In this document: positions 1 through 64,000 of the stretch, in pieces
Position numbering within the stretch: position 1 is the stretch's first letter
Layout of the letters: each line of letters opens with the position of its first letter
NCBI RefSeq assembly: GCF_000012865.1
Contig: NC_007503.1
Location: 930,001 to 994,000, forward strand
Length of the DNA stretch: 64,000 nucleotides
Reading direction: 5' to 3'
DNA from: Carboxydothermus hydrogenoformans Z-2901
Lineage (GTDB): Bacteria > Bacillota > Z-2901 > Carboxydothermales > Carboxydothermaceae
The notes under the pieces: generated by a model
Database searches by the model: none
The model's input: the letters and a program-made list of their open reading frames with translations, nothing else
What the model was told of the DNA's origin: nothing
Made by a program: the position numbers and the translations under genes

Positions 1-41
1 GCTTGGTTAGGGAAAAATTAAAATTTTAATTTTAATTTTAC

Positions 42-70
42 TTGACCTATAAAACTAAAAATAATATTTT
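42..70 (+). promoter_or_regulatory. Putative sigma-A promoter for the glycosyltransferase genes
   Basis: A TTGACC box at 42-47 and a TATTTT box at 65-70 are separated by 17 bases, just ahead of the first gene. The surrounding DNA is extremely AT-rich, so chance matches are likely. An AAGGAGGA ribosome binding site follows at 82-89. Confidence 0.4.
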
Positions 71-94
71 GTAGCGCATTTAAGGAGGAAGATT

Positions 95-1243
95 ATGAAA
101 AGTATTCTTTATCTTTCATCTATTGCTTGGGATTTTTTGAAGCAGAGGCCGCAAGAAATTACTGAAGCTTTCAGTATGTTGGGGCATAATGTAATTTATA
201 TTGGGAATCGTGAGTATTTGAGGGCTAGTAGAATTAACTTAAAACGAATTAAAAGATTGTTTTTTACAGAAGAAATTAAAATAAACGAAAATTTGAAAGT
301 TATAAATATGAGAATATTGTATCCGGAAAAAGTATTTAAGAGCTTTTTTAAAAAAAAGAACTTAAGTAATAAAATTAAAGAATTTCAACAAATTATAAAA
401 AAATACTTTGGTGAACAAAAAGATAAAAACATTATCATAATATCTAACCCGATGTACTTGGAATTATTTGATATAGAATTAATAGGAAAGAATAGTATTA
501 AGATTTATGATTGTGTAGATGATATGGAACACTTTTTTAAAGAAAGGGAAGATATTGAGAAATTTAAATTTCTTGAAAAAAAATTAATTAAAGCTGTAGA
601 TGAAATTTGGTTTACTGGGGAGAAATTATGTGAAATATATTTAGAAAAATATAAAAGCTACATAAGTGGAAAAAAAACAAAAATTGTTCCTAATGGGATA
701 AGTAAAAACATATTTGATAACATATTTTTTGAAAAAAAATTTAAGACATCTAATAAAATAAATATTGGATTTGTTGGTGCTATAGCTGAATGGATAGATA
801 TAGATTTAATAAAAGAAATATTAAAGAATGATAAATATGTTCTTAATGTTGCAGGGCCAGATTTTATTAATGTTTTACCTGAGCTTAGAAAATATAAGAA
901 TTTTAATTATTATGGAATAATTGAAAAAAGTATGGTACCTACATTTAATTATAATCAGGACATATGTTTATTACCTTTTAAAGTTGAAAATTCTTTAAGC
1001 ATTTCTTCTGAACCATTAAAGTTAATTGAATATTTATACTTGAAAAAACCTGTTATAAGTACTAAAATACCTGCAATAAAAAAAGTGGAAGATATGGTGT
1101 ATATAGTTGAGTCCCTTGATGATGTTGAAAAGATAATATATACTGCTTTAAATGAGAATGAAAATATAAAAGATTTACGGCACAGATATGCAAATGAATA
1201 TATATGGGAAAAAATAGCGTATGAGGCAATTAAAGATTTGTAA
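95..1243 (+). CDS. Glycosyltransferase (GT-B fold), polysaccharide locus
   Basis: This 382-residue protein looks like a GT-B glycosyltransferase that moves a sugar from a nucleotide donor onto a cell-surface glycan. The C-terminal half carries a family-like segment, SSEPLKLIEYLYLKKPVIST, at about residues 305-325, where the donor sugar nucleotide is normally bound. No signal peptide or membrane span is evident, so it probably acts at the cytoplasmic face. The ATG follows a strong AAGGAGGA site. The gene is far richer in A and T than the pur and his genes later in the window, which suggests recent acquisition. The donor and acceptor cannot be read from sequence. Confidence 0.7.
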   Translation: MKSILYLSSIAWDFLKQRPQEITEAFSMLGHNVIYIGNREYLRASRINLKRIKRLFFTEEIKINENLKVINMRILYPEKVFKSFFKKKNLSNKIKEFQQIIKKYFGEQKDKNIIIISNPMYLELFDIELIGKNSIKIYDCVDDMEHFFKEREDIEKFKFLEKKLIKAVDEIWFTGEKLCEIYLEKYKSYISGKKTKIVPNGISKNIFDNIFFEKKFKTSNKINIGFVGAIAEWIDIDLIKEILKNDKYVLNVAGPDFINVLPELRKYKNFNYYGIIEKSMVPTFNYNQDICLLPFKVENSLSISSEPLKLIEYLYLKKPVISTKIPAIKKVEDMVYIVESLDDVEKIIYTALNENENIKDLRHRYANEYIWEKIAYEAIKDL

Positions 1244-1289
1244 AAGTTAATCAGTTAAAAATAAATTAAGAGATGAAAGGAAATAAAAA

Positions 1290-2450
1290 ATGCAAAAAAA
1301 AATGTTGATTCCTATAAGTTCACCTTGGGAAAAACATCATAGGAAACAGCTTATTTTAAATCTTGCTGATGAATTTAAAAATTTTGTAGATATTTATGTT
1401 ATAGATCGACCTTATGATATTCTAACGTATTTTTTAAGGAAAACAGTCACAAAAAACTATTATAGAAACACACCAGGATTAAACAAAGTGAAAGAAAACT
1501 TATATGTATTGGGTATTAGCCAAGTTTTTCATGAACACATCAGCTCATTAAATGTAATGTTTGATTATATCAATAAAAATTATGTAAAAACTGAAATTAA
1601 AAAGTTTATTTCGGATGTTGATATAATATGGATCAGTGAACCGAATCATAGATTTTATTTCGATATATTTTATAATTCGATAAAAATATATGAAATTTAT
1701 GACGAATATTTATTAAGACCAAATGGTAAACTAAGAAATGCTAAGATTGTATCTAATGATCAACAAATTTGTGATGAGGCTGATATTATATTTTATACGT
1801 CGCCTAAGATATTGCAACGAAGACAAAAATATAGCGAGAAAATGTTCTTTATTAATAATGGAGTTGATTACAGTCTCTTTAATGCAAATAATGAAAATGA
1901 AAATAAAGTAATACTTAAAATTGATAATAAAAAAAGGAATATAATATTCGTAGGAAATATTGGCGAATTTATAGAAATTAATGCCTTTTTTGAAATATTA
2001 AATGAAGATAATAATCACCTCTATATAATTGGAAATTATGAATTACCTATGAAAAATTATATTTTAAAATTAAAAAGTTACAATAATTGCACTTACTTAG
2101 GATATATAGACCACAATAAATTGAAATATTATTTACAAAAAATGGATATTGGGGTAATACCCTTTAAGGAAAATAACGAATTTGTAGAAGCAATAAATCC
2201 ATTAAAGTTTTATGAATATCTTGCTTGTGGTTTACCTGTGGTTTCTTTGGATTTGCCAATATACAATAATTTACCTGAAGGCTTGGTTTATAGATACAAA
2301 AAATTTAGCGAAATTAACGATTTAATAAAAATTGCATTTGACGAAAAAGCAAAATATATTGATTTTAGGAAAAAATATGCTCAAAAAAACGATTGGAAAA
2401 ACATAGCTAAAGCTATTTTAAGTATCTTCAGGGAGAAAGGTATAATATAA
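1290..2450 (+). CDS. Glycosyltransferase (GT-B fold), paralogous to the preceding gene
   Basis: A 386-residue probable glycosyltransferase with the same architecture as its upstream neighbour. The C-terminal donor-binding segment INPLKFYEYLACGLPVVS is the recognisable part, and a conserved-looking FVGNIGEF stretch opens the second domain. It has no membrane segment. It lies 46 bases after the previous gene, and its stop codon shares one base with the start of the next (TAATG at 2448-2452), so the three are likely co-transcribed. Base composition is again very AT-rich. The substrate is unknown. Confidence 0.7.
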   Translation: MQKKMLIPISSPWEKHHRKQLILNLADEFKNFVDIYVIDRPYDILTYFLRKTVTKNYYRNTPGLNKVKENLYVLGISQVFHEHISSLNVMFDYINKNYVKTEIKKFISDVDIIWISEPNHRFYFDIFYNSIKIYEIYDEYLLRPNGKLRNAKIVSNDQQICDEADIIFYTSPKILQRRQKYSEKMFFINNGVDYSLFNANNENENKVILKIDNKKRNIIFVGNIGEFIEINAFFEILNEDNNHLYIIGNYELPMKNYILKLKSYNNCTYLGYIDHNKLKYYLQKMDIGVIPFKENNEFVEAINPLKFYEYLACGLPVVSLDLPIYNNLPEGLVYRYKKFSEINDLIKIAFDEKAKYIDFRKKYAQKNDWKNIAKAILSIFREKGII

Positions 2451-3550
2451 TGAGTAAAAATATAATGAGTAAAAAAGTAATTGTGTTATATGCGGGCTTT
2501 ATTCACAAGGGCGGGGGGGTTGTAACCCATTTAAAAAATCTCGAAAAAGGATTGACTCAAGCTGGATACAAGGTTGATGTATGGAGCTTGGATAAAACAA
2601 TTTTACTTGGATATTTTGTAGCGGGCATTGAAAAGATTTTTGATAGGATTTTACCGCCTAGCGGTAAGCTTTTGCGTTATTTTGCAACAAAAATCTTATT
2701 TTATTTTCAGTTAAAAAAGCAATATTTAAAATATGATTACCTGATATTTGAAGATGTTTTTTCCTTTCCACATGCAAAAAATCCAAAAAAGCTTTATTTT
2801 TTTCATGGTTATAGGGCTGACTTTTTGGGTGATTTAACATTCAGGATTAAATTTTTTGAGAAAATATTATTAAACTATGAAATAAATTGTCTTAAAAAAG
2901 TAAAAAGCCAAACAGCTTTTGTATCGCGTGAACATAAAGATTTAATAGCAAAAACTTTTAATTTAAATTTGGATTCAGCGCCAGTTATCGAAAATTCAAC
3001 TGACTTATCTTTGATAGAAAGTGTTTTAAAAAATAATTACCAAAAAGAGAATACTATTTTAAGTGTGGGGCTTCTAATAAAACGGAAAAACCCTGATTTT
3101 ATTTTAGAATTAGCAAAAAAAATTAAAACAGATGGTATTGGTTTTAAAATTAAGTTAATAGGTGATGGGCCTGAGTTTGCAAAAATAAAGAATAAAATTG
3201 AAAAATATCAACTTACAGATATTGTAATTCTAACGGGAAAGCTCAGTTATAAAGAGACTTTAGAAGAACTTGCAAAATCGAAAATTTTTATCTTACCATC
3301 CTTTAAAGAGTCTTTTTCCTTTGTCTTACTGGAAGCGAAACTATTAGGGAATTATACTATTGCAACTGAAGGTTTAGCGGTACCGGATATATTTGTTGAT
3401 AAATTTTTACCTCTTGATGTTAATCTTTGGATGGAAGAAATAAAAGATCCTTCAAGCAAAAAAGAAATAAATATAGAAGAAATGAAAGGGCGCTTTTCTT
3501 TAGAGAGGCAAATCAATCAAATAATTAATTACTTCGAAAAAAATATTTAA
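2450..3550 (+). CDS. GT4-family glycosyltransferase
   Basis: A 366-residue GT4-type glycosyltransferase for polysaccharide assembly. Visible marks are the N-terminal HKGGGVVTHLKNL loop typical of GT4 donor-side glycine motifs, SVGLLIKRKNPDF at the start of the second domain, GDGPEF, and LPSFKESFSFVLLEAK, which contains the E-x7-E type donor motif. The chosen ATG overlaps the upstream stop. A second ATG lies five codons later because ATGAGTAAAAA is directly repeated at 2450 and 2465, so either could be used. The gene converges on the next one, the two stop codons overlapping at 3547-3550. Confidence 0.8.
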   Translation: MSKNIMSKKVIVLYAGFIHKGGGVVTHLKNLEKGLTQAGYKVDVWSLDKTILLGYFVAGIEKIFDRILPPSGKLLRYFATKILFYFQLKKQYLKYDYLIFEDVFSFPHAKNPKKLYFFHGYRADFLGDLTFRIKFFEKILLNYEINCLKKVKSQTAFVSREHKDLIAKTFNLNLDSAPVIENSTDLSLIESVLKNNYQKENTILSVGLLIKRKNPDFILELAKKIKTDGIGFKIKLIGDGPEFAKIKNKIEKYQLTDIVILTGKLSYKETLEELAKSKIFILPSFKESFSFVLLEAKLLGNYTIATEGLAVPDIFVDKFLPLDVNLWMEEIKDPSSKKEINIEEMKGRFSLERQINQIINYFEKNI

Positions 3551-4485
3551 TTTAGTCCTTTAAAAAAACCTTTAATACTTCCTGAAGACTTTGTTAAGAG
3601 ACTAGTAAATAAAGCTAAAAGAAAATTACCTATTATTGATAAGAAGTAAAATAAAAAGTCAAGGTTATTTTTATTTTTCACTTTATAAATTTGTCTTAAA
3701 TTATAAACCTTGGCCGCCATGAGTTTTTCCAGATCCGGCCGGGCGGATGGTGTTTTATGATGTATTCCCCAGGCGTTCATTACCCGGTAAAATTTATAGC
3801 CTTCTTTGGCTAATTGCACGCTTAAGTAGACGTCTTCTCCTAGGGCATAACCGCTAAAACGCTGCAAATCTTCGTTAAAGTAATAATTTGGTTTTTCAAG
3901 TAGTGGTTTTACTGGAAGAAACATGCAGCAACCGGAGAGCCAGCCAACTTCTTTTAATTCATCGGTAAGAATAAGTTCATACTCGTTTAACCAGGTATTG
4001 CCTCCTGAAGGCAGTACCTTTTTTTCAGTGCTTTCATGGGGTAAAAAAAAGATCTTTTTAAAGAAATTAAAAAACTTTGAGCTACCGAGCTTTTGAATTT
4101 CAGAACCATAAGAAATAGTTTTAAAATTTAATTCCAGGCAGGTTTTGGGTGGAAGGGTTTTTATTTTTTCCAATAAAATTTCAAAGGCATTATCGTTTAG
4201 CTCAAAGTCATCATCTAAAAACAAGGCATAATCGATATCTTTTAAGTATTTCAAAGCCAAAAGTCTCTGGGTAACCGAACCAAGTTTAGTGGTATATTCG
4301 TAAATTAGGTTTTCAATCCGGGCTTGAAATTTTTCGCAAACCTTTTTGGTTTCATCGTTTTTACTTCCGTCAATAATTATGACTTTATCCGGTTTTACGG
4401 TTTGCTTTAAATAACTATTAAACAACCGCTCAATGTCTTTTGGTCTGTTTAAGGTTGGGATAACCCATGCTGTTTTAAAATTCAT
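3547..4485 (-). CDS. GT2-family glycosyltransferase with C-terminal membrane segment
   Basis: A 312-residue family 2 (GT-A fold) glycosyltransferase. The N-terminus WVIPTLNRPKDIERLFNSY and the metal-binding FLDDDFEL segment are characteristic, and GEDVYLSVQLAKEGYKFYR is the usual acceptor-side region. The last 50 residues contain a hydrophobic stretch, FLFYFLSIIGNFLLALFTSL, that would anchor the enzyme at the membrane. The start at 4485 is preferred over the longer frame to 4518 because GGAGG lies six bases before this ATG. It is the only leftward gene in the polysaccharide locus. Substrate is not predictable. Confidence 0.8.
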   Translation of the reverse strand: MNFKTAWVIPTLNRPKDIERLFNSYLKQTVKPDKVIIIDGSKNDETKKVCEKFQARIENLIYEYTTKLGSVTQRLLALKYLKDIDYALFLDDDFELNDNAFEILLEKIKTLPPKTCLELNFKTISYGSEIQKLGSSKFFNFFKKIFFLPHESTEKKVLPSGGNTWLNEYELILTDELKEVGWLSGCCMFLPVKPLLEKPNYYFNEDLQRFSGYALGEDVYLSVQLAKEGYKFYRVMNAWGIHHKTPSARPDLEKLMAAKVYNLRQIYKVKNKNNLDFLFYFLSIIGNFLLALFTSLLTKSSGSIKGFFKGLN

Positions 4486-4524
4486 TTTAAACCTCCGTGT
4501 AGTGAAAAAATGTACCAAATTTAG

Positions 4525-4530
4525 TATAAT
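4525..4530 (+). promoter_or_regulatory. Putative -10 box before the epimerase gene
   Basis: A perfect TATAAT sits about 40 bases before the epimerase start, in the divergent gap. The -35 position 17 bases upstream reads GTGAAA, a weak match, so this is only a possible promoter. Confidence 0.35.
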
Positions 4531-4569
4531 GTTTGTAGTTTAAAACTGTAAAGAGAAAGGGGATTAACT

Positions 4570-5511
4570 TTGGCAAAATTCCTGGTTACCGGTGGAGCAG
4601 GTTTTATTGGCTCGCACATAGTGGAAAGGTTGGTACGAGACGGAGCTGAGGTCGTTGTCCTGGATGATTTATCAAGCGGTAAAGAGGAAAATCTCTCGGA
4701 AGTTTTAGATAAAATTACCTTTATTAAAGGAGATGTCCGGGATTTAGATTTGATAAAAGGAATTACTAAAGATGTGGATTATATTTTGCACGAAGCGGCG
4801 ATGGCGTCGGTGCCGGCTTCTATCGATGACCCTTTAAAATGCCATGAAGTAAACGTTACCGGGACGATTAATGTGCTTTTATCTGCTAAAGAAAACGGAG
4901 TAAAAAGAGTGGTTTACGCGGCATCTTCGGCAGTATACGGGAATAATGAAACTTTACCCAAGAAAGAAGATATGTACCCGGAGCCGCTTTCTCCCTATGC
5001 GGTTTCGAAGTATGCCGGAGAGTTATATCTTCAAGTTTTTGCCCGGATTTACGGTATTGAAGCGGTGGGACTTCGGTACTTTAATGTTTTTGGGCCAAAG
5101 CAGGATCCCAATTCCCAGTACGCAGCGGTGATACCTAAGTTTATCGATGCATTGTTAAAAGGTATGCCGCCGACAATTTACGGGGATGGAATGCAGACCA
5201 GGGATTTTATTTTTATCGATGATGTGGTGGAGGCAAATATGCTGGCTTTAACGGCCCGGGGGGCTTCAGGGAAGGTATTTAATATTGCCTGCGGAGAGCG
5301 GATTAGTTTAAATAGGCTTTACAAAGTGATAAAAGAGATTATCGGGGTGGATATTGAGCCGGTATATGCTGAGGCAAGGGTTGGAGATGTCCGGGACTCC
5401 CTGGCGGATATATCTTTGGCCCGGAATATTTTGGGGTTTGAGCCAAAGGTGAGTTTGGAGGAGGGCCTTAAAAAGACGGTTGAGTGGCATAAACGGAATT
5501 TGGAGGTTTGA
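4570..5511 (+). CDS. NAD-dependent UDP-sugar epimerase (GalE-like)
   Basis: An extended short-chain dehydrogenase of 313 residues, of the UDP-glucose/UDP-N-acetylglucosamine 4-epimerase type, supplying precursors for polysaccharide synthesis. The Rossmann motif TGGAGFIGSH is at residues 7-16. The catalytic serine region AASSAVYG and the YAVSK tyrosine-lysine pair follow, then RYFNVFGPKQDPNSQY and TRDFIFIDDVVEAN typical of the family. The start is TTG with an AAAGGGGA site upstream. The stop codon is followed within 30 bases by the next glycosyltransferase, so they form one operon. Exact sugar specificity cannot be fixed from sequence. Confidence 0.88.
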   Translation: MAKFLVTGGAGFIGSHIVERLVRDGAEVVVLDDLSSGKEENLSEVLDKITFIKGDVRDLDLIKGITKDVDYILHEAAMASVPASIDDPLKCHEVNVTGTINVLLSAKENGVKRVVYAASSAVYGNNETLPKKEDMYPEPLSPYAVSKYAGELYLQVFARIYGIEAVGLRYFNVFGPKQDPNSQYAAVIPKFIDALLKGMPPTIYGDGMQTRDFIFIDDVVEANMLALTARGASGKVFNIACGERISLNRLYKVIKEIIGVDIEPVYAEARVGDVRDSLADISLARNILGFEPKVSLEEGLKKTVEWHKRNLEV

Positions 5512-5540
5512 AAGTAGAGGGTGGATGCTGGAGAATTAAT

Positions 5541-6698
5541 ATGAAGAAGAAAATAAAACTTTTACACCTCATTACCTTAAGTGAGGCGGGAGGAGCCCAG
5601 AAGGTTCTCTATCATATTGTTAGTGGCCTAAATCCGGAAGAATACGATATTACCGTGATGGCTGCTCCCGGAGGAGAGTTATTTTCCTGGTTAAAAGATT
5701 ATCCGTATATAAAACTTTGGCCGCTGCCGGAGATGGAGCGGGAAATAGTTTTAACGAAAGATTTTAAGCTTTTATTAAAATTAATAGAAATTTTTAAAAA
5801 GGAAAAGTTTGATATCGTTCACTGCCACAGCACCAAAGCAGGGATACTGGGGAGAATCGCAGCTTTTTTTGGCCGGGTGCCGGTTAGGATTTTTACCGTG
5901 CACGGTTGGGTTTTTGACTTAAATCAACCACTTCTTAAATTTCTTTTTTATGTCTGGGCGGAGCGATTGGCGGGCTTGTTTGGCAGCATGATGGTGACGG
6001 TATCCCGGGAAGATTACCGGAAAGGGCTTGAATACAAAATTACCCGGAAAGAGAAGTTAACCTATATTCCCAATGGCTTGCCGGAAATTATAACAAAAAA
6101 GGGAAAGCTTCGAAAGGCACTTGGAATTAGTGATGAAATAAAAATAGTAGGAACTGTACTTCGTCTTGCACCTCCCAAGGACTTAGAGCTTCTCCTTAAA
6201 ACAGCGGAATTGGTAATAAAAAACTGGGACAGGGTTGTTTTTGTCGTAGTAGGAGATGGACCGCAAAAAGAGTGGCTTCGGGCGGAAATATTAAAAAGGG
6301 GGCTTTCGGAAAAAATCCATCTTTTGGGACACCGGGAAGATGTTTACGATTTGTTGGGGGATTTTGATGTTTTTACGCTTTTTTCCCGGCACGAAGGCTT
6401 ACCCGTTTCGATTCTCGAAGCTATGGCGGCGGGATTGCCGGTGGTTGCCAGTAAAGTGGGAGGCATACCGGAGCTTGTTTATGAGGGAGAAAATGGGTTT
6501 TTAGTGGATGAGGGAGATGGTAAAAAGGCTTTCCACGCCATAATTTCCCTTTTACAGGATGCGGAGCTCAGGTTTAAAATGGGAAAGAGGAGTTTTTTTC
6601 TTTATAGCGAAAATTATACCGTTGAAAAAATGGTCAGTTCCTATGACTGCCTGTACAAGAAACTTTTAAAAGATACGGAGGCAGTTTTTGATGGATAA
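5541..6698 (+). CDS. GT4-family glycosyltransferase
   Basis: A 385-residue GT4 glycosyltransferase. It begins KLLHLITLSEAGGAQKVLYH, the usual glycine-rich N-terminal loop, and carries VVGDGPQKEWL, LGHREDVYDLLGDFDVF and SRHEGLPVSILEAMAAGLPV, which is the E-x7-E donor site. The ATG at 5541 is chosen because the protein then starts at the conserved first strand. A frame extending to 5508 exists but adds unconserved residues. The gene overlaps the following sugar-transferase gene by 8 bases, indicating translational coupling. Confidence 0.85.
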   Translation: MKKKIKLLHLITLSEAGGAQKVLYHIVSGLNPEEYDITVMAAPGGELFSWLKDYPYIKLWPLPEMEREIVLTKDFKLLLKLIEIFKKEKFDIVHCHSTKAGILGRIAAFFGRVPVRIFTVHGWVFDLNQPLLKFLFYVWAERLAGLFGSMMVTVSREDYRKGLEYKITRKEKLTYIPNGLPEIITKKGKLRKALGISDEIKIVGTVLRLAPPKDLELLLKTAELVIKNWDRVVFVVVGDGPQKEWLRAEILKRGLSEKIHLLGHREDVYDLLGDFDVFTLFSRHEGLPVSILEAMAAGLPVVASKVGGIPELVYEGENGFLVDEGDGKKAFHAIISLLQDAELRFKMGKRSFFLYSENYTVEKMVSSYDCLYKKLLKDTEAVFDG

Positions 6699-8019
6699 AA
6701 ATACAAAACTAAAACTTTTAACCATTGCTTCCGTTTTAATTGACGCCGTTTTCTTAAACCTCGGCTTTGTAGCGGCTTTTTTGCTGCGCTTTGGTTTTAA
6801 GCTTCCTGAAGAAAACTTTATAGCTTATCTTACCGTTTACCCGTGGGTAACTTTAGCGGGGCTTTTACTTTTTAATGTGTATGGTTTATACCAGAGTTAT
6901 AAACGAAGCCGGGCAGAAGTTATCGCCTCTACCGTTTGGGCTATTGTGCTTTTGCTGCCGGTAGCCATGGGCATGGCGTTCTTCTTCCGGGGTTTTGCCT
7001 TTCCGCGGACGGTTTTCGTGGTTGCCCTTATCCTGCAGCTTATAATTTTTATTCCCTGGCGGCTCTGGCTCTGGCGGCTGGAGAAAAAAGTTTTTGGAGC
7101 AAGGCGGCTTTTATTAATTGGCGGTCATAAAGAAATCCACATTACCCGGGATAAGATCAAAGATAACAAGATTGACCTCTTTGAGGTTGCGGGAAAGCTG
7201 GCAGCTCCGGGAACAATTGAGGAAGTTAAGGAAGCCATCAATAAGTACCGGCCGGAAGTGGTACTTATCGGTAATAACCTTCCGGACAAGCTTAAAAAAG
7301 AAATATTACTTTTAACTTTGTCGGAAAATATTCCGGTGTACGTTATCCCAGATTATTATGATATCGTCCTTTCCCAGGCCAAGCTTGAGTCGATAGGCGA
7401 CTTACCGGTCTTTTATTTGGAAGGGCTTTCCTTGCCTGCCGGGATGCAGATGGTCAAAAGGGCGATGGATATCTTGCTGGCTTTAATTGCCCTAATTTTG
7501 GCAAGCCCGATAATGCTTGTAACTGCCCTTTTAATTAAGCTTGATTCCGAAGGACCGGTATTTTACTTACAGGAAAGGGTTACGGAAAACGGGCGAAAAT
7601 TTTACTGTTATAAATTCCGCACCATGGTGAAAGATGCGGAGAAACTCACGGGACCTACTTTAGCTACCGAAAACGATCCCCGGATTACCCGGGTAGGAAG
7701 GTTTTTACGGGCAACCAGGATTGATGAATTGCCCCAGTTAATAAATGTTTTAAAGGGAGACATGAGCTTAGTTGGACCAAGGCCCGAACGTCCTTTCTTT
7801 GTCGAAAAATTTACCGATGAGGTGCCGGAGTACGCCTTACGGCTAAAACTAAAATCCGGCCTAACCGGTCTTGCCCAGGTTGAAGGGAAATACAGTACCT
7901 CTTTTGAAGACAAGCTAAAATACGACTTGCTGTACGCCAAAGCTTATACCCCTCTAAAAGATTTAGAAATTATCCTGCACACGTTGAAAGTTATTTTAAT
8001 TAAGGATAAAGCATCTTGA
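6691..8019 (+). CDS. Polyprenyl-phosphate sugar-1-phosphate transferase (exopolysaccharide initiating enzyme)
   Basis: A 442-residue membrane protein that should start repeat-unit synthesis by transferring a sugar phosphate to undecaprenyl phosphate. About five hydrophobic segments occupy residues 10-130, followed by a soluble CoA_binding_3-like domain (LLLIGGHKEI). One more hydrophobic segment (residues 257-280) leads into the catalytic bacterial sugar transferase domain with SEGPVFYLQERV, YKFRTMVKDAE, DELPQLINVLKGDMS and LVGPRPE. The ATG at 6691 sits ten bases after GGAG. A TTG one codon earlier is possible. It is the last gene before a clear terminator. Confidence 0.9.
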   Translation: MDKNTKLKLLTIASVLIDAVFLNLGFVAAFLLRFGFKLPEENFIAYLTVYPWVTLAGLLLFNVYGLYQSYKRSRAEVIASTVWAIVLLLPVAMGMAFFFRGFAFPRTVFVVALILQLIIFIPWRLWLWRLEKKVFGARRLLLIGGHKEIHITRDKIKDNKIDLFEVAGKLAAPGTIEEVKEAINKYRPEVVLIGNNLPDKLKKEILLLTLSENIPVYVIPDYYDIVLSQAKLESIGDLPVFYLEGLSLPAGMQMVKRAMDILLALIALILASPIMLVTALLIKLDSEGPVFYLQERVTENGRKFYCYKFRTMVKDAEKLTGPTLATENDPRITRVGRFLRATRIDELPQLINVLKGDMSLVGPRPERPFFVEKFTDEVPEYALRLKLKSGLTGLAQVEGKYSTSFEDKLKYDLLYAKAYTPLKDLEIILHTLKVILIKDKAS

Positions 8020-8034
8020 ATGGAAAAAGATATT

Positions 8035-8064
8035 AAACCTCCCATAAAATGGGAGGTTTTTTTC
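8035..8064 (+). terminator. Rho-independent terminator of the polysaccharide operon
   Basis: AAACCTCCCAT pairs perfectly with ATGGGAGGTTT across a short loop, and the stem runs straight into a T tract, 15 bases after the sugar transferase stop codon. Confidence 0.9.
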
Positions 8065-8122
8065 TGTTTTTAGCGAATATTATTTTATTAGTAAAAACTA
8101 GTAAAAAAAGGGAGGGTTAAAA

Positions 8123-9127
8123 GTGGAACCAGAGCGCTTAAAGCGCCGGTTAATTCGGGTGGACTTGTCAACCACGGAAGGAAGGCTTAAATTTATTTTA
8201 GTGGTTTCCGCACTTATAATAATTATAGCTGCTGGCTCGGTAGGAGCCATCGCTGCTACCATGACGCCGGGATTTTGTAAGACATGCCACGAAATGTTGC
8301 CGGAGTATGTAACCTGGCAGGCCAGTTCCCACAGCCAGCTTGCCTGTACCAAGTGTCATATCGAACCCGGGGTTTTAAACCTGTTAAAGGAAAAAGTAGG
8401 CGCTATGAAGCAGCTTTACCAGCACGTTACCAAAACCTATGAGCGACCCATCTTTTTACCGGAAGAAAAGGAGATTAAATCGGAAATTTGCTTTCAATGC
8501 CATTCTAACAACCGGGAATATACTATTGCCGGCGATATCATTGTTCCCCACGATAAACACATTAAACGGCATGTAGATTGCACCAAATGTCACTCGGGGG
8601 TAGCCCATGCGAAAATTGCCGAACGGGGTCTGACCGCTACCGGCTCCTTAGCGGCGTGGACACTGGAGCGCGGAAAGAAGGAAATGTCGACAAAATATGT
8701 TAAGCCGGAAATGGATAACTGCATTGCCTGCCACTTTAGTCGGGGTGTAACTATCCGCTGTGAAAAATGTCATAAGACCATTAAGACGCCCGACAACCAC
8801 GCGGCTATTAACTGGATTAACATTCATGGAATTAAAGCGCGGGAAGACTTAAAATACTGTGAATCGTGTCATAATTACGGAATGAAAATGGTAGCACTAA
8901 ACCTGGATAAAGAACCGGTAGTGAAGTATGCCCGGGGGAACCAGTTCTGCCGGAGCTGCCATACCAAGAAACCAATTACCCACTCAGAACCCTGGATGCC
9001 GAAACACGGAACCTGGGCCAAGGAGAAAGGCTTTACGAACTGCTTTGTCTGCCACAATAAGAAACCGGGCGAGTCTAAAGAAGGAGCAGCTCAGACCTTC
9101 TGCAATAAGTGCCACTGGTTTGAATAA
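8123..9127 (+). CDS. Ten-haem membrane-anchored c-type cytochrome (NapC/NirT-like N-terminus)
   Basis: A 334-residue multihaem cytochrome c. After a basic N-terminus, one hydrophobic anchor spans about residues 23-46, and the rest should lie outside the membrane. Ten CXXCH haem sites can be counted: CKTCH, CTKCH, CFQCH, CTKCH, CIACH, CEKCH, CESCH, CRSCH, CFVCH and CNKCH. The first four fit a NapC/NirT quinol-oxidising module. The six extra sites exceed the usual four or five of that family. The GTG start follows GGGAGGG. It most likely carries electrons from the quinone pool to an extracellular acceptor or partner. The partner is not encoded alongside, unless it is the NHL protein downstream. 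Confidence 0.9.
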   Translation: MEPERLKRRLIRVDLSTTEGRLKFILVVSALIIIIAAGSVGAIAATMTPGFCKTCHEMLPEYVTWQASSHSQLACTKCHIEPGVLNLLKEKVGAMKQLYQHVTKTYERPIFLPEEKEIKSEICFQCHSNNREYTIAGDIIVPHDKHIKRHVDCTKCHSGVAHAKIAERGLTATGSLAAWTLERGKKEMSTKYVKPEMDNCIACHFSRGVTIRCEKCHKTIKTPDNHAAINWINIHGIKAREDLKYCESCHNYGMKMVALNLDKEPVVKYARGNQFCRSCHTKKPITHSEPWMPKHGTWAKEKGFTNCFVCHNKKPGESKEGAAQTFCNKCHWFE

Positions 9128-9132
9128 CAACC

Positions 9133-9157
9133 ACCTGCCGTTCATGCGGCAGGTTTT
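9133..9157 (+). terminator. Rho-independent terminator after the cytochrome gene
   Basis: ACCTGCCG at 9133-9140 pairs with CGGCAGGT at 9147-9154 around a six-base loop, followed by TTTTCTT. Confidence 0.85.
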
Positions 9158-9210
9158 CTTCATTAATTTGGATTTTTCGAGGAAATGTTGCGGTTTATGC
9201 CCCCGCTATT

Positions 9211-9238
9211 TTGGCAAAAATTTCAGGTATGTTATGGT
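9211..9238 (+). promoter_or_regulatory. Possible promoter of the NHL-repeat gene
   Basis: TTGGCA at 9211-9216 and TATGGT at 9233-9238 are 16 bases apart, 36 bases before the start codon. The match is moderate. The terminator upstream makes a separate promoter necessary. Confidence 0.4.
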
Positions 9239-9273
9239 AAGATAAATCCGAAAAAAAACTGCGGGGGTATCTT

Positions 9274-10185
9274 ATGTCAAAACAAAAAAAAAGGCGGGGT
9301 CTTTACCGGTGGCTTTTAATAACCATCTTTGTTCTTTTGTTTTTAAATTACCTGCAAAAAATTAAGATAACTGACTTTTTACCGGTGGTTACCGAAAGTT
9401 CAAAACCCCTTACTCCTTTTTTGGTTATTGAAGCTTACTACCAGGAAAAATTAGCAAAACCTTGCGGAGTTTTTATTCGGGATGCCAAAATTTATGTTAC
9501 CGATGGGGCACGAAAAAAGGTTTATGTTTTTGAAACCGATGGCACTCCGGTAGCATGTTTTGGGCAAAAGGGGGAATTTACCTATCCCTGGAGTGTATAT
9601 GTAGATTCTGAGGGGAAAATCTATGTTTCCGATTTAATGGATGGGGTTATCAAGGAAATTGACCCTGAGAGTGGTATAATACGGGAGCTGGGGGCTGAGT
9701 TTTTAAAAAGTCCAATGGGTATCTGGATTGAAGGGGATAAAATGTTTGTAGCCGATGCTAACCAAAGAAGCGTTATCCTTATGGATAAAGAGGGTAGGTA
9801 CCTAAAAACCCTCACAAAAAATGGTGATCTGGTTTCGCCTTCGTATTTACAGGTAGTGGGGGATGAACTTTTTGTTACCGATGCGGCGGCCAATCGCGTA
9901 GTTAACGGAAAAATGGAAGAAAGTTTTACCAGAGTTTTTGGGGATGGCTATTTACTCTGTCCCCGGGGAATTGCGGTTTTTGCGGATACGATTGTGGTGG
10001 CGAACACCCTTTTAAATCGTATCGATGCCTTTTCGGCAACCGGGAAGTATCTTTGGAGTTTTGGAGAAAAGGGGCATGAACTAAATCAGATGTTTTTACC
10101 TACGGGGATTGCTTATGCGGAAGAGCTTTTAGCGGTAGCCGATCAGGGAAACGGGCGGGTAGTGGTTTATAATATTGAGAAATAA
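9274..10185 (+). CDS. Membrane-anchored NHL-repeat beta-propeller protein
   Basis: A 303-residue protein of unknown function. A basic start (KQKKRRGLYR) and a hydrophobic segment at about residues 13-27 form an uncleaved anchor. The remainder is built of repeated propeller blades, recognisable from recurring PCGVFI, YPWSVYVDSEGKIYVSD, PMGIWIEGDKMFVAD, CPRGIAVFADTIVVAN and LPTGIAYAEELLAVAD strings, about six in all. NHL propellers usually bind proteins or ligands rather than catalyse. It follows the ten-haem cytochrome on the same strand but behind its own terminator and probable promoter, so a functional link is only an inference. Confidence 0.75.
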   Translation: MSKQKKRRGLYRWLLITIFVLLFLNYLQKIKITDFLPVVTESSKPLTPFLVIEAYYQEKLAKPCGVFIRDAKIYVTDGARKKVYVFETDGTPVACFGQKGEFTYPWSVYVDSEGKIYVSDLMDGVIKEIDPESGIIRELGAEFLKSPMGIWIEGDKMFVADANQRSVILMDKEGRYLKTLTKNGDLVSPSYLQVVGDELFVTDAAANRVVNGKMEESFTRVFGDGYLLCPRGIAVFADTIVVANTLLNRIDAFSATGKYLWSFGEKGHELNQMFLPTGIAYAEELLAVADQGNGRVVVYNIEK

Positions 10186-10216
10186 TTTACCGTTTCGGGA
10201 TTCTCAGGTTTACACC

Positions 10217-10255
10217 CCCCTCCAGTCCGGGAAAACTTTGGCTGGAGGGGTTTTT
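10217..10255 (+). terminator. Rho-independent terminator after the NHL gene
   Basis: CCCCTCCAG at 10217-10225 pairs with CTGGAGGGG at 10242-10250, followed immediately by TTTTT. Confidence 0.88.
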
Positions 10256-10259
10256 ATTT

Positions 10260-10352
10260 ATGTCAAAAAGAATCTTTCTTACGTTAATTTTTTTAATTGC
10301 CGGAATGGTGGTGGGGCAGGCCAATTTGCAAAATCTTTGCCCAAGGGGTTAA
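10260..10352 (+). CDS. Doubtful 30-residue hydrophobic ORF
   Basis: An ATG at 10260 opens a 30-codon frame encoding a lysine/arginine start and a hydrophobic stretch (IFLTLIFLIAGMVVG) like a signal peptide, ending in TAA. GGAGGGG nine bases upstream looks like a ribosome binding site but is also the 3' arm of the terminator. It may be a chance frame, the relic of a longer exported protein, or a tiny membrane peptide. No family is recognised. Confidence 0.2.
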   Translation: MSKRIFLTLIFLIAGMVVGQANLQNLCPRG

Positions 10353-10381
10353 GCTTTGCCATAAAAAGGGGTGCAAAAATT

Positions 10382-10403
10382 AAAAAAGCGCACGGGAGTG
10401 CGC
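10382..10403 (-). terminator. Rho-independent terminator of the leftward DUF1015 operon
   Basis: Read leftward, GCGCAC and GTGCGC form a 6-bp stem (10388-10403) with a four-base loop followed by six T residues. It lies 45 bases after the DUF1015 stop. A near-identical hairpin ends the his operon at 37120-37135. Confidence 0.85.
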
Positions 10404-10447
10404 TCTACAAATAATTCGCTCTCCATGCAAATTGTTCTGCATAGAAG

Positions 10448-11710
10448 TCAATCATGTACCGGATGGATTACCAGTCCCGATAAGGGTTTGGGATAAAAGT
10501 AGGTGGATTTTTGCGGCATTTTATTGCCTGACAAGGCTACTTTGGCAACATCTTCGGCGGTGGGGGCCGGGACTAAAAAGGAGTAGGGGGCCTTACCTTT
10601 TACAACTTCCGTGAGGCAGTCTTGGGCGTTTCGGGTGTATTTCAAATATTCACCGGAAAGGGTTTCTTTTTCTCCGATGCCTGCGGGTTTTAAGATGAGT
10701 TCATGAAGAACCGTAACCGGAAGACGAGCAATAACTTCCGGAAGACCCGGCAGAACCCTGGCCGGGTCGTTTTCTTTTAAATAAAGAAGATAAGCTTTAT
10801 CTTTTAAGCACATACCAAAAACGTACCGTTCCTTTAGTGTTGCAAAACGGTTTAAAATTTCTTTTAATGGTACTTCGACGAAAGTAAAATAGGCCAGGAT
10901 TTTTTCTAATATTTCGGCCGGAGAACTTTGAGCTTTTAGGACTATCCGGTGGGTTGGCAGGACCAGCAATCCTGGATCGGTAAAGGGGATTAACTGCATT
11001 AAAACCCGGTAAGCATTAACACCTTTTTTCTCCATTTCCCGGGCATAGGTAAGGGCTGTGTCGTAACGATGATGGCCATCGGCAATAAAAAGCTTTCGGT
11101 CTTTAAAGTAGTTTTGGGCTTTTAAAAGGGCTTCCGGGTCAACGACTTTATAAAATTTATTTAATCTTCCGCTTTCATCGGTAAATTCAAACATTAAACT
11201 TGCCTTTTCCCTTAAAATATTAAAGGCCAAATTTTGGCTGTCATCATATAAAGCCATGATGGGGCTGGTGTTAACCCGGGTTTCCCGCAGAAGATTTAAG
11301 CGGTCTTCTTTGGCTTTGGGCAGGGTATTTTCGTGGGGTAAAATTACCCCTTTTTCGTAAGGTTCTACCTGGACGGAAGCAAAAATGCTTTTTCTTATAT
11401 AAGATTGTCCTTCCCAGGAAAAGATTTCTTCTAAAAGATATAGAGCTGGAGTTTCTTCCTGAACCAGAATACCCTGGGAAAGCCAATTGTTTAAATAGCT
11501 TTTGGCCCGGATATAACGGTTATTTTCGGTGGTATCATCGGCAAAGGTTTTCCCCAGTTCCAGGCGAATAAAGTTGTATTCGTGTTCGTTATAATATTTT
11601 TCCTGTTCCTCCGGGGAAATGATGTCGTATGGAGGAGTTACCAGGTAAGGTAATTGGGAAAAAAGCTCGGGATTATAGTAAATCCCCCGAAAAGCAAAAA
11701 TACCGGCCAT
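10448..11710 (-). CDS. DUF1015 family protein
   Basis: A 420-residue conserved protein of the DUF1015 family, common in anaerobic Firmicutes, whose biochemical role is not established. Family marks are the N-terminal PYDIISPEEQEKYYNEHEYNFIRLELG segment, FIADGHHRYDTALTYA near the middle, and VLPTHRIV. The histidine-rich GHHRYDTA suggests a ParB-like or nuclease-like active site, but that is inference. The ATG follows GGAGGGA with good spacing. It is the last gene of a leftward group with the MazG-like and pyruvate-kinase-C-like genes, about 50 bases downstream of MazG. Confidence 0.85.
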   Translation of the reverse strand: MAGIFAFRGIYYNPELFSQLPYLVTPPYDIISPEEQEKYYNEHEYNFIRLELGKTFADDTTENNRYIRAKSYLNNWLSQGILVQEETPALYLLEEIFSWEGQSYIRKSIFASVQVEPYEKGVILPHENTLPKAKEDRLNLLRETRVNTSPIMALYDDSQNLAFNILREKASLMFEFTDESGRLNKFYKVVDPEALLKAQNYFKDRKLFIADGHHRYDTALTYAREMEKKGVNAYRVLMQLIPFTDPGLLVLPTHRIVLKAQSSPAEILEKILAYFTFVEVPLKEILNRFATLKERYVFGMCLKDKAYLLYLKENDPARVLPGLPEVIARLPVTVLHELILKPAGIGEKETLSGEYLKYTRNAQDCLTEVVKGKAPYSFLVPAPTAEDVAKVALSGNKMPQKSTYFYPKPLSGLVIHPVHD

Positions 11711-11758
11711 TATTCCGTCCCTCCAAAAAAAAATAAAATAATTAGCATATAGTTTACA

Positions 11759-12079
11759 CTATCCTTCTTTTTTCGTCCAGCGGTTCAGGTCTCTTTTGTA
11801 ATATTTATCCATCGTAGCCTTAAAAATTTCGGAAAGATCGTATCCCAGGGAGTTGGCAAAGCAGGCAATGATAAATAAAATATCCCCTAACTCTTCTTCA
11901 ATGGAACCGGAGAGCTCTTCCGGTTTTTTCTTTTTTTCGCCAAACCGATGGTTAACCTCCCGGGCCAGCTCTCCGACTTCCTCGGCAAGTCTTACCACCA
12001 AACTCATGGGCGGAAAATAGCCTTCTTTAAATTGACTGACCCACTTGTCGGTTAATTCCTGGACTTCTTTTAAATCCAT
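11759..12079 (-). CDS. MazG-like nucleotide pyrophosphohydrolase
   Basis: A 106-residue all-alpha NTP pyrophosphohydrolase of the MazG/dUTPase-like superfamily, which hydrolyses nucleoside triphosphates to monophosphate and pyrophosphate, often as house-cleaning of damaged nucleotides. The metal-binding pattern is visible: RLAEEVGELAREV around residues 29-41 and EEELGDILFIIACFAN around residues 61-76, giving the EExxE and ExxD acidic clusters. The length is right for the single-domain form. The ATG follows AGGAGG. It sits nine bases after the upstream gene, so they are co-transcribed. Substrate preference is unknown. Confidence 0.85.
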   Translation of the reverse strand: MDLKEVQELTDKWVSQFKEGYFPPMSLVVRLAEEVGELAREVNHRFGEKKKKPEELSGSIEEELGDILFIIACFANSLGYDLSEIFKATMDKYYKRDLNRWTKKEG

Positions 12080-12088
12080 ATTTGCCTC

Positions 12089-12643
12089 CTAAAACTCGTA
12101 AGGTTTAACGATTATCTTTTTAATTTTGGTATCAAAAAGCTTATGGGAATGAGCGGGCCGTATCACCACTGCGGTGTCGGCACCTTCGCCGGTTCCGGCA
12201 ATGGCGATTACATCTTCGCCATAAGGAATTAGTCCGGCATCTAACGCCATGATCGCAATTTCCGTTGCTACCTTTACCCCCTGGCCTAAGAGGCGTAAGG
12301 ATTGGGCAACAATTTCGGCCGGGTAAATTCCCTGAAACTTAAACCTGAAAGCCCGGTCAATACCGGCAAAAAGGTGGGTTGTAGTTAGAACTTTAAAGCC
12401 TTCGGCCAGAAGCTTTTGCCGGTTTTCCGGAGATAATTCATCCACTCCTGGGCCGGCAAAGCCTACGTGGTGGGTAACGGCTACCAGGTTAAATTGCCCC
12501 GGGTTTAAGTATTTTAAAAGCTTAAAGGCGGTGGCGCCGCTGCAGGTAGCTACTACAATGTTATGAATGTTTTGTTCCCGGGCTTCTTTTGCTGCAAGTT
12601 CTAAAACAAGGTCGGTATTGTGAGGTCCTGCGGATAATTTCAC
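12089..12643 (-). CDS. Pyruvate-kinase C-terminal-like conserved protein
   Basis: A 184-residue protein resembling the free-standing pyruvate kinase alpha/beta (C-terminal) domain family found in archaea and Firmicutes. The N-terminal segment NTDLVLELAAKEAREQNIHN followed by IVVATCSGATAFKLL matches that fold, as do VAVTHHVGFAGPG and VIAIAGTGEGADTAVVI. It lacks the catalytic barrel of pyruvate kinase, so it should not have that activity. Function is unknown. The GTG at 12643 is chosen because AAGGAG lies eight bases upstream. The GTG three codons earlier overlaps that site. It heads the leftward operon with MazG-like and DUF1015 genes. Confidence 0.7.
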   Translation of the reverse strand: MKLSAGPHNTDLVLELAAKEAREQNIHNIVVATCSGATAFKLLKYLNPGQFNLVAVTHHVGFAGPGVDELSPENRQKLLAEGFKVLTTTHLFAGIDRAFRFKFQGIYPAEIVAQSLRLLGQGVKVATEIAIMALDAGLIPYGEDVIAIAGTGEGADTAVVIRPAHSHKLFDTKIKKIIVKPYEF

Positions 12644-12679
12644 TTTAACCACTCCTTCTGATTTTTTCTAAGGTTTATT

Positions 12680-12708
12680 TTGACATAATTTTTTTATTTC
12701 AACAATAT
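12680..12708 (+). promoter_or_regulatory. Possible promoter in the divergent gap
   Basis: TTGACA at 12680-12685 is a perfect -35 box. The best -10 candidate at 17-base spacing is CAATAT, with TATTAT three bases further on. It would serve the rightward hypothetical gene at 12743. Confidence 0.4.
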
Positions 12709-12742
12709 TATTGGAAAAAAGCGGTTAAGGGAGGGGTATGAC

Positions 12743-13414
12743 TTGGTCTTTTTGGTAAACAGGAAGCTTTTATATATAGCGGTTACGTTAATTATCTTTA
12801 TTTTTGGGATAAAGATTTATTTTGCTAATGATAACTATCCGGATTTAATAAAAAAGGCTGTTTTGGAGGTGGAAAATCTTTCTTCCTACCGGTACACTTC
12901 CGAAGTGCGCATCATGGAGAGGGAAAAGGTGGAGTATTTAAGCCGGGTTGAAGGAGTTAAAACCGGGGAGGGTACCTGGGTTAAAGGGGAAATTTTAGAA
13001 ACGCCGGTGGAGATACTGTGTATTGATAATACCACTTATTTTCGTGATAGCCAAACCGGGAGGTGGTTAACTTTTCCGGGAATCAAACTGGAGGAAGCTG
13101 AAGCGCTGGTTAATGAGTTAAACCCTTTAAGGGTTTTGGCGTTTAACCGGGTGGAAAATGTCCGGTTTCGGGGTACCGAAAAAATTGACGGGGAGAAATG
13201 CCTTGTTTTGGAAGGACGGCCGGATTATCAGCATCCCATTTTAAAACATTTGTATTACGATTATGAAGGAAAATTTTATCTGGCCAAAAAAGATAAAAAA
13301 TTAAAAAGGGTAGTGTTAAGAGCTAAAAGTCGCTTTAACAAAACGGTAATCCTGGCGGTGAGGATAACCTTTAGGGAAGCCGGAAAAGAAGTGAAACTTC
13401 CTGCTCCCGGCTAA
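12743..13414 (+). CDS. Exported or membrane-anchored hypothetical protein (LolA-like appearance)
   Basis: A 223-residue protein that I do not recognise with confidence. The N-terminus has a basic residue pair and a hydrophobic segment (residues 9-24) like an uncleaved signal anchor. The rest is rich in beta-strand pattern: SSYRYTSEVRIMEREKVEY, GTWVKGEILETPVEI, RGTEKIDGEKCLVLEGRPD. This resembles lipoprotein carrier (LolA/LppX-like) or sporulation-associated proteins that measure lipid or sugar, but the likeness is by eye only. The start is TTG six bases after AAGGGAGGGG. It stands alone between a divergent operon and the hpt promoter. Confidence 0.5.
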   Translation: MVFLVNRKLLYIAVTLIIFIFGIKIYFANDNYPDLIKKAVLEVENLSSYRYTSEVRIMEREKVEYLSRVEGVKTGEGTWVKGEILETPVEILCIDNTTYFRDSQTGRWLTFPGIKLEEAEALVNELNPLRVLAFNRVENVRFRGTEKIDGEKCLVLEGRPDYQHPILKHLYYDYEGKFYLAKKDKKLKRVVLRAKSRFNKTVILAVRITFREAGKEVKLPAPG

Positions 13415-13443
13415 CCTTGCAAAGAGTTTTTACAAGTTATTTC

Positions 13444-13473
13444 TTGACATTTGTAAATTATTTTTGGTATAAT
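13444..13473 (+). promoter_or_regulatory. Sigma-A promoter of hpt and probably the guaA-pur operon
   Basis: TTGACA at 13444-13449 and TATAAT at 13468-13473 are both perfect consensus boxes with an 18-base spacer, ending 31 bases before the hpt start. No purine riboswitch aptamer or PurBox-like repeat was recognised next to it. Confidence 0.85.
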
Positions 13474-13504
13474 TTCCGCATCAAAGTTTGGAGGAGGTAT
13501 TACT

Positions 13505-14044
13505 TTGCATCAGGATATTGCGGAAATTTTAATATCCGAAGAAGAAATTAGGGCTAAAGTTAAAGAGCTTGGGCAACAAATTTCCCGGGATTACGCCGGG
13601 CAGGATTTGCTGTTGGTTGGAATTTTACGCGGTGCAATGCTCTTTATGTCCGATTTAATGCGGGAAATTGATATTCCGATAAACATCGATTTTATGGTGG
13701 TCTCCAGTTACGGTTCCGGTACCACCACCAGCGGCGAAGTGCGGGTGTTAAAGGACCTTGACCGCGGGATTGAAGGAAGAAACGTTTTGTTAATTGAAGA
13801 TATTGTTGATACCGGTCTTACTCTAAATTACCTCACCAAGTACCTTGCCAACCGCCATCCGAAATCCCTTAAAGTCTGTACTTTATTAAACAAGCCAAGC
13901 CGCAGGCGGGTTGAAGTAAAGGTGGATTATAACGGTTTTATCATTCCCGATAAATTTGTAGTAGGTTACGGCCTGGATTACAACGAGTATTACCGAAACC
14001 TTCCCTACATCGGCGTCTTAAAACCGGAGATTTACCGGGAATAA
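13505..14044 (+). CDS. hpt: Hypoxanthine phosphoribosyltransferase
   Basis: Purine salvage enzyme that joins hypoxanthine (or guanine) to PRPP to give IMP or GMP. At 179 residues it is the normal bacterial length. The PRPP-binding motif VLLIEDIVDTGLTL lies at about residues 98-111, the flexible-loop MVVSSYGSGTTTSGEV at about 64-79, and the C-terminal FVVGYGLDYNEYYRNLPYIG is diagnostic for HPRT. The start is TTG with a strong GGAGGAGGT site. It is followed by guaA and the pur genes, so salvage and de novo synthesis of purines are grouped. Confidence 0.95.
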   Translation: MHQDIAEILISEEEIRAKVKELGQQISRDYAGQDLLLVGILRGAMLFMSDLMREIDIPINIDFMVVSSYGSGTTTSGEVRVLKDLDRGIEGRNVLLIEDIVDTGLTLNYLTKYLANRHPKSLKVCTLLNKPSRRRVEVKVDYNGFIIPDKFVVGYGLDYNEYYRNLPYIGVLKPEIYRE

Positions 14045-14052
14045 TTTTAATT

Positions 14053-14088
14053 ACACCTACAACCCACCACATACCACTTACCACTTTT
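14053..14088 (+). repeat. Dispersed C-rich intergenic repeat, copy 1
   Basis: The hpt-guaA gap contains a short run of ACCTACC/ACCACTT-like units ending in TACCACTTACCACTTTT. Closely similar runs, in the same orientation, occur at 37148-37183 and 49970-50004. No coding or hairpin potential is evident in it. Confidence 0.6.
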
Positions 14089-14101
14089 AAAGGAGGTTTT
14101 T

Positions 14102-15631
14102 ATGGCGTCAAAGGTAATTGTTTTGGATTTTGGAGGACAGTACAGTCAGTTAATTGCCCGGCGCATCCGGGAGTTAAAAGTATACTGTGAAATGTTACCG
14201 TATAATACCCCCCTGGAAAAAATCGTCCAAGAAAACCCAGGGGGGATTGTGTTTTCTGGAGGGCCTTCGTCGGTTTACGGAGAAGGGGCACCGACGGTAG
14301 ATCCGGAAATATACCGTTTGAATATTCCCATCCTGGGTATCTGTTACGGAATGCAGCTGATGGCCCACCAGCTCGGGGGCATTGTGCGGCCTGCTGAAGG
14401 CAGGGAATACGGCAAAACGCCCCTTTTTATCTTAAATCGGGACAGGCTTTTTGCCGGACTTAATGAGACCGAAATTTGCTGGATGAGCCACGGGGATTTT
14501 GTGGCAAAAGCCCCCGAGGGATTTTTGGTTACGGCTAAAACCGAGTATACGCCTATTGCCGCTATGGAAAACCGGGAAAGAAATCTTTATGCGGTGCAGT
14601 TTCATCCGGAAGTGGTTCATACCCCTAAAGGAAAGGAAATTCTTAAAAATTTCCTCTACGAAATTTGCGGCTTAACACCCGACTGGACGATGGAATCTTT
14701 TGCCCAGAAGGCCATTCGGGAAATCAAGGAACAGGTGGGTGAGGAGAAGGTCGTCTGTGCCCTTTCCGGCGGGGTTGACAGCTCCGTGGCAGCGGTTTTG
14801 GTGCATAAAGCCATCGGTGATAATTTAACCTGCATTTTTGTGGACCACGGGTTACTGCGCAAAGGGGAGGCGGAAGAAGTTGTCCGCACCTTTAAAGAAC
14901 AGTTTCAAATGAACTTAGTTTTTGTGGATGCCAAGGAGCAGTTTTTGGCTAAATTAAAAGGTGTTCGTGACCCCGAACAGAAAAGAAAAATCATCGGCCA
15001 TGAATTTATCCGGGTTTTTGAAGAAGAAGCGGCCAAACTTGGAGATATCCGTTTTCTCGTCCAGGGGACTTTATATCCGGATGTGGTGGAAAGCGGTACC
15101 GCCACCGCTGCTACCATTAAATCCCACCACAATGTGGGTGGTTTACCGGAAGATATGAAGTTTCAGCTTATCGAGCCTTTAAAGTGGCTGTTTAAAGATG
15201 AAGTCCGGGAATTAGGCCTTGAGCTGGGGCTTCCGGAAAGTATAGTCTGGCGCCATCCTTTCCCGGGACCGGGACTTGCGGTCCGGGTGTTAGGGGAGAT
15301 AACCGAAGAGAAACTTGCCATACTAAGGGAGGCAGATTACATTTTTATAGATGAATTAAAGAAATCCGGCTGGTACCGGAAAACCTGGCAGGCCTTTGCG
15401 GTGCTGCCGAATCTCCAGTCCGTGGGGGTTATGGGGGACGAAAGGACCTATGCCTATACCATAGCGTTGCGAGCGGTGACCAGCGAAGATGGCATGACTG
15501 CCGACTGGGTCCGGTTGCCTTATGAGTTGCTGGAAAAAATCTCTGCCCGCATCGTAGGTGAAGTTAAAGGAGTAAACCGGGTAGTGTATGATATCACCAG
15601 CAAACCCCCTGCTACTATTGAATGGGAGTAG
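14102..15631 (+). CDS. guaA: GMP synthase (glutamine-hydrolysing)
   Basis: Converts XMP, ATP and glutamine to GMP in the last step of guanine nucleotide synthesis. The 509-residue protein has an N-terminal class I glutaminase domain, with the nucleophile cysteine in [15 protein letters not shown] (near residue 80) and the QFHPEVVHT histidine and glutamate. This is followed by the ATP-pyrophosphatase domain with PP-loop [15 protein letters not shown], and the dimerisation domain ending in the invariant [11 protein letters not shown]. The ATG follows AAAGGAGG. A hairpin that overlaps its stop codon may separate it from purE. Confidence 0.97.
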
Positions 15632-15645
15632 TAGGGGTTTACTTT
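15602..15645 (+). terminator. Hairpin with T tract overlapping the guaA stop codon
   Basis: Bases 15602-15616 pair with 15627-15640 to make a 14-bp stem with one bulged C (15609), including one G-T pair. ACTTTTT follows. The TAG stop of guaA lies in the 3' arm. It can act as a partial terminator or attenuator between guaA and purE. Whether it does is inference. Confidence 0.65.
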
Positions 15646-15672
15646 TTCATAATTTTATAGGAGGTGTTTACA

Positions 15673-16161
15673 ATGCACAAAGTTGCGGTGGTTATGGGAA
15701 GCGACTCCGACTGGGAGATTGTAAAAAAGGCGGTAGAGGTTTTAAAAGAGTTTGGGGTGGAGTATGAAGTTAAGGTGGCATCGGCCCACCGAACTCCGGA
15801 TAAAGCTTTAAATTTTGCCCGGACGGCCCGGGAAAAAGGTTTTGGCGTTATAATTGCCGCGGCGGGGATGGCGGCCCACTTGCCGGGAGTGCTGGCAGCG
15901 GTGACCACGTTACCGGTGATAGGTTTACCGATTAAAGCTTCCATAGAGGGAATTGACAGCTTACTATCCATTGCCCAGATGCCACCCGGCGTTCCGGTGG
16001 CAACGGTAGGGATAAATGCGGCTAAAAATGCCGGGCTTTTAGCGGTGCAAATTCTAAGCTTAAATGACAAAAACCTTGCGGGAAAACTTCAAGCTTATAA
16101 AGAAAAGCTGGCCCGGGAAGTGGAAGAAAAGGAGCAAAAACTTTTAGAAAAATTGTTTTAG
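15673..16161 (+). CDS. purE: N5-carboxyaminoimidazole ribonucleotide mutase, class I PurE
   Basis: Rearranges N5-CAIR to CAIR in de novo purine synthesis. The 162-residue length and the motifs MGSDSDWEIVKKAVEVLKEF, VASAHRTPDKA and AAGMAAHLPGVLAA are those of class I PurE. No purK is found next to it in this window. The ATG at 15673 is seven bases from AGGAGGTG, whereas the GTG at 15664 lies inside that site. It opens the pur gene run, 21 bases ahead of purB. Confidence 0.95.
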   Translation: MHKVAVVMGSDSDWEIVKKAVEVLKEFGVEYEVKVASAHRTPDKALNFARTAREKGFGVIIAAAGMAAHLPGVLAAVTTLPVIGLPIKASIEGIDSLLSIAQMPPGVPVATVGINAAKNAGLLAVQILSLNDKNLAGKLQAYKEKLAREVEEKEQKLLEKLF

Positions 16162-16182
16162 TTCATTTTGGAGGTGTTTTTG

Positions 16183-17475
16183 ATGATAGCCCGTTATACT
16201 TTACCGGAAATGAAAAAACTCTGGTCGGATGAAACCAAGTACCAAAACTGGCTAAAAGTTGAAATTGCGGTAGCGGAAGCGATGGGAGAGCTTGGGTTGA
16301 TACCGCTTGAGGCGGCAAAAGTTATTAAAGAAAAGGCCAACTTTGATGTAGACCGGATCCTGGAAATTGAAAAAACCGTGAAACACGATGTGATTGCTTT
16401 TCTAACCAATGTGGCGGAGTATGTGGGAGAGGAAAGTAAGTACATTCATAAAGGTTTAACCTCTTCCGATGTTCTGGATACTGCTCTGGCCCTGCAGTTA
16501 AAAGAAGCGGGAGAGCTATTACTTAGAAAGCTTGAAGGAATTTATCAGCGTTTGCTGGAGCTTGCGAATAAGCACCGCTATACGGTGATGATTGGCCGGA
16601 CCCACGGGGTTCATGCCGAACCGATTACCTTTGGTTTAAAAATGCTTTTGTGGGCGGCGGAAATCGAAAGAGACATGGAGCGGCTAAAAACGGCAATTAA
16701 AACGGTAAGCGTGGGCAAGATTTCGGGAGCGGTGGGAACCTATGCCAATGTGCCTCCGGAAGTGGAAAAACGGGTTTGTGAAAAATTGGGTTTAACTCCC
16801 GAGAAAGTTTCCACCCAGATTATCCAGAGGGACCGGCATGCCGAGTTTGTCTTAACCCTGGCTTTAATCGCTACCACTTTTGATAAATTTGCCACCGAAA
16901 TCCGAACACTACAGCGGACCGAAATCTTGGAGCTGGAGGAGCCGTTTACCGAAGGGCAAAAAGGTTCTTCGGCAATGCCCCATAAAAGAAATCCGGTATT
17001 ATGCGAGCGGATTTCCGGGCTTGCCCGGGTAGTGAGAAGCTATGTGGTGGCGGCGCTGGAAAATGTCGTTCTCTGGCAGGAGCGGGATATCAGCCACTCG
17101 TCGGCGGAGCGAATGATTTTACCCGATGCAACTTCCACCCTTTACTACATGATGCACGTTTTTCGCGAAGTTATCGATAACCTAAATATCTATCCGGAAC
17201 GGATGGAAAGGAATTTAAACCTTACCGGCGGTTTGATTTTTTCCCAGAGGGTGCTTTTGGCTTTGGTGGAAAAAGGAATATTACGGGAAACCGCTTATAA
17301 AATTGTGCAGCGGAATGCGATGACCGCCTGGAAAACGGGCAAAAGCTTTAAGGAGCTGTTACTTTCCGATGAAGAGTTAACCAAACTGTTAACACTCGAA
17401 GAGATCGCCGAGTTATTTGATTATAATTACCACTTAAAATACGTGGATGAAATCTTTAAAAGATTTGGTTTATAG
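16183..17475 (+). CDS. purB: Adenylosuccinate lyase
   Basis: Cleaves SAICAR to AICAR and adenylosuccinate to AMP, both releasing fumarate. The 430-residue protein carries the fumarase/aspartase signature [16 protein letters not shown] (around residue 263), plus [12 protein letters not shown] and [14 protein letters not shown] from the active site. The start at 16183 is used because GGAGGTG at 16170 fits it. The upstream frame would begin inside the Shine-Dalgarno region. It lies between purE and purC in one transcription unit. Confidence 0.96.
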
Positions 17476-17488
17476 GGGAGGTATGAAA

Positions 17489-18199
17489 ATGGAGAAAAAG
17501 TTTCTTTATGAAGGTAAGGCCAAAATTGTTTATGCCACCGAAAATCCCGATGAAGTGGTAGTGTACTACAAAGATGCGGCTACCGCCTTTGACGGTAAGA
17601 AAAAAGGAGAGATAGAAAATAAGGGCTACTTAAATGCTCAAATTTCCGCTTATATTTTTAAGTATTTAGAAAAGCAGGGTATTAAAACCCATTTTCTTGA
17701 ATTAGTTGGGGAGCGGGAACAGCGGGTCAAAAGGCTTTCCATTATTCCGGTGGAAGTGGTCGTTCGCAATATTGCTGCGGGCTCCCTTTCCAAACGGCTG
17801 GGGCTTCCGGAAGGGACTGATTTACCTTTTCCGGTGGTGGAGCTTTACTACAAAAACGATGAATTAGGAGACCCGATGATCAACCATTATCACGTGCAGG
17901 CGTTAAATCTGGCTACCCCGGAGGAAATAAAATATATGGAAGATACCGCTTTAAAGGTCAATTCTTTATTAAAGGAATTTTTTGACTCGCTTAATATTTT
18001 GTTAGTTGATTTTAAGCTGGAATTTGGAAGGTTTAAAAAGGAAATTCTTTTAGGTGACGAAATATCGCCGGATACGTGCCGGTTCTGGGATAAAGATACC
18101 CGGGAAAAGCTCGATAAAGACCGGTTTAGAAGGGATTTAGGGGGAGTAACCGAAGCCTATGCGGAAATTTTAAAGCGAATTAAGGAGAAAGCGGAATAG
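17489..18199 (+). CDS. purC: SAICAR synthetase
   Basis: Phosphoribosylaminoimidazole-succinocarboxamide synthase, which couples CAIR with aspartate using ATP. From the ATG at 17489 the protein has 236 residues, the standard single-domain length. [35 protein letters not shown] and [11 protein letters not shown] (with [12 protein letters not shown] after it) are the conserved blocks. The ATG two codons earlier (17483) is only two bases from the GGGGAGG site, so 17489 is preferred. Confidence 0.96.
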
Positions 18200-18209
18200 G
18201 AGGGAAATC

Positions 18210-18455
18210 ATGGCGATAGCCCGTGTAATCGTGGAATTAAAGCCCGGGGTTTTGGACCCTCAGGGGGAAGCGATTAAAAATTCCTTACATGCTCTCGGGT
18301 ATGAGGAAGTAAAAAAGGTAAGGGTTGGCAAGTTTATTACCTTAGAAGTTGAGGGAAATGACTTAAAGGAAATAGAAGAAAGAGTTAAGGAAATGGCCGA
18401 TAAGCTTTTAGCCAATGTGGTTATTGAAAAATTTACGGTGCAGGTGGAGGGTTAA
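18210..18455 (+). CDS. purS: FGAM synthase subunit PurS
   Basis: The 81-residue PurS protein bridges PurL and PurQ and channels ammonia in the three-part formylglycinamidine ribonucleotide synthase of Gram-positive bacteria. The opening [20 protein letters not shown] and the [11 protein letters not shown] segment are family hallmarks. The ATG follows GGAGGG. It is separated from purQ by a single base. Confidence 0.95.
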
Positions 18456-18456
18456 G

Positions 18457-19161
18457 ATGAAGTTCGGGGTGGTGGTTTTTCCGGGCTCCAATTGTGATGC
18501 CGATTGTTTTCACGTCTTAAAAAACGTCTTTGGCCGGGAGACGGTGTATATCTGGCATAAAGAGGATAATTTTGATGTTGACTGCATTGTTCTGCCCGGT
18601 GGCTTTTCCTACGGCGATTATTTGCGGGCCGGGGCGATTGCCCGTTTTAGCCCGGTGATGAAAAAAGTGGTAGAGTTTGCTAATGCCGGAGGTCTGGTTA
18701 TCGGTATCTGTAACGGTTTTCAAATCCTTTTAGAAGCGGGGCTTTTACCCGGTGCCATGCTTAGAAATAAAAGCATAAATTTCCGGTGCCATGATGTTTA
18801 CCTGCGGGTAGAAAACAACAATACTCCCTTTACCAGTAAAGCGCATGAGGGACAGGTGCTGAAAATTCCCATTGCCCACGGGGAGGGGAATTACTACTGC
18901 GAGCCGGATACCTTAAAAAAGCTTATTGCCAACGGACAGGTGGTGTTTCGGTACTGTAATTCCCGGGGGGAAGTGACCGAGGATGCCAATCCCAATGGTT
19001 CCCTTTACAATATTGCGGGAATCATTAACGAGAAAGGTAACGTCCTCGGTATGATGCCCCATCCGGAGCGCTGCTCGGAGAATATCCTGGGAGGAGAGGA
19101 TGGCAGGGTAATCTGGGAATCGATTATCGCGTACTTGGAAAGGGGGGCTAACCGTGGCTAA
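18457..19161 (+). CDS. purQ: FGAM synthase glutaminase subunit PurQ
   Basis: Hydrolyses glutamine to supply ammonia to PurL. The 234-residue class I glutamine amidotransferase has the nucleophile in [19 protein letters not shown] (near residue 87), [10 protein letters not shown] at the start and the [10 protein letters not shown] histidine-glutamate pair near the end. The ATG at 18457 directly follows the purS stop, with GGTGGAGG upstream. Its last 8 bases overlap the GTG start of purL. Confidence 0.96.
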
Positions 19162-21340
19162 GTGGCGGGAGATGGGCTTAACCGACGAAGAATACCGGCG
19201 AATTGTCGAGTATCTGGGCCGCGAACCAAATGAAGTGGAACTGGGCATGTGTGCGGTGATGTGGTCGGAGCACTGCAGCTATAAAAGTTCCAAGATTCAT
19301 TTAAAAAAGCTTCCCACCAGGGGTCCGGCGGTGGTGCAGGGGCCCGGGGAAAATGCCGGAGTGGTCGATATCGGAGACGGACTGGGAATTGCCTTTAAAA
19401 TTGAAAGCCATAACCACCCGTCAGCCATCGAGCCCTACCAGGGAGCGGCAACGGGAGTCGGGGGGATAATCCGGGACATCTTTGCCATGGGAGCGCGGCC
19501 GATAGCCCTTTTGGATTCCCTTCGCTTTGGCAAACTTCACTCACCCAGGGTTCGCCACCTTTTTACCGGCGTGGTGGCCGGGATTGCGGGTTACGGTAAC
19601 TGCATCGGGATTCCTACGGTGGCGGGGGATGTTTATTTTCAGGAATCGTATGAAGAAAATCCTCTGGTAAATGCGATGTGTGTGGGCATCGTGGAGCTTT
19701 CCAAACTGAAAAAAGGTGTAGCCACGGGGGTAGGCAATCCTGTTCTTTTGGTAGGAGCGACTACCGGGCGCGACGGGATTCACGGAGCCACCTTTGCTTC
19801 CGAAGAGCTGTCCCAGGACGGGGAGGATAAACGGCCTTCGGTGCAGGTGGGAGACCCCTTTATGGAAAAGCTTTTACTGGAAGCATGTCTGGAAGCTCTG
19901 GAATACGGTCACATCGTTGGCATGCAGGATCTGGGCGCCGCCGGACTTACCAGTTCTTCATCGGAAATGGCCGCCCGGGGGAAATCGGGTATCCGGCTCT
20001 ACCTGGACAGGGTGCCCCTCCGGGAAGAGGGGATGACCCCTTACGAAATTATGCTTTCCGAATCCCAGGAACGGATGCTTTTAGTGGTGGAAAAAGGGTA
20101 TGAGGATGAAATCATCAAAATCTTTAAAAAGTGGGATTTAAATGCGGTGGTGGTGGGAGAAATTACCGATGGCGAGGAAATCGAGGTATTTTTTGACGGG
20201 GAATGCGTTGCAAAACTTCCCTACCGCTTGCTAACCGAGGAGGCTCCCGTTTACGACCGGCCTTACCGGATTCCGGAGATTAAAAACCTGCAAAGCATAA
20301 ACCCGGCTGGGGTGGATTGCGGAGAGGCTCTGCGCCGGCTTTTACAAAGCCCCAATATTGCCAGGAAAAGTTATGTGTACGAACAGTACGACCACCAGGT
20401 AGGGGTTAATACGGTAGTGAAACCCGGTTACTCCGATGCCGCAGTTTTAAGAATCAAGGGTACGAAAAAGGGCATTGCCGTAAAAACCGACGGCAACGGC
20501 CGCTATGTTTACCATAATCCCCGGGAAGGGGCCAAACGGGCGGTACTGGAGACGGCTTTAAATTTGGCGGTTACCGGGGCAAAACCTCTGGGTCTTACCA
20601 ACTGCTTGAACTTTGGCAACCCGGAAAAGCCGGAAATTATGGGGCAGTTTGTGGAAGTAATTGCGGGGATGAAGGAAGCGTGTGAAATTTTAAATATTCC
20701 CGTAACCGGCGGCAACGTTAGCTTTTACAACGAAACCGGTGAAAAAGCTATTTACCCTACACCGGTTATCGGGATGGTGGGTTTAATTGACGATTTGGAA
20801 ACGGGACTTATTCCCATGGCTTTTCAGACCGAGGGAGATTTAATTTACCTCCTGGGTGAACCCACCGGGGAGCTCGGGCAAAGCGAGTTTTTAAAGGAGT
20901 TTTTTGGGGACGTTCTGGTTCCGGTACCACCGGTGGACCTTCAGGAAGGGAGAAGGATAATCGAGCTTTTACCCTTGTTAAAAAAGCAAGGACTCATTAA
21001 CTCTGCTCATGATGTTAGCGATGGCGGTTTGGCGGTTTCCCTTTGTGAGGCAGCCTTTGCCGGGGAGCTGGGGGTAAACATCGATTTTACCACTTCCCTT
21101 CTGCCGCAGGAGTTTCTTTTTTCGGAAAAAGTTGGCCTGGTAATAGTATCGGTATCTCCGGAAAAAGAAGAGGAGTTTATAAAGTCAGTAAAAAATGCCG
21201 GGGTTTTTGTTTTAAAGCTTGGCCGGGTGAACGGGAAGGATGAGATAGAAATTTGCCTAAACGGTCAGAGGGTCATCCAAGAAAAGCTATCGGAGTTAAA
21301 AGCCTTGTATGAGGGGGGCCTAAGTTGGGCTTTGAAATAA
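19154..21340 (+). CDS. purL: FGAM synthase large subunit PurL (small type)
   Basis: Catalytic subunit of formylglycinamidine ribonucleotide synthase, using ATP and PurQ-derived ammonia. At 728 residues it is the PurS/PurQ-dependent form, not the 1300-residue fusion. Recognisable blocks are [61 protein letters not shown] and the second-half [14 protein letters not shown]. The start is GTG, overlapping purQ, and the end overlaps purF by 16 bases. Confidence 0.97.
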
Positions 21341-22683
21341 GAGAAGAGTGCGGGGTGTTTGGAATTTATGCCCCGGGGCATGATGTGGCCCGGCTTACCT
21401 ACTGGGGACTTTTTGCCCTGCAGCACCGGGGGCAGGAAAGCGCGGGAATTGCGGTAGGCGATGGCAGGGATATAAACCTTCACAAGGGCATGGGGCTGGT
21501 GGCGGAAGTTTTTAGCGAGGAGAAATTAGACGGGTTAAAAGGATTTGTGGCCGCCGGACATGTACGCTATTCGACCACCGGGGCCAGCGTGCCCATAAAT
21601 GCCCAGCCGTTGGTATTTCATTATAAGTTGGGAAAAATTGCTTTAGGACATAACGGCAATCTCGCCAACGTTTTGGAGTTAAAGAAAAATCTTCTGTCCC
21701 GGGGGGCAATTTTTCAGACCACTACCGACAGCGAAGTGATTTTAAATGTTATTGCCCAGTACGCCCAGACGGATTTGGTGGAAGGTATTTTAAAGGCGAT
21801 GGTGGATTTAAAGGGAGCGTATTCTTTGGTGATTATGACCGAGAACCAATTAATAGGGGTGCGCGATCCCTGGGGTTTTAGGCCTTTGGTTTTGGGGAGA
21901 TTTTACAACGGTTATGTTTTAGCTTCCGAGTCGGCAGCCCTTGATACCATTGGCGCTGAGCTTATTCGGGATGTGGAGCCGGGGGAAATTATCGTAATTG
22001 ACGAAAACGGCCTTAAAAGTTATAAATTCCTGCAGGGCATGAAGCATTCCTTTTGCATTTTTGAATTCATCTATTTTGCCCGACCGGACAGCATTATTAA
22101 TGGCTATCATGTAAACACCGTTCGCCGGAAAATGGGACAGGTTTTGGCCAAGGAATACCCGGTAAAGGCGGATTTGGTGGTGCCGGTGCCGGATTCGGGT
22201 ACCGCCGCAGCCCGGGGGTATGCGGAGGCATCGGGGATACCTCTGGAAGAGGGGTTAATGAAAAATCGTTATGCCGGCCGCACTTTTATCCGGCCGAGCC
22301 AAAGAGAACGGGAAATTGGCGTGAAGTTAAAGCTAAACCCTATCCGGGAGGTTTTAAAGGACAAAAAGATTGTGGTTATTGATGATTCGATTGTCCGGGG
22401 GACGACCAGCAAGCAGATTATCGAGCTTTTAAGAGATGCCGGGGCCAGGGAAATTCATTTATTGTTAAGTTCGCCGCCGTTTATACGCTCCTGTTACTAC
22501 GGTATTGATATTTCCCGTGACGATGAATTAATTGCGGCAAAATATTCGGTTGAGGAAATAAAAAACTATCTTGGGGCCGACGGACTTTATTATTTGTCTT
22601 TAGAAGGCTTACTTGGGATTTTTAAGGAACGGGATTTTTGTCTTGCTTGCTTTACCGGGGATTACCCGGTACCGATAAATTAA
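21325..22683 (+). CDS. purF: Amidophosphoribosyltransferase
   Basis: First committed step of purine synthesis: PRPP plus glutamine gives phosphoribosylamine. The 452-residue enzyme is synthesised with an eight-residue propeptide, the Ntn nucleophile being Cys9 in [20 protein letters not shown] and HNGNLAN complete the glutaminase site, and [17 protein letters not shown] is the PRPP-binding motif. Cysteines in [21 protein letters not shown] and FCLACF match those that hold the [4Fe-4S] cluster in the Bacillus type, implying oxygen-sensitive stability control. The start is TTG inside the purL end. Confidence 0.96.
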
Positions 22684-22699
22684 TGGTGGGGGTAAGACC

Positions 22700-23731
22700 A
22701 TGGAGGAGTTAACGTATAAAGCTGCCGGGGTCGATATCGATGCCGGCATGGATGTGGTCCGGCGCATTAAATCGGAAGTGGAGAAAACTTTAAACCCAAA
22801 TGTTCTGGCCGGCATTGGCGGTTTTTCCGCCCTTTATTGTTTGGATGTTACGGGATATAACGAGCCGGTTTTAGTTTCATCGACCGATGGGGTGGGAACA
22901 AAGCTTAAGATAGCTCAGGCACTGGGAAAATACGACACCATAGGCATTGATTTGGTAGCGATGGTGGTTAACGATTTACTCACTGTGGGAGCTAAACCGC
23001 TGTTTTTCCTGGATTACGTTGCGGTGGGCAAGCTAAATCCGGAACAGGTGGCCGACTTGGTGAAGGGAATGGCGGAAGGCTGCCTTGAGGCAGACTGCGC
23101 CCTGGTTGGGGGAGAAACGGCGGAAATGCCCGGGGTTTACCATCCCGGAGATTTTGATATTGCCGGCTTTGGTGTGGGGGTTGTGGAAAAAAGCAAGATA
23201 ATCGATGGAAGTTCCGTTAAAGCCGGTGATGTTATAATTGGCGTTGCTTCCTCGGGGATCCACAGTAACGGTTTAAGTCTTGCCCGAAAGGCTCTCTTGG
23301 AGTACGGTAACTATCATCTTACCGCTTATGTCGAGGAGTTTGGGAAAACCCTGGGGGAAGAACTTTTAACTCCTACCCGGATTTATGTAAAGCCAGTACT
23401 TGATTTAATGCAAAAGGTGGAGATAAAAGGTATGGCCCATATTACCGGCGGCGGGATTGTAGATAATCTTCCCCGGATTTTACCGGAAAAGGTAGAGGCG
23501 CGGATAACCGTGAACTGGGAAATACCAAAAATTTTTAAGTTAATTGAAAAGGCCGGGAATGTGCCGCGAAGGGAAATGTGGCGGACATTTAACATGGGCA
23601 TTGGTTTTATTTTAATCGTGGAGGAGGCAAAGGTTCAGGAAGCAATTAAAACGTTAGAGAGTTTTAATTATAAGGCATGGGTAATTGGAGAAATTACCGC
23701 GGGGGAACGCAGGGTGATTATTAATGAATAG
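22700..23731 (+). CDS. purM: AIR synthetase
   Basis: Phosphoribosylformylglycinamidine cyclo-ligase, which closes the imidazole ring using ATP. The 343-residue protein has YKAAGVDIDAGMDVVRRIK at the start, STDGVGTKLKIA, DLVAMVVNDLLTVGAKPLFF, GGETAEMPGVY and GVASSGIHSNGLSL, all diagnostic. The ATG is preceded by a GGTGGGGG-like site. It is 16 bases after purF and 11 before purN. Confidence 0.97.
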   Translation: MEELTYKAAGVDIDAGMDVVRRIKSEVEKTLNPNVLAGIGGFSALYCLDVTGYNEPVLVSSTDGVGTKLKIAQALGKYDTIGIDLVAMVVNDLLTVGAKPLFFLDYVAVGKLNPEQVADLVKGMAEGCLEADCALVGGETAEMPGVYHPGDFDIAGFGVGVVEKSKIIDGSSVKAGDVIIGVASSGIHSNGLSLARKALLEYGNYHLTAYVEEFGKTLGEELLTPTRIYVKPVLDLMQKVEIKGMAHITGGGIVDNLPRILPEKVEARITVNWEIPKIFKLIEKAGNVPRREMWRTFNMGIGFILIVEEAKVQEAIKTLESFNYKAWVIGEITAGERRVIINE

Positions 23732-23742
23732 GGAGGAAGAAA

Positions 23743-24372
23743 ATGTTAAACTTAGGGGTTTTGGCTTCGGGACGGGGGAGTAACTTTCAGGCGATTATTG
23801 ATGCGATTGCGTGGGGAGTTTTGCCGGCAAAAATTAAAGTGCTGGTGACCGATAATCCTGAAGCTTACGCTATCGAACGGGCCAGGCGGGCAGGTATACC
23901 CTGGCATTACTTTGACCCGAAAGGTTTTAAAAATAAAGAGGAATACGAAAAGGAGATAGTGAAAACCTTACTTTCCTATGAAGTTGATACGGTGTGTCTT
24001 GCGGGCTACATGCGCTTAATTGGCAAACCTTTACTTTCTTCTTTTCCCATGAGGATTATTAATATCCATCCGGCGCTGCTACCGGCGTTCCCCGGGCTTC
24101 ATGCCCAAAAGCAGGCTCTTGATTACGGGGTGAAAATTGCCGGCTGTACCGTGCATTTTGTCGATGAGGGGATGGATACCGGCCCCATTATTTTGCAGGC
24201 AGCGGTTCCGGTGTACGATGACGACAGTGAGGAAAGCTTAAGTGAGCGGATCTTAGAACAGGAACACCGAATTTTGGTAGAGGCGCTTAGGCTTTTAAGT
24301 GAAAACCGCTTATTGGTAGAAGGACGGCGGGTAAGAATCTTGCCGGACGGGGGTGAAGGACATGGGAAGTAA
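23743..24372 (+). CDS. purN: Glycinamide ribonucleotide formyltransferase
   Basis: Formylates GAR using 10-formyltetrahydrofolate. The 209-residue enzyme contains LASGRGSNFQAIIDAI at the N-terminus, AGYMRLIG, IINIHPALLPAFPGLHAQ (catalytic Asn-His) and GCTVHFVDEGMDTGPII with the catalytic Asp. The ATG follows AGGGAGGA. The last 11 bases overlap purH. Confidence 0.96.
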   Translation: MLNLGVLASGRGSNFQAIIDAIAWGVLPAKIKVLVTDNPEAYAIERARRAGIPWHYFDPKGFKNKEEYEKEIVKTLLSYEVDTVCLAGYMRLIGKPLLSSFPMRIINIHPALLPAFPGLHAQKQALDYGVKIAGCTVHFVDEGMDTGPIILQAAVPVYDDDSEESLSERILEQEHRILVEALRLLSENRLLVEGRRVRILPDGGEGHGK

Positions 24373-25876
24373 GCGGGCTTTAATTTCCGTTTACGATAAA
24401 AAGGGTATAGTGGAATTTGCCGGGAAATTAGTAGATTTAGGCTTTGAAATAATTTCTACCGGGGGAAGTTATAAAGTTTTAAAAGAGGCCGGTATCCCGG
24501 TTACGTATATAAGTGATATTACCGGTTTTCCGGAAATTTTAGAAGGACGGGTAAAGACTTTGCATCCGGCAATTCACGGGGGTATCCTGGCCAAAAGAAC
24601 GGAGGAGCATTTAAAGGAAATTTCAGCCCAGGGTATAAAGCCTATTGATTTGGTGATAGTAAACCTGTATCCATTCCGGGAAACGGTAGCGCGGGGAGCT
24701 GATCGTGACGAAATCATTGAAAATATTGACATAGGTGGCCCCACTTTAATCCGGGCAGCAGCCAAAAACCACCGGTACGTTACGGTGGTGGTCGATCCGG
24801 AAGATTATGCGGAAGTGGCCGAACATCTGAAAAAGGGAGAGGTGCCGCCTGAGGTCAGGGAAAGGTTAGCTTTAAAAGCGTTCCGCCATACTGCCAGTTA
24901 CGACATTGCTATTGCCAATTATTTTGCGGGAAGGTTAGAGGATGGTGGTTTTCGGAAAAAATTATATATTGAAGCGGAACAGGTGGAAATGCTGCGGTAC
25001 GGAGAAAATCCCCACCAGCGGGGAGCGGTTTACCGGGTGGAGGGGACTTTTGGACTGGTTGATGCGGAAATTTTAAACGGTAAAGCCATGAGCTTTAATA
25101 ATTACCTTGATGCCGATGCAGCGTACCGGTTAATCTGGGAGTTTCGTGAGCCGGCGGCAGCCATAATCAAGCACACCGTACCCTGCGGTGTGGCTACCGG
25201 GGAAAATTTAAAGGAAGCTTACGAAAAAGCGTATGCCGGTGATCCGGTGTCGGCTTACGGGGGAATTGTTGCTTTTAACGGTGCGGTTGATGAAAAGGTG
25301 GCTGAGCTTTTGGTTCAGCATTTTTACGAGGTAATAATTGCTCCGGACTTTTCCGATGAAGCCTTAAAAATCTTGCGGGAAAAGAAGAATTTACGGGTTA
25401 TAAAGGCAAAACCGCTTGCTTTAGAGGAACTTAATTTAAGGCAAATTAGCGGAGGACTGTTGCTTCAGGAAAATGATGGGAAGCTTTATGAAGAATTAAA
25501 GGTGGTAGCGGGTAATGATTTAACCGAAGGGCAAAGGGAAGATATAGTTTTTGGTTTAAAAGTAGTGAAATACGTTAAATCCAATGCCATAGCTGTGGTA
25601 AAGGACGGGATGCTTTTAGGAGCTGGCGGTGGGCAGACCAGCCGGATTGATGCGGTAAAAATTGCATTAAATAAAGCCGGGGAAAGAGCCCGGGGAGCGG
25701 TGGTGGTTTCCGATGCCTTCTTCCCCTTTGCCGATTCCATCGAGGAACTGGCCAAAGCGGGGGTTTCGGTGGTAGTAGAGCCGGGAGGAGCGGTGCGCGA
25801 CCGGGAAGTAATCGAAGAAGCGGCAAAAAGAAATGTAACTCTCGTTTTTACGGGAGTAAGGCATTTCTTACATTAG
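24362..25876 (+). CDS. purH: Bifunctional AICAR transformylase / IMP cyclohydrolase
   Basis: Catalyses the last two steps to IMP. The 504-residue protein has the cyclohydrolase domain first (ALISVYDKKGIVEFA, ISTGGSYKVL, EGRVKTLHPAIHGGILA) and the transformylase domain second (LRYGENPHQRGAVY, IIKHTVPCGVATG, DPVSAYGGIVAFN, GAGGGQTSRIDAVKIA). The ATG at 24362 is used because GGGGGTG lies six bases upstream. A GTG three codons earlier is an alternative. It overlaps the end of purN. Confidence 0.96.
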   Translation: MGSKRALISVYDKKGIVEFAGKLVDLGFEIISTGGSYKVLKEAGIPVTYISDITGFPEILEGRVKTLHPAIHGGILAKRTEEHLKEISAQGIKPIDLVIVNLYPFRETVARGADRDEIIENIDIGGPTLIRAAAKNHRYVTVVVDPEDYAEVAEHLKKGEVPPEVRERLALKAFRHTASYDIAIANYFAGRLEDGGFRKKLYIEAEQVEMLRYGENPHQRGAVYRVEGTFGLVDAEILNGKAMSFNNYLDADAAYRLIWEFREPAAAIIKHTVPCGVATGENLKEAYEKAYAGDPVSAYGGIVAFNGAVDEKVAELLVQHFYEVIIAPDFSDEALKILREKKNLRVIKAKPLALEELNLRQISGGLLLQENDGKLYEELKVVAGNDLTEGQREDIVFGLKVVKYVKSNAIAVVKDGMLLGAGGGQTSRIDAVKIALNKAGERARGAVVVSDAFFPFADSIEELAKAGVSVVVEPGGAVRDREVIEEAAKRNVTLVFTGVRHFLH

Positions 25877-25888
25877 GAGGGTTAGTGG

Positions 25889-27157
25889 ATGAAGGTTCTG
25901 GTAGTGGGAAGTGGCGGCCGGGAGCATGCTATAGTAAAAAAACTTAAGGAAAGTCCAAAAGTTACGGAGGTATTGGCCGCTCCGGGTAATGCCGGCATTG
26001 CCCGGGAGGCTCGGGTGGTGCCGGTGGAAGTGGATAACCTGTCCGGGCTTTTGGAAATTGCCCTGCGGGAGAAAGTGGATTTAACGGTGGTGGGACCCGA
26101 GCTTCCCTTAACCCTGGGGATTGTCGATTATTTTAACGAACATGGTCTTTTAGTCTTTGGCCCAGGCCGGGATGCGGCCCAAATTGAGGGCAGTAAAAGT
26201 TTTGCCAAGGAACTGATGCGGGAAAACGGTATTCCTACGGCTTTTTATGAAACTTTTACCGATTATAACGAAGCCAGGGAGTACGTTTACCGGAAAGGGG
26301 TGCCGATAGTCATTAAAGCCGACGGCCTGGCGGCGGGTAAAGGGGTTTACGTTTGCCAGGAGTTGGAGGAAGCGATAAAAGCTTTAAACGATATTTTCGT
26401 TAAGCGGATTTTTGGGGCTGCGGGAAATAAAGTGGTCATTGAAGAATATCTCGAGGGGCAAGAGGTTAGCGTCCTCGCTTTTACCGATGGGGAAACGGTG
26501 GTGCAAATGGTGCCGGCACAGGACCATAAAAGGGTGTTTAACAACGACCAGGGACCCAATACCGGGGGAATGGGAGCCTATGCCCCGGCTCCCGTATATA
26601 CTCCGGAAATTGCCGAAAGGGTCCAGCGGGAAATCCTGCTGCCCACATTAAAGGGGCTTAAAGGGAAAGGAATAACCTACCGGGGAGTTTTGTATGCGGG
26701 GCTTATCTTAACCCGGGAGGGGCCAAAAGTTTTGGAGTTTAATGCCCGCTTTGGTGATCCCGAAACCCAGGTTATCCTGCCCCTGTTAAAAACCGATTTG
26801 GTAGAGATTATGCTGGCGGTGGTGGAAAAAAGGCTTTCCGAGATAAACATCGAATTTCTGCCCAAGGCCTGTGCCACGGTAGTATTGGCCTCCGGCGGGT
26901 ATCCCGGAAAATACGAAACCGGCAAAGTTATCCATGGTCTTGACCGGTTACCGCCGGGGGTGGTGGCGTATCATGCCGGAACCGCTTTCAATGGGGATGA
27001 TATTGTTACCGCCGGTGGCCGGGTATTAAATATAACGGCGGTAGGGGATACCCTCAAGGCGGCCGTAGAACTTGCCTATGAAGGAGTTAAGGCCGTATCC
27101 TTTGAAGGGATGCACTACCGCACCGATATTGGCCAAAAAGCTTTGAAATTACAATAG
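25889..27157 (+). CDS. purD: GAR synthetase
   Basis: Phosphoribosylamine-glycine ligase, an ATP-grasp enzyme joining glycine to phosphoribosylamine. The 422-residue protein starts MKVLVVGSGGREHAIVKKL and has the ATP-grasp blocks VIKADGLAAGKGVYVC, EEYLEGQEVSVLAFTDG and LEFNARFGDPETQVILP. It is the last gene of the pur operon, 12 bases after purH. The operon terminator appears to lie inside the 3' end of the convergent gene that starts five bases beyond. Confidence 0.97.
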   Translation: MKVLVVGSGGREHAIVKKLKESPKVTEVLAAPGNAGIAREARVVPVEVDNLSGLLEIALREKVDLTVVGPELPLTLGIVDYFNEHGLLVFGPGRDAAQIEGSKSFAKELMRENGIPTAFYETFTDYNEAREYVYRKGVPIVIKADGLAAGKGVYVCQELEEAIKALNDIFVKRIFGAAGNKVVIEEYLEGQEVSVLAFTDGETVVQMVPAQDHKRVFNNDQGPNTGGMGAYAPAPVYTPEIAERVQREILLPTLKGLKGKGITYRGVLYAGLILTREGPKVLEFNARFGDPETQVILPLLKTDLVEIMLAVVEKRLSEINIEFLPKACATVVLASGGYPGKYETGKVIHGLDRLPPGVVAYHAGTAFNGDDIVTAGGRVLNITAVGDTLKAAVELAYEGVKAVSFEGMHYRTDIGQKALKLQ

Positions 27158-27162
27158 GGCTG

Positions 27163-28161
27163 TTATTCAATTCGATAAGTACTTACTTCTTCCGAAGCCA
27201 TAGGTATAACCTCTATGGCTTCTTTATTTTTCGGATTATTTATCCTGTAAAAAGTTACAGTAACTTTCTGCTCCTTGGGGCAATCGGCATAGCGGGCGGT
27301 TATCCGGGCTGCTGTTTTAAGCGCTACATAGGAAATATCATTTCCGGTTAACACTGCCAGGGGACCCTTAAAATTTTGCACCCGCATTAAAATGTCACTA
27401 TCTTTAGCCGATGCTTTTAAAGCTTCGTTTTCCTCGTGGTTGCGGCCGACTATGAGTTTTGCTCCGTGACTTAGCCTAAACTGGCGGCCGATATTTAGCC
27501 TTTTGATTTCTCTTAAATCGTACTGACCGTGGTTGATTAAATCCTTCAGCTTTTTTCCGTATTCCACCTGGGTTAAAAGGCAACCCCCGGCTGGGGAAGG
27601 ATAATTTTGGATTCCCAGTTCTCTGGCTAAAGCCATCTGGGGCTTGCGGTTACGGCCGGAAAAATCCAAAAGTTTTTCCCGGTCGATTATCCCCAAGCGT
27701 TCCGGCAAAGTGGGGGGAAGGTTTTTGGCGGTAAGCGGCCGTACCAAGATATCTTCTACTCCCGCTTCTCTTGCGGTTTGTTGCATCGAGTGGCGCATCT
27801 GGGATTTTGGCCTTTGACCCAGCACTTCACCGCTTATTAAAAAAGAAGCGTTGTATTTGGGCAAAAGTTCTTTGGCTTTTTTTAACATGAAGGCCCGGCA
27901 GTCAATGCACGGGTTCATCGCTTTTCCGTAACCGTATTTTGGTTTTAAAATTATTTCCAAATAATCGTCGCCCAGCGGTTCTAAAATTAGCGGTACTCCC
28001 AATTCTTTGGCTTTCTCTTTGATATATTCGGTTTTTACTTCTGAAACGAAAGGATTTATAAAATGAAGAGCGGTAACATCGGCACCGGCTCTTTGGGAAA
28101 CTTTTATAGCCAGAATACTGTCAAGACCGCCGGAAAAGAGAGCTAAGGCTCGATTGTTCAT
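27163..28161 (-). CDS. PP-loop ATPase with C-terminal NFACT-R/DUF814-like domain
   Basis: A 332-residue protein of the adenine nucleotide alpha-hydrolase (PP-loop) superfamily, related to ThiI/MnmA-type sulfur-transfer enzymes that adenylate tRNA. The PP-loop SGGLDS is at residues 10-15, and a conserved NPCIDCR element places Cys85 and Cys88 near the active site. The C-terminal third (LIVGRNHEENEALKA...AARITARYADCP) resembles the DUF814/NFACT-R domain. True substrate is unknown; a sulfur or selenium tRNA modification is plausible. The ATG at 28161 is preferred because AAAGGAGG lies eight bases upstream. It follows a paralogue behind a terminator. Confidence 0.7.
   Translation of the reverse strand: MNNRALALFSGGLDSILAIKVSQRAGADVTALHFINPFVSEVKTEYIKEKAKELGVPLILEPLGDDYLEIILKPKYGYGKAMNPCIDCRAFMLKKAKELLPKYNASFLISGEVLGQRPKSQMRHSMQQTAREAGVEDILVRPLTAKNLPPTLPERLGIIDREKLLDFSGRNRKPQMALARELGIQNYPSPAGGCLLTQVEYGKKLKDLINHGQYDLREIKRLNIGRQFRLSHGAKLIVGRNHEENEALKASAKDSDILMRVQNFKGPLAVLTGNDISYVALKTAARITARYADCPKEQKVTVTFYRINNPKNKEAIEVIPMASEEVSTYRIE
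27194..27231 (+). terminator. Probable pur operon terminator located inside the convergent gene
   Basis: GAAGCCATAG at 27194-27203 pairs perfectly with CTATGGCTTC at 27213-27222 around a nine-base loop, then TTTATTTTT follows on the plus strand. It sits 37 bases past the purD stop, within the last codons of the leftward PP-loop gene. Confidence 0.7.
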
Positions 28162-28220
28162 GGTCAAAGCCTCCTTTAAAAACTTCATTTAATAATATAC
28201 CGTAGTTTTTCTTGAAAAAA

Positions 28221-28253
28221 AAGAGCGGCTTAATTTAAAGTAGAGCCGCTCTT
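28221..28253 (-). terminator. Terminator between the two PP-loop genes
   Basis: AAGAGCGGCT at 28221-28230 pairs perfectly with AGCCGCTCTT at 28244-28253. Read leftward, the stem runs into eight T residues directly after the stop codon of the upstream paralogue. A- and T-rich flanks on both sides would also allow rightward function. Confidence 0.88.
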
Positions 28254-28254
28254 T

Positions 28255-29271
28255 TTAAGGACGCCTTCTTTTGTCAAAAACAATCCGGTAATTAGCTAAT
28301 TCCTGGTCAGTAGCTTTTAAAACATTAACCCGTTTTACTACGGAATCGTTCCAAATCCTTACCGAAACTGAGGCCTCAGGAGTATCGGCATAGCGGGCGG
28401 TGACTTTGGCTGCAAGGTAAAAATCGTCTTCCGTTGGATTGCCTTGAATTAAAGTAGTTGGTCCGGTAAAACCTTCTACCTTGGCGAGGAATTCTCCGGG
28501 TTTTTTAAAATACGAAATCAATTCGTTTTCCTGGGCATTTCTTCCCACGATAATTTTGGCGGTGGGGGAAAGGCGAAAATGACGCCCAAATTTTAAACGA
28601 TCAATATCTTCTACCGTTAGCTTACCGTTGTAACGAATTAAATCCTGCACTTTGCCGGCAAATTCTTTTTTGGTTAAAAGGCATCCTCCCGAGGGGCAGG
28701 GATAATCGTTTATCCCAAAACTTGCGGCAAGTTCCATCTGGGTTTTCCGGGAGCGACCGGAAATAGCTAAAAGTTTATCCCGGGAAACGTATCCTTCTTG
28801 CTCGGCAATCGTTGGGGGAAAGTGCAGGGCCGAAAGGGGCCGGAGAACCAAACCCTTAATTCCCGCTTCCCGGTCGATTAAATTTATCGCATCCCGTCGC
28901 TGCGAATTAGGCCGCTGCCCTAAAACCTCGCCGGTAATCATAAATTTGGCGCCGATTTCTTCCATAAGTTTCTTTGCTTTTTTAAATTTGAAGATCCGGC
29001 AGTCAATGCAAGGATTTAAAGCGCTGCCGTAGCCGTGGGGTGGGTTTTCCACGATTCTTAAATATTCTTCACCGCAGTTTTGCACATGAAGCTTTATACC
29101 TAAATCGGCTGCGAGTTTAGCGGTGGAAGCACATCCCTGGCCTTTAGCTAAACAACGGCAAAAAGGGCTGGTAAAATTAACCGCTTCTACTTCTACACCT
29201 TGTTCCAGAATAAGCTTTATGGCTAAAGTGCTGTCAAGGCCTCCCGAAAAGAGTGCCAGAGCCTTCACCAT
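28255..29271 (-). CDS. PP-loop ATPase paralogue with extra cysteine cluster
   Basis: A 338-residue paralogue of the neighbouring PP-loop protein, with the same order of domains: SGGLDS at residues 9-14, NPCIDCR with Cys88 and Cys91, and the C-terminal DUF814-like part (KIIVGRNAQENELIS...AAKVTARYADTPE). It differs by an inserted FCRCLAKGQGC segment (Cys38, Cys40, Cys47) and Cys66, which could bind a metal or Fe-S cluster together with CIDC. The start at 29271 follows GGAGGTG. The longer open frame upstream crosses a palindromic repeat and is not credible as protein. A role in tRNA sulfur or selenium modification is inference. Confidence 0.7.
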   Translation of the reverse strand: MVKALALFSGGLDSTLAIKLILEQGVEVEAVNFTSPFCRCLAKGQGCASTAKLAADLGIKLHVQNCGEEYLRIVENPPHGYGSALNPCIDCRIFKFKKAKKLMEEIGAKFMITGEVLGQRPNSQRRDAINLIDREAGIKGLVLRPLSALHFPPTIAEQEGYVSRDKLLAISGRSRKTQMELAASFGINDYPCPSGGCLLTKKEFAGKVQDLIRYNGKLTVEDIDRLKFGRHFRLSPTAKIIVGRNAQENELISYFKKPGEFLAKVEGFTGPTTLIQGNPTEDDFYLAAKVTARYADTPEASVSVRIWNDSVVKRVNVLKATDQELANYRIVFDKRRRP

Positions 29272-29294
29272 TTTATTCACCTCCCTAAACGCTT

Positions 29295-29372
29295 CCTTTA
29301 GGGACGGTTCTGTCCGAGTGCTATTATTACGTATAATAGGAATAGCACGTTCTAAGAACCGTCCCTCTAAGG
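29295..29372. repeat. REP-like palindromic element
   Basis: A 78-base imperfect palindrome fills the gap upstream of the PP-loop gene. The outer arms are 29295-29311 and 29355-29372 (AGGGACGGTTCT against AGAACCGTCCCT with one indel outside). An inner perfect 8-bp stem joins GTGCTATT at 29318 and AATAGCAC at 29341. The AGGGACGGTTCT core resembles REP elements mobilised by RAYT/IS200-type transposases in clostridia. No transposase is adjacent. Confidence 0.65.
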
Positions 29373-29441
29373 TGTGTTGATTACTGACTGTAGTACAAGA
29401 AAAGTATAACGAAAAAGTTAACAGAAGACAACCGAAAATTG

Positions 29442-29467
29442 TTGACAAGAATATTTTAGTATATTAA
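29442..29467 (+). promoter_or_regulatory. his operon leader promoter and 15-base operator-like element, copy 1
   Basis: A TTGACA box at 29442-29447 precedes ATTTTAGTATATTAA at 29453-29467. The identical 15-mer follows a second TTGACA promoter upstream of hisG. The element is nearly palindromic (TTA-G-TATA-T-TAA), as expected for a dimeric regulator. YerC, encoded 35 bases on, is the obvious candidate, but that is inference. Confidence 0.6.
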
Positions 29468-29501
29468 AGTATTAAAATAAGAAAAGTTGCGGGGGGGTTC
29501 T

Positions 29502-29810
29502 ATGTTTAAGTATGAGGGAAAATTACGGGACCCGGCGTTTGACAGTTTGTTTGAGGCAATACTTGCCCTGAAAAATATTGATGAATGTTATGCTTTTTTT
29601 GAAGATATCTGCACTATTGCGGAATTAAAAGCTTTGGCCCAGCGCTGGGAAGTGGCGAAAATGCTGGATGAGGGAAGAACCTATCAGGAAATTGTCCAAA
29701 AAACCGGAGCAAGTACCGCTACCATTAGCCGGGTTAAAAGATATTTAAATTACGGCGCTTCCGGTTACCGGCTGATGCTTAAACGCTTAAAGGAAGAAGG
29801 GAAATTATGA
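29502..29810 (+). CDS. yerC: YerC/TrpR-like transcriptional regulator
   Basis: A 102-residue all-helical DNA-binding protein of the YerC/YecD branch of the TrpR superfamily. The region AELKALAQRWEVAKMLDEG followed by the helix-turn-helix TYQEIVQKTGASTATISRVK is the typical arrangement. It directly precedes and overlaps hisZ by four bases, so it likely regulates histidine synthesis. Repeated palindromes near its own promoter and the hisG promoter could be its sites. The start at 29502 follows GGGGGGG. TrpR proteins use a small-molecule corepressor; whether this one senses histidine is unknown. Confidence 0.88.
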   Translation: MFKYEGKLRDPAFDSLFEAILALKNIDECYAFFEDICTIAELKALAQRWEVAKMLDEGRTYQEIVQKTGASTATISRVKRYLNYGASGYRLMLKRLKEEGKL

Positions 29811-30781
29811 GGGAAAACTTTAAGGAACTACCAATGGGAGTAAGAGATTATCTACCCGGGGAAGCAGCGTTACGGAGATACCTGGAAAACTTGTTTGTAG
29901 AGCTGGTGGCCAAGGAAGGCTTTCAAGAGGTTATAACTCCTTCCTTTGAGTATTATGAAACTTTGCGGGAATCATCGGAGACCGATTTAATTAAATTTGT
30001 GGACCGTACGGGAGAGCTTTTGGCCCTCAGGGGAGATATGACCACCCCCATTGCCCGGGTGGTTTCTACCAAAATGAAGCATCGGGAGTTACCCCTTAAA
30101 ATTTTTTATGCGGCAACGGTTTTTTCCGGGAATTTTTCCGGAAGAAACAAACTTAGAGAGTTTAAACAACTGGGGATTGAAGTGTTTGGGGATATTACTT
30201 CAAAATTAGAATCAGACTTAATAAAACTAATGGCTGTGTATTTGCGTAAAGCCAAGGTGAAAAACCTGGAAATTTCTCTGGGACATGTGGATATTTTAAC
30301 GGGGCTTATTGAAGAATACGAACTTTTTAACCATTTTTCGGAAATAAAAAATGCTTTAAATCAAAAAGATTACGTAGCTTTGGAGGGAATTTTTGAGAGG
30401 GCGGGAAAAAGTCAAAGGGTCCGGGAAAGTCTGGTGGATTTTTTACAGCAGCGGGGAGGTAAAGCAATCCTAAGAAAGGCAAAGAAAATGTTAAGCCATC
30501 CGAAAGCCAAAAAAGCCTTAGAAGAACTGGAGGAGGTTACCGAATACCTAATTTCTGAGGGAGTAAGGGAATTAAAGCTGGATTTTTCTTTGGTCAGGGA
30601 TTTAAACTATTACACCGGTTTGGTGTTTGAAGCTTACACCCCTTATTTAGGCTATCCTTTGGGGGGTGGAGGGCGTTACGATACCCTTTTAAAAAAATTT
30701 GGCTGGGATACACCGGCTTTTGGTTTTGCCCTGGGGTTGGAAAGAATTGTTGAAAGTATTGCCAATAGTATTGACAAATAA
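29807..30781 (+). CDS. hisZ: ATP phosphoribosyltransferase regulatory subunit
   Basis: A catalytically inactive histidyl-tRNA synthetase-like protein that assembles with short HisG and makes it histidine-sensitive. The 324-residue protein has class II synthetase-like blocks PMGVRDYLPGEAALRR, LRGDMTTPIARV, YAATVFSG (in place of YxgpcFR) and YTGLVFEAYTP with LGGGGRYDTLL. It lacks the C-terminal anticodon-binding domain of a true HisRS. The start overlaps yerC. Its presence matches the short HisG encoded next. Confidence 0.94.
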   Translation: MRENFKELPMGVRDYLPGEAALRRYLENLFVELVAKEGFQEVITPSFEYYETLRESSETDLIKFVDRTGELLALRGDMTTPIARVVSTKMKHRELPLKIFYAATVFSGNFSGRNKLREFKQLGIEVFGDITSKLESDLIKLMAVYLRKAKVKNLEISLGHVDILTGLIEEYELFNHFSEIKNALNQKDYVALEGIFERAGKSQRVRESLVDFLQQRGGKAILRKAKKMLSHPKAKKALEELEEVTEYLISEGVRELKLDFSLVRDLNYYTGLVFEAYTPYLGYPLGGGGRYDTLLKKFGWDTPAFGFALGLERIVESIANSIDK

Positions 30782-30812
30782 TTTTTTTAACCTTATGATT
30801 TTAGTATATTAA
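30771..30812 (+). promoter_or_regulatory. Internal hisG promoter with operator-like element, copy 2
   Basis: TTGACA at 30771-30776 and TATGAT at 30794-30799 are 17 bases apart, overlapping the hisZ stop. The 15-mer ATTTTAGTATATTAA at 30798-30812 overlaps the -10 box, a position suited to repression. It is identical to the copy before yerC. Confidence 0.7.
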
Positions 30813-30851
30813 TAATTTAACACTTTAACAAAATAAAGTGAGGCTATAAAA

Positions 30852-31517
30852 ATGAAAAATGGTTTAACTTTTGCCCTGCCTAAAGGGACATTATTTCCCG
30901 ATACGGTGCGCCTTCTCTATAAAGCGGGTTTTTTAAAAAAGGAAGAGGTCCTTTTGGAAAGTCGAAAACTCGTAATTAAAGATGGCCCATATACTTTTAT
31001 TATCTGCCGGCCGACCGATATCCCCACTTTTGTGGAGCATGGAGCGGCCGACCTGGGTATTGTGGGTAAGGATGTAATTGAAGAGCAGCGACGGGAAATT
31101 TTTGAACTTTTGGATTTAAAATACGGAAAATGCCATTTTGCCGTGGCGGCACCCAGGGATAACCCTAAAGTGCACGATTTGGGAAAGCTTACGGAAGTCA
31201 GGGCGGCCAGCAAATTTCCCGAAGTAACCCGACGGTTTTTTAAAGGTCTTGGGGTGCGGGCGGAGGTTATCAAAATGCACGGGAATGTAGAGCTGGCTCC
31301 GCTGGTGGGTCTTGCTGATGTAATTGTGGACCTGGTTTCTACCGGAAGAACTTTAAGGGAAAATAACTTAATTGAAATAACGAAGATAATGGATATAACC
31401 GCAAGGTTGGTTGCCAACCGGGTAGCCGCCAGGGTTTATGACCGGGAAATAAAAGCAATTGTAAAAAAGTTCAAGAATTTAGTTGGGGGCGAAAAAAATG
31501 AAGTTAATCTTAAATAA
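30852..31517 (+). CDS. hisG: ATP phosphoribosyltransferase, short form
   Basis: First step of histidine synthesis: ATP plus PRPP to phosphoribosyl-ATP. The 221-residue enzyme lacks the C-terminal regulatory domain and so needs HisZ, which is encoded upstream. Conserved elements are FALPKGTLFPDTVRLL, GAADLGIVGKDVI and the PRPP-binding LADVIVDLVSTGRTLREN. The ATG follows AAGTGAGG. The gene end overlaps hisD by 20 bases. Confidence 0.95.
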   Translation: MKNGLTFALPKGTLFPDTVRLLYKAGFLKKEEVLLESRKLVIKDGPYTFIICRPTDIPTFVEHGAADLGIVGKDVIEEQRREIFELLDLKYGKCHFAVAAPRDNPKVHDLGKLTEVRAASKFPEVTRRFFKGLGVRAEVIKMHGNVELAPLVGLADVIVDLVSTGRTLRENNLIEITKIMDITARLVANRVAARVYDREIKAIVKKFKNLVGGEKNEVNLK

Positions 31518-32775
31518 AGAAGAACTTTTAGATAAATATTCCCGGCGCAAAGCAGTGGAGGAAGATATAGAGCAACAGGTACGAAAAATTCTTAATGAAG
31601 TGGCAAGTTCGGGGGATGAAGCGTTAATCGAGTACGCCCGGGAGTTTGATGGTTTTAAGGGGGATTTAAGCAATCTTAAAGTAAGCGAAGAGGAAATAGA
31701 TAAAGCTTACAGGGAAGTGGACGATGGGTTTTTAAATAGTCTTCGCAAAGCAATTCAAAGGGTTTTTGATTTTCACCAAAAGCAACTTCCCCGGAGCTGG
31801 TTTACCACGGAAGAAAACGGAAATATCCTGGGACAAATTTATACTCCCGTGGAGGTTGCCGGGATTTACGTACCGGGCGGTACTGCAGCCTATCCTTCGT
31901 CGGTGGTGATGAATGCCGTACCGGCAAAAGTTGCCGGGGTAAAAAGAATTGTGATGGTTTCGCCCCAAAAAGGCGAGCGGATGAATCCTTATGTTTTGGT
32001 TGCCGCCCGGGAAGCCGGGGTGACGGAAATTTACCGGGTTGGCGGAGCGCACGCCATAGCTGCCCTGGCTTTTGGCACCAAAACCATCCCCAGGGTAGAT
32101 GTAATTACCGGACCGGGCAATATTTATGTGACCATCGCCAAAAAGCTCGTTTACGGCACGGTCAATATCGATATGCTGGCAGGCCCCAGTGAGGTGGTGG
32201 TTATCGCCGATAGCTCGGCAAAGCCCGAGTATCTTGCCGCGGATATGTTATCCCAGGCGGAACATGATTCCCTGGCTTCGGGGGTGGTTATTACCTGGGA
32301 TGGGGAGCTGGCCCGAAAGACAGCGCAAAAAGTGGAGGAGTATTTAAAGCTCCTACCCCGCCGGGAGATAATTTTAAAAGCTTTGGAAAATTGCGGAGGA
32401 ATTGTGGTGGTGGACGATGAAGAGGAAGCTTTACAGCTTGCCAACCAGCTGGCTCCGGAGCATTTGGAGTTAATGCTCCCCAATCCTTTCGGCTATTTAG
32501 CTAAAGTAAAAAATGCCGGAGCGGTTTTTTTGGGACAGTTTAGTCCTGAACCCATGGGGGATTATTTGGCCGGACCCAATCACGTTTTGCCCACTTCCGG
32601 AACTAGCCGCTTTTATTCGCCCCTGTCGGTGGATAATTTCTTAAAGAAAAGTAGCGTAATTTATTATTCCCAAGAAGGTTTTTTGGCCGATGCCAGGGAT
32701 GTTATTAAACTTGCCGAAACGGAAGGGCTATTTGCCCACGCCCTTTCGGTGAAAGTGAGGATTTCCAATGAATAA
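31498..32775 (+). CDS. hisD: Histidinol dehydrogenase
   Basis: Zinc enzyme oxidising L-histidinol to histidine with two NAD. The 425-residue protein contains GQIYTPVEVAGIYVPGGTAA, GAHAIAALAFGTKTIPRVD, VTGPGNIYVTIAKKLVYG and AGPSEVVVIAD, followed by SQAEHD with the zinc ligands and LPTSGTSRFYSPLSV. The ATG at 31498 is chosen because GGGGGC lies upstream and residues then match the family start. The frame otherwise extends to 31483. It overlaps hisG and hisC. Confidence 0.96.
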   Translation: MKLILNKEELLDKYSRRKAVEEDIEQQVRKILNEVASSGDEALIEYAREFDGFKGDLSNLKVSEEEIDKAYREVDDGFLNSLRKAIQRVFDFHQKQLPRSWFTTEENGNILGQIYTPVEVAGIYVPGGTAAYPSSVVMNAVPAKVAGVKRIVMVSPQKGERMNPYVLVAAREAGVTEIYRVGGAHAIAALAFGTKTIPRVDVITGPGNIYVTIAKKLVYGTVNIDMLAGPSEVVVIADSSAKPEYLAADMLSQAEHDSLASGVVITWDGELARKTAQKVEEYLKLLPRREIILKALENCGGIVVVDDEEEALQLANQLAPEHLELMLPNPFGYLAKVKNAGAVFLGQFSPEPMGDYLAGPNHVLPTSGTSRFYSPLSVDNFLKKSSVIYYSQEGFLADARDVIKLAETEGLFAHALSVKVRISNE

Positions 32776-33817
32776 GCCGAGATATTTTAAAGAAGCCTTT
32801 GCCCAGCTAAAGCCCTACGAACCTCATCTGGTTTCCTATGAAATTAAACTTGATGCCAATGAAAACCCGTATCTTTTTCCAAAAAGTTTACTGGAAGAAA
32901 TCTTCTCCAAAATTGGGACAAGGGATTTTCCCCTTTATCCCGATCCCTTGGCTGGGAGGCTTCGTATTAGACTCTCGGAAAAGCTTGGGGTTTTGCCGGA
33001 AAATATAGTTTTAGGAAATGGTTCCGATGAGTTGATTCTTTGCCTTTATTTAGCCTTTGGGGGATACGGGAGGATTGCCTTAAGTTTTTCTCCTTCCTTT
33101 GTGATGTATCGACACCATGCTTTTGTAACCCAAACGGAATTTTTCGAAGTTTCGTACCGGGATGATTTTAGCCTTGATCTGGATGAAACGAAAAAAGCCA
33201 TTGAAAAGTATCAACCCCATTTAGTGTTTCTGGCCAATCCCAATAACCCGACGGGAACCCTGGTGGATATAGAAACGATTAAAAAGCTTTTAGCTTACGA
33301 CCATTTGCTGGTAGTGGATGAGGCGTACGTGGAATTTTCGGGAGTTTCGGCGATAGATTTATTAAAAAAATATCAAAACCTTGTTATTTTGCGGACCTTT
33401 TCCAAAGCCCGGGCTCTGGCCGGCTTAAGGTTGGGATATTTAGTTGCCAGCGTTGATGTGGTAAAGGAAATTATCAAGGTAAAAAATCCCTATAATGTAA
33501 ATGTTTTTTCCCAGATTGCCGGGGAAGTGGTTTTGGCCAACGAAGAAGTTTTTCAAGGGGAAATTAAAGAAATCGTAGCCGAAAGGGAAAGGCTTTATAA
33601 CCAGTTAGCTTCTTTGGGTTTAAAGCCGGTGAAAAGCCACGCTAATTTTATACTGGTGGAATTCGGGGAAAAGGCAAAAAAGATTCACCAGGAGTTAATT
33701 AACCACGGAATTTTAGTGCGGTACTTGGGAGGAGCCCTTGCTAATTATTTACGGATAACCGTTGGTACACCGGAAGAAAACCGGCAACTTTTAAAGAAAC
33801 TGGGGGAAATCTTATGA
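32768..33817 (+). CDS. hisC: Histidinol-phosphate aminotransferase
   Basis: PLP enzyme converting imidazole-acetol phosphate to histidinol phosphate. The 349-residue fold type I aminotransferase shows DANENPYLFPKSL, NGSDELILCLYLAF, FLANPNNPTGTLV, VVDEAYVEFSG and the PLP-lysine segment RTFSKARALAGLRLGY. It overlaps hisD by 8 bases and hisB by 4. Such enzymes can also accept aromatic amino acids, but its position supports the histidine role. Confidence 0.95.
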   Translation: MNKPRYFKEAFAQLKPYEPHLVSYEIKLDANENPYLFPKSLLEEIFSKIGTRDFPLYPDPLAGRLRIRLSEKLGVLPENIVLGNGSDELILCLYLAFGGYGRIALSFSPSFVMYRHHAFVTQTEFFEVSYRDDFSLDLDETKKAIEKYQPHLVFLANPNNPTGTLVDIETIKKLLAYDHLLVVDEAYVEFSGVSAIDLLKKYQNLVILRTFSKARALAGLRLGYLVASVDVVKEIIKVKNPYNVNVFSQIAGEVVLANEEVFQGEIKEIVAERERLYNQLASLGLKPVKSHANFILVEFGEKAKKIHQELINHGILVRYLGGALANYLRITVGTPEENRQLLKKLGEIL

Positions 33818-34392
33818 GGCGGGCCGAGGTACAACGAACAACATTAGAAACCATGATTAATGTGGAGTTTACAATGGACGGAAACGGGGAGTTTTCCGGA
33901 ACTTCAGGCCTTGGGTTTTTTGACCACATGCTCACCCTGTTTTGTAAATTTGGCGGGTTTAATTTAAATCTTTCCTGCCAGGGAGACCTGGAGGTAGATG
34001 ACCACCACACGGTGGAAGATATTGGTCTGGTTTTGGGGGAAGCGTTTTCTAAAGCTTTAGGGGATAAAAAGGGAATTGCCCGCTTTGCCTCGGGTTTTTA
34101 TCCGATGGATGAAGCATTAATGCTGATAGCGGTTGATATTTCCGGACGGCCGTATCTTGCCTTTGAAGCTGACTTTCCGCCGGTTTTGGCAGGAAAGTTT
34201 AACTACCAGATGGTAGAAGAGTTTTTACGCGGGTTTGTGCAAAAAGCCGGGATTACGTTGCATGTCCGGGAAATTTCGGGCAAAAACTTACACCATAAAG
34301 CCGAGGCAATTTTTAAAGGCTTGGGACGTACCTTAAAAGTTGCGGTTTCCGTCCAGGGGGATGAATTACCCTCAACCAAAGGAGTGATTTAG
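33814..34392 (+). CDS. hisB: Imidazoleglycerol-phosphate dehydratase
   Basis: Removes water from imidazole glycerol phosphate using two manganese ions. The 192-residue single-function enzyme has GFFDHMLTLFCKFGGFNL and DDHHTVEDIGLVLGEAF from the metal site, and the second histidine block KNLHHKAEAIFKGLGRTL. The phosphatase domain found fused in enterobacteria is absent, as normal for Firmicutes. It overlaps hisC and precedes hisH by three bases. Confidence 0.96.
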   Translation: MRRAEVQRTTLETMINVEFTMDGNGEFSGTSGLGFFDHMLTLFCKFGGFNLNLSCQGDLEVDDHHTVEDIGLVLGEAFSKALGDKKGIARFASGFYPMDEALMLIAVDISGRPYLAFEADFPPVLAGKFNYQMVEEFLRGFVQKAGITLHVREISGKNLHHKAEAIFKGLGRTLKVAVSVQGDELPSTKGVI

Positions 34393-34395
34393 AAA

Positions 34396-34995
34396 GTGAC
34401 GGTTGTGGTAGATTACGAAATGGGTAATCTTTTAAGTGTGACCAAGGCTTTAGAAGAACTGGGATATAAACCTTCCGTTACTTCGGATCCCAGGAAAATT
34501 TTGGAGGAGGATTTGGTGGTTTTACCCGGGGTTGGGGCGTTCAGGGATGCGGTGAGGAATTTAAAGGAAAAGGGGCTTTTTTTGGCTTTAAAAGAACGGG
34601 CTTCCTTAAACCGGCCAATCCTGGGGATTTGTCTGGGGATGCAGCTTTTTTTTACGAAAAGCTATGAAGATGGCGAGTATGAGGGTTTGGACCTTATTCC
34701 CGGGGAAGTGGTTCGTTTTCAAAAAGCTCCCAAAATTCCCCACATGGGGTGGAATAACTTGGTACCGGTAGACACGACCCATGAACTTTTTAAGAATTTA
34801 CCGGATTATTATGTTTATTTTGTCCACTCCTACTATGCCCAGACCGACTCCAGGTATGTTTTAGCTTATACCGAATACGGGGAAAAGTTTCCGGCGGCGG
34901 TAAGGCGGGGCAGTATTATTGGCTTTCAGTTTCATCCGGAAAAAAGCGGACCGGTGGGAAGGCAGATACTTAAGAATTTGAGGGAGATGCTATGA
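34396..34995 (+). CDS. hisH: Imidazole glycerol phosphate synthase glutaminase subunit
   Basis: Provides ammonia to HisF for ring closure. The 199-residue class I glutamine amidotransferase has the nucleophile in ILGICLGMQLFF (near residue 79), VLPGVGAFRDA and IPHMGWNNL upstream of it, and the FQFHPEKSGPVG histidine-glutamate pair at the end. The start is GTG. It overlaps hisA by four bases. Confidence 0.96.
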   Translation: MTVVVDYEMGNLLSVTKALEELGYKPSVTSDPRKILEEDLVVLPGVGAFRDAVRNLKEKGLFLALKERASLNRPILGICLGMQLFFTKSYEDGEYEGLDLIPGEVVRFQKAPKIPHMGWNNLVPVDTTHELFKNLPDYYVYFVHSYYAQTDSRYVLAYTEYGEKFPAAVRRGSIIGFQFHPEKSGPVGRQILKNLREML

Positions 34996-35723
34996 TTTTA
35001 ATACCAGCAATAGATTTAATGGGGAAAAAAGTGGTGCGGCTTACGCAGGGGGAAAAAGAGCGGAAAACCGAATACCCGATTTCGCCCGTGGAGCTGGCCT
35101 TAAAGTATCAGGAAGCGGGAGCCAGGCTAATTCATGTCGTGGATTTGGATCGTGCTTTTACCGGGGAAAGTGAAAATTTTGAAGTCATTGCCGAAATTAT
35201 TAAAAATGTTTCCATACCGGTACAGGTCGGTGGAGGCATAAGAGATATTGAAAGTTTTCGGGAGTTAATAGACTTAGGAGTTTCCCGGGTTATTGTAGGG
35301 ACGATAGCGGTAACCAATCCGGAGCTTTTAGAGGAGATGCTTACCCTTGACCGGGATAAGGTTGCGGTCGGGATTGATGCCAAAAACGGCTGGGTAGCAA
35401 TTAAAGGCTGGGTGGAAAGTTCCAATTACCGGGCTTTGGACCTGGCCTATAAGGTTAAGGAAATGGGAGTTACCACAATAATTTATACCGACATTGCCCG
35501 GGACGGGAGTTTAACCGGGCCCAATTTTAATGAAACTTTAAAGCTTGCCATTGATACCGGTTTAAAGGTAATAGCCTCGGGTGGTATTTCTGGTTTAGAG
35601 GATTTAAGACGCTGGCGGGAACTCGGGGAAAACAAAATCTACGGGGTTATTGCCGGAAAAGCAATATTAGAAGGTAAAATTGATTTAAAAGAAGGGATTA
35701 GGATACTGGAAGGGGAGTCTTAA
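34992..35723 (+). CDS. hisA: ProFAR isomerase
   Basis: Phosphoribosylformimino-AICAR ribotide isomerase, a (beta/alpha)8 barrel of 243 residues. The catalytic aspartates lie in [16 protein letters not shown] near the N-terminus and [15 protein letters not shown] in the second half, and the phosphate-binding [10 protein letters not shown] and [13 protein letters not shown] segments are clear. It overlaps hisH by four bases and shares one base with the start of hisF. Confidence 0.96.
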
Positions 35724-36502
35724 TGTTAACGGTGCGGATAATTCCCTGCCTGGATGTGAATAAAGGGCGGGTGGTAAAAGGGGTAAATTTCTTAAACCTT
35801 GTGGATGCCGGAGACCCGGTTGAGCTTGCCGCTTTTTACGACCGGGAAGGTGCCGATGAGGTGGTATTTTTGGATATTACTGCTTCCTTTGAGGGGCGAC
35901 AAACCATGGTGGAAGTGGCCAAGCGGACGGCTACAACCCTTTCCATCCCCTTTACCATTGGCGGAGGTATAAGAAATATTGATGATATCCGAGCCCTTTT
36001 GGCTTCCGGGGCGGATAAAGTATCGATTAATTCGGCGGCGGTAAAAAATCCCGAACTTGTCCGGGAAGCGGCTTTAAAGTTTGGCAGCCAGTGTATTGTG
36101 GTGGCTATCGATGCCAAAAGAAAAAAAGATGGTGGCTTTGAAGTTTATATCCACGGTGGGCGTACTCCCACCGGAATAGATGCGGTAGAATGGGCTAAGG
36201 AAGTGGAGAGACTCGGGGCCGGAGAAATCTTACTTACCAGTATGGATAGAGATGGAACGAAAGATGGCTATGACCTCGAACTTACCCGGGAAATTGCCGA
36301 TGCGGTGAAAATTCCGGTAATTGCCTCGGGGGGTGTGGGAGAGCTTTCCCATTTTTACGAAGGAGTGGTTTTGGGGCACGCTTCGGCTCTTTTGGCAGCT
36401 TCGGTGTTTCACTTTGGTAAATTTACCATTAAAGAAGTAAAGAGGTACTTAAAAGAGCGGGGGATACCGGTCCGATTGGGGGATACCGAAAATGGAACTT
36501 AA
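35723..36502 (+). CDS. hisF: Imidazole glycerol phosphate synthase cyclase subunit
   Basis: Makes imidazole glycerol phosphate and AICAR, the latter feeding back into the purine pathway encoded upstream. The 259-residue barrel has [18 protein letters not shown] with the catalytic aspartate, [33 protein letters not shown] with the second catalytic aspartate, and VIASGGVG. It overlaps the following hisIE gene by 11 bases. Confidence 0.97.
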
Positions 36503-37103
36503 GTTTGACGAAAAAGGCTTGATTCCGGCGGTGGTACAGGATATTGATACCAGAGAAGTTTTAATGGTAGCTTACATGAATGAAGAAAGCGTAAAAAAAT
36601 CCCTGGAGACCGGTCAAACCTGGTTTTACAGCCGCTCCCGTAACGCTTTATGGCATAAAGGGGAGACGTCCGGCAATACCCAGGAAATTGTGGAGATCCG
36701 GTATGATTGTGATGCCGACTGCTTATTAATAAAAGTAAGGCAAAAGGGGGTAGCGTGTCATACCGGAAATTACAGCTGTTTTTACCGAACCCTCTGGGAA
36801 GGAAAAGGCGAGAGAGAAGATTTAAACGAGGTTTTGGCCAAACTCTGGCAGATTATCCTTGACCGGAAACAAAAGCTGCCGGAAGGTTCTTATACGGCAA
36901 AATTATTTCAAAAAGGAATAGATAAAATTGCCCAGAAGGTGGGCGAAGAAGCGGTAGAAACGGTTATAGCCTCTAAAAATGATGATAAAGGAGAATTAAT
37001 TTACGAAGCCGCTGATTTGGTTTATCATCTACTGGTATTACTGGCGGCAAAGGACGTTGCTCTCGGCGATATTGCGGAGGAACTAAAAAAACGTTTTAAA
37101 TAA
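36492..37103 (+). CDS. hisIE: Bifunctional phosphoribosyl-AMP cyclohydrolase / phosphoribosyl-ATP pyrophosphohydrolase
   Basis: Carries steps two and three of histidine synthesis in one 203-residue chain. The HisI half (about 1-110) has [29 protein letters not shown] and the zinc/magnesium site [12 protein letters not shown] with CHTGNYSCF. The HisE half has [15 protein letters not shown] and [14 protein letters not shown], a MazG-like fold. It is the last his gene and is followed by a terminator 16 bases on. Confidence 0.96.
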
Positions 37104-37119
37104 GTATTTAAATTTGATG

Positions 37120-37140
37120 GCGCACTCCGGTGCGCTTTTA
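37120..37140 (+). terminator. his operon terminator
   Basis: GCGCAC at 37120-37125 and GTGCGC at 37130-37135 form a stem with a TCCG loop, followed by TTTTAAATTTTT. It matches the terminator at 10382-10403 almost base for base. Confidence 0.85.
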
Positions 37141-37147
37141 AATTTTT

Positions 37148-37183
37148 ACCGACCACCTAACACCTACGACCTACCACTTTTTT
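37148..37183 (+). repeat. Dispersed C-rich intergenic repeat, copy 2
   Basis: ACC-rich units (GACCACC, CACCTACGACC, TACCACTTTT) run between the his terminator and the ars promoter. They match copies at 14053 and 49970 in order and strand. Confidence 0.6.
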
Positions 37184-37184
37184 A

Positions 37185-37246
37185 TTGACAGGAAAATTTG
37201 TCCTATGTTAAACTACTTTCAAGATATATTTAAATATTTAAATATA
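37185..37246 (+). promoter_or_regulatory. ars promoter and ArsR-type palindromic operator
   Basis: TTGACA at 37185-37190 is followed at 17 bases by TTAAAC (37208). Immediately downstream, 37225-37246 is a perfect 22-bp palindrome made of TATATTTAAAT and its complement. AT-rich palindromes over the start point are usual for ArsR/SmtB repressors, and arsR follows 17 bases later. Confidence 0.65.
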
Positions 37247-37263
37247 AATTTGGAGGGAGTTTA

Positions 37264-37641
37264 TTGGAGAAGCTTGTTAATATTTTAAAAGCTTTAGCTG
37301 ACGCTCATCGACTTAGGCTTTTTTTGGAGTTAACCAAACGAGAAATGGGGGTGTGTGAGGCAATTTCTCTTTTGGGTTTATCCCAACCAGCGGTTTCGCA
37401 CCATTTAAAAGTTTTAAAGCAAGCCGGGCTTATTAAAAACGAAAAACAGGGGAAAATTATTTTTTATTATGCTACTCCTGAGGCGGTGCAACTTTTGGAA
37501 AAGGAACTGGGAGGATTTTTGGGGAAGATTCGAAAATTACTGGAAACTCCGGTAAAACCTTCACCCCTTCGGGAACAACCGGATTTATGCGAATTTTTAG
37601 GATTTAAAAAAGAAGTCTGTGAGGAAGGAGAGGAGTTATGA
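37264..37641 (+). CDS. arsR: ArsR-family repressor
   Basis: A 125-residue winged-helix metalloregulator that should repress the acr3 operon until arsenite or a related ion binds. The DNA-binding helix is [20 protein letters not shown], after [25 protein letters not shown]. Cysteines are at KREMGVCE (about residue 26) and near the C-terminus ([20 protein letters not shown]). The classical CVC pair is absent, so the metal site would differ from E. coli ArsR. The start is TTG after GGAGGGAG. It overlaps the Acr3 gene by four bases. Confidence 0.9.
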
Positions 37642-38714
37642 GCCAAACTTCTGCTAAATTATCGTTTGTAGACCGGTATTTAACCGTCTGGATTTTACTG
37701 GCAATGGTTTTGGGTGTTGCCATTGGTTATTTCTTTCCCGGGATTGCTGGGCTTTTAGACCGCTTGAGCATTGATACCACTTCCATACCCATTGCTATTG
37801 GCCTTATCTGGATGATGTATCCGCCGCTGGCCAAAGTGCGGTATGAAGAAGTTAATAAAATTTTCCGGGGTGGCAGCAAAATTTTCCTATTTTCCATCCT
37901 GCAAAACTGGATTATCGGGCCGGTTTTAATGTTTATTTTGGCCTATATTTTCTTAAGAAACTATCCCGAGTATTTCATGGGATTAGTTTTAATCGGCCTT
38001 GCCCGGTGTATCGCCATGGTTATTCTCTGGAATGCTCTGGCCAAAGGAGACGCTGAGTATGCAGCAGCACTTGTTGCGCTAAATTCCCTCTTTCAGGTAT
38101 TTTTCTACTCAACTTATGCTTATTTCTTTATCAAAGTGGTTCCGGGCTGGCTTGGTTATGATACCAAGGGGGTTGTCCTTGACATTTCCATGGCGGAAAT
38201 CGCTAAGAGTGTTTTTATCTACCTTGGTATTCCTTTTTTAGCCGGAGTAATTACCCGGTTTTCTCTTTTGAAATCCAAAGGGCGGGAATGGTATGAAACA
38301 AAGTTTATCCCCAAATTAAGTCCTACCGCTTTATATGCGTTACTTTTTACCATTGTCGTGATGTTTTCTTTAAAGGGTCAGTACATTGTGAAACTTCCGT
38401 TGGATGTGGTTAGGGTAGCTATTCCTTTAATTGCTTACTTTGTATTAATGTTCTTTATTTCCTTTTACATTTCGGCCAAGGCTGGTTTTGGTTATGCCCG
38501 GACCGCTACATTATCGTTCACTGCTGCCAGTAACAATTTTGAGCTGGCGATAGCGGTGGCTGTGGCTACCTTTGGGTTAAATTCCGGGCAGGCGTTTGCG
38601 GCGGTTATCGGTCCCCTCATTGAAGTGCCGGTTATGCTCTGGCTGGTTAACATGGCCTTAAAATTAAAAGATAAATATTTTGGCGAAGGTGAACAGTATT
38701 ATGAGTGGTTTTAA
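37638..38714 (+). CDS. acr3: Acr3-type arsenite efflux transporter
   Basis: A 358-residue membrane protein with about ten hydrophobic segments, of the BASS/Acr3 family that exports arsenite using the membrane potential. Typical strings are [55 protein letters not shown] (carrying the conserved cysteine of Acr3) and [20 protein letters not shown]. It is translationally coupled to arsR. No arsC reductase lies nearby, so the substrate would be arsenite already present in reducing conditions. Confidence 0.93.
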
Positions 38715-38799
38715 AGTCCTGCGGTTGAGGGGGAGATTGTTCTCCGTTTACCGGGGGTTCTAATAAACTCCAGTACGACGAAGGAAGGAACCATAACCA

Positions 38800-39417
38800 A
38801 TGATTCTTTTATTGATGGTTATTGAATTTACCTGTGGTTCTTTGATGTTTTCCTACTGGTTAGGAGTTATGGTTGGCAAAAAATTAGAAGATGTTAGGGA
38901 TGGAAATCCGGGAGCTTTTAATCTTTGGTATGCCGCTGGATTTAAAGTGGGTATTTTGGGTGCTATTTTGGATTTTTTGAAGGGATATTTTCCCCTTGTT
39001 TATTTTATTAAAAAAGAATATCTTATAAATGGAATAGCTCTGATTTTTGTGGCAATAGCACCTGTTTTAGGCCATGCTTTTTCTCCCTTTTTAAGATTTA
39101 AAGGAGGGAAAGCTATGGCCGTTACTTTTGGTGTATGGAGCGCAGTTACGGACTTTAAGGCTTCATTTTTTTACGCAGTTGTACTGGGGATTTTAAAAGC
39201 TCTTGAAAGAATTTATTTTTGGGGTAGCCCATCTTTACCTGAAAGGGACGCAATGCTTGATATCGTTGGTTTTACCATTTTAATGTTTTTTTTAATTGGA
39301 AATGGTTTTGAAAAATTGCTTTTACTCTGGGTATTTAATTTTCTTGTTTTACTTTATAAAAGACGAAGGGATTTCAAGATTTTGCTGAAAAAAAGGGGAA
39401 ATTTCCTGTTTAAATAA
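38800..39417 (+). CDS. PlsY-like acyl-phosphate glycerol-3-phosphate acyltransferase
   Basis: A 205-residue protein with five or six membrane segments resembling PlsY, which acylates glycerol-3-phosphate from acyl phosphate in phospholipid synthesis. The three PlsY motifs are recognisable: SYWLGVMVGKKL at the start, VRDGNPGAFNLWY, and GHAFSPFLRFKGGKAMAVTFG. An inserted stretch near residues 137-150 (FWGSPSLPERD) makes it slightly unusual. Its position between Acr3 and the selenoprotein is unexpected; it may be a divergent paralogue with a different role. The ATG follows AAGGAAGG. No terminator separates it from acr3. Confidence 0.75.
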   Translation: MILLLMVIEFTCGSLMFSYWLGVMVGKKLEDVRDGNPGAFNLWYAAGFKVGILGAILDFLKGYFPLVYFIKKEYLINGIALIFVAIAPVLGHAFSPFLRFKGGKAMAVTFGVWSAVTDFKASFFYAVVLGILKALERIYFWGSPSLPERDAMLDIVGFTILMFFLIGNGFEKLLLLWVFNFLVLLYKRRRDFKILLKKRGNFLFK

Positions 39418-39434
39418 ACAAGTGAAAAATTTTA

Positions 39435-39463
39435 GTCACAGAAAAAATAAAATATGGTATAAT
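39435..39463 (+). promoter_or_regulatory. Probable promoter of the thioredoxin-CcdA selenoprotein
   Basis: TATAAT at 39458-39463 is a perfect -10, with GTCACA 17 bases upstream as a four-of-six -35 match. It lies 40 bases before the selenoprotein start. Confidence 0.55.
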
Positions 39464-39503
39464 TAAAAAAAGTAAATTAATTAAATCAATAGGCGGGGTG
39501 GAG

Positions 39504-40691
39504 ATGGAAAAGAAAAGTACTATTGCTTTAATTGTGGTATTTGTCATTGCCCTTTTAGCCTTTGGAGTGTATTACGCTACTAACCGGGAATTAGGCTCGC
39601 CGGCTAATAGCGGCAATGTAATTGATCAGTACAATGAGGCTTTAAAAAACCATGAACCTTTTTTATTAGAGTTTTCCGGGGCAACCTGACCTACCTGTGC
39701 GCAAATGGCACCGGTGGTGCAGGAATTAAAGAAAGAATACGAAGGACGGATGCGGGTAATTGTAGCGGAAGTTAGTCGTCAGGATAGCCAACAGTTAGCA
39801 GCAAAATTTGGTATCCAGTACGTCCCAACGTTTATTGTAGTTGATCAAAACGGGAATATTGTCCCCTGGACTGATGCCCAGGGCAATCAAATGCCGATGT
39901 TTGTTGGCGGGCTTACTAAGGAAGAGTTAAAAGCCCAGATGGATAAAGTGGCTTTAAAGGAAAAAAAAACCCCTGAATTAAATGATTCGGGGAAGAAAAA
40001 ATCTTTTGCCCAAACGCTTGCGGATAAGCTTCCAGGGTTACTGGGGGATTCAAAGCTTTTAGCGCTTTTTGTTGTTTTTCTTGGGGGGATTGCTACCAGT
40101 TTTACCCCTTGTATCTTAGGTATGATTCCGCTTATTATCGGTTACACCGGTGGTTATGCCGGGCGGTCACCGGCCAAAGGATTTATTTACTCGCTATTTT
40201 TTGTCCTGGGTCTTGCTACGACTCTTACCCTTTTGGGAGTTGGAATTGGGGTTTTAGGAACTTTTATCAAAAGCCGGTTATTTGCTTTTAATTTTATTCT
40301 GGGGATAGTGGCCATTTTAATGGGATTTGCGGTGATGGGCTTTTATACGATAAATCTTCCTGGCTTAAAAAGGATGCCGGTTAAGGGCACCGGACTTTTT
40401 TCTTCGTATTTAATGGGCTTGTTCTTTGGCTTATCCGCCAGCCCCTGTGCCACGCCGGTTTTAATTGTTATTGTAACTTATGCGCTGGCTAAAGCATCGC
40501 CTTTATTTGGCGGAGCGCTCCTGTTTTCCTACAGTTTTGGCCATGGCCTACCCTTAATCTTAGCCGGTACCTTTTCTGCCTTTTTGGGTAAGATTACTTC
40601 CTTAGGACGGTACGGGGAAATAATTAATTATATTTTTGGCGGGATACTTGTGTTGTATGGGTTGTACCTTTTGTTTGGAAGATTATTATAG
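39504..40691 (+). CDS. Selenocysteine-containing thioredoxin-CcdA fusion, TGA read as Sec62
   Basis: One 395-residue protein is split by an in-frame TGA at 39687-39689. The frame before and after is identical with no shift. Residues 5-24 form an N-terminal membrane anchor. A thioredoxin domain follows (about 37-155) in which the TGA replaces the first active-site cysteine, giving FSGAT-U-PTCAQMAPVVQEL, with cis-proline segment IQYVPTFIVVD. A CcdA/DsbD-type membrane domain with six hydrophobic segments completes it, holding the redox cysteines in SFTPCILGM and SASPCATPV. The expected role is moving electrons from cytoplasmic thioredoxin to an outward-facing selenothiol. ATG 39504 follows AGGCGGGG. 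Sec readthrough needs selA/B/C/D, not in this window. Confidence 0.88.
39687..39723 (+). promoter_or_regulatory. Candidate bacterial SECIS element
   Basis: Directly after the TGA, CCTGTGC at 39694-39700 can pair with GTGCAGG at 39717-39723 (two G-U pairs). Alternatively GCACC at 39708-39712 pairs with GGTGC at 39716-39720, leaving a GGT apical loop about 25 bases after the TGA. The position and a GU-containing loop fit SelB recognition. Which fold forms was not computed. Confidence 0.6.
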
Positions 40692-40704
40692 CAAAATAAG
40701 TTCA

Positions 40705-40740
40705 AAAAGGCCGGAATGGAAATCCGGCCTTTTATGTTTT
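40705..40740. terminator. Bidirectional terminator between convergent redox genes
   Basis: AAAAGGCCGGA at 40705-40715 pairs perfectly with TCCGGCCTTTT at 40723-40733. A and T tracts on both sides suit termination of both the selenoprotein and the leftward redox gene. Confidence 0.9.
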
Positions 40741-40754
40741 AGGGGTAGGAAAAC

Positions 40755-41000
40755 TTATTGGTTGGCGTGCTCTAAAATAATTTTTTCCAGTTCTGCTTTG
40801 GAGGGGACCCTTCCGGATAAAACGACTTTTTCGTTAATGACCAGGCCCGGCGTGGACATTACTCCGTATTTCATGATTTCGGGAATGTCCTGGACTTTTT
40901 GAACATTGGCATCAATGTTTAATTCGGCTAAAGCATTAAAAACCATTCTTTCTAACTTTTCGCAGTTAGCACAGCCCATACCTAAAACTTTAATATCCAT
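40755..41000 (-). CDS. Small redox-active disulfide protein (thioredoxin-like, MTH895/TM0996 family)
   Basis: An 81-residue single-domain thioredoxin-fold protein with the active site GMGCANCEKLE (Cys10 and Cys13) and the cis-proline loop VMSTPGLVINEKVVLSG. It has no signal or membrane segment, so it is cytoplasmic. The same protein family is commonly encoded beside the permease and ArsR that flank it here, and it probably reduces or hands a metal or metalloid to the permease. The ATG follows AGGAGGC. It is the last gene of the leftward arsR-permease operon. Confidence 0.85.
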   Translation of the reverse strand: MDIKVLGMGCANCEKLERMVFNALAELNIDANVQKVQDIPEIMKYGVMSTPGLVINEKVVLSGRVPSKAELEKIILEHANQ

Positions 41001-41028
41001 AAAAATGCCTCCTTTTGGTAAATTTTAA

Positions 41029-41982
41029 TTAAAAAATAGCATTAAATAAGTAGCCGGTTAATAAAATCCCAAAACCAACAATTCCTACAAAGGTTGCCAG
41101 GAGCTTAGGCTTTAAAACTTTGCGTAAAATAATCATTTCCGGAAGACTTAGTGCCGTTACCGACATCATAAAGGCTAAAACTGTACCTAAGGCAACTCCT
41201 TTTTCAAAAAGGACTTTTACAATAGGGATTACCCCGGCGGCGTTGGAATAAAGGGGGATACCAAGTACTACTGCAAAGGGTACTGCCCAAAGCTGACCAC
41301 GACCTGCGTATTTAACAAAAAAGTCGGTAGGTACATATCCGTGCATAAAGCCGCCAATGGCAATGGCAATCAAAACATACGGCCAGACTTTTTTAAGAAT
41401 GTCTTTGGTAGCAAATTTGGCAAACTCCACTCTTTGGGCAAAATTCATACCCTGAGTAGATGCAGCCTGCTCACCCATTTTAATCTGGTAAACGTAATCT
41501 TCCACCCAGTGTTCTAACTTAAGTTTTCCAATGATTATACCTGAAATTATGGCAATTACTAAGCCGGAAGCAACGTAAATTAATGCCACTTTAACTCCAA
41601 ACATTCCTAAAAGCATGACCAAAGCTACTTCATTGACCATTGGGGCTGAAACAAGATAGGAAAAGGTAACTCCTAAAGGTACACCTGCTTCGACAAAACC
41701 GATAAACAGGGGAACGGCGGAGCAGGAGCAAAAAGGCGTAACGGTACCAAACAAGGCAGCAAGAATATTACCCAAAAAACCAAACCTGCCGCTTAAGACT
41801 TTCCGTGTTTTTTCCGGGGTGATGTACGAGCGAAGGTAGGAAACGACGAAAATAATTACAGCAAGTAAAAGAAAAATCTTTATGGTATCGTAAATAAAAA
41901 AGTGTACTGCTTCGCCCAGCGCGCTTCCTTTTTCAAGACCAAAAAGCCGGTAGGTTACAAGATCAGCAAAGGAATTAAGCAT
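41029..41982 (-). CDS. Permease of the ArsP/DUF318 family
   Basis: A 317-residue membrane protein with about eight hydrophobic segments. The hallmark segment TPFCSCSAVPLFIGFVEAGV with its paired cysteines is followed by TFSYLVSAPMVNEVALVMLLG, as in the permeases linked to organoarsenical export and to small redox proteins. A second conserved region, LGIPLYSNAAGVIPIVKVL, lies in the C-terminal half. It overlaps the upstream arsR by 8 bases. Its substrate could be an organoarsenical or another thiol-reactive solute. Confidence 0.85.
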   Translation of the reverse strand: MLNSFADLVTYRLFGLEKGSALGEAVHFFIYDTIKIFLLLAVIIFVVSYLRSYITPEKTRKVLSGRFGFLGNILAALFGTVTPFCSCSAVPLFIGFVEAGVPLGVTFSYLVSAPMVNEVALVMLLGMFGVKVALIYVASGLVIAIISGIIIGKLKLEHWVEDYVYQIKMGEQAASTQGMNFAQRVEFAKFATKDILKKVWPYVLIAIAIGGFMHGYVPTDFFVKYAGRGQLWAVPFAVVLGIPLYSNAAGVIPIVKVLFEKGVALGTVLAFMMSVTALSLPEMIILRKVLKPKLLATFVGIVGFGILLTGYLFNAIF

Positions 41983-42304
41983 TAAAATCCTCTCCCTTTA
42001 AAAGGTTTTCGCTTTCTTTTTTGGTTTCTTCAATGACGATATCTTTTAATAAATCCACCAGTTCGACAAATTTGGGGTTGGTAAGACGGTAATGAACGTT
42101 TAATCCTACCCGGCGGGAGCTAACGATTCCCGCTCGCTTTAAAACCGCCAAGTGCTGGGAAATATTGGACTGCTCTAAGGAAAATTCTTCAATAAATTCG
42201 CAGACGCAGCGCTCGCGGTCTTTTAGGTAATAAATAACCTTTAATCGGGTAGGATGGGCCAGAGCTTTAAAAATTTCGGCAAGTTCCGCCAGCAAAAAGT
42301 CCAT
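41975..42304 (-). CDS. ArsR-family repressor of the permease operon
   Basis: A 109-residue winged-helix regulator with the ALAHPTRLKVIYYLKDRERCVCEFIEE segment, which contains the classical CVC metal-binding pair, and the recognition helix SLEQSNISQHLAVLKRAGI. It should release DNA upon binding arsenite, antimonite or a similar ion. The ATG at 42304 is chosen because AGGAGGT precedes it. The longer frame begins inside the operator. A perfect palindrome overlaps its promoter, which implies autoregulation. Confidence 0.9.
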   Translation of the reverse strand: MDFLLAELAEIFKALAHPTRLKVIYYLKDRERCVCEFIEEFSLEQSNISQHLAVLKRAGIVSSRRVGLNVHYRLTNPKFVELVDLLKDIVIEETKKESENLLKGEDFNA

Positions 42305-42322
42305 ATTTAACCTCCTATTCAC

Positions 42323-42373
42323 TATATTAGAATTTTCTAATATAATAATAAACTAAAAAACATGCGAAATCAA
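42323..42373 (-). promoter_or_regulatory. Promoter and perfect ArsR palindromic operator
   Basis: Read leftward, TTGATT (42368-42373) and TATTAT (42345-42350) are spaced by 17 bases. Adjacent to the -10, 42323-42344 is a perfect palindrome: TATATTAGAA, two bases, TTCTAATATA. This is a textbook arrangement for ArsR autorepression. Confidence 0.8.
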
Positions 42374-42467
42374 GTACAAACTTTTAGTTTTTGCTGAAGG
42401 GATTACCGGCAGTGGCGTTGAATGGTATAATGGGATGGGAAAAATATCGAGTAGATGGAGGATATCG

Positions 42468-44624
42468 ATGGAGAAGCTGTTAGCTACTTTAAACCCAGCT
42501 CAAAGAGAAGCGGTTACCCATACCCATGGGCCACTTTTAGTTTTGGCCGGAGCGGGAACGGGAAAAACCAGAGTTTTAACCTTCCGTATCGCTCACTTGC
42601 TTTATCGGAAAATGGCCTACCCCCATGAAATTTTAGCCATAACTTTTACCAATAAAGCGGCCCGCGAAATGAAAGAACGGGTAGAAAGGTTAATCTCGGG
42701 AAGTGCCCGGGAAATCTGGATTTCTACTTTTCATTCTTTTGCGTTAAGAATATTACGGAATGATATTGAAAAACTTGGTTTTAGCCGGGATTTTACCGTT
42801 TATGATGAGGAAGACCAATTGCAGGTAATAAAAGAGTGTTTAAAAGAGCTAAATATTGACGATAAACGGTTTGCTCCCAAAGCTATTGCCTACCATATTT
42901 CCTCGGCCAAGGACAAGCTTATTTCTCCCCGGCAGTATAGAGACGATGCCGATGACTTATTTAAAGAAAAAGTGGCGATAATTTATAATATGTACCAGGA
43001 AAAGCTTAATAAAAATAATGCCCTTGACTTTGATGATTTACTTTATTATGCGGTAAGACTATTTGAAAATTATCCTCGCGTTCTTGAATACTACCAGCGG
43101 CGATTTAAATATATTCTGGTGGATGAGTATCAGGATACAAGCCATGCCCAGTACCGGCTGGTAAATCTTTTAGCGCAAAAACACCGCAATCTCTGTGTGG
43201 TGGGAGATCCCGACCAGAGCATTTACTCTTGGCGGGGAGCGGATATTACCAATATCTTAAATTTTGAACGGGACTATCCGGAAGCAAAAGTGGTGATCTT
43301 AAAAGAAAATTACCGCTCCACCCAGAAAATCCTCGATGCGGCTAATGCGGTAATTGCCAAAAACCGGATGCGCAAGGAAAAAGAGCTTTTTTCTACCAAA
43401 GAATCCGGTCATCCGGTTTACTTTTATCCTGCAGTGGATGAAAAGGACGAAGCGGCGTTTGTGGCTTTAACCATCGAATCTTTGGTGAAAAGCGGCGAGT
43501 ATAATTTCAATGACATAGCTCTTTTGTATCGAACCCATGCTTTATCCCGGAACTTTGAAGAAGCGTTTATGCAAAGAGGCATTCCGTACGTGATTTTTGG
43601 TAGCAGACGCTTTTATGATCGCAAGGAGATAAAAGACATTATTGCTTATTTACGGATAGTAGCCAATCCTTATGATAAAGTGGCTTTAAAAAGAATCATT
43701 AATGAACCCAAGCGAGGAATCGGTGAGGCGAGTTTTGCCAAAGTTGAAGCTTATGCCGACGAAACTGGACTACCCATAGGGTTATTGCTTTTAAGGGATG
43801 AAGCTTTGGCTTTGGTTTCCGGAAAAACCAGGAAAGCTTTAAAGGAATTTGGCGAAATGCTCCTCTGGTTTCGGGAATTAAAGGACAGGGTAAGTGTTAC
43901 CAAACTTACCGAAGAAATTTTGGAGCGTTCCGGGTATCTACCGGCGTTAAAAGCGGAAGATACCATGGAAGCAAGGGCGAGAATTGAAAACTTAAACGAG
44001 TTTTTGACTGTAACCCAGGCTTTTGAACGGGAGAGCGAAGATAAGTCTTTAGAGGCGTTTTTAGGTACCATATCCCTGTTAACCGATGCGGATACTGAAG
44101 AAGGTGGCGAAAACCGGGTGCGGATGATGACCCTCCATGCCGCCAAAGGTCTGGAGTTTCCGGTGGTTTTTCTGGTGGGTTTAGAGGAAGGGATATTTCC
44201 TCACAGCCGGGCCATTTTCAGTATTGACCCCCAGGAATTAGAAGAAGAAAGAAGGCTTTGCTATGTAGGCATTACCCGGGCGCAAAAGAGGCTTTATCTT
44301 ACCCGGGCCTGGCGGCGGACGGTTTACGGACGGACCGACTTTAACGAGCCTTCCCGCTTTTTAGATGAAATACCTGAAGAATTAATTGAAAGTTTATTAG
44401 AAACAGTTTCCGGAGGTAATCCAGTTGACAAAACTCTTTCTCCGGGGGGAGAAAAGCAAAAGGGGGCTTTTTCTCCGGGAGATAGGGTAAGCCATAAAAA
44501 GTTTGGAGTGGGAACGGTGCTGGAAGTTAAACCCAAAGAGGGAGATGTAATTATAAAAGTGAGATTTGAAGGTGGTGAAGTAAAAGAACTTCTGGGAAGT
44601 TTTGCTCCTCTGGTAAAAGTCTAA
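42468..44624 (+). CDS. pcrA: ATP-dependent DNA helicase PcrA/UvrD
   Basis: Superfamily 1A 3'-5' helicase for repair and for clearing proteins from DNA. At 718 residues it has motif I GAGTGKTRVL, motif Ia TFTNKAAREMKERV, motif II LVDEYQDT, QSIYSWRGAD, motif IV region LKENYRST, VRMMTLHAAKGLEFPVVF and LCYVGITRAQKRLYL. The C-terminal FSPGDRVSHKKFGVGTVLEV is the PcrA-specific RNA-polymerase-binding domain. The ATG at 42468 follows TGGAGGA. It precedes ligA by 12 bases, the usual pcrA-ligA pairing. Confidence 0.96.
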   Translation: MEKLLATLNPAQREAVTHTHGPLLVLAGAGTGKTRVLTFRIAHLLYRKMAYPHEILAITFTNKAAREMKERVERLISGSAREIWISTFHSFALRILRNDIEKLGFSRDFTVYDEEDQLQVIKECLKELNIDDKRFAPKAIAYHISSAKDKLISPRQYRDDADDLFKEKVAIIYNMYQEKLNKNNALDFDDLLYYAVRLFENYPRVLEYYQRRFKYILVDEYQDTSHAQYRLVNLLAQKHRNLCVVGDPDQSIYSWRGADITNILNFERDYPEAKVVILKENYRSTQKILDAANAVIAKNRMRKEKELFSTKESGHPVYFYPAVDEKDEAAFVALTIESLVKSGEYNFNDIALLYRTHALSRNFEEAFMQRGIPYVIFGSRRFYDRKEIKDIIAYLRIVANPYDKVALKRIINEPKRGIGEASFAKVEAYADETGLPIGLLLLRDEALALVSGKTRKALKEFGEMLLWFRELKDRVSVTKLTEEILERSGYLPALKAEDTMEARARIENLNEFLTVTQAFERESEDKSLEAFLGTISLLTDADTEEGGENRVRMMTLHAAKGLEFPVVFLVGLEEGIFPHSRAIFSIDPQELEEERRLCYVGITRAQKRLYLTRAWRRTVYGRTDFNEPSRFLDEIPEELIESLLETVSGGNPVDKTLSPGGEKQKGAFSPGDRVSHKKFGVGTVLEVKPKEGDVIIKVRFEGGEVKELLGSFAPLVKV

Positions 44625-44636
44625 GGAGGTGGATGA

Positions 44637-46631
<1,995 letters not shown>

Positions 46632-46710
46632 GATTTTCACTATTTTCTTGCCAATGTTTGTTAAATTTTTGTATAATGGCAAAAGGATATTTTTTAAAGG
46701 GGGAACTGTT

Positions 46711-46995
46711 ATGACAATTTCCTTAAAAGATGTTGAACATGTGGCAATGCTTGCCCGGTTAAAATTAAGTGACGAAGAAAAGGAAATGTATACAAAACAG
46801 TTGAATGATATTTTAAAATATGCCGAGCAGTTGCAGGAGCTTGATACCGAAAACGTTAAACCCACCGCCCACGTGCTGCCCATCAAAAATGTTTTTCGGG
46901 AAGATAAAGTTCATCAGCATTTAGATCCCGAAAAAGCCCTGGCCAATGCTCCGGAACGGGAAGAAAACTTCTTTAAGGTGCCGAAAATTATTTAA
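46711..46995 (+). CDS. gatC: Asp/Glu-tRNA amidotransferase subunit C
   Basis: The 94-residue GatC stabilises GatA in the amidotransferase that converts Asp-tRNAAsn and Glu-tRNAGln to their amide forms. The start [23 protein letters not shown] and the C-terminal [20 protein letters not shown] are typical. The ATG at 46711 follows AAAGGGGG. The frame extends upstream to 46648 but without a suitable site. Confidence 0.94.
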
Positions 46996-47009
46996 AGGAG
47001 GGTACGGTT

Positions 47010-48467
47010 TTGGAACTATATTACTTAAGTGCAAAAGAAATAACAGAAAAAATAAAGGCTAAAGAGATATCGGCGGTAGAGGTGGCAAAAGCTACATTTG
47101 ACCGGATAGAAGCGGTAGAGCCCAAAATTCAAGCTTATGTGACGGTAACCCGGGAGCTGGGACTTAAAATGGCCCGGGAAGTCGATGAAAAAATTGCCCG
47201 GGGAGAAGACCCGGGGCCGCTGGCGGGGGTACCGGTGGCCATCAAAGATAACATGTCTACCGCCGGGATTAGAACTACTTGTTCGTCCAAAATCCTGGAA
47301 AACTACATACCGCCGTATGACGCCACTGTGGTGGAAAAGTTAAAGGAAGCTGGGGCGGTGTTTACCGGTAAAACCAATTTGGACGAGTTTGCCATGGGTT
47401 CCTCTACCGAAAATTCCCGCTTTTTCCCCACCAGAAATCCCTGGGACTTAGAACGGGTGCCCGGTGGTTCTTCCGGTGGGTCGGCGGCGAGTGTGGCTGC
47501 TGGAGAAGCGGTAGTGGCTCTGGGTTCCGATACCGGGGGTTCCATCCGCCAGCCTGCTGCTTTTTGCGGAATAGTGGGCTTGAAACCTACATACGGGGCG
47601 GTAAGCCGGTATGGTTTGGTGGCTTTTGCCAGCTCCTTGGATCAAATCGGACCTTTTGCCCGGACGGTGGAAGATGCGGCCCTTTTATTAAATGTGATTG
47701 CCGGTCACGACCCGAAAGATTCAACCTCTGCCGATATTGAATATCCTGATTACTTAAGCTTTTTAAATCAGGACATTAAGGGCCTGAAAATTGGGCTGCC
47801 GAAGGAATATTTTATTGACGGTATTGATGCTGGAGTGAAAAAGGCGATTGACGATGCGATAAAGGTTTTGGAAAGTTTAGGAGCAGTCTTTGAAGAGGTA
47901 TCGTTACCTCATACCAAATATTCTCTTCCGGTGTACTATCTGATTGCTCCGGCGGAAGCTTCTTCCAACCTAGCCCGGTATGACGGAGTCCGTTACGGCT
48001 ACCGGGATTTTGAAGCCGAAGATGTGGTAGAAATGTTCTCCCGGACCCGGGCGGAAGGTTTTGGGGCTGAGGTAAAAAGACGGATCATGCTTGGTACCTA
48101 TGCTTTAAGTGCAGGTTATTATGATGCTTATTACCTAAAGGCGCTGAAAGTAAGGACCCTTATTAAAGAAGATTTTGACCGGGCTTTTACCAAAGTAGAT
48201 CTCCTTTTAACCCCAACCACTCCAACCCCGGCGTTTAAGTTTGGAGAAAAAACGTCCGACCCGGTTTCGATGTATCTTTCGGACATCTTCACCATGGCCG
48301 TAAACTTGGCCGGCCTTCCCGGGATTTCGGTTCCGGCTGGTTTTGACGGTCATCTGCCGGTATCGTTCCAGTTAATTGGCAAGCCTTTTGATGAAGGAAC
48401 CTTACTGAAAGTTGCCCATGCCTTTGAGCAAAATACCGAATTTCATAAGGCACGGCCCAAGCTTTAG
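47010..48467 (+). CDS. gatA: Asp/Glu-tRNA amidotransferase subunit A
   Basis: Glutaminase subunit of GatCAB. The 485-residue amidase-signature enzyme has the catalytic Lys79 in VPVAIKDN, and the cis-Ser/nucleophile Ser region [19 protein letters not shown] around residues 149-167, followed by [24 protein letters not shown]. The start is TTG after AAAGGAGGG. It lies 14 bases after gatC and 10 before gatB. Confidence 0.96.
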
Positions 48468-48477
48468 GAGGTGTATT

Positions 48478-49923
48478 ATGCGCGAATACGAAGCGGTTAT
48501 TGGGTTAGAAGTTCATGTGGAGTTAAAAACCAATACTAAAATCTTTTGCAATTGTTCTACCGAGTTTGGCGGCGATCCGAACTCGCACGTTTGTCCGGTG
48601 TGCTTGGGGCTTCCCGGGGTTTTGCCCGTTTTAAATAAAAAAGTGGTGGATTACGCGATTAAAGCAGCGCTGGCGTTAAACTGCGAAGTGGCCGAATACT
48701 GCAAATTTGACCGGAAAAATTACTACTACCCCGACTTACCCAAGAATTATCAGATATCCCAGTACGATTTGCCGTTAGCGAAAAACGGTTATTTAGAAAT
48801 TGAGGTCGATGGGCAGGTAAAAAGAATTGGCATTACCCGGATTCACATGGAAGAAGATGCGGGAAAACTGGTACACCAGGGAAACCTTGCGGTAACACCT
48901 TACTCTTTAGTTGACTACAATCGAACCGGAGTGCCGCTGATTGAAATAGTTTCGGCGCCGGATATCCGTACTCCCGAGGAAGCAAGACTTTACTTGGAAA
49001 AACTTAAAGCAATTATCCAGTATACCGGAATTTCCGACTGCCGGATGGAGGAAGGAAGTCTCAGGTGTGATGCGAACGTTTCCGTTCGTCCCAAAGGCCA
49101 GAAAGAGTTCGGAACCAAAACGGAAATAAAAAATATGAACTCTTTTAAAGCTCTGCAAAAAGCTTTGGAATACGAAATTGCCCGGCAAATTGAGATTTTA
49201 GAGGAAGGCGGGCGAATCATCCAGGAAACCCGGATGTGGGATGAGAGCCGTCAGGTAACCCTTTCCATGCGCAGCAAAGAGGAAGCCCACGATTACCGTT
49301 ATTTCCCCGAGCCGGATTTACCGCCGGTGGTCATTGACCGGGAGTGGTTAGAAGAGATAAGGGCTACATTGCCGGAACTTCCAGATGCTCGCAAGAAACG
49401 GTTTGTGGAACAGTATGGCTTAACTCCCTACGATGCCCATGTCCTGACCTTAACCCGGGAACTGGCGGATTACTACGAGGAAGCGGCGAAGGGTTACAGT
49501 AATCCAAAAGCAGTAGCTAACTGGGTCATAAATGAGCTTTTACGTTTACTAAATGCTGCAGGAAAAGAAATTACCGAATGTCCCATAAAACCTGAACAAA
49601 TTACCAAGATGCTGGAACTTTTAGATAAGGGCACAATTTCCGGTAAAATTGCCAAAACGGTGTTTGAAGAGATGTTTTCATCCGGTAAAGACCCGGAGGT
49701 AATCGTCAAAGAAAAAGGACTGGTGCAAATTACCGATTTGGGTGAATTGGAAGCGGTGGTGGATAAAGTAATTGCAGCAAATCCCAAAGCGGTGGAAGAT
49801 TACAAGAACGGAAAGGAAAAGGCATTAGGCTTCTTAGTTGGTCAGATTATGAAAGAAACCCGCGGACGGGCTAATCCTGAAGCGGTAAACCAGCTCTTAC
49901 GGGACAAATTAGCAAAGCTATAA
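48478..49923 (+). CDS. gatB: Asp/Glu-tRNA amidotransferase subunit B
   Basis: Kinase/transamidase subunit of GatCAB that activates and amidates the misacylated tRNA. The 481-residue protein has [13 protein letters not shown], the four zinc-binding cysteines in FCNCST and [40 protein letters not shown] and the C-terminal YqeY-like tail ending in [13 protein letters not shown]. The start at 48478 follows TTAGGAGGTG; the longer frame overlaps gatA. A terminator follows. Confidence 0.97.
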
Positions 49924-49931
49924 TATAAAGA

Positions 49932-49960
49932 CCGCTGTCTTACCGGCAGCGGCTTTTTTT
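49932..49960 (+). terminator. Terminator of the pcrA-ligA-gatCAB genes
   Basis: CCGCTG at 49932-49937 pairs with CAGCGG at 49947-49952 (inner bases also partly pair), followed by C and eight T residues, just past the gatB stop. Confidence 0.88.
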
Positions 49961-49969
49961 TGATTTTCT

Positions 49970-50004
49970 ACTGACCACGGACCACCTACCACTTACCACT
50001 GTTT
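49970..50004 (+). repeat. Dispersed C-rich intergenic repeat, copy 3
   Basis: Units GACCACG, GACCACC and TACCACTTACCACT follow the gatB terminator. They share TACCACTTACCACT exactly with copy 1 at 14053-14088 and have the same strand and order as copies 1 and 2. Confidence 0.6.
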
Positions 50005-50103
50005 AAGTATACAGTATAAAAACTTTGAAAATCTTTTAACAATTTTGGGGGTATGTTATCATTAAAAAATAGATTAAGCTACAAAGTGGGAGGGTGAAAT
50101 AAC

Positions 50104-51246
50104 GTGAAATTAAAAGATAAACCAATTTATATCGTTGATACGACCCTAAGAGATGGAGAACAAACCGCAGGAGTAGTTTTTGCAAATAAGGAAAAAATTC
50201 GAATTGCCCAGATGCTGGATGAACTTGGTGTTGACCAGATTGAGGCCGGTATTCCCACGATGGGTGGCGATGAAAAAGAGGCAATTACCGCCATCTGTAA
50301 ACTTGGACTAAAAGCCAGTATCATGGGCTGGAACCGTCCGGTAATTAAAGATATTGAAGAGTCGCTGCGCTGCGGGGTAGATGCGGTTGCTATATCTATT
50401 TCTACCTCGGATATCCATATTGAACATAAACTCCGGGCCTCCCGGGAATGGGTTATTGAAAATATGGTTAAAGCCTGCGAGTTTGCTAAAAAAGAAGGTT
50501 TGTACGTTTCGGTGAACGCTGAGGATGCCAGCCGCTCCGACATGGAATTTTTAGTGCAGTTTGGTTTGGCGGCGAAACAAGCGGGAGCCGACCGTTTAAG
50601 ATATTGCGATACCGTGGGTATCCTTGATCCCTTTACTACTTATGAAAGGGTCAAGGAATTGCGGGAAAGAGTAGGTATTGAAATTGAAATGCATACCCAC
50701 AACGACTTTGGCATGGCCACGGCCAATGCTTTAGCCGGGGTTAAAGCCGGAGCTAAGTTTGTAGGGGTTACGGTTATTGGCCTTGGAGAGCGGGCCGGAA
50801 ACGCTGCTTTAGAAGAAGTGGTAATGGCCTTAAAACATATTTACGGTATCGATCTTGGCTTTAAGACCGAGCTTTTCCGGGAAGTTGCTCTTTATGTTTC
50901 CAAGGCTTCCGGCCGGGAACTTCCCGCCTGGAAAGCTATTGTGGGTTCCAACATGTTTGCCCACGAATCGGGAATCCATGCCGATGGAGCGTTAAAGAAT
51001 CCTAAAACCTACGAGGCTTTCCAGCCCGAAGAAGTGGGTCTGGAGCGACAAATTGTTATCGGTAAGCACTCCGGTTCGGCAGCGTTAAAAGCGAAATTTG
51101 CCGAGTACGGAATTCACTTAACCGATGAACAGGCAGCAGAGCTTCTACCCCATGTCCGGGCCCATGCGGTGGAATTAAAACGGTCTTTGTTTGATAAAGA
51201 GCTTGTTTTAATCTACGAAGAACATTTCGGAAAGCGGGGAATGTAG
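50104..51246 (+). CDS. Homocitrate synthase / Re-citrate synthase family protein
   Basis: A 380-residue Claisen-type acyltransferase barrel of the LeuA/NifV/Re-citrate synthase family, condensing acetyl-CoA with a 2-oxo acid. It starts with the metal/catalytic motif VDTTLRDGEQTAGVVF, has EAGIPTMGGDEKEA, and the HxH metal pair in EMHTHNDFGMATANALAG. The length matches NifV and Re-citrate synthases, and lacks the regulatory domain of LeuA. Its partners are aconitase-like subunits and an isocitrate-dehydrogenase-like enzyme, so oxaloacetate (giving citrate) is a likely substrate. 2-Oxoglutarate (homocitrate) is the alternative. The start is GTG after GGGAGGG. Confidence 0.8.
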   Translation: MKLKDKPIYIVDTTLRDGEQTAGVVFANKEKIRIAQMLDELGVDQIEAGIPTMGGDEKEAITAICKLGLKASIMGWNRPVIKDIEESLRCGVDAVAISISTSDIHIEHKLRASREWVIENMVKACEFAKKEGLYVSVNAEDASRSDMEFLVQFGLAAKQAGADRLRYCDTVGILDPFTTYERVKELRERVGIEIEMHTHNDFGMATANALAGVKAGAKFVGVTVIGLGERAGNAALEEVVMALKHIYGIDLGFKTELFREVALYVSKASGRELPAWKAIVGSNMFAHESGIHADGALKNPKTYEAFQPEEVGLERQIVIGKHSGSAALKAKFAEYGIHLTDEQAAELLPHVRAHAVELKRSLFDKELVLIYEEHFGKRGM

Positions 51247-51248
51247 CT

Positions 51249-52502
51249 TTGGGAAAAACAATCATTGAAAAAATCCTTTCGCAAAAAAGCGGCGTTGATG
51301 CTTATGCGGGCCAAATTGTGGTGGCCGATGTGGATTACGTTATGGGGCAGGACGGAACGGCTCCCCTGGCAATAAAATCCTTTAAAGAAATGGGCGGGAA
51401 AAAAGTTTTTGATCCGGAAAAAGTGGTTTTTGTGATAGACCACAGCGCTCCCAGCCCCAATGAAGGGGTTTCGCGGCTTCACAAATTGATGCGGGAGTTT
51501 CGGGACGAGCACGGAATTGATTTCCACGATATTGGCGATGGAGTCTGCCACCAGGTAGTGCCGGAAAGCGGTAAAGTAGGTCCCGGCTCTCTGGTAGTAG
51601 GTGCCGATTCCCATACCTGCACTTACGGGGCGTTAAATGCCTTTGCTACCGGTGTAGGATCTACCGATCTGGCAGCGGCGATTATTTCCGGGAAGCTCTG
51701 GTTTAAAGTTCCCGAAACGATAAAATTTGTGTTAAAGGGTAAACTTCCCAAAGGAGTATTTGCCAAGGATTTAATTTTGTATTTAATCGGGGATGTAACC
51801 GCCGATGGAGCAACCTATATGGCCGCGGAATACACCGGGGAAGCTATTTCGGACCTTTCCATGGATGGTCGCTTTACCATTGCCAATATGGCTATTGAAA
51901 TGGGAGCAAAAGCCGGATTGATGGAAGCCGATGAAAAAACTTTTGCTTTTGTAAAAGAACACGGCGGTAAGGATTTTACACCGGTCTTTGCCGATCCGGA
52001 TGCGGTTTATGCTAAAGTTTTGGAATATGACGTATCGGAGTTGGAACCGATGGTGGCCAAGCCGCATACCGTTGATAACACCGCCAGAGTTACCGAGGTG
52101 GCCGGTACTCCGATTCACCAGGCGGTACTGGGAACCTGTACAAACGGACGGCTTGAAGATTTACGGATTGCAGCCAAAATCCTTGAGGGCAGAAAAATCC
52201 ATCCCAGAACCCGCCTGATTGTGGCGCCGGCTTCCCGCAAAATTTTCCTAAAAGCCATGGAAGAAGGACTTATTAAAATTTTTGTGGAAGCCGGGGCTGC
52301 CGTAGTTACACCGGGCTGTGGTCCTTGTGTGGGTACCCATAACGGTATACCTTCAGACGGAGAAAATGTTATTTCAACTGCCAACCGGAATTTCAAAGGC
52401 CGGATGGGTAACAGTAATGCCTTTATCTATTTAGCTTCACCGGCCACAGTTGCTGCTTCGGCTATTGCCGGTGAGATTGCGGACCCGAGACCTTATTTTT
52501 AA
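51249..52502 (+). CDS. Aconitase/isopropylmalate isomerase-type hydratase, large subunit
   Basis: A 417-residue [4Fe-4S] hydro-lyase large subunit of the two-subunit LeuC/homoaconitase/aconitase family. The iron-sulfur cysteines are in LGTCTNGRLEDL and TPGCGPCVGTH. Other marks are VGADSHTCTYGALNAFATGVGSTD and TVDNTARVTEVAG. It would isomerise citrate to isocitrate if the operon makes 2-oxoglutarate. TTG start two bases after the upstream stop, so translation is probably coupled. Confidence 0.85.
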   Translation: MGKTIIEKILSQKSGVDAYAGQIVVADVDYVMGQDGTAPLAIKSFKEMGGKKVFDPEKVVFVIDHSAPSPNEGVSRLHKLMREFRDEHGIDFHDIGDGVCHQVVPESGKVGPGSLVVGADSHTCTYGALNAFATGVGSTDLAAAIISGKLWFKVPETIKFVLKGKLPKGVFAKDLILYLIGDVTADGATYMAAEYTGEAISDLSMDGRFTIANMAIEMGAKAGLMEADEKTFAFVKEHGGKDFTPVFADPDAVYAKVLEYDVSELEPMVAKPHTVDNTARVTEVAGTPIHQAVLGTCTNGRLEDLRIAAKILEGRKIHPRTRLIVAPASRKIFLKAMEEGLIKIFVEAGAAVVTPGCGPCVGTHNGIPSDGENVISTANRNFKGRMGNSNAFIYLASPATVAASAIAGEIADPRPYF

Positions 52503-52519
52503 GGATGGTGGAGTAAAAA

Positions 52520-53017
52520 ATGATTTTAAGGGGTAAATGCCATAAATTTGGCAATGACGTCAATACCGATTATATAATTTCCGGTAAATATAAGTTTAAA
52601 ACACTGGATATGAACGAGCTGGCCAGACACGTGATGGAAGATTTAGACCCGGATTTTTACAACAAAATAACCCCCGGTGATTTTATCGTTGCCGGCAGTA
52701 ACTTTGGCTGCGGTTCATCCCGGGAACAAGCACCGCTGGCCATTAAATACGCTAAAATTGGTGCTGTGATTGCTAAGTCCTTTGCCCGGATTTTTTACCG
52801 AAATGCAATTAATACCGGTCTTCCGGTAATTGAGTGTGATACCGATAAAATAAATGCCGGCGATGAACTGGAAGTAGATTTGTCTAAAGGGATTATTAGA
52901 AACCTGACTACCGGCGAGGATATACCGATTAAGCCATTGCCGGAGGTAATGATCAAGATTTTAAATGACGGCGGGTTAATTGAACATTTTAAAAAATACG
53001 GCACATTTAACTTTTAA
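52520..53017 (+). CDS. Aconitase/isopropylmalate isomerase-type hydratase, small subunit
   Basis: A 165-residue small subunit (LeuD-like swivelling domain). It begins [20 protein letters not shown] and has [20 protein letters not shown] with the catalytic serine region. The loop after [10 protein letters not shown], here KFKT, is the segment thought to select substrate in this family, and it does not read like a standard LeuD. It pairs with the large subunit encoded 17 bases upstream. Confidence 0.85.
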
Positions 53018-53028
53018 GGAGGTTCATG

Positions 53029-54027
53029 ATGGCGCATAGAGTTACATTGATTCCCGGAGACGGAATTGGTCCAGAAATTGTTGAAGCAGCCCGGCGGGTA
53101 ATTGATGCCAGCGGAGCGAATATTGAATGGGAAGTGGTGGAAGCCGGAGAAAAGGTAATGGCCGAGTACGGTACTCCGTTGCCCGAGTATGTTTTGGAAT
53201 CTATCAAAAAAAATAAAGTTGCTTTAAAAGGCCCGATGACCACACCTATCGGCACGGGATTTCGCAGCGTTAATGTTGCCTTAAGAAAAGCCCTGGATTT
53301 ATATGCCAATGTCCGGCCGGCAAAATCTTTACCGGGTGTGGTTACCCGTTATGAAAATATTGATTTAATTACGGTCCGGGAAAATACCGAAGACTTATAT
53401 GCCGGAGTTGAGCATATGGTAGGTGATGATGCGGCGGAAAGCATCAAAATTATTACCCGGAAAGCTTCCCAAAGGATTGTCCGGTTTGCTTTCGAACTGG
53501 CCCGCAAAGAGGGGCGAAAAAAGGTTACCGCCGTTCATAAAGCCAATATCATGAAGTATACCGATGGCTTATTTTTAGCGGTGGCCCGGGAAGTGGCCGC
53601 GGAGTATCCCGATATTGAGTTTGAGGATATGATTGTTGACGCTATGGCCATGAAGTTGGTTCAAACTCCGGAAAAATTTGATGTGATGGTGATGCCCAAT
53701 CTTTACGGTGATATTTTGTCGGACCTCTGCGCGGGTTTGGTAGGTGGCCTTGGAGTGGCACCGGGAGCCAATATCGGTGACGAATATGCAGTTTTTGAGC
53801 CGGTGCACGGAAGTGCCCCAAAGCATGCCGGCCAAAACCGGGTAAACCCCCTGGCGGAGATTTTATCGGGGGTGATGATGTTAAAACACCTGGGAGAAAT
53901 GGATGCTGCCGCCAAAATCGAGCGGGCTTTAACCAAGGTTCTTCCCAATAAGGACATGGTTACCTATGATTTAGGCGGGACTGCAAAAACTTCAGAAATG
54001 GCCGATTATATTATAAAACATTTATAA
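53029..54027 (+). CDS. NAD-dependent isocitrate dehydrogenase-like enzyme
   Basis: A 332-residue beta-decarboxylating dehydrogenase. Its opening [20 protein letters not shown] is common to IDH and isopropylmalate dehydrogenase. The substrate loop [22 protein letters not shown] contains the RS-x-NV-x-LR serine seen in isocitrate enzymes and lacking in isopropylmalate enzymes. [27 protein letters not shown] and [17 protein letters not shown] complete the site. The short length fits the NAD-type (eukaryote/Thermus-like) class. The ATG at 53029 is six bases from AAGGAGGT; one codon earlier is possible. It ends the operon. Confidence 0.85.
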
Positions 54028-54030
54028 AAG

Positions 54031-54057
54031 CCTCCAGTTTTGGAGGTTTTTATTTTT
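54031..54057 (+). terminator. Terminator after the isocitrate-dehydrogenase-like gene
   Basis: CCTCCA at 54031-54036 pairs with TGGAGG at 54041-54046 (extendable by A/T pairs) and is followed by TTTTTATTTTTT. Confidence 0.85.
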
Positions 54058-54106
54058 TTCACCAGCGGGAAATGCTAAAATAGAGATGAAAAACAGGAGG
54101 GGTTTG

Positions 54107-54799
54107 ATGCTGGAAATTCGCTGGAAGTTAAAACATGTGGTTTTAATATTAATATTAACTTTAGTTTTGGTAAATGGGATGAATTTACTGTTGGGAGCGC
54201 TTCCTCTTCCCGGCCTTAAAAGTTTTGGGGCCAAGGTTATCTTTTTGACTTTTTTTCAGGATATACTGCTATTGGCTTTGGTGTTGTGGGTGGTGGAAAA
54301 AAACCGAGGTCACCTATCTGACCTGGGGCTTACGGTAAAAAATTGGGGTAAAGCCTTTAAATGGGGAGTGTTTGGAGGTTTTTTAATTTTAATTGCCGTG
54401 GTGGTGGTGGGAGCCTTTAGTTTTAAAATTTTAAAGGTTAATCCTCCACCGCAGACCTTTGAAAAACTCTTAACCCTGGCTAAAACTCCCACGGAGAAAA
54501 ACCTGCTGGTATTCTTGGGAGTTTTTCTTGGCCCTTTTGCCGAAGAACTTTTTTTTCGCGGTTTTAGCTATCCTGTCTTAAAAAAATACATGGGTGTGGT
54601 TGGAGGGATAGCAGTATCTTCCTTACTTTTTGGAGCGATGCATTTTGATCCTTACCGGTTTTTACCACTTTCTTTGGGGGGAGCAATACTGGCGTATCTT
54701 TACGAAAAGACCGGCACGATATTAAGCCCCTTTGTGGCTCATGCCACCTGGAATGGAATTATGACCTGGTTTGTAATGGGGAAAATGTTTTTTTTCTAA
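54107..54799 (+). CDS. CPBP-family intramembrane metalloprotease
   Basis: A 230-residue membrane protein of the CAAX protease/bacteriocin-processing (ABI) family with about six hydrophobic segments. The three motif blocks are FAEELFFRGFSYPVLKKY (the EExxxR glutamate pair), FGAMHFDPYRF and VAHATWNGIMTW with its histidine. Such proteins cleave within the membrane or act as immunity factors; the substrate is unknown. The ATG at 54107 follows AGGAGGGG. It stands alone between a terminator and the IS110 element. Confidence 0.85.
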   Translation: MLEIRWKLKHVVLILILTLVLVNGMNLLLGALPLPGLKSFGAKVIFLTFFQDILLLALVLWVVEKNRGHLSDLGLTVKNWGKAFKWGVFGGFLILIAVVVVGAFSFKILKVNPPPQTFEKLLTLAKTPTEKNLLVFLGVFLGPFAEELFFRGFSYPVLKKYMGVVGGIAVSSLLFGAMHFDPYRFLPLSLGGAILAYLYEKTGTILSPFVAHATWNGIMTWFVMGKMFFF

Positions 54800-54895
54800 G
54801 AAAAAATTTAAGACTCACGGTAAAAAGTCAAGGACCAAGAAATGGAAATTAGAAAAGTAGGGGCTAAAAAAGGCAATAATAACCCTCTCCAACTA

Positions 54896-56519
54896 TATGG
54901 TAATAGTTGGAAAATAGCAGAGAAGAGAAAAGGTTTTATTCAAGAACTATTTCATCACCGTCCCTTTGTAGATTTGGCCTTTGCTCAGCAGGGCAAAGAC
55001 CAGCCTTACTAATTTGCGGGCAGTTAGAACCAGCGCTCGCTTATGTTGATGCTTGGTAACTTCGTGATACTTGCTCTGGTAGTAGGCCTTATACTCCTCG
55101 TTGTGCACCCGCAACGAGTTGGCGGCCTGGACCAGGTAGTAACGCAGGTACCGGTTGCCACTTTTTGTCAGGCGGCGTTCTTCGGCGTCAAAATCACCTG
55201 ATTGGTAGCGGGTCCAGGTAAGGCCGGCATATTGAGCCAGAGCGGCTTGATCTTTGAAACGTTTGATATCGCCAATTTCGGCTATAATACCAGCAGCCGA
55301 GATGGGACCGAGGCCTTTTACGCTGGTCAGAGTTTGAGGTATGGCTTCTAACTCCCGGCAAATGACTTTATCCAGTTGTTTAAGCTGCCTTTTGAGGTGG
55401 TCAATATTCTGCAGAGTAAGAGAAAGAGCCACCTCACAAGCTGCGAGCATTTTAGGATTAAGGCGGTAGGCGCGGCGGGCAGCCTGTTTGAGGGCCTTAG
55501 CCATATTCTCAGGTGAGGCTAATTTGTTGTTACCATGGGACTGGATGAACTCTGCCAGCTCTTCCAATGGCATTTCTATAAGTTCATCTGGTGTAAATTC
55601 CTGTAATACCGCCAGGGAGGCCTTACCGAAAGTTTGACTAAAAGGCTTGTCCTGGTGATAATTAGAAAACTTAAGGAAGAGGAGATTTAAGGCTCGGTTC
55701 TGCTCGGCCGTCACCATTTCCACGAGGTGTAGGCGCAGGCGGGTGAGCTGGCGCAAAGGTTCAGTCACTATAGTTTCCCGGCTACAAGGGGTAAGATGGC
55801 CGAAGCGCACCCGTTCTGCGATAACGTAAGCATCGAGGGCATCTGTTTTAGGGCGCTTGGTACCGAAGGCCTTCTTAAAACTGGCCACCATGACGGGGTT
55901 TATTTCATAGACCTTGGTGGAGTATGGCTTAAGCTTTGGGGAGTCCAGGAGGAACTGACGGAGATGGACGCTGTAGATAGAGGTGGCCTCCAACCCTATA
56001 TGAAGTTGCTGGATGTTAAACTTATGGGCGAGACCATCCAGCACCTCAACCATAGCAGAAGCGCCTTCGAGGCTGTTAGGAAAAGACTTAACTGGGGCGA
56101 GCTGTTGCCCTTGCTCATCGAGACACACCAAGTCGCATTTAAGAGCGCTGACATCAATGCCTGCAAAAACGACCCGGGCCAAAGGGTATCCCTCCTTGGG
56201 CTGGCCCAAATTAGGGGCGTGCCCTGCGGGTACGTCGCGTAACAACCTCGCGGGGCGATGAGAGCGTGGCAGGACAGCCGGGGGTGCACCTCTGGCCTGC
56301 TGAATCCAGAAGCCGGCTGGCCTGTTGGCTCAGCTCACGCGTAAGAAACATGCGCCGCACCGCAAGGGTCTCACTCTTACATGAGTAGTCACCGGGTTTA
56401 CTCGGGCTACAGGAGGTATTTAAGAGTGACCCCGGACCAACCTATTTTAATCTTCGCAAAGGCACGCCAAGTTATCAAGAACCCTTAACCTAATTTTTCG
56501 GCTCGGGTTCTATGGTAAT
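54896..56519 (-). mobile_element. IS110-family insertion sequence (bounds uncertain)
   Basis: A DEDD transposase gene with long non-coding flanks, as in IS110 elements, which lack strong terminal inverted repeats. TATGGTAAT occurs at 54896-54904 and again at 56511-56519, on either side of the gene, and may mark the edges. This repeat could be chance, so the coordinates are approximate. About 335 bases upstream of the transposase start are non-coding and structured. Confidence 0.6.
54947..56182 (-). CDS. IS110-family transposase
   Basis: A 411-residue DEDD recombinase. The RuvC-like N-terminal domain begins FAGIDVSALKCDLVCLDEQG, with further acidic residues at LEATSIYSVHL and TDALDAYVIAE. The C-terminal Tnp20 domain has SVKGLGPISAAGIIAEIGDI, YAGLTWTRYQSGDF and the catalytic serine region RLTKSGNRYLRYYLV. 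The start is TTG at 56182 because AAGGAGGG precedes it by six bases; the open frame reaches 56245. The frame is intact, so the element may be active. Confidence 0.88.
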   Translation of the reverse strand: MARVVFAGIDVSALKCDLVCLDEQGQQLAPVKSFPNSLEGASAMVEVLDGLAHKFNIQQLHIGLEATSIYSVHLRQFLLDSPKLKPYSTKVYEINPVMVASFKKAFGTKRPKTDALDAYVIAERVRFGHLTPCSRETIVTEPLRQLTRLRLHLVEMVTAEQNRALNLLFLKFSNYHQDKPFSQTFGKASLAVLQEFTPDELIEMPLEELAEFIQSHGNNKLASPENMAKALKQAARRAYRLNPKMLAACEVALSLTLQNIDHLKRQLKQLDKVICRELEAIPQTLTSVKGLGPISAAGIIAEIGDIKRFKDQAALAQYAGLTWTRYQSGDFDAEERRLTKSGNRYLRYYLVQAANSLRVHNEEYKAYYQSKYHEVTKHQHKRALVLTARKLVRLVFALLSKGQIYKGTVMK

Positions 56520-56545
56520 TTAAATTATACGAGGGAGGTTAAATA
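56183..56545 (-). other. Non-coding region upstream of the IS110 transposase, possible bridge RNA
   Basis: These 363 bases hold no credible gene. Bases 56366-56379 pair with 56421-56433 (CACTCTTA against TAAGAGTG, extended by GGGT/ACCC with one bulge). Inside the loop GTAGTC at about 56385 can pair with GGGCTAC at about 56404. IS110-group elements carry a bridge RNA in this transposase-upstream end, so a structured RNA is expected here. That it is transcribed is inference. Confidence 0.45.
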
Positions 56546-56944
56546 GTGAATAGCGAACGGTTAATGGAGAAATTTAATGAATATAAGAAGGCTGTTGTAA
56601 GACTTAAAGAAGCGTTGGAAGAAGATTTAACAAATCCTTTAGTTTATGATGGCGTAATTCAGCGTTTTGAGTTTACCTATGAACTGGCTTGGAAGTTGAT
56701 GAAGGCCTATCTTGAGTATGAGGGGTATGCAACTGTAAACTCGCCGCGAGCAGCCTTTAAAGAAGCTTTTGCCTATGGACTTATTTTTGATGGGGATGTC
56801 TGGATTGATATGATCGATGCTCGAAATCTTACTGTGCACTCTTATGACGAGCAAATGGCCAAAGAAATCTATGATAAAGTTAAAAAAAGGTATTATGACG
56901 CTTTTGCAGCATTTGCTAAGAAGATGGCGGAGGTGCTTAAATGA
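56546..56944 (+). CDS. HEPN-domain toxin (HI0074-like nucleotidyltransferase substrate-binding protein)
   Basis: A 132-residue all-helical HEPN protein. The RNase-type motif R-x4-H is present as RNLTVH near residues 95-100 in DARNLTVHSYDE, and FEFTYELAWKLMKAYLEYEG is typical of the HI0074 group. In such pairs the HEPN protein is the toxin, silenced by AMPylation from its nucleotidyltransferase partner. The GTG start follows GAGGGAGG. It overlaps the next gene by four bases, which supports a toxin-antitoxin operon. Confidence 0.85.
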   Translation: MNSERLMEKFNEYKKAVVRLKEALEEDLTNPLVYDGVIQRFEFTYELAWKLMKAYLEYEGYATVNSPRAAFKEAFAYGLIFDGDVWIDMIDARNLTVHSYDEQMAKEIYDKVKKRYYDAFAAFAKKMAEVLK

Positions 56945-57237
56945 ATTTCGGTTTACCTGAACATATTTTAAACGCTTTAATCAAAGAGTTGCAAAAAAGG
57001 GAAAATGTAATTAGAGCGGTCATTTTTGGATCCCGCGCCCGGGGGGATTATAAGTATAATTCTGATATAGACCTTGCGGTTTACTGCGAGGGCAGGATGC
57101 CATCGGGGTTATGGTCAGACTTAGATGAGGCAGCGGGTATTTACAAGATTGATGTTATAGATATGAATAGCCCGTTAGATGAAAAGTTTCGGCAGAGGAT
57201 TGAGGAGCAGGGTATAGAGATTTACCGGAGAGAATAG
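56941..57237 (+). CDS. MNT minimal nucleotidyltransferase antitoxin
   Basis: A 98-residue minimal nucleotidyltransferase with the polymerase-beta motif VIFGSRARGDYKYNSDIDLAVY, carrying the GS and the DxD metal aspartates. It would add AMP to the HEPN partner and so neutralise it (type VII toxin-antitoxin). It starts within the end of the HEPN gene. The order HEPN then MNT is one of the two seen in this family. Confidence 0.88.
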   Translation: MNFGLPEHILNALIKELQKRENVIRAVIFGSRARGDYKYNSDIDLAVYCEGRMPSGLWSDLDEAAGIYKIDVIDMNSPLDEKFRQRIEEQGIEIYRRE

Positions 57238-57259
57238 AAAGTTTAATTCAGGAGGATTT

Positions 57260-58585
57260 ATGGAAGAAATTTTAGAAATAATTGACCTTACCGAAGAAGG
57301 ACTGGGTGTTGGGAAAAAAGAAAAGCGGGTTTACTTTGTTTCGGGGGATGTCACCGTTGGTGATGTGGTCAAAGTAAAAGTTACCAGCGAAAAAAGAGGC
57401 GTTATTCTGGGAGAGGCTCTGGAAATTTTAACTAATTCTCCTTACCGGGATGTTCCCAGGTGTCCCCATTTTGGTTACTGCGGAGGTTGCAGTTTACAAA
57501 ACCTTGATTACGAGCAGCAGTTAGTACTTAAAAAAACAAAAGTTTATAATATTATGAAAAAAATAGGCCGGATAGATGCTCCTATCAACTCCGTTCTACC
57601 TAATTTTGCTTTTTACCGCTACCGTCAAAAAGTGCATTTCACTTTTGGAAGTAGCCAGAATAAACTGGCTATAGGTTATTTTGACCGAAAAAATAACTGG
57701 TTTCCTGTAACCGATTGTCTGATTGCCGATAAAAGCTTAGTTGAGGTGGCTCATTATGTTACTGAAATATTAGATGCTTTTAAGCTTAAAGCTTACTTTA
57801 ACGATGCTGGAGTGCTACGGCATTTGGTGGTTCGTAAGTCATCAACTACCGGTGAAATCCAGGTAGTGATAACAGCCGTAAAATTAAATTTTAACGTAAA
57901 AGAAATTGCTGCGAAAATTCTTTTAAACCCTGAAATCCAGTCGCTAACTTTTCATGAAAACCCCAAAAAAACCAGGGAAGTCTTTGGTAAAGGGACAGCC
58001 GTTACTTTTGGTACCCGGTATATTACCGAAGAACTATTAGGGATTAGCTATAGGCTAACTCCTCTTTCCTTTTTTCAAATAAATCCGGTGCAGGCGGAAA
58101 AGATATACCGCATTGCCTTAGATTATCTTGATTTGGGAAAAACCGATATGGTTTTTGACGGCTATTCGGGAGTGGGATCCCTGACCTTACCGGCTGCCCG
58201 AATTGCCGCAAGCGTTGTAGGAGTGGAAGAAATTAGGGATGCGGTAGAGGTGGCCAAGACCAATGCTAAACTAAACGGTATAGCGAATGTTAATTTTTTT
58301 GCCGGAAAAGTGGAAGAAAAACTTCCCTGGCTTTTAAAGAAAGGGTATCGTTTTAATAAAATTATCCTGGATCCTCCCCGGGAGGGAGTAAAAAAAGAGG
58401 TTTTAGAGGAGATAATAAAGCTCAATCCGGAACGGATTGTTTATGTTTCATGCAATCCTGCAACCCAGGCCCGGGATTTAAAGATTCTGGCGGAAACCGG
58501 CTATTACCCGGTGGAAATAACACCGGTGGACATGTTTTCCCAGACGATGCACGTGGAGAACGTGGTATTGCTCAAGAAAAAATAA
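57260..58585 (+). CDS. 23S rRNA m5U methyltransferase, RlmD/RumA type
   Basis: A 441-residue SAM-dependent uracil-C5 methyltransferase of the TrmA/RumA family. An N-terminal TRAM domain (EEILEIIDLTEEGLGVGKK) leads to the [4Fe-4S] cysteines in PRCPHFGYCGGCSLQN, the SAM motif FDGYSGVGSLTLPAA, the catalytic RIVYVSCNPATQARDL cysteine and ILDPPREG. The U site in 23S rRNA (1939 or 747 type) cannot be told apart by eye. The ATG follows AGGAGGA. Confidence 0.9.
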   Translation: MEEILEIIDLTEEGLGVGKKEKRVYFVSGDVTVGDVVKVKVTSEKRGVILGEALEILTNSPYRDVPRCPHFGYCGGCSLQNLDYEQQLVLKKTKVYNIMKKIGRIDAPINSVLPNFAFYRYRQKVHFTFGSSQNKLAIGYFDRKNNWFPVTDCLIADKSLVEVAHYVTEILDAFKLKAYFNDAGVLRHLVVRKSSTTGEIQVVITAVKLNFNVKEIAAKILLNPEIQSLTFHENPKKTREVFGKGTAVTFGTRYITEELLGISYRLTPLSFFQINPVQAEKIYRIALDYLDLGKTDMVFDGYSGVGSLTLPAARIAASVVGVEEIRDAVEVAKTNAKLNGIANVNFFAGKVEEKLPWLLKKGYRFNKIILDPPREGVKKEVLEEIIKLNPERIVYVSCNPATQARDLKILAETGYYPVEITPVDMFSQTMHVENVVLLKKK

Positions 58586-58619
58586 CCCCTAAGGCCTTGC
58601 CGAGCAAGGCCTTAGGGGT
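58585..58619. terminator. Strong bidirectional terminator
   Basis: Bases 58585-58600 pair perfectly with 58604-58619 (16 bp, ACCCCTAAGG against CCTTAGGGGT at the base, loop CGA). It separates the RlmD-type gene from the convergent decarboxylase-like gene, starting at the final base of the stop codon. Confidence 0.9.
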
Positions 58620-58620
58620 C

Positions 58621-58923
58621 TTACTTTTCAAAAGCTGCCAAAGAAGTGACTAGGGTTGAGTTTGCTTTGGTGAAGTAAGTAATCCTTAAGACTTCGTTGA
58701 TCTGCTCATCGGTTACACCCATTTGTCTCAAGGTGTTGGCAATAGCCTTTACCCCATCCTTTGCGCCAACAGCGGCATCCACGGCCAGGGAAATCATCCA
58801 CTTGGTTTTTGCGTCCAGGCTGCTTTCCCCGTACACCAGGTCCTGTAGGTCTTTCATCAGTTTGTAAAATTTTTCGTCTCTTGCCTTGATGGCTTCGATA
58901 AACGGCAGTGTATTCATAATCAC
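58621..58923 (-). CDS. Carboxymuconolactone decarboxylase (AhpD-like) family protein without redox cysteines
   Basis: A 100-residue helical protein of the CMD family, with SLDAKTKWMISLAVDAAVGAKDGV and LRQMGVTDEQINEVLRITYF. The AhpD-type CxxC is absent, no cysteine being present in the chain, so peroxidase-partner activity is unlikely. It is the third gene of the MFS-MarR operon, nine bases after marR, and may handle the transported compound. Exact function unknown. Confidence 0.8.
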   Translation of the reverse strand: MIMNTLPFIEAIKARDEKFYKLMKDLQDLVYGESSLDAKTKWMISLAVDAAVGAKDGVKAIANTLRQMGVTDEQINEVLRITYFTKANSTLVTSLAAFEK

Positions 58924-58931
58924 CCCCCTTT

Positions 58932-59375
58932 CTAAAAGCTGCCTCGGTTGGCCCGGATGATATTACTGGCCATTTGCTGTAACAGCCTTTTAATTATTGC
59001 CTTTTCTTTCGGGGACATGCCCTCCAGGAGAATTTCCTGCACCTCTTTCACAATAGCCTCCAGCTGTGGCCTTATGGCTTTCCCCTTCTTTGTAAGAAAA
59101 ATCCTGAAGGAACGTTTGTCCTGCTCATCCGGTCTTCTTTCCACATAACCGGCAGTTTCCAGCTTTTTAATAGCCCGGACAGTGGCTGCCTTATCCACCA
59201 ACAACCGGTCGCTTAAAGCCTGCTGGGACTGGCCATCCTTAAAGTATAAGGAAAAAAGGTAGGCATACTGGCCGGCGCCGATGTGCAGTGGCTCCATTTT
59301 CTTAGCCATATAGGAAATCATGTTGCGCCAGGTAAATGATATATACTTGCCGACGTTATCATTTAAATCAATCAT
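58932..59375 (-). CDS. MarR-family regulator
   Basis: A 147-residue winged-helix regulator, with SQQALSDRLLVDKAATVRAIKKLE as the DNA-binding helix-turn-helix and YVERRPDEQDKRSFRIFLTKKG as the wing. MarR proteins respond to aromatic or oxidant ligands. The ATG at 59375 follows GGGGTGA. It overlaps the transporter gene by 8 bases. The perfect 20-bp palindrome ahead of the operon is a likely target, giving autoregulation. Confidence 0.9.
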   Translation of the reverse strand: MIDLNDNVGKYISFTWRNMISYMAKKMEPLHIGAGQYAYLFSLYFKDGQSQQALSDRLLVDKAATVRAIKKLETAGYVERRPDEQDKRSFRIFLTKKGKAIRPQLEAIVKEVQEILLEGMSPKEKAIIKRLLQQMASNIIRANRGSF

Positions 59376-60555
59376 GTACTTCACCCCGGCCTAATTTTAC
59401 ATTATAGTCTTTTACTACATAGAGGATAAAATACGCCAAGGGCACGAAAAGAATGATTGTGCTAATAAAATACATGGTTGCGATGGAAGTCCGGTTAGCC
59501 AGCCAACCCAAAAGGATAGACCCTATGCCGATTCCCAGGTCCACCGCCGAAAAATAGGTCGAATTAGCTACTCCGCGGCGCTGGGGTTTGACCATGTTGA
59601 TAACCATAGTCTGAATGCTGGGCCAGACCATCCCGTTGCCTGCCCCGATTATTACTGCGGATGTCAAAAAACCGGTTAATCCTTTACTTAAGGAAAGAAG
59701 GAGAAATCCGGCTGCGGTGCATAAGAAGCCTACGGTTATTACGGGAGCTGGCCCCCGGCGGTCCAATAGCTTTCCGGAGGTAGGTCTAACCAGACTTAAA
59801 GCGGCAGCGTAGGCGAGAAAAAAGGTACCGCCGTTTTTGATGCCGATTTCTTTACTGAAAAGGGTGATAAAGGATACTATCCCGCCGTACACCAAGGCCG
59901 AAAAAAACATCACCATCGAAACCGGTAAAACCTTTTTTTCAATAAAGGCATCCAAGGATATAGGGCGTTTTGTCAAGGGCAGTTTTGGGTAACGGATAAA
60001 ATTAGCGATAATCAAAGCCAAAACAACCAGGCCCGAAGCTGTAAAAAACAGTCGACCGTATTGATTTGCTTCCCCCATCAATTGCAGACCGATGAGCGGG
60101 CCAACGGCCATGGCCAGGGTCATGGTTAGTCCGAAGTAGCCGATCCCTTCGCCCCGGCGCTGCGGTGGCAGGATATCAGCCGCGATGGTACTCCCACCGA
60201 CGGTGGTCACCCCCCAGCAAAAACCGTGAAGCAGTCGGAGCATTAAGAGAAAAAAGAGATTGGTTGCAAAATAATAGCTTCCCATAAAGAGGGCGAAAAG
60301 TGCCAATGCCCAAAGGAAGACCTTCCTCCGGCCCACGGAGTCCAGGGCATATCCGCCCAAAGGCCTTATCGCCACGGCAGATAATGTATACACTCCCGTA
60401 ACTAAACCTACCTGACTTTCATTGGCTCCTATAACTTTTGTCGCATAGACCGGCATAGTGGGAAGTAGAAAATAAAAGCCTGCAGCCATAAGGAAGTTTA
60501 CTATCCATAGCAGCGTAAAATCCTTTGACCAGATTGTTTCCTGGTGTTCTGCCAT
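59368..60555 (-). CDS. Major facilitator superfamily efflux transporter
   Basis: A 395-residue transporter with twelve hydrophobic segments. The loop between helices 2 and 3 reads RPLGGYALDSVGRRKVFLWA, the standard MFS motif A, repeated in weaker form as RPTSGKLLDRRGPAPVITVG between helices 8 and 9. Drug or metabolite export is likely, given the MarR partner. The gene is driven from an unusual promoter partly built by an inserted IS21 end. Confidence 0.9.
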   Translation of the reverse strand: MAEHQETIWSKDFTLLWIVNFLMAAGFYFLLPTMPVYATKVIGANESQVGLVTGVYTLSAVAIRPLGGYALDSVGRRKVFLWALALFALFMGSYYFATNLFFLLMLRLLHGFCWGVTTVGGSTIAADILPPQRRGEGIGYFGLTMTLAMAVGPLIGLQLMGEANQYGRLFFTASGLVVLALIIANFIRYPKLPLTKRPISLDAFIEKKVLPVSMVMFFSALVYGGIVSFITLFSKEIGIKNGGTFFLAYAAALSLVRPTSGKLLDRRGPAPVITVGFLCTAAGFLLLSLSKGLTGFLTSAVIIGAGNGMVWPSIQTMVINMVKPQRRGVANSTYFSAVDLGIGIGSILLGWLANRTSIATMYFISTIILFVPLAYFILYVVKDYNVKLGRGEVHD

Positions 60556-60575
60556 GTTCTTAGTCCCCTTTTAAT

Positions 60576-60595
60576 TTAGTTGACTTATCAACTAA
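60576..60595 (-). promoter_or_regulatory. Perfect palindromic MarR-type operator
   Basis: TTAGTTGA, a CTTA spacer, then TCAACTAA form a 20-bp 8-4-8 palindrome. It lies just downstream of the -10 box, over the probable transcription start of the transporter-marR operon, where a MarR dimer would block initiation. Confidence 0.75.
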
Positions 60596-60599
60596 TTAT

Positions 60600-60628
60600 A
60601 TAATAAAACATATCGGATTAAATGTCAA
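60600..60628 (-). promoter_or_regulatory. Hybrid promoter: IS21-derived -35 with native -10
   Basis: Read leftward, TTGACA at 60628-60623 belongs to the last six bases of the IS21 end, and TATTAT at 60605-60600 belongs to the host DNA. The spacer is exactly 17 bases. The pre-insertion -35, now stranded at 62802-62807, reads TTGATA with the same spacing. Confidence 0.75.
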
Positions 60629-60692
60629 TAGCGGATTTAAATTGACCCATTTTCAGCGGTTTTAAATTGACCCACCCTGGCTTTTTTTAAAA

Positions 60693-61463
60693 TTAAGCTT
60701 TGACATGTGGATTACCGTAGAGACCGGTTTTTAACCTGTCTTTTAGGCGGTAGCTGTTGCCCCTTATGTTGATTATATGGGCATGGTGTAATAGCCTATC
60801 CAACACTGCAGTGGCAAGCACCGGGTCTCCCATGAGCTCCCCCCATTCCCCAAAGCTTTTGTTGCTGGTGAGGATGATGCTCCCCTTTTCATACCGGGCA
60901 CTAATTAGCTGGAAAAAGAGGTTTGAGCCAAGGCCATCTAAAGGGAGATAGCCCACTTCGTCGATAATAAGGAGCTTGGGCCTAAGGTAGATCCTCATTC
61001 GCCTTTCCAACCGGCTTTCTTTATGGGCTGTTTTTAGGTCTTCAATGAGCCTGGAAAGGCTCGTAAAGTAAACTGATATGCCCTGGGATAGGGCTTCTAT
61101 AGCAAGGGCTACGGCAAGGTGCGTCTTCCCTACTCCAGGCGGCCCAAGGAATATTACGTTTTCTGCCCGGTGGACAAAGGCCATTGTGGCAAGCTCTCTT
61201 ATCAGTTTTTCATCGATACTGGGCTGGAAGGTAAAGTCAAATTCCTTCAGGGTCTTTTTATACGGAAGCCGGGCAAGTTTTGACCTTACCTCGACATTTC
61301 GCCTTTGCCTTTCGGCAAGTTCAGTTTCAAGCAGATCATTTAAGAAATCAAGATATGTGCGGTTTTCCCGCTGGGCCCTTTCCAGGAGGGCGTCAAGAAA
61401 AGCTGCTGCGCTTAAAAGCCCAAGTTCTTCAAGGTGGGACCGAGCTTTTTCAAGGTCTATCAT
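60693..61463 (-). CDS. istB: IS21 transposition helper IstB
   Basis: A 256-residue AAA+ ATPase related to DnaC, which delivers target DNA to IstA. Walker A is FLGPPGVGKTHLAVALA (about residue 107) and Walker B is LLIIDEVGYLPLDG, with the SNKSFGEWGE sensor region. The ATG overlaps the istA stop as ATGA, the usual coupling in IS21. Confidence 0.94.
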   Translation of the reverse strand: MIDLEKARSHLEELGLLSAAAFLDALLERAQRENRTYLDFLNDLLETELAERQRRNVEVRSKLARLPYKKTLKEFDFTFQPSIDEKLIRELATMAFVHRAENVIFLGPPGVGKTHLAVALAIEALSQGISVYFTSLSRLIEDLKTAHKESRLERRMRIYLRPKLLIIDEVGYLPLDGLGSNLFFQLISARYEKGSIILTSNKSFGEWGELMGDPVLATAVLDRLLHHAHIINIRGNSYRLKDRLKTGLYGNPHVKA

Positions 61464-62689
61464 ACTGTGCCTACCTCCAGGAGGCTTTCGTAAACCCCCA
61501 GAGGACGCTTCTCAACTTCCAGGGAAGATAACTTGATCGCCTTCGGCCTGGGATAAAACATGCCCTCCGCTTCTTTTAGACCCTTATACTGGTCTTTGAG
61601 AAAAACGGTGCTCCTTGAACGGTAATGCTTTTCGTGGACAGCTATCACCTTCCCATCATAGAGGATTTCGATTTTACCGTTTTTGTCCCTTACAACCACC
61701 TCTTTTCCGCTATACTGCCAGGGAACGCCATATCTTACGCCGTCGAAACTCAAAAAGCCGTCTTTGTGAACTTTCCTTGCTTCTTCCAGGAATTTTTGGT
61801 ATTTATCAAGGGCAGGCAGGGGTTTGAGGTTTTCCTTCTTCAGACGGTCAATAGGCCTTTCCCCGGTAGTACCGTGTATTCTCCTGTTTTTCTTTTCGCA
61901 CCACACTATTGCCTGGCGGTTTAAATCACCGTAGTCTACGAACTTCCTACCCGGCAGGAAGTTGTTTTTGACAAAATCTATGCCGCTTTCTACCTTGCCT
62001 TTTGTTTGGGGGCGCCGTGCCCTGCACACTTTAGAAATAAATCCAAGGGTCGCCGCAAGGTCTTCAAAGGTAGGGTTCCATATGGGCTTTTTGTTTTCAC
62101 CGGTGCCCAGTATTACGGTTTTCATTCTATCGGTAAGAACTATATCGGTTACTCCGCCGAAGTATTCAAACCCGTGGATCAAGCAGCGGATGAAGGTACG
62201 GACGTCGCAGCGGTTTGTGAATTCCACGTATATGGCTCTGGAGTAGCCCAGCACCATGACGAAGACGTAAAGCTTACGTATTTCACCGGTTTCCTCGTCA
62301 ATGTAGGTGTATTCGCCCCAGTCGACCTGGGCTTGCTGGCCAGGCTTGGTTTCATAGCGGCATACGGCAGGGACCTGTTTTGGAGGTCTAAATTGTCTTA
62401 CATAGTCCCTTAAAATAGTGCGACCTCCGGTGTAGCCTTCTTCCTTGATTCTTTCATAAATGACTTCGCAATTGAATATCCCCAGATTCATGAGCTCTTG
62501 AATAGTATCTTTGTAGGGGTCAAGCTTTGAACCTCTTTTGGGACGGGGCTTCCTTTCAGGAATGCCCTCTGCTCTGAGGTATTTTCTTACCGTATTTCTG
62601 GAATGCCCTGTTTCTCGTGCGATTGCACGAATACTCTTGCCTCTTGCTTGTAATTCATGTAACATGATAATAGATCCACTCCCTAGCAT
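61460..62689 (-). CDS. istA: IS21 transposase IstA
   Basis: A 409-residue DDE transposase. The N-terminal helix-turn-helix region SIRAIARETGHSRNTVRKYLRA binds the ends. The catalytic core has QAQVDWGEYTYID (first aspartate), VLTDRMKTVIL (second) and KGKVESGIDFVKNNF (glutamate). A C-terminal beta-barrel region has DGVRYGVPWQYSGKEVVVR. The ATG at 62689 follows GGAGGG; a second ATG eight codons later is possible. Confidence 0.94.
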   Translation of the reverse strand: MLGSGSIIMLHELQARGKSIRAIARETGHSRNTVRKYLRAEGIPERKPRPKRGSKLDPYKDTIQELMNLGIFNCEVIYERIKEEGYTGGRTILRDYVRQFRPPKQVPAVCRYETKPGQQAQVDWGEYTYIDEETGEIRKLYVFVMVLGYSRAIYVEFTNRCDVRTFIRCLIHGFEYFGGVTDIVLTDRMKTVILGTGENKKPIWNPTFEDLAATLGFISKVCRARRPQTKGKVESGIDFVKNNFLPGRKFVDYGDLNRQAIVWCEKKNRRIHGTTGERPIDRLKKENLKPLPALDKYQKFLEEARKVHKDGFLSFDGVRYGVPWQYSGKEVVVRDKNGKIEILYDGKVIAVHEKHYRSRSTVFLKDQYKGLKEAEGMFYPRPKAIKLSSLEVEKRPLGVYESLLEVGTV

Positions 62690-62906
62690 TTATTTCCCTC
62701 CGATCCTTTGCAGTGGTATCAGAGGGATATTTCGCCAGGGGGTGGGTCATTTCCTTTTCGTTGTTCCTGGGTCAATTATATACCGGCGGTGACAGATTAA
62801 ATATCAACTTAACTTTTGCAGTTCGATTTTGGAAATAAAGCCTTAACATAAAACATGGTTGTGGTGCAGGAAAGAACTGAGCTCAATATAAATTTTAGGC
62901 TTTAAG

Positions 62907-62915
62907 TGTTATAAT
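62907..62915 (+). promoter_or_regulatory. Extended -10 promoter of the aldo/keto reductase gene
   Basis: TGTTATAAT is a full extended -10 element 42 bases ahead of the start codon. No good -35 is present, as is normal for extended -10 promoters. Confidence 0.6.
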
Positions 62916-62956
62916 ATTTTTATGATAAAAGATGCACATCAAGAGGAGTGGAGATG

Positions 62957-63982
62957 ATGGAATATCGAAAAATTGGTAAAAGCGGACTTAAAGTCAGCCG
63001 TCTTGGTTTTGGAGGGATTCCTATTCAAAGGGTGGAACTTCGGGATGTACGGCCGGTTTTGGATGTCTTAAAAGAGGGGGGAGTTAATTTTATTGACTCT
63101 GCCCGGGCTTATACGGTAAGTGAAGGTTTTATCGGTGAGGCGATAAAGCACGACCGCAAAGATTGGATAGTGGCAACGAAGTCAATGGCCAGAACTTATT
63201 CCGAAATGGCCAGGGATATTGATATTTCGCTTGCTGAACTTCAAACCGATTATATTGATATTTATCAGCTTCATAATATCAAAAGTGAGGAAGAGATGGA
63301 CAAGGTTTTAGCACCCGGTGGGGCTTTGGAAGCTTTGGTGGAGGCCAAAAAAGCGGGAAAAATTCGGGCTATTGGGGTTACCACCCATAATAAAGATTTA
63401 TTAAAAAAGCTTTTAGCGGCTTTTAAGTTTGAAACGATGATGTTACCGTTAAATTTGGTGGAAACCGATAAAGAAGATGCGTTTATTCATGCGCAAGAAT
63501 TAGGGGTTGGCACCATTGCTATGAAGCCTTTAGCCGGGGGCTTTTTTGGTGAAAACCGGGAGTTTCCGGCGGATGTGGCTCTTTATTATTTAAAAAACTT
63601 TTCTGCCGTTGATGTTGTTCTGGTTGGGATGGCGGATGTAAACGAAGCCCGGCAAAACCTTGACATATTTAATTCGGAAGTGGATTTAGCGGCGAAGATG
63701 GAAGCTTTAAAAGAAAAAGCTTCCTTTGCTGCCCGGGAGTTTTGTCGCCGCTGTGGCTACTGCCAGCCCTGTCCGGTGGGGATTGGCATTCCTACAATTT
63801 TTGTGTTAGAAACTTATTACGACCGCTACGGCCTTCCTGGCTGGGCAAAGGAACGCTACAAAAATCTAACGGTTAAAGCCGATGCCTGTCAGGAGTGTGG
63901 CCTTTGCGAAGCACGCTGTCCTTATGGACTTCCTATTAGACGGAAACTTAAAGAAGTTCACCGGAAGCTTTCTTTAAAGTAA
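62957..63982 (+). CDS. Aldo/keto reductase with C-terminal ferredoxin-like Fe-S domain
   Basis: A 341-residue protein joining an aldo/keto reductase barrel to an iron-sulfur tail. The barrel shows GKSGLKVSRLGFGGIPIQR, INFIDSARAYTVSEGFIG with the catalytic Asp and Tyr, and DIYQLHNIKSEEEM with the histidine. The tail has two cysteine groups, FCRRCGYCQPCPVGIGIP and CQECGLCEARCPYGLP, able to hold two [4Fe-4S] clusters. Such proteins probably take electrons from ferredoxin rather than only NADPH; substrate unknown. The ATG at 62957 is best spaced from GAGGAG; starts one and three codons earlier exist. Confidence 0.88.
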   Translation: MEYRKIGKSGLKVSRLGFGGIPIQRVELRDVRPVLDVLKEGGVNFIDSARAYTVSEGFIGEAIKHDRKDWIVATKSMARTYSEMARDIDISLAELQTDYIDIYQLHNIKSEEEMDKVLAPGGALEALVEAKKAGKIRAIGVTTHNKDLLKKLLAAFKFETMMLPLNLVETDKEDAFIHAQELGVGTIAMKPLAGGFFGENREFPADVALYYLKNFSAVDVVLVGMADVNEARQNLDIFNSEVDLAAKMEALKEKASFAAREFCRRCGYCQPCPVGIGIPTIFVLETYYDRYGLPGWAKERYKNLTVKADACQECGLCEARCPYGLPIRRKLKEVHRKLSLK

Positions 63983-64000
63983 TTAGGGCTTCTTTAAAAT

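Follow-up and report, generated by a model that had tools for sequence, protein, structure and literature searches.

A predicted membrane selenoprotein of Carboxydothermus hydrogenoformans joins a selenocysteine thioredoxin to a CcdA domain

CcdA proteins pass electrons from cytoplasmic thioredoxin to a thiol partner on the outer side of the membrane. In Bacillus subtilis, CcdA serves StoA, and CcdA–thioredoxin pairs also reduce the haem-binding cysteines of apocytochromes. The StoA–CcdA and ResA/CcsX–CcdA pairs consist of separately encoded, cysteine-based proteins; DsbD combines its parts in the order alpha–TM–gamma, with the thioredoxin domain at the C terminus, whereas CcdA stands alone. 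Two published inventories bear on selenocysteine in such proteins. Nine selenoproteins, one of them called a thioredoxin, were listed for C. hydrogenoformans in a 2006 survey (PMC1794560), and a 2026 inventory (PMC13188914) lists both a UxxC thioredoxin and TsoB, a rhodanese/DsbD selenoprotein described as a rhodanese fusion with a UxxxxU motif, and never mentions CcdA. Here, we describe a C. hydrogenoformans gene in which an in-frame TGA, a thioredoxin domain and a CcdA domain share a single reading frame.

The gene lies on the forward strand of the window (the whole stretch of 64,000 nucleotides analyzed, positions 930001-994000 of a 2,401,520-base contig), with the following features:

39435-39463, +: promoter-like site GTCACA-17-TATAAT (consensus match), with TG before the second hexamer
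39504-40691, +: reading frame of the fusion gene, stop codon TAG at 40689-40691
39522-39578, +: N-terminal hydrophobic anchor, residues 7-25 (hydropathy; AF2 helix 4-29)
39624-39860, +: thioredoxin domain, residues 41-119 (Pfam; Foldseek matches to thioredoxins)
39687-39689, +: in-frame TGA, predicted selenocysteine 62 of a U62-P-T-C65 motif
39691-39717, +: hairpin CUACC...GGUGG (loop GCAAAUG), an alternative of greater stability at 11 nt from the UGA
39708-39720, +: predicted SECIS hairpin GCACC-GGU-GGUGC, 23 nt from the UGA to the apical loop (predicted fold)
40059-40673, +: CcdA/DsbD_TM domain, residues 186-390, with Cys203 (TPC) and Cys315 (SPC) (Pfam, hydropathy)
40705-40733, +: terminator-like hairpin of 11 pairs followed by a T-rich tail

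The TGA is the sole stop that interrupts the frame, and with UGA read as selenocysteine the product has 395 residues and a computed mass of ~42.5 kDa, in agreement with the ~42 kDa anticipated in a preliminary description of the locus. That description had placed the end of the gene at 40723, which overshoots into the terminator; the frame ends at 40691. Its central observation, a continuous frame split by a TGA exactly at the residue that opens a thioredoxin active site, is upheld: residue 62 is the first position of the UPTC site, and when the TGA is read as cysteine Pfam finds both domains in one chain, Thioredoxin at residues 41-119 (1.4e-14) and DsbD_TM at residues 186-390 (2.3e-25). It also foresaw that gene callers would tend to report two truncated genes, and a mechanical ORF caller indeed returns 39498-39689 and 39705-40691; two truncated genes may be recorded at many loci of this type.

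Both domains are assigned well above threshold. The PF00085 match scores 54 bits (cut-off 23.5) and includes, besides the UPTC site, a cis-proline (YVPTF), while the PF02683 match scores 89.6 bits (cut-off 27.1) and contains two membrane cysteines in PC motifs. The fusion of CcdA with both of its redox cysteines to the thioredoxin domain, as first proposed, is further supported by the alignment of 16 fused proteins, in which the U/C residues 62, 65, 203 and 315 are invariant. Hydropathy analysis gives an N-terminal helix (residues 7-25) in addition to the CcdA helices. An AF2 model built from 16 sequences is weak overall (pLDDT 65.7, pTM 0.45) and unreliable for the relative placing of the two domains; its thioredoxin part is mostly at 66-87 and matches thioredoxins in Foldseek (TMt up to 0.85).

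The protein resembles several described systems in part. It shares the thioredoxin fold and selenocysteine at the first active-site position with the UxxC selenocysteine thioredoxins (Trx, PF00085), but is anchored, presumably extracytoplasmic, and carries a C-terminal CcdA domain. Like CcdA/DsbD proteins (PF02683; solved CcdA structure 5vkv), it has a DsbD_TM domain with two PC-motif membrane cysteines and a thioredoxin partner that would lie outside the membrane; here, however, the partner is N-terminal and contains selenocysteine. TsoB (NF045694, rhodanese/DsbD fusion-like) is likewise a selenoprotein with a DsbD-like membrane part but is rhodanese-based rather than thioredoxin-based, and the TsoB model aligns with the membrane part only (118.6 bits over residues 167-390, cut-off 805). 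The StoA–CcdA and ResA/CcsX–CcdA pairs also comprise an anchored, outward thioredoxin-like protein re-reduced by CcdA, and differ from the C. hydrogenoformans protein in being neither fused nor selenium-based. The fusion is the only DsbD_TM (CcdA-type) protein of the genome. It is also the only one of six PF00085 matches whose gene has an in-frame TGA, and it is consequently very probably the thioredoxin selenoprotein already counted in the 2006 survey (PMC1794560). A search of the accessible literature found no earlier description of the CcdA coupling, its spread or its SECIS. In the original genome annotation, the gene may already be named as a selenoprotein of the cytochrome c biogenesis family with a thioredoxin domain.

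Homologues were compared at the position of the TGA, where the preliminary description had proposed looking for cysteine. The TGA is retained in all three Carboxydothermus species; the C. islandicus protein is 93% identical and was the only match in a protein-pattern scan of genome contigs. The collection comprises 40 thioredoxin–CcdA loci with UxxC, 3 from Carboxydothermus and 37 from other families of the same phylum, which together span ten GTDB families. Another six loci have CxxC, encoded by TGT or TGC at the same position, so the in-frame UGA aligns with either cysteine or UGA throughout. Every collected locus has [U/C]xxC in the thioredoxin domain followed by CcdA, either fused or as the next ORF. 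A quick tree, with several long branches that leave its details unsure, requires at least three interchanges between selenocysteine and cysteine, and three changes between fused and split forms. A tblastn search of plasmids returned only distant CcdA/DsbD proteins, plus an Acetoanaerobium locus in which trx (CPAC) and ccdA are distinct genes lying side by side. Since three species and distant relatives all retain the TGA, neither chance nor sequencing error is a tenable source for it, and on this comparative evidence the internal TGA is almost certainly read as selenocysteine to give one protein.

Bacterial SECIS elements are hairpins ~16-37 nt from the UGA with a G in the apical loop. Across the 40 selenocysteine loci, synonymous choice is frozen from codon +7 to codon +12 downstream of the UGA (Glu GAG 37/37, Pro CCC 31/39, Val GTG 40/40 and Ala GCT 33/36), whereas the same amino acids elsewhere in the domain use mixed codons. 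Ranked by normalized codon entropy, these four codons take the lowest places among 26 conserved columns (chance 1 in 14950); with the alignment thinned to 27 rows, they rank 1, 2, 3 and 5 (chance 2 in 14950). Both figures are indicative rather than independent because the rows are related. The frozen block forms the hairpin GGAGCC-loop-GGCUCU, the pairs of which are formed in 95% of cells; displacing the 3′ arm by 1-3 columns lowers this to 21-52%. The stem varies so little that covariation is slight. The cysteine homologues lack this hairpin, and fold energies at the site range from −6 to −14 kcal/mol in selenocysteine loci versus 0 to −4 in cysteine loci. As noted from the first, a hairpin follows the TGA, and by sequence comparison we take the frozen codon block and its hairpin, which are found in selenocysteine loci and missing from cysteine loci, to be a bacterial SECIS.

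In Carboxydothermus, the corresponding hairpin, GCACC-GGU-GGUGC, has its apical loop (GGU) 23 nt from the UGA, within the range given above, and is identical in the three species. Its 5′ arm is positioned as in the relatives' hairpin and it pairs slightly earlier; the stem is limited to 5 pairs, the 3′ arm is displaced, and the alternative fold competes with it. The C. hydrogenoformans hairpin taken alone gives modest fold z-scores (−1.4 to −2.2), and an Rfam scan of the window gave no match at gathering score. The alternative hairpin, which begins 1 nt past the UGA, was dropped as the main SECIS candidate, and GCACC-GGU-GGUGC preferred, because it has no counterpart in most relatives.

The genome encodes the machinery such a gene would need, as a check for selA, selB, selC and selD called for in the preliminary description established: selA (643 bits) and selB (399 bits) are adjacent, tRNA-Sec scores 78 bits (gathering score 47; the weaker matches in that search are probably mostly other tRNAs), and selD is present and itself carries an in-frame TGA. 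This selD TGA (L018) lies in the motif SCAGUAAK; after it comes GAGUC-CCGA-GACUC, probably a SECIS and useful for comparison.

Taken together, the comparisons support the predicted frame, selenocysteine position, SECIS, domains and their conservation, and we consider it highly probable that the locus encodes a single membrane selenoprotein in which UGA is decoded as selenocysteine and an outward thioredoxin is kept reduced by the CcdA domain of the same protein. Topology, the direction of electron transfer and the target are what we infer beyond this. The N-terminal anchor (residues 7-25) and C-terminal CcdA make an outward-facing thioredoxin domain plausible, and the simplest mechanism would be an outer selenothioredoxin, held by its anchor, to which the attached CcdA supplies electrons. 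UGA 39687 would be decoded through the SECIS hairpin just downstream, and the N-terminal helix would hold the thioredoxin domain on the outward side of the membrane. The CcdA domain would accept electrons from cytoplasmic thioredoxin through Cys203/Cys315 and hand them to the U62/C65 pair, which would reduce disulfides or other oxidized targets outside. Oxidized thiols in envelope or spore proteins at large would be the most likely targets, rather than arsenic chemistry.

We give an even chance to the broader proposition that these loci represent a selenoprotein system, so far undescribed, that is widespread in anaerobic Bacillota and pairs an extracytoplasmic selenothioredoxin with CcdA, the two being fused in some lineages and selenocysteine and cysteine forms having been exchanged in evolution. 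If true, it would be a route that uses selenium to carry reducing power across the membrane to the outside of the cell. A conserved selenocysteine thioredoxin with its own CcdA would make selenium chemistry the final step of a reducing pathway that crosses the membrane of anaerobes, and may partly explain why they retain the selenocysteine machinery. The frozen codon block also provides a well-defined natural set of SECIS elements for studies of SelB.

A narrower form of this explanation, in which the outward thioredoxin acts as StoA does and keeps spore-envelope proteins reduced during sporulation, is possible but tentative. Beyond the B. subtilis precedent of StoA with CcdA, the genes that adjoin such loci elsewhere give a hint of envelope or spore proteins: three close cysteine loci adjoin a SigK-like sigma factor, and four or five split selenocysteine loci adjoin a GerMN-like lipoprotein and an amidase (all named by eye from sequence). 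However, these neighbors vary between lineages, and no sporulation gene adjoins the fusion gene in Carboxydothermus. The three cysteine-type loci (L061, L062 and L073) share a common syntenic block, in which the SigK-like gene is convergent.

In C. hydrogenoformans, the gene has the following neighbors:

37264-37641, +: ArsR-family regulator (profile match)
37638-38714, +: acr3, arsenite efflux (449 bits, cut-off 283), of which 36 nt (38428-38463) remain in C. islandicus
38800-39417, +: PlsY-like acyltransferase (71.5 bits, PlsY equivalog cut-off 137.2), between acr3 and the fusion gene
40755-41000, −: ArsE/MTH895-family small redox protein, convergent (109 bits, cut-off 62)
41029-41982, −: ArsP_1 permease (Pfam)
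41975-42322, −: second ArsR-family regulator (profile match)

The Acr3, ArsR, ArsP-like permease and small redox protein were correctly recognized in the preliminary description, which was silent on the PlsY-like gene. From them it suggested a role in metalloid handling, in which the selenothioredoxin–CcdA protein would give reducing power to the neighboring Acr3/ArsE/ArsP system. We regard such a role as improbable, and the suggestion was not borne out, although ars genes stand on either side of the gene both in the window and in Carboxydothermus sp. G002, and ArsE–ArsP lie within ~5 kb of thioredoxin–CcdA at three distant loci, one with selenocysteine (L076) and two with cysteine (L074 and L075). 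In C. islandicus, the order is hisE, the thioredoxin–CcdA gene and then directly pcrA; the gene keeps its TGA and hairpin with no ars neighbors, and no acr3 above cut-off is found in the genome (94% complete). What remains between hisE and the fusion gene is a 36-base perfect match (L058:8665-8700) to the piece of acr3 listed above, a remnant from which it follows that acr3 was once present there and was then deleted.

Outside Carboxydothermus, ars genes occur at one (L076) of 12 selenocysteine loci with wider flanks, some on short contigs, and none were found in the flanks of up to 1.5 kb available for the remaining selenocysteine loci; in most carrier genomes acr3 is located elsewhere. The fusion gene also looks like its own transcription unit, bounded by the promoter-like site, the TATAAT region of which is common to C. 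islandicus (such sites number 3 in the region, against 3.0 expected in shuffles), and by the strong terminator-like hairpin, also present in C. islandicus. Given the loss in C. islandicus, the few ars-linked selenocysteine loci, and the gene's own promoter-like site and terminator, the arsenic link is loose at best; linkage to ars genes is not conserved, and arsenic as the main function is rejected. At L076 (7195-9795), arsR-arsE-arsP come directly after the distant selenocysteine thioredoxin and ccdA pair, and a cysteine-desulfurase-like gene lies beyond them.

Still less probable is a part in System II cytochrome c maturation, in which the protein would reduce the haem-binding cysteines of apocytochromes as ResA/CcsX do with CcdA. 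The CcdA–thioredoxin precedent of B. subtilis and the presence of ResB in several other carriers speak for it, but ResB, on which System II depends, is missing from all three Carboxydothermus genomes, and among the f11-family carriers tested only one has it; the role was rejected. That the TGA is a true stop, separating two genes or marking a decaying or mis-sequenced one, is scarcely credible: the split made by the ORF caller is what such a stop would give, but the identical TGA recurs in three Carboxydothermus species and at 37 loci elsewhere, only the TGA copies show the synonymous constraint and the hairpin, and the downstream ORF would begin within the thioredoxin domain, without its CxxC.

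A point against the selenoprotein reading comes from the locus of Carboxydothermus sp. G002 (L057), where a one-base homopolymer difference in the linker (near 8.9-9.0 kb), either a real change or a draft error, puts thioredoxin and CcdA in different frames. The acr3 of this locus is truncated (10586-11146), and four ORFs (217, 108, 228 and 222 aa; 5406-7945), absent from the window, lie between arsE and the selenoprotein gene.

Follow-up and report, generated by a model that had tools for sequence, protein, structure and literature searches.

What transcribes an operon once an insertion sequence has landed across its promoter, and does the insertion raise its expression? This question is posed by an IS21-family element directly upstream of a three-gene operon in Carboxydothermus hydrogenoformans Z-2901, which encodes a major facilitator superfamily (MFS) transporter, a MarR-family regulator, and a carboxymuconolactone decarboxylase (CMD)/AhpD-like protein. 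The locus lies in a 64,000-nucleotide stretch of the chromosome (positions 930,001 to 994,000 of NC_007503.1), hereafter the window. An initial annotation of this DNA proposed that the insertion had replaced a near-consensus -35 hexamer with a perfect one, that control by MarR had survived, and that the resulting higher expression of an efflux pump was possibly a selected event. We found no paper in the literature that deals with this insertion or with how the MFS-marR-CMD operon is expressed. Here, we examine the insertion by comparison with relatives of the operon and of the element, and with the genome as a whole.

The insertion element and its target site

The element is intact and carries istA followed by istB in overlapping genes, the gene arrangement of the IS21 family (Table 1). 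The istA product, a DDE transposase, matches NF033546 (304 bits; cut-off 160) and the istB product, an AAA+ helper, matches NF038214 (303.8 bits; cut-off 200). The termini, TGTCAATAGC...GCGGTGACA, have the TG...CA form of the family, and each end contains multiple repeats, with two copies of AGCGGWTTTAAATTGACCCA at the right end and two TGGGTCA motifs at the left end. Both genes are transcribed leftward, which makes the end at 60623 the right end of the element. A long transposase-like ORF, which by eye resembles the IS110 type, is found near the IS21 site at 54947-56245.

Two copies of GATTAAA flank the element. This 7-bp target duplication differs in length from those of the seven relatives with readable duplications, which are 5 bp in five cases and 4 bp in two, and from the published value for IS21, 5 bp (PMC10122671). 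A small indel after the insertion may lie behind the difference. The genome contains a second copy of the element (L066, G000:C1:2241522-2245396) that is 98% identical and is split near its left end by approximately 1.7 kb of other DNA. No target duplication is visible at this second copy.

Table 1. Features of the insertion site and the operon, in window coordinates
Feature	Position	Strand	Remarks
CMD/AhpD-like protein, 100 aa	58621..58923	minus	Third gene of the operon
MarR-family regulator, 150 aa	58932..59384	minus	
MFS transporter, 395 aa	59368..60555	minus	
MarR-type palindrome TTAGTTGACTTATCAACTAA, presumed operator	60576..60595		Kept in the insertion-free homologue
TATAAT overlapping TATTAT	60595..60600	minus	22 bp from TTGACA; TACAAT at the same place in the insertion-free homologue
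Host -10, TATTAT	60600..60605	minus	17 bp from TTGACA; kept in the insertion-free homologue
GATTAAA target duplication, right-end copy	60616..60622		Single copy in the insertion-free homologue
IS21-family element, intact, 2,172 bp	60623..62794	minus	TG...CA ends, fixed by flank comparison and relatives
Right-end TTGACA of the element, facing outward; hybrid-promoter -35	60623..60628	minus	Shared by the right ends of nearly all relatives
Right-end repeat R1, presumed IstA-binding	60630..60649	minus	Adjoins the -35
Right-end repeat R2, presumed IstA-binding	60655..60674	minus	
istB helper ATPase, 256 aa, intact	60693..61463	minus	
istA transposase, 409 aa, intact	61460..62689	minus	
Left-end TATAAT of the element, the -10 part of an IS21 junction promoter serving istA	62775..62780	minus	Kept in nearly all relatives
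GATTAAA target duplication, left-end copy	62795..62801		
Displaced native -35, TTGATA	62802..62807	minus	Spaced 19 bp from the left-end TATATA and 21 bp from the left-end TATAAT

The promoter before and after insertion

When the element and one copy of GATTAAA are removed in silico, TTGATA comes to lie 17 bp from the host TATTAT, as the initial annotation had proposed. The same promoter is found in an insertion-free homologue of the operon from Carboxydocella thermautotrophica (L008/L023), which carries TTGATA-TTTAATCTGAAATGTAT-TATTAT at the homologous place, with -35, spacing, and -10 identical to those of the reconstructed empty site. The native -35 is therefore no artefact of the reconstruction, and GATTAAA was single before the insertion. 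Based on a second promoter-like match in the homologue, CTGAAA-18-TATAAT, the native start could be other than the one assumed here.

In the present arrangement, the TTGACA at the right end of the element reads outward and is followed by the 17-bp spacer TTTAATCCGATATGTTT and then by TATTAT. This is an IS-borne -35 within 16-18 bp of a host -10, the layout of a fusion promoter. The coordinates previously given for these hexamers are all correct, and the -35 was exchanged with no change of spacing, from TTGATA-17 to TTGACA-17. In a consensus scan of positions 58500 to 63000, these boxes score 11 of 12 and rank first among the promoter-like matches of both strands. The same region contains four promoter-like matches compared to 6.3 in shuffled sequences, and we therefore rejected a consensus match alone as evidence for a promoter. 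The TATAAT that overlaps the host -10 was also rejected as a -10, since its distance from TTGACA is too long for a usual sigma-A promoter.

The palindrome downstream of the fusion promoter consists of 8-bp arms flanking CTTA, and its sole exact match in the genome is at this site. The insertion left it intact, as had been noted, and the Carboxydocella homologue carries the same palindrome 8 bp further downstream. The presence of marR inside the operon, together with a palindromic site overlapping the start of the promoter, is the organization of a MarR-autoregulated transporter operon, suggesting that MarR binds here. Given that the operator is untouched and that the start of the fusion promoter adjoins it, MarR repression should persist.

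Taken together, the element, its target duplication, the native promoter of the insertion-free relative, and the conserved IS end are best explained, in our judgement with good probability, by an IS21/host fusion promoter, formed when the element entered the promoter of an operon shared by horizontal transfer, with the presumed operator kept so that MarR repression should persist. The element would have transposed into the MFS-marR-CMD promoter with a cut immediately downstream of the native TTGATA. The outward TTGACA of its right end would then have taken the place of the native -35, 17 bp from the host TATTAT, and the operon would most likely now be transcribed from the IS/host fusion promoter, with a start adjoining the intact MarR-type operator. 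From this layout we infer that the fusion promoter is in use and that promoter strength has been altered.

Why the element ends in a -35 hexamer

Among the copies in this genome and in relatives, the outward terminal hexamer of the right end is TTGACA in all but one, the exception being CTGACA in L062. Left ends have TATAAT 14 bp inside the end in nearly all cases and TACAAT in two. IS21 itself has a -35 in its right end and a -10 in its left end, whose joint promoter is weak when the element is alone and strong when two copies are in tandem (PMC10122671). The elements studied here likewise have a right-end -35 and a left-end -10 that are joined in tandems. For example, in L055 (G080:C24:48288-52641), two related copies are arranged head to tail; the 4 bp between them, CTTA, bring TTGACA to 18 bp from TACAAT and make a natural junction promoter of the (IS21)2 kind. 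TTGACA thus serves the element itself as one half, the -35, of its junction promoter, and the fusion promoter at the operon follows incidentally from a feature that is standard in IS21. The outward TTGACA, which almost all relatives of the element retain, is no special adaptation. That IS21 ends can carry outward -35 boxes, which the initial annotation had stated as known, is borne out both by the published work (PMC10122671) and by the right ends of these relatives.

Identity and history of the operon

The only Pfam match of the MFS protein is MFS_1, and no NCBIfam equivalog scored above its cut-off; the name efflux pump given to it earlier is not upheld by these matches. Across all three genes, the operon (58621-60555) shares approximately 90% DNA identity with L023:5001-6935 of Carboxydocella thermautotrophica, a member of another family. 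In a genome of the same genus (G001), an aldo/keto reductase gene directly follows rumA, with no transporter operon in between. This absence suggests that the MFS-marR-CMD operon is a lineage-specific block that was probably acquired horizontally, from thermophile to thermophile. A search of the genome collections for further insertion-free copies of the operon found only the one close relative. Because the IS is missing from the Carboxydocella promoter and is present in near-identical copies within Carboxydothermus, the insertion most likely came after the arrival of the operon. In both genomes the end of the operon faces a convergent RNA uracil methyltransferase-like (rumA/RlmD) gene (57260-58585 in the window and L023:7090-8526), and a similar GCCTTGC...GCAAGGC hairpin follows the CMD gene, by chance or as a shared insertion context.

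Was the promoter improved?

We used pattern searches over the single-contig genome of 2,401,520 bases to compare the two hexamers. TTGACA precedes TATAAT by 16-18 bp at 17 places (1 in the reversed control), compared to 4 places for TTGATA (2 in the control). Ahead of TATTAT at the same spacing, TTGACA is found at five places in the 2.4-Mb genome, including the present site, and at none in the reversed control. The preference for TTGACA ahead of TATAAT makes a gain plausible. The insertion also swapped the sequence upstream of the -35, from the native A-rich AAAAGTTAAG to the IS-borne AAATCCGCTA (A+T content over 20 bp of 0.65 versus 0.60), a change that could offset the gain from the -35. IstA has been reported to bind over and occlude the end promoters of IS21 (PMC10122671); by analogy, IstA may cover the -35 of the fusion promoter in the cell, in which case control of the operon may not be exerted by MarR alone. 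We consider the chances of a real expression increase to be roughly even, and a modest rise in maximal expression is plausible.

One interpretation of this site, compatible with a fusion promoter, is that the replacement was neutral: this insertion, neither helpful nor harmful, would have persisted because the IS end chanced to rebuild a -35 at a suitable distance, while those that abolished promoter function disappeared. The exact preservation of promoter geometry fits this account. In a placement test, the element was set into the empty intergenic region (213 bp) in all 412 possible combinations of position and orientation, and nine of them left the IS -35 16-18 bp away from a -10-like hexamer of the host; six of these were at the operon promoter and one was exactly at the native -35. 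With approximately 1.5-2% of placements rebuilding a -35, survivorship alone can give the observed outcome. In addition, the right ends of the other copies in the genome have no obvious -10 next to them. The genomic preference for TTGACA over TTGATA argues on the other side, as it leads one to expect some change in strength, and we regard neutrality as evenly balanced between being right and being wrong. Selection of the insertion, as suggested by the initial annotation, is unsupported over survivorship, as the neutral account fits equally well.

Alternatively, the main effect of the insertion could be read-through, with transcription entering the operon from the co-directional istA-istB genes rather than starting at a fusion promoter. 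Between istB (60693) and the start of the MFS gene, the minus strand showed no terminator-like site, which would leave the way clear for such transcription. A lone IS21 copy is reported to have only a weak promoter (PMC10122671), however, and istA and istB of ISKpn7 gave RPKM values of 0-1 (PMC6286996). Moreover, the displaced host -35 is poorly spaced from the left-end -10, at 19-21 bp, and these points make read-through quite improbable as the main effect. It is also conceivable that the position reflects target choice, such that this IS subfamily lands just 3' of TTGATA- or TTGACA-like sites, which either resemble its own right end or supply a -35 for istA. Of 33 sites, three have TTGATA or TTGACA no more than 14 bp from the left end, compared to 0.29 expected (P ~0.002), a post hoc count that includes the site in the window. 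In two other genomes (the left-end flanks of L077 and L062), TTGATA and the left-end TATAAT are 16 bp apart, and istA may there have gained a -35 from the host; the G080 tandem pair shows the same layout, and some in vitro insertions of IS21 appeared clustered near promoters (PMC10122671). Against this, the pattern was tested after the window had been seen, two sites are left once the window is set aside, 30 of the 33 sites have neither hexamer, and IS21 is reported to lack clear target specificity (PMC10122671). A search for a strict target-site consensus of the element found none and gave only the weak post hoc TTGATA signal. We consider target choice unlikely. Still more doubtful is a reciprocal exchange of -35 hexamers, in which the operon would receive TTGACA and istA would receive TTGATA, the subfamily may favour positions immediately 3' of -35-like sequences, and IstA bound at the right end may control the operon jointly with MarR.

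Comparison with known systems

The fusion promoter proposed here adds a further example of gene activation mediated by IS21, an effect that is well known already, and the general picture of that effect stays as before. What the site offers is a clean, single-event exchange of half a promoter by an IS, which can be compared with an insertion-free homologue while the operator and spacing are constant. It would permit direct measurement of the effect of an IS end on a regulated promoter. In Paracoccus, too, captured elements of the IS21 family have been found to drive the genes downstream of them (PMC3281130). In the (IS21)2 tandem junction promoter, the same outward right-end -35 is used with a left-end -10 (PMC10122671), whereas here the -10 is the host's. 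A fusion promoter for a host operon is also made by IS5, which is reported to activate a silent operon at Escherichia coli fucAO (PMC11894529); at the present site, a native promoter of nearly equal consensus existed beforehand. The closest parallels are the IS21-type fusion promoters that activate cepA and blaKPC (PMC9330008). ISBf1, an IS21-like element, lies upstream of cepA in Bacteroides fragilis, and this system has a known resistance phenotype, while none is known for the MFS-marR-CMD operon. ISKpn7 similarly acts on the downstream blaKPC gene in Tn4401. In contrast to ISKpn7 and blaKPC, the target in Carboxydothermus hydrogenoformans is a chromosomal, apparently self-regulated operon of a thermophile, in which the native -35 was replaced in place and no promoter was added.
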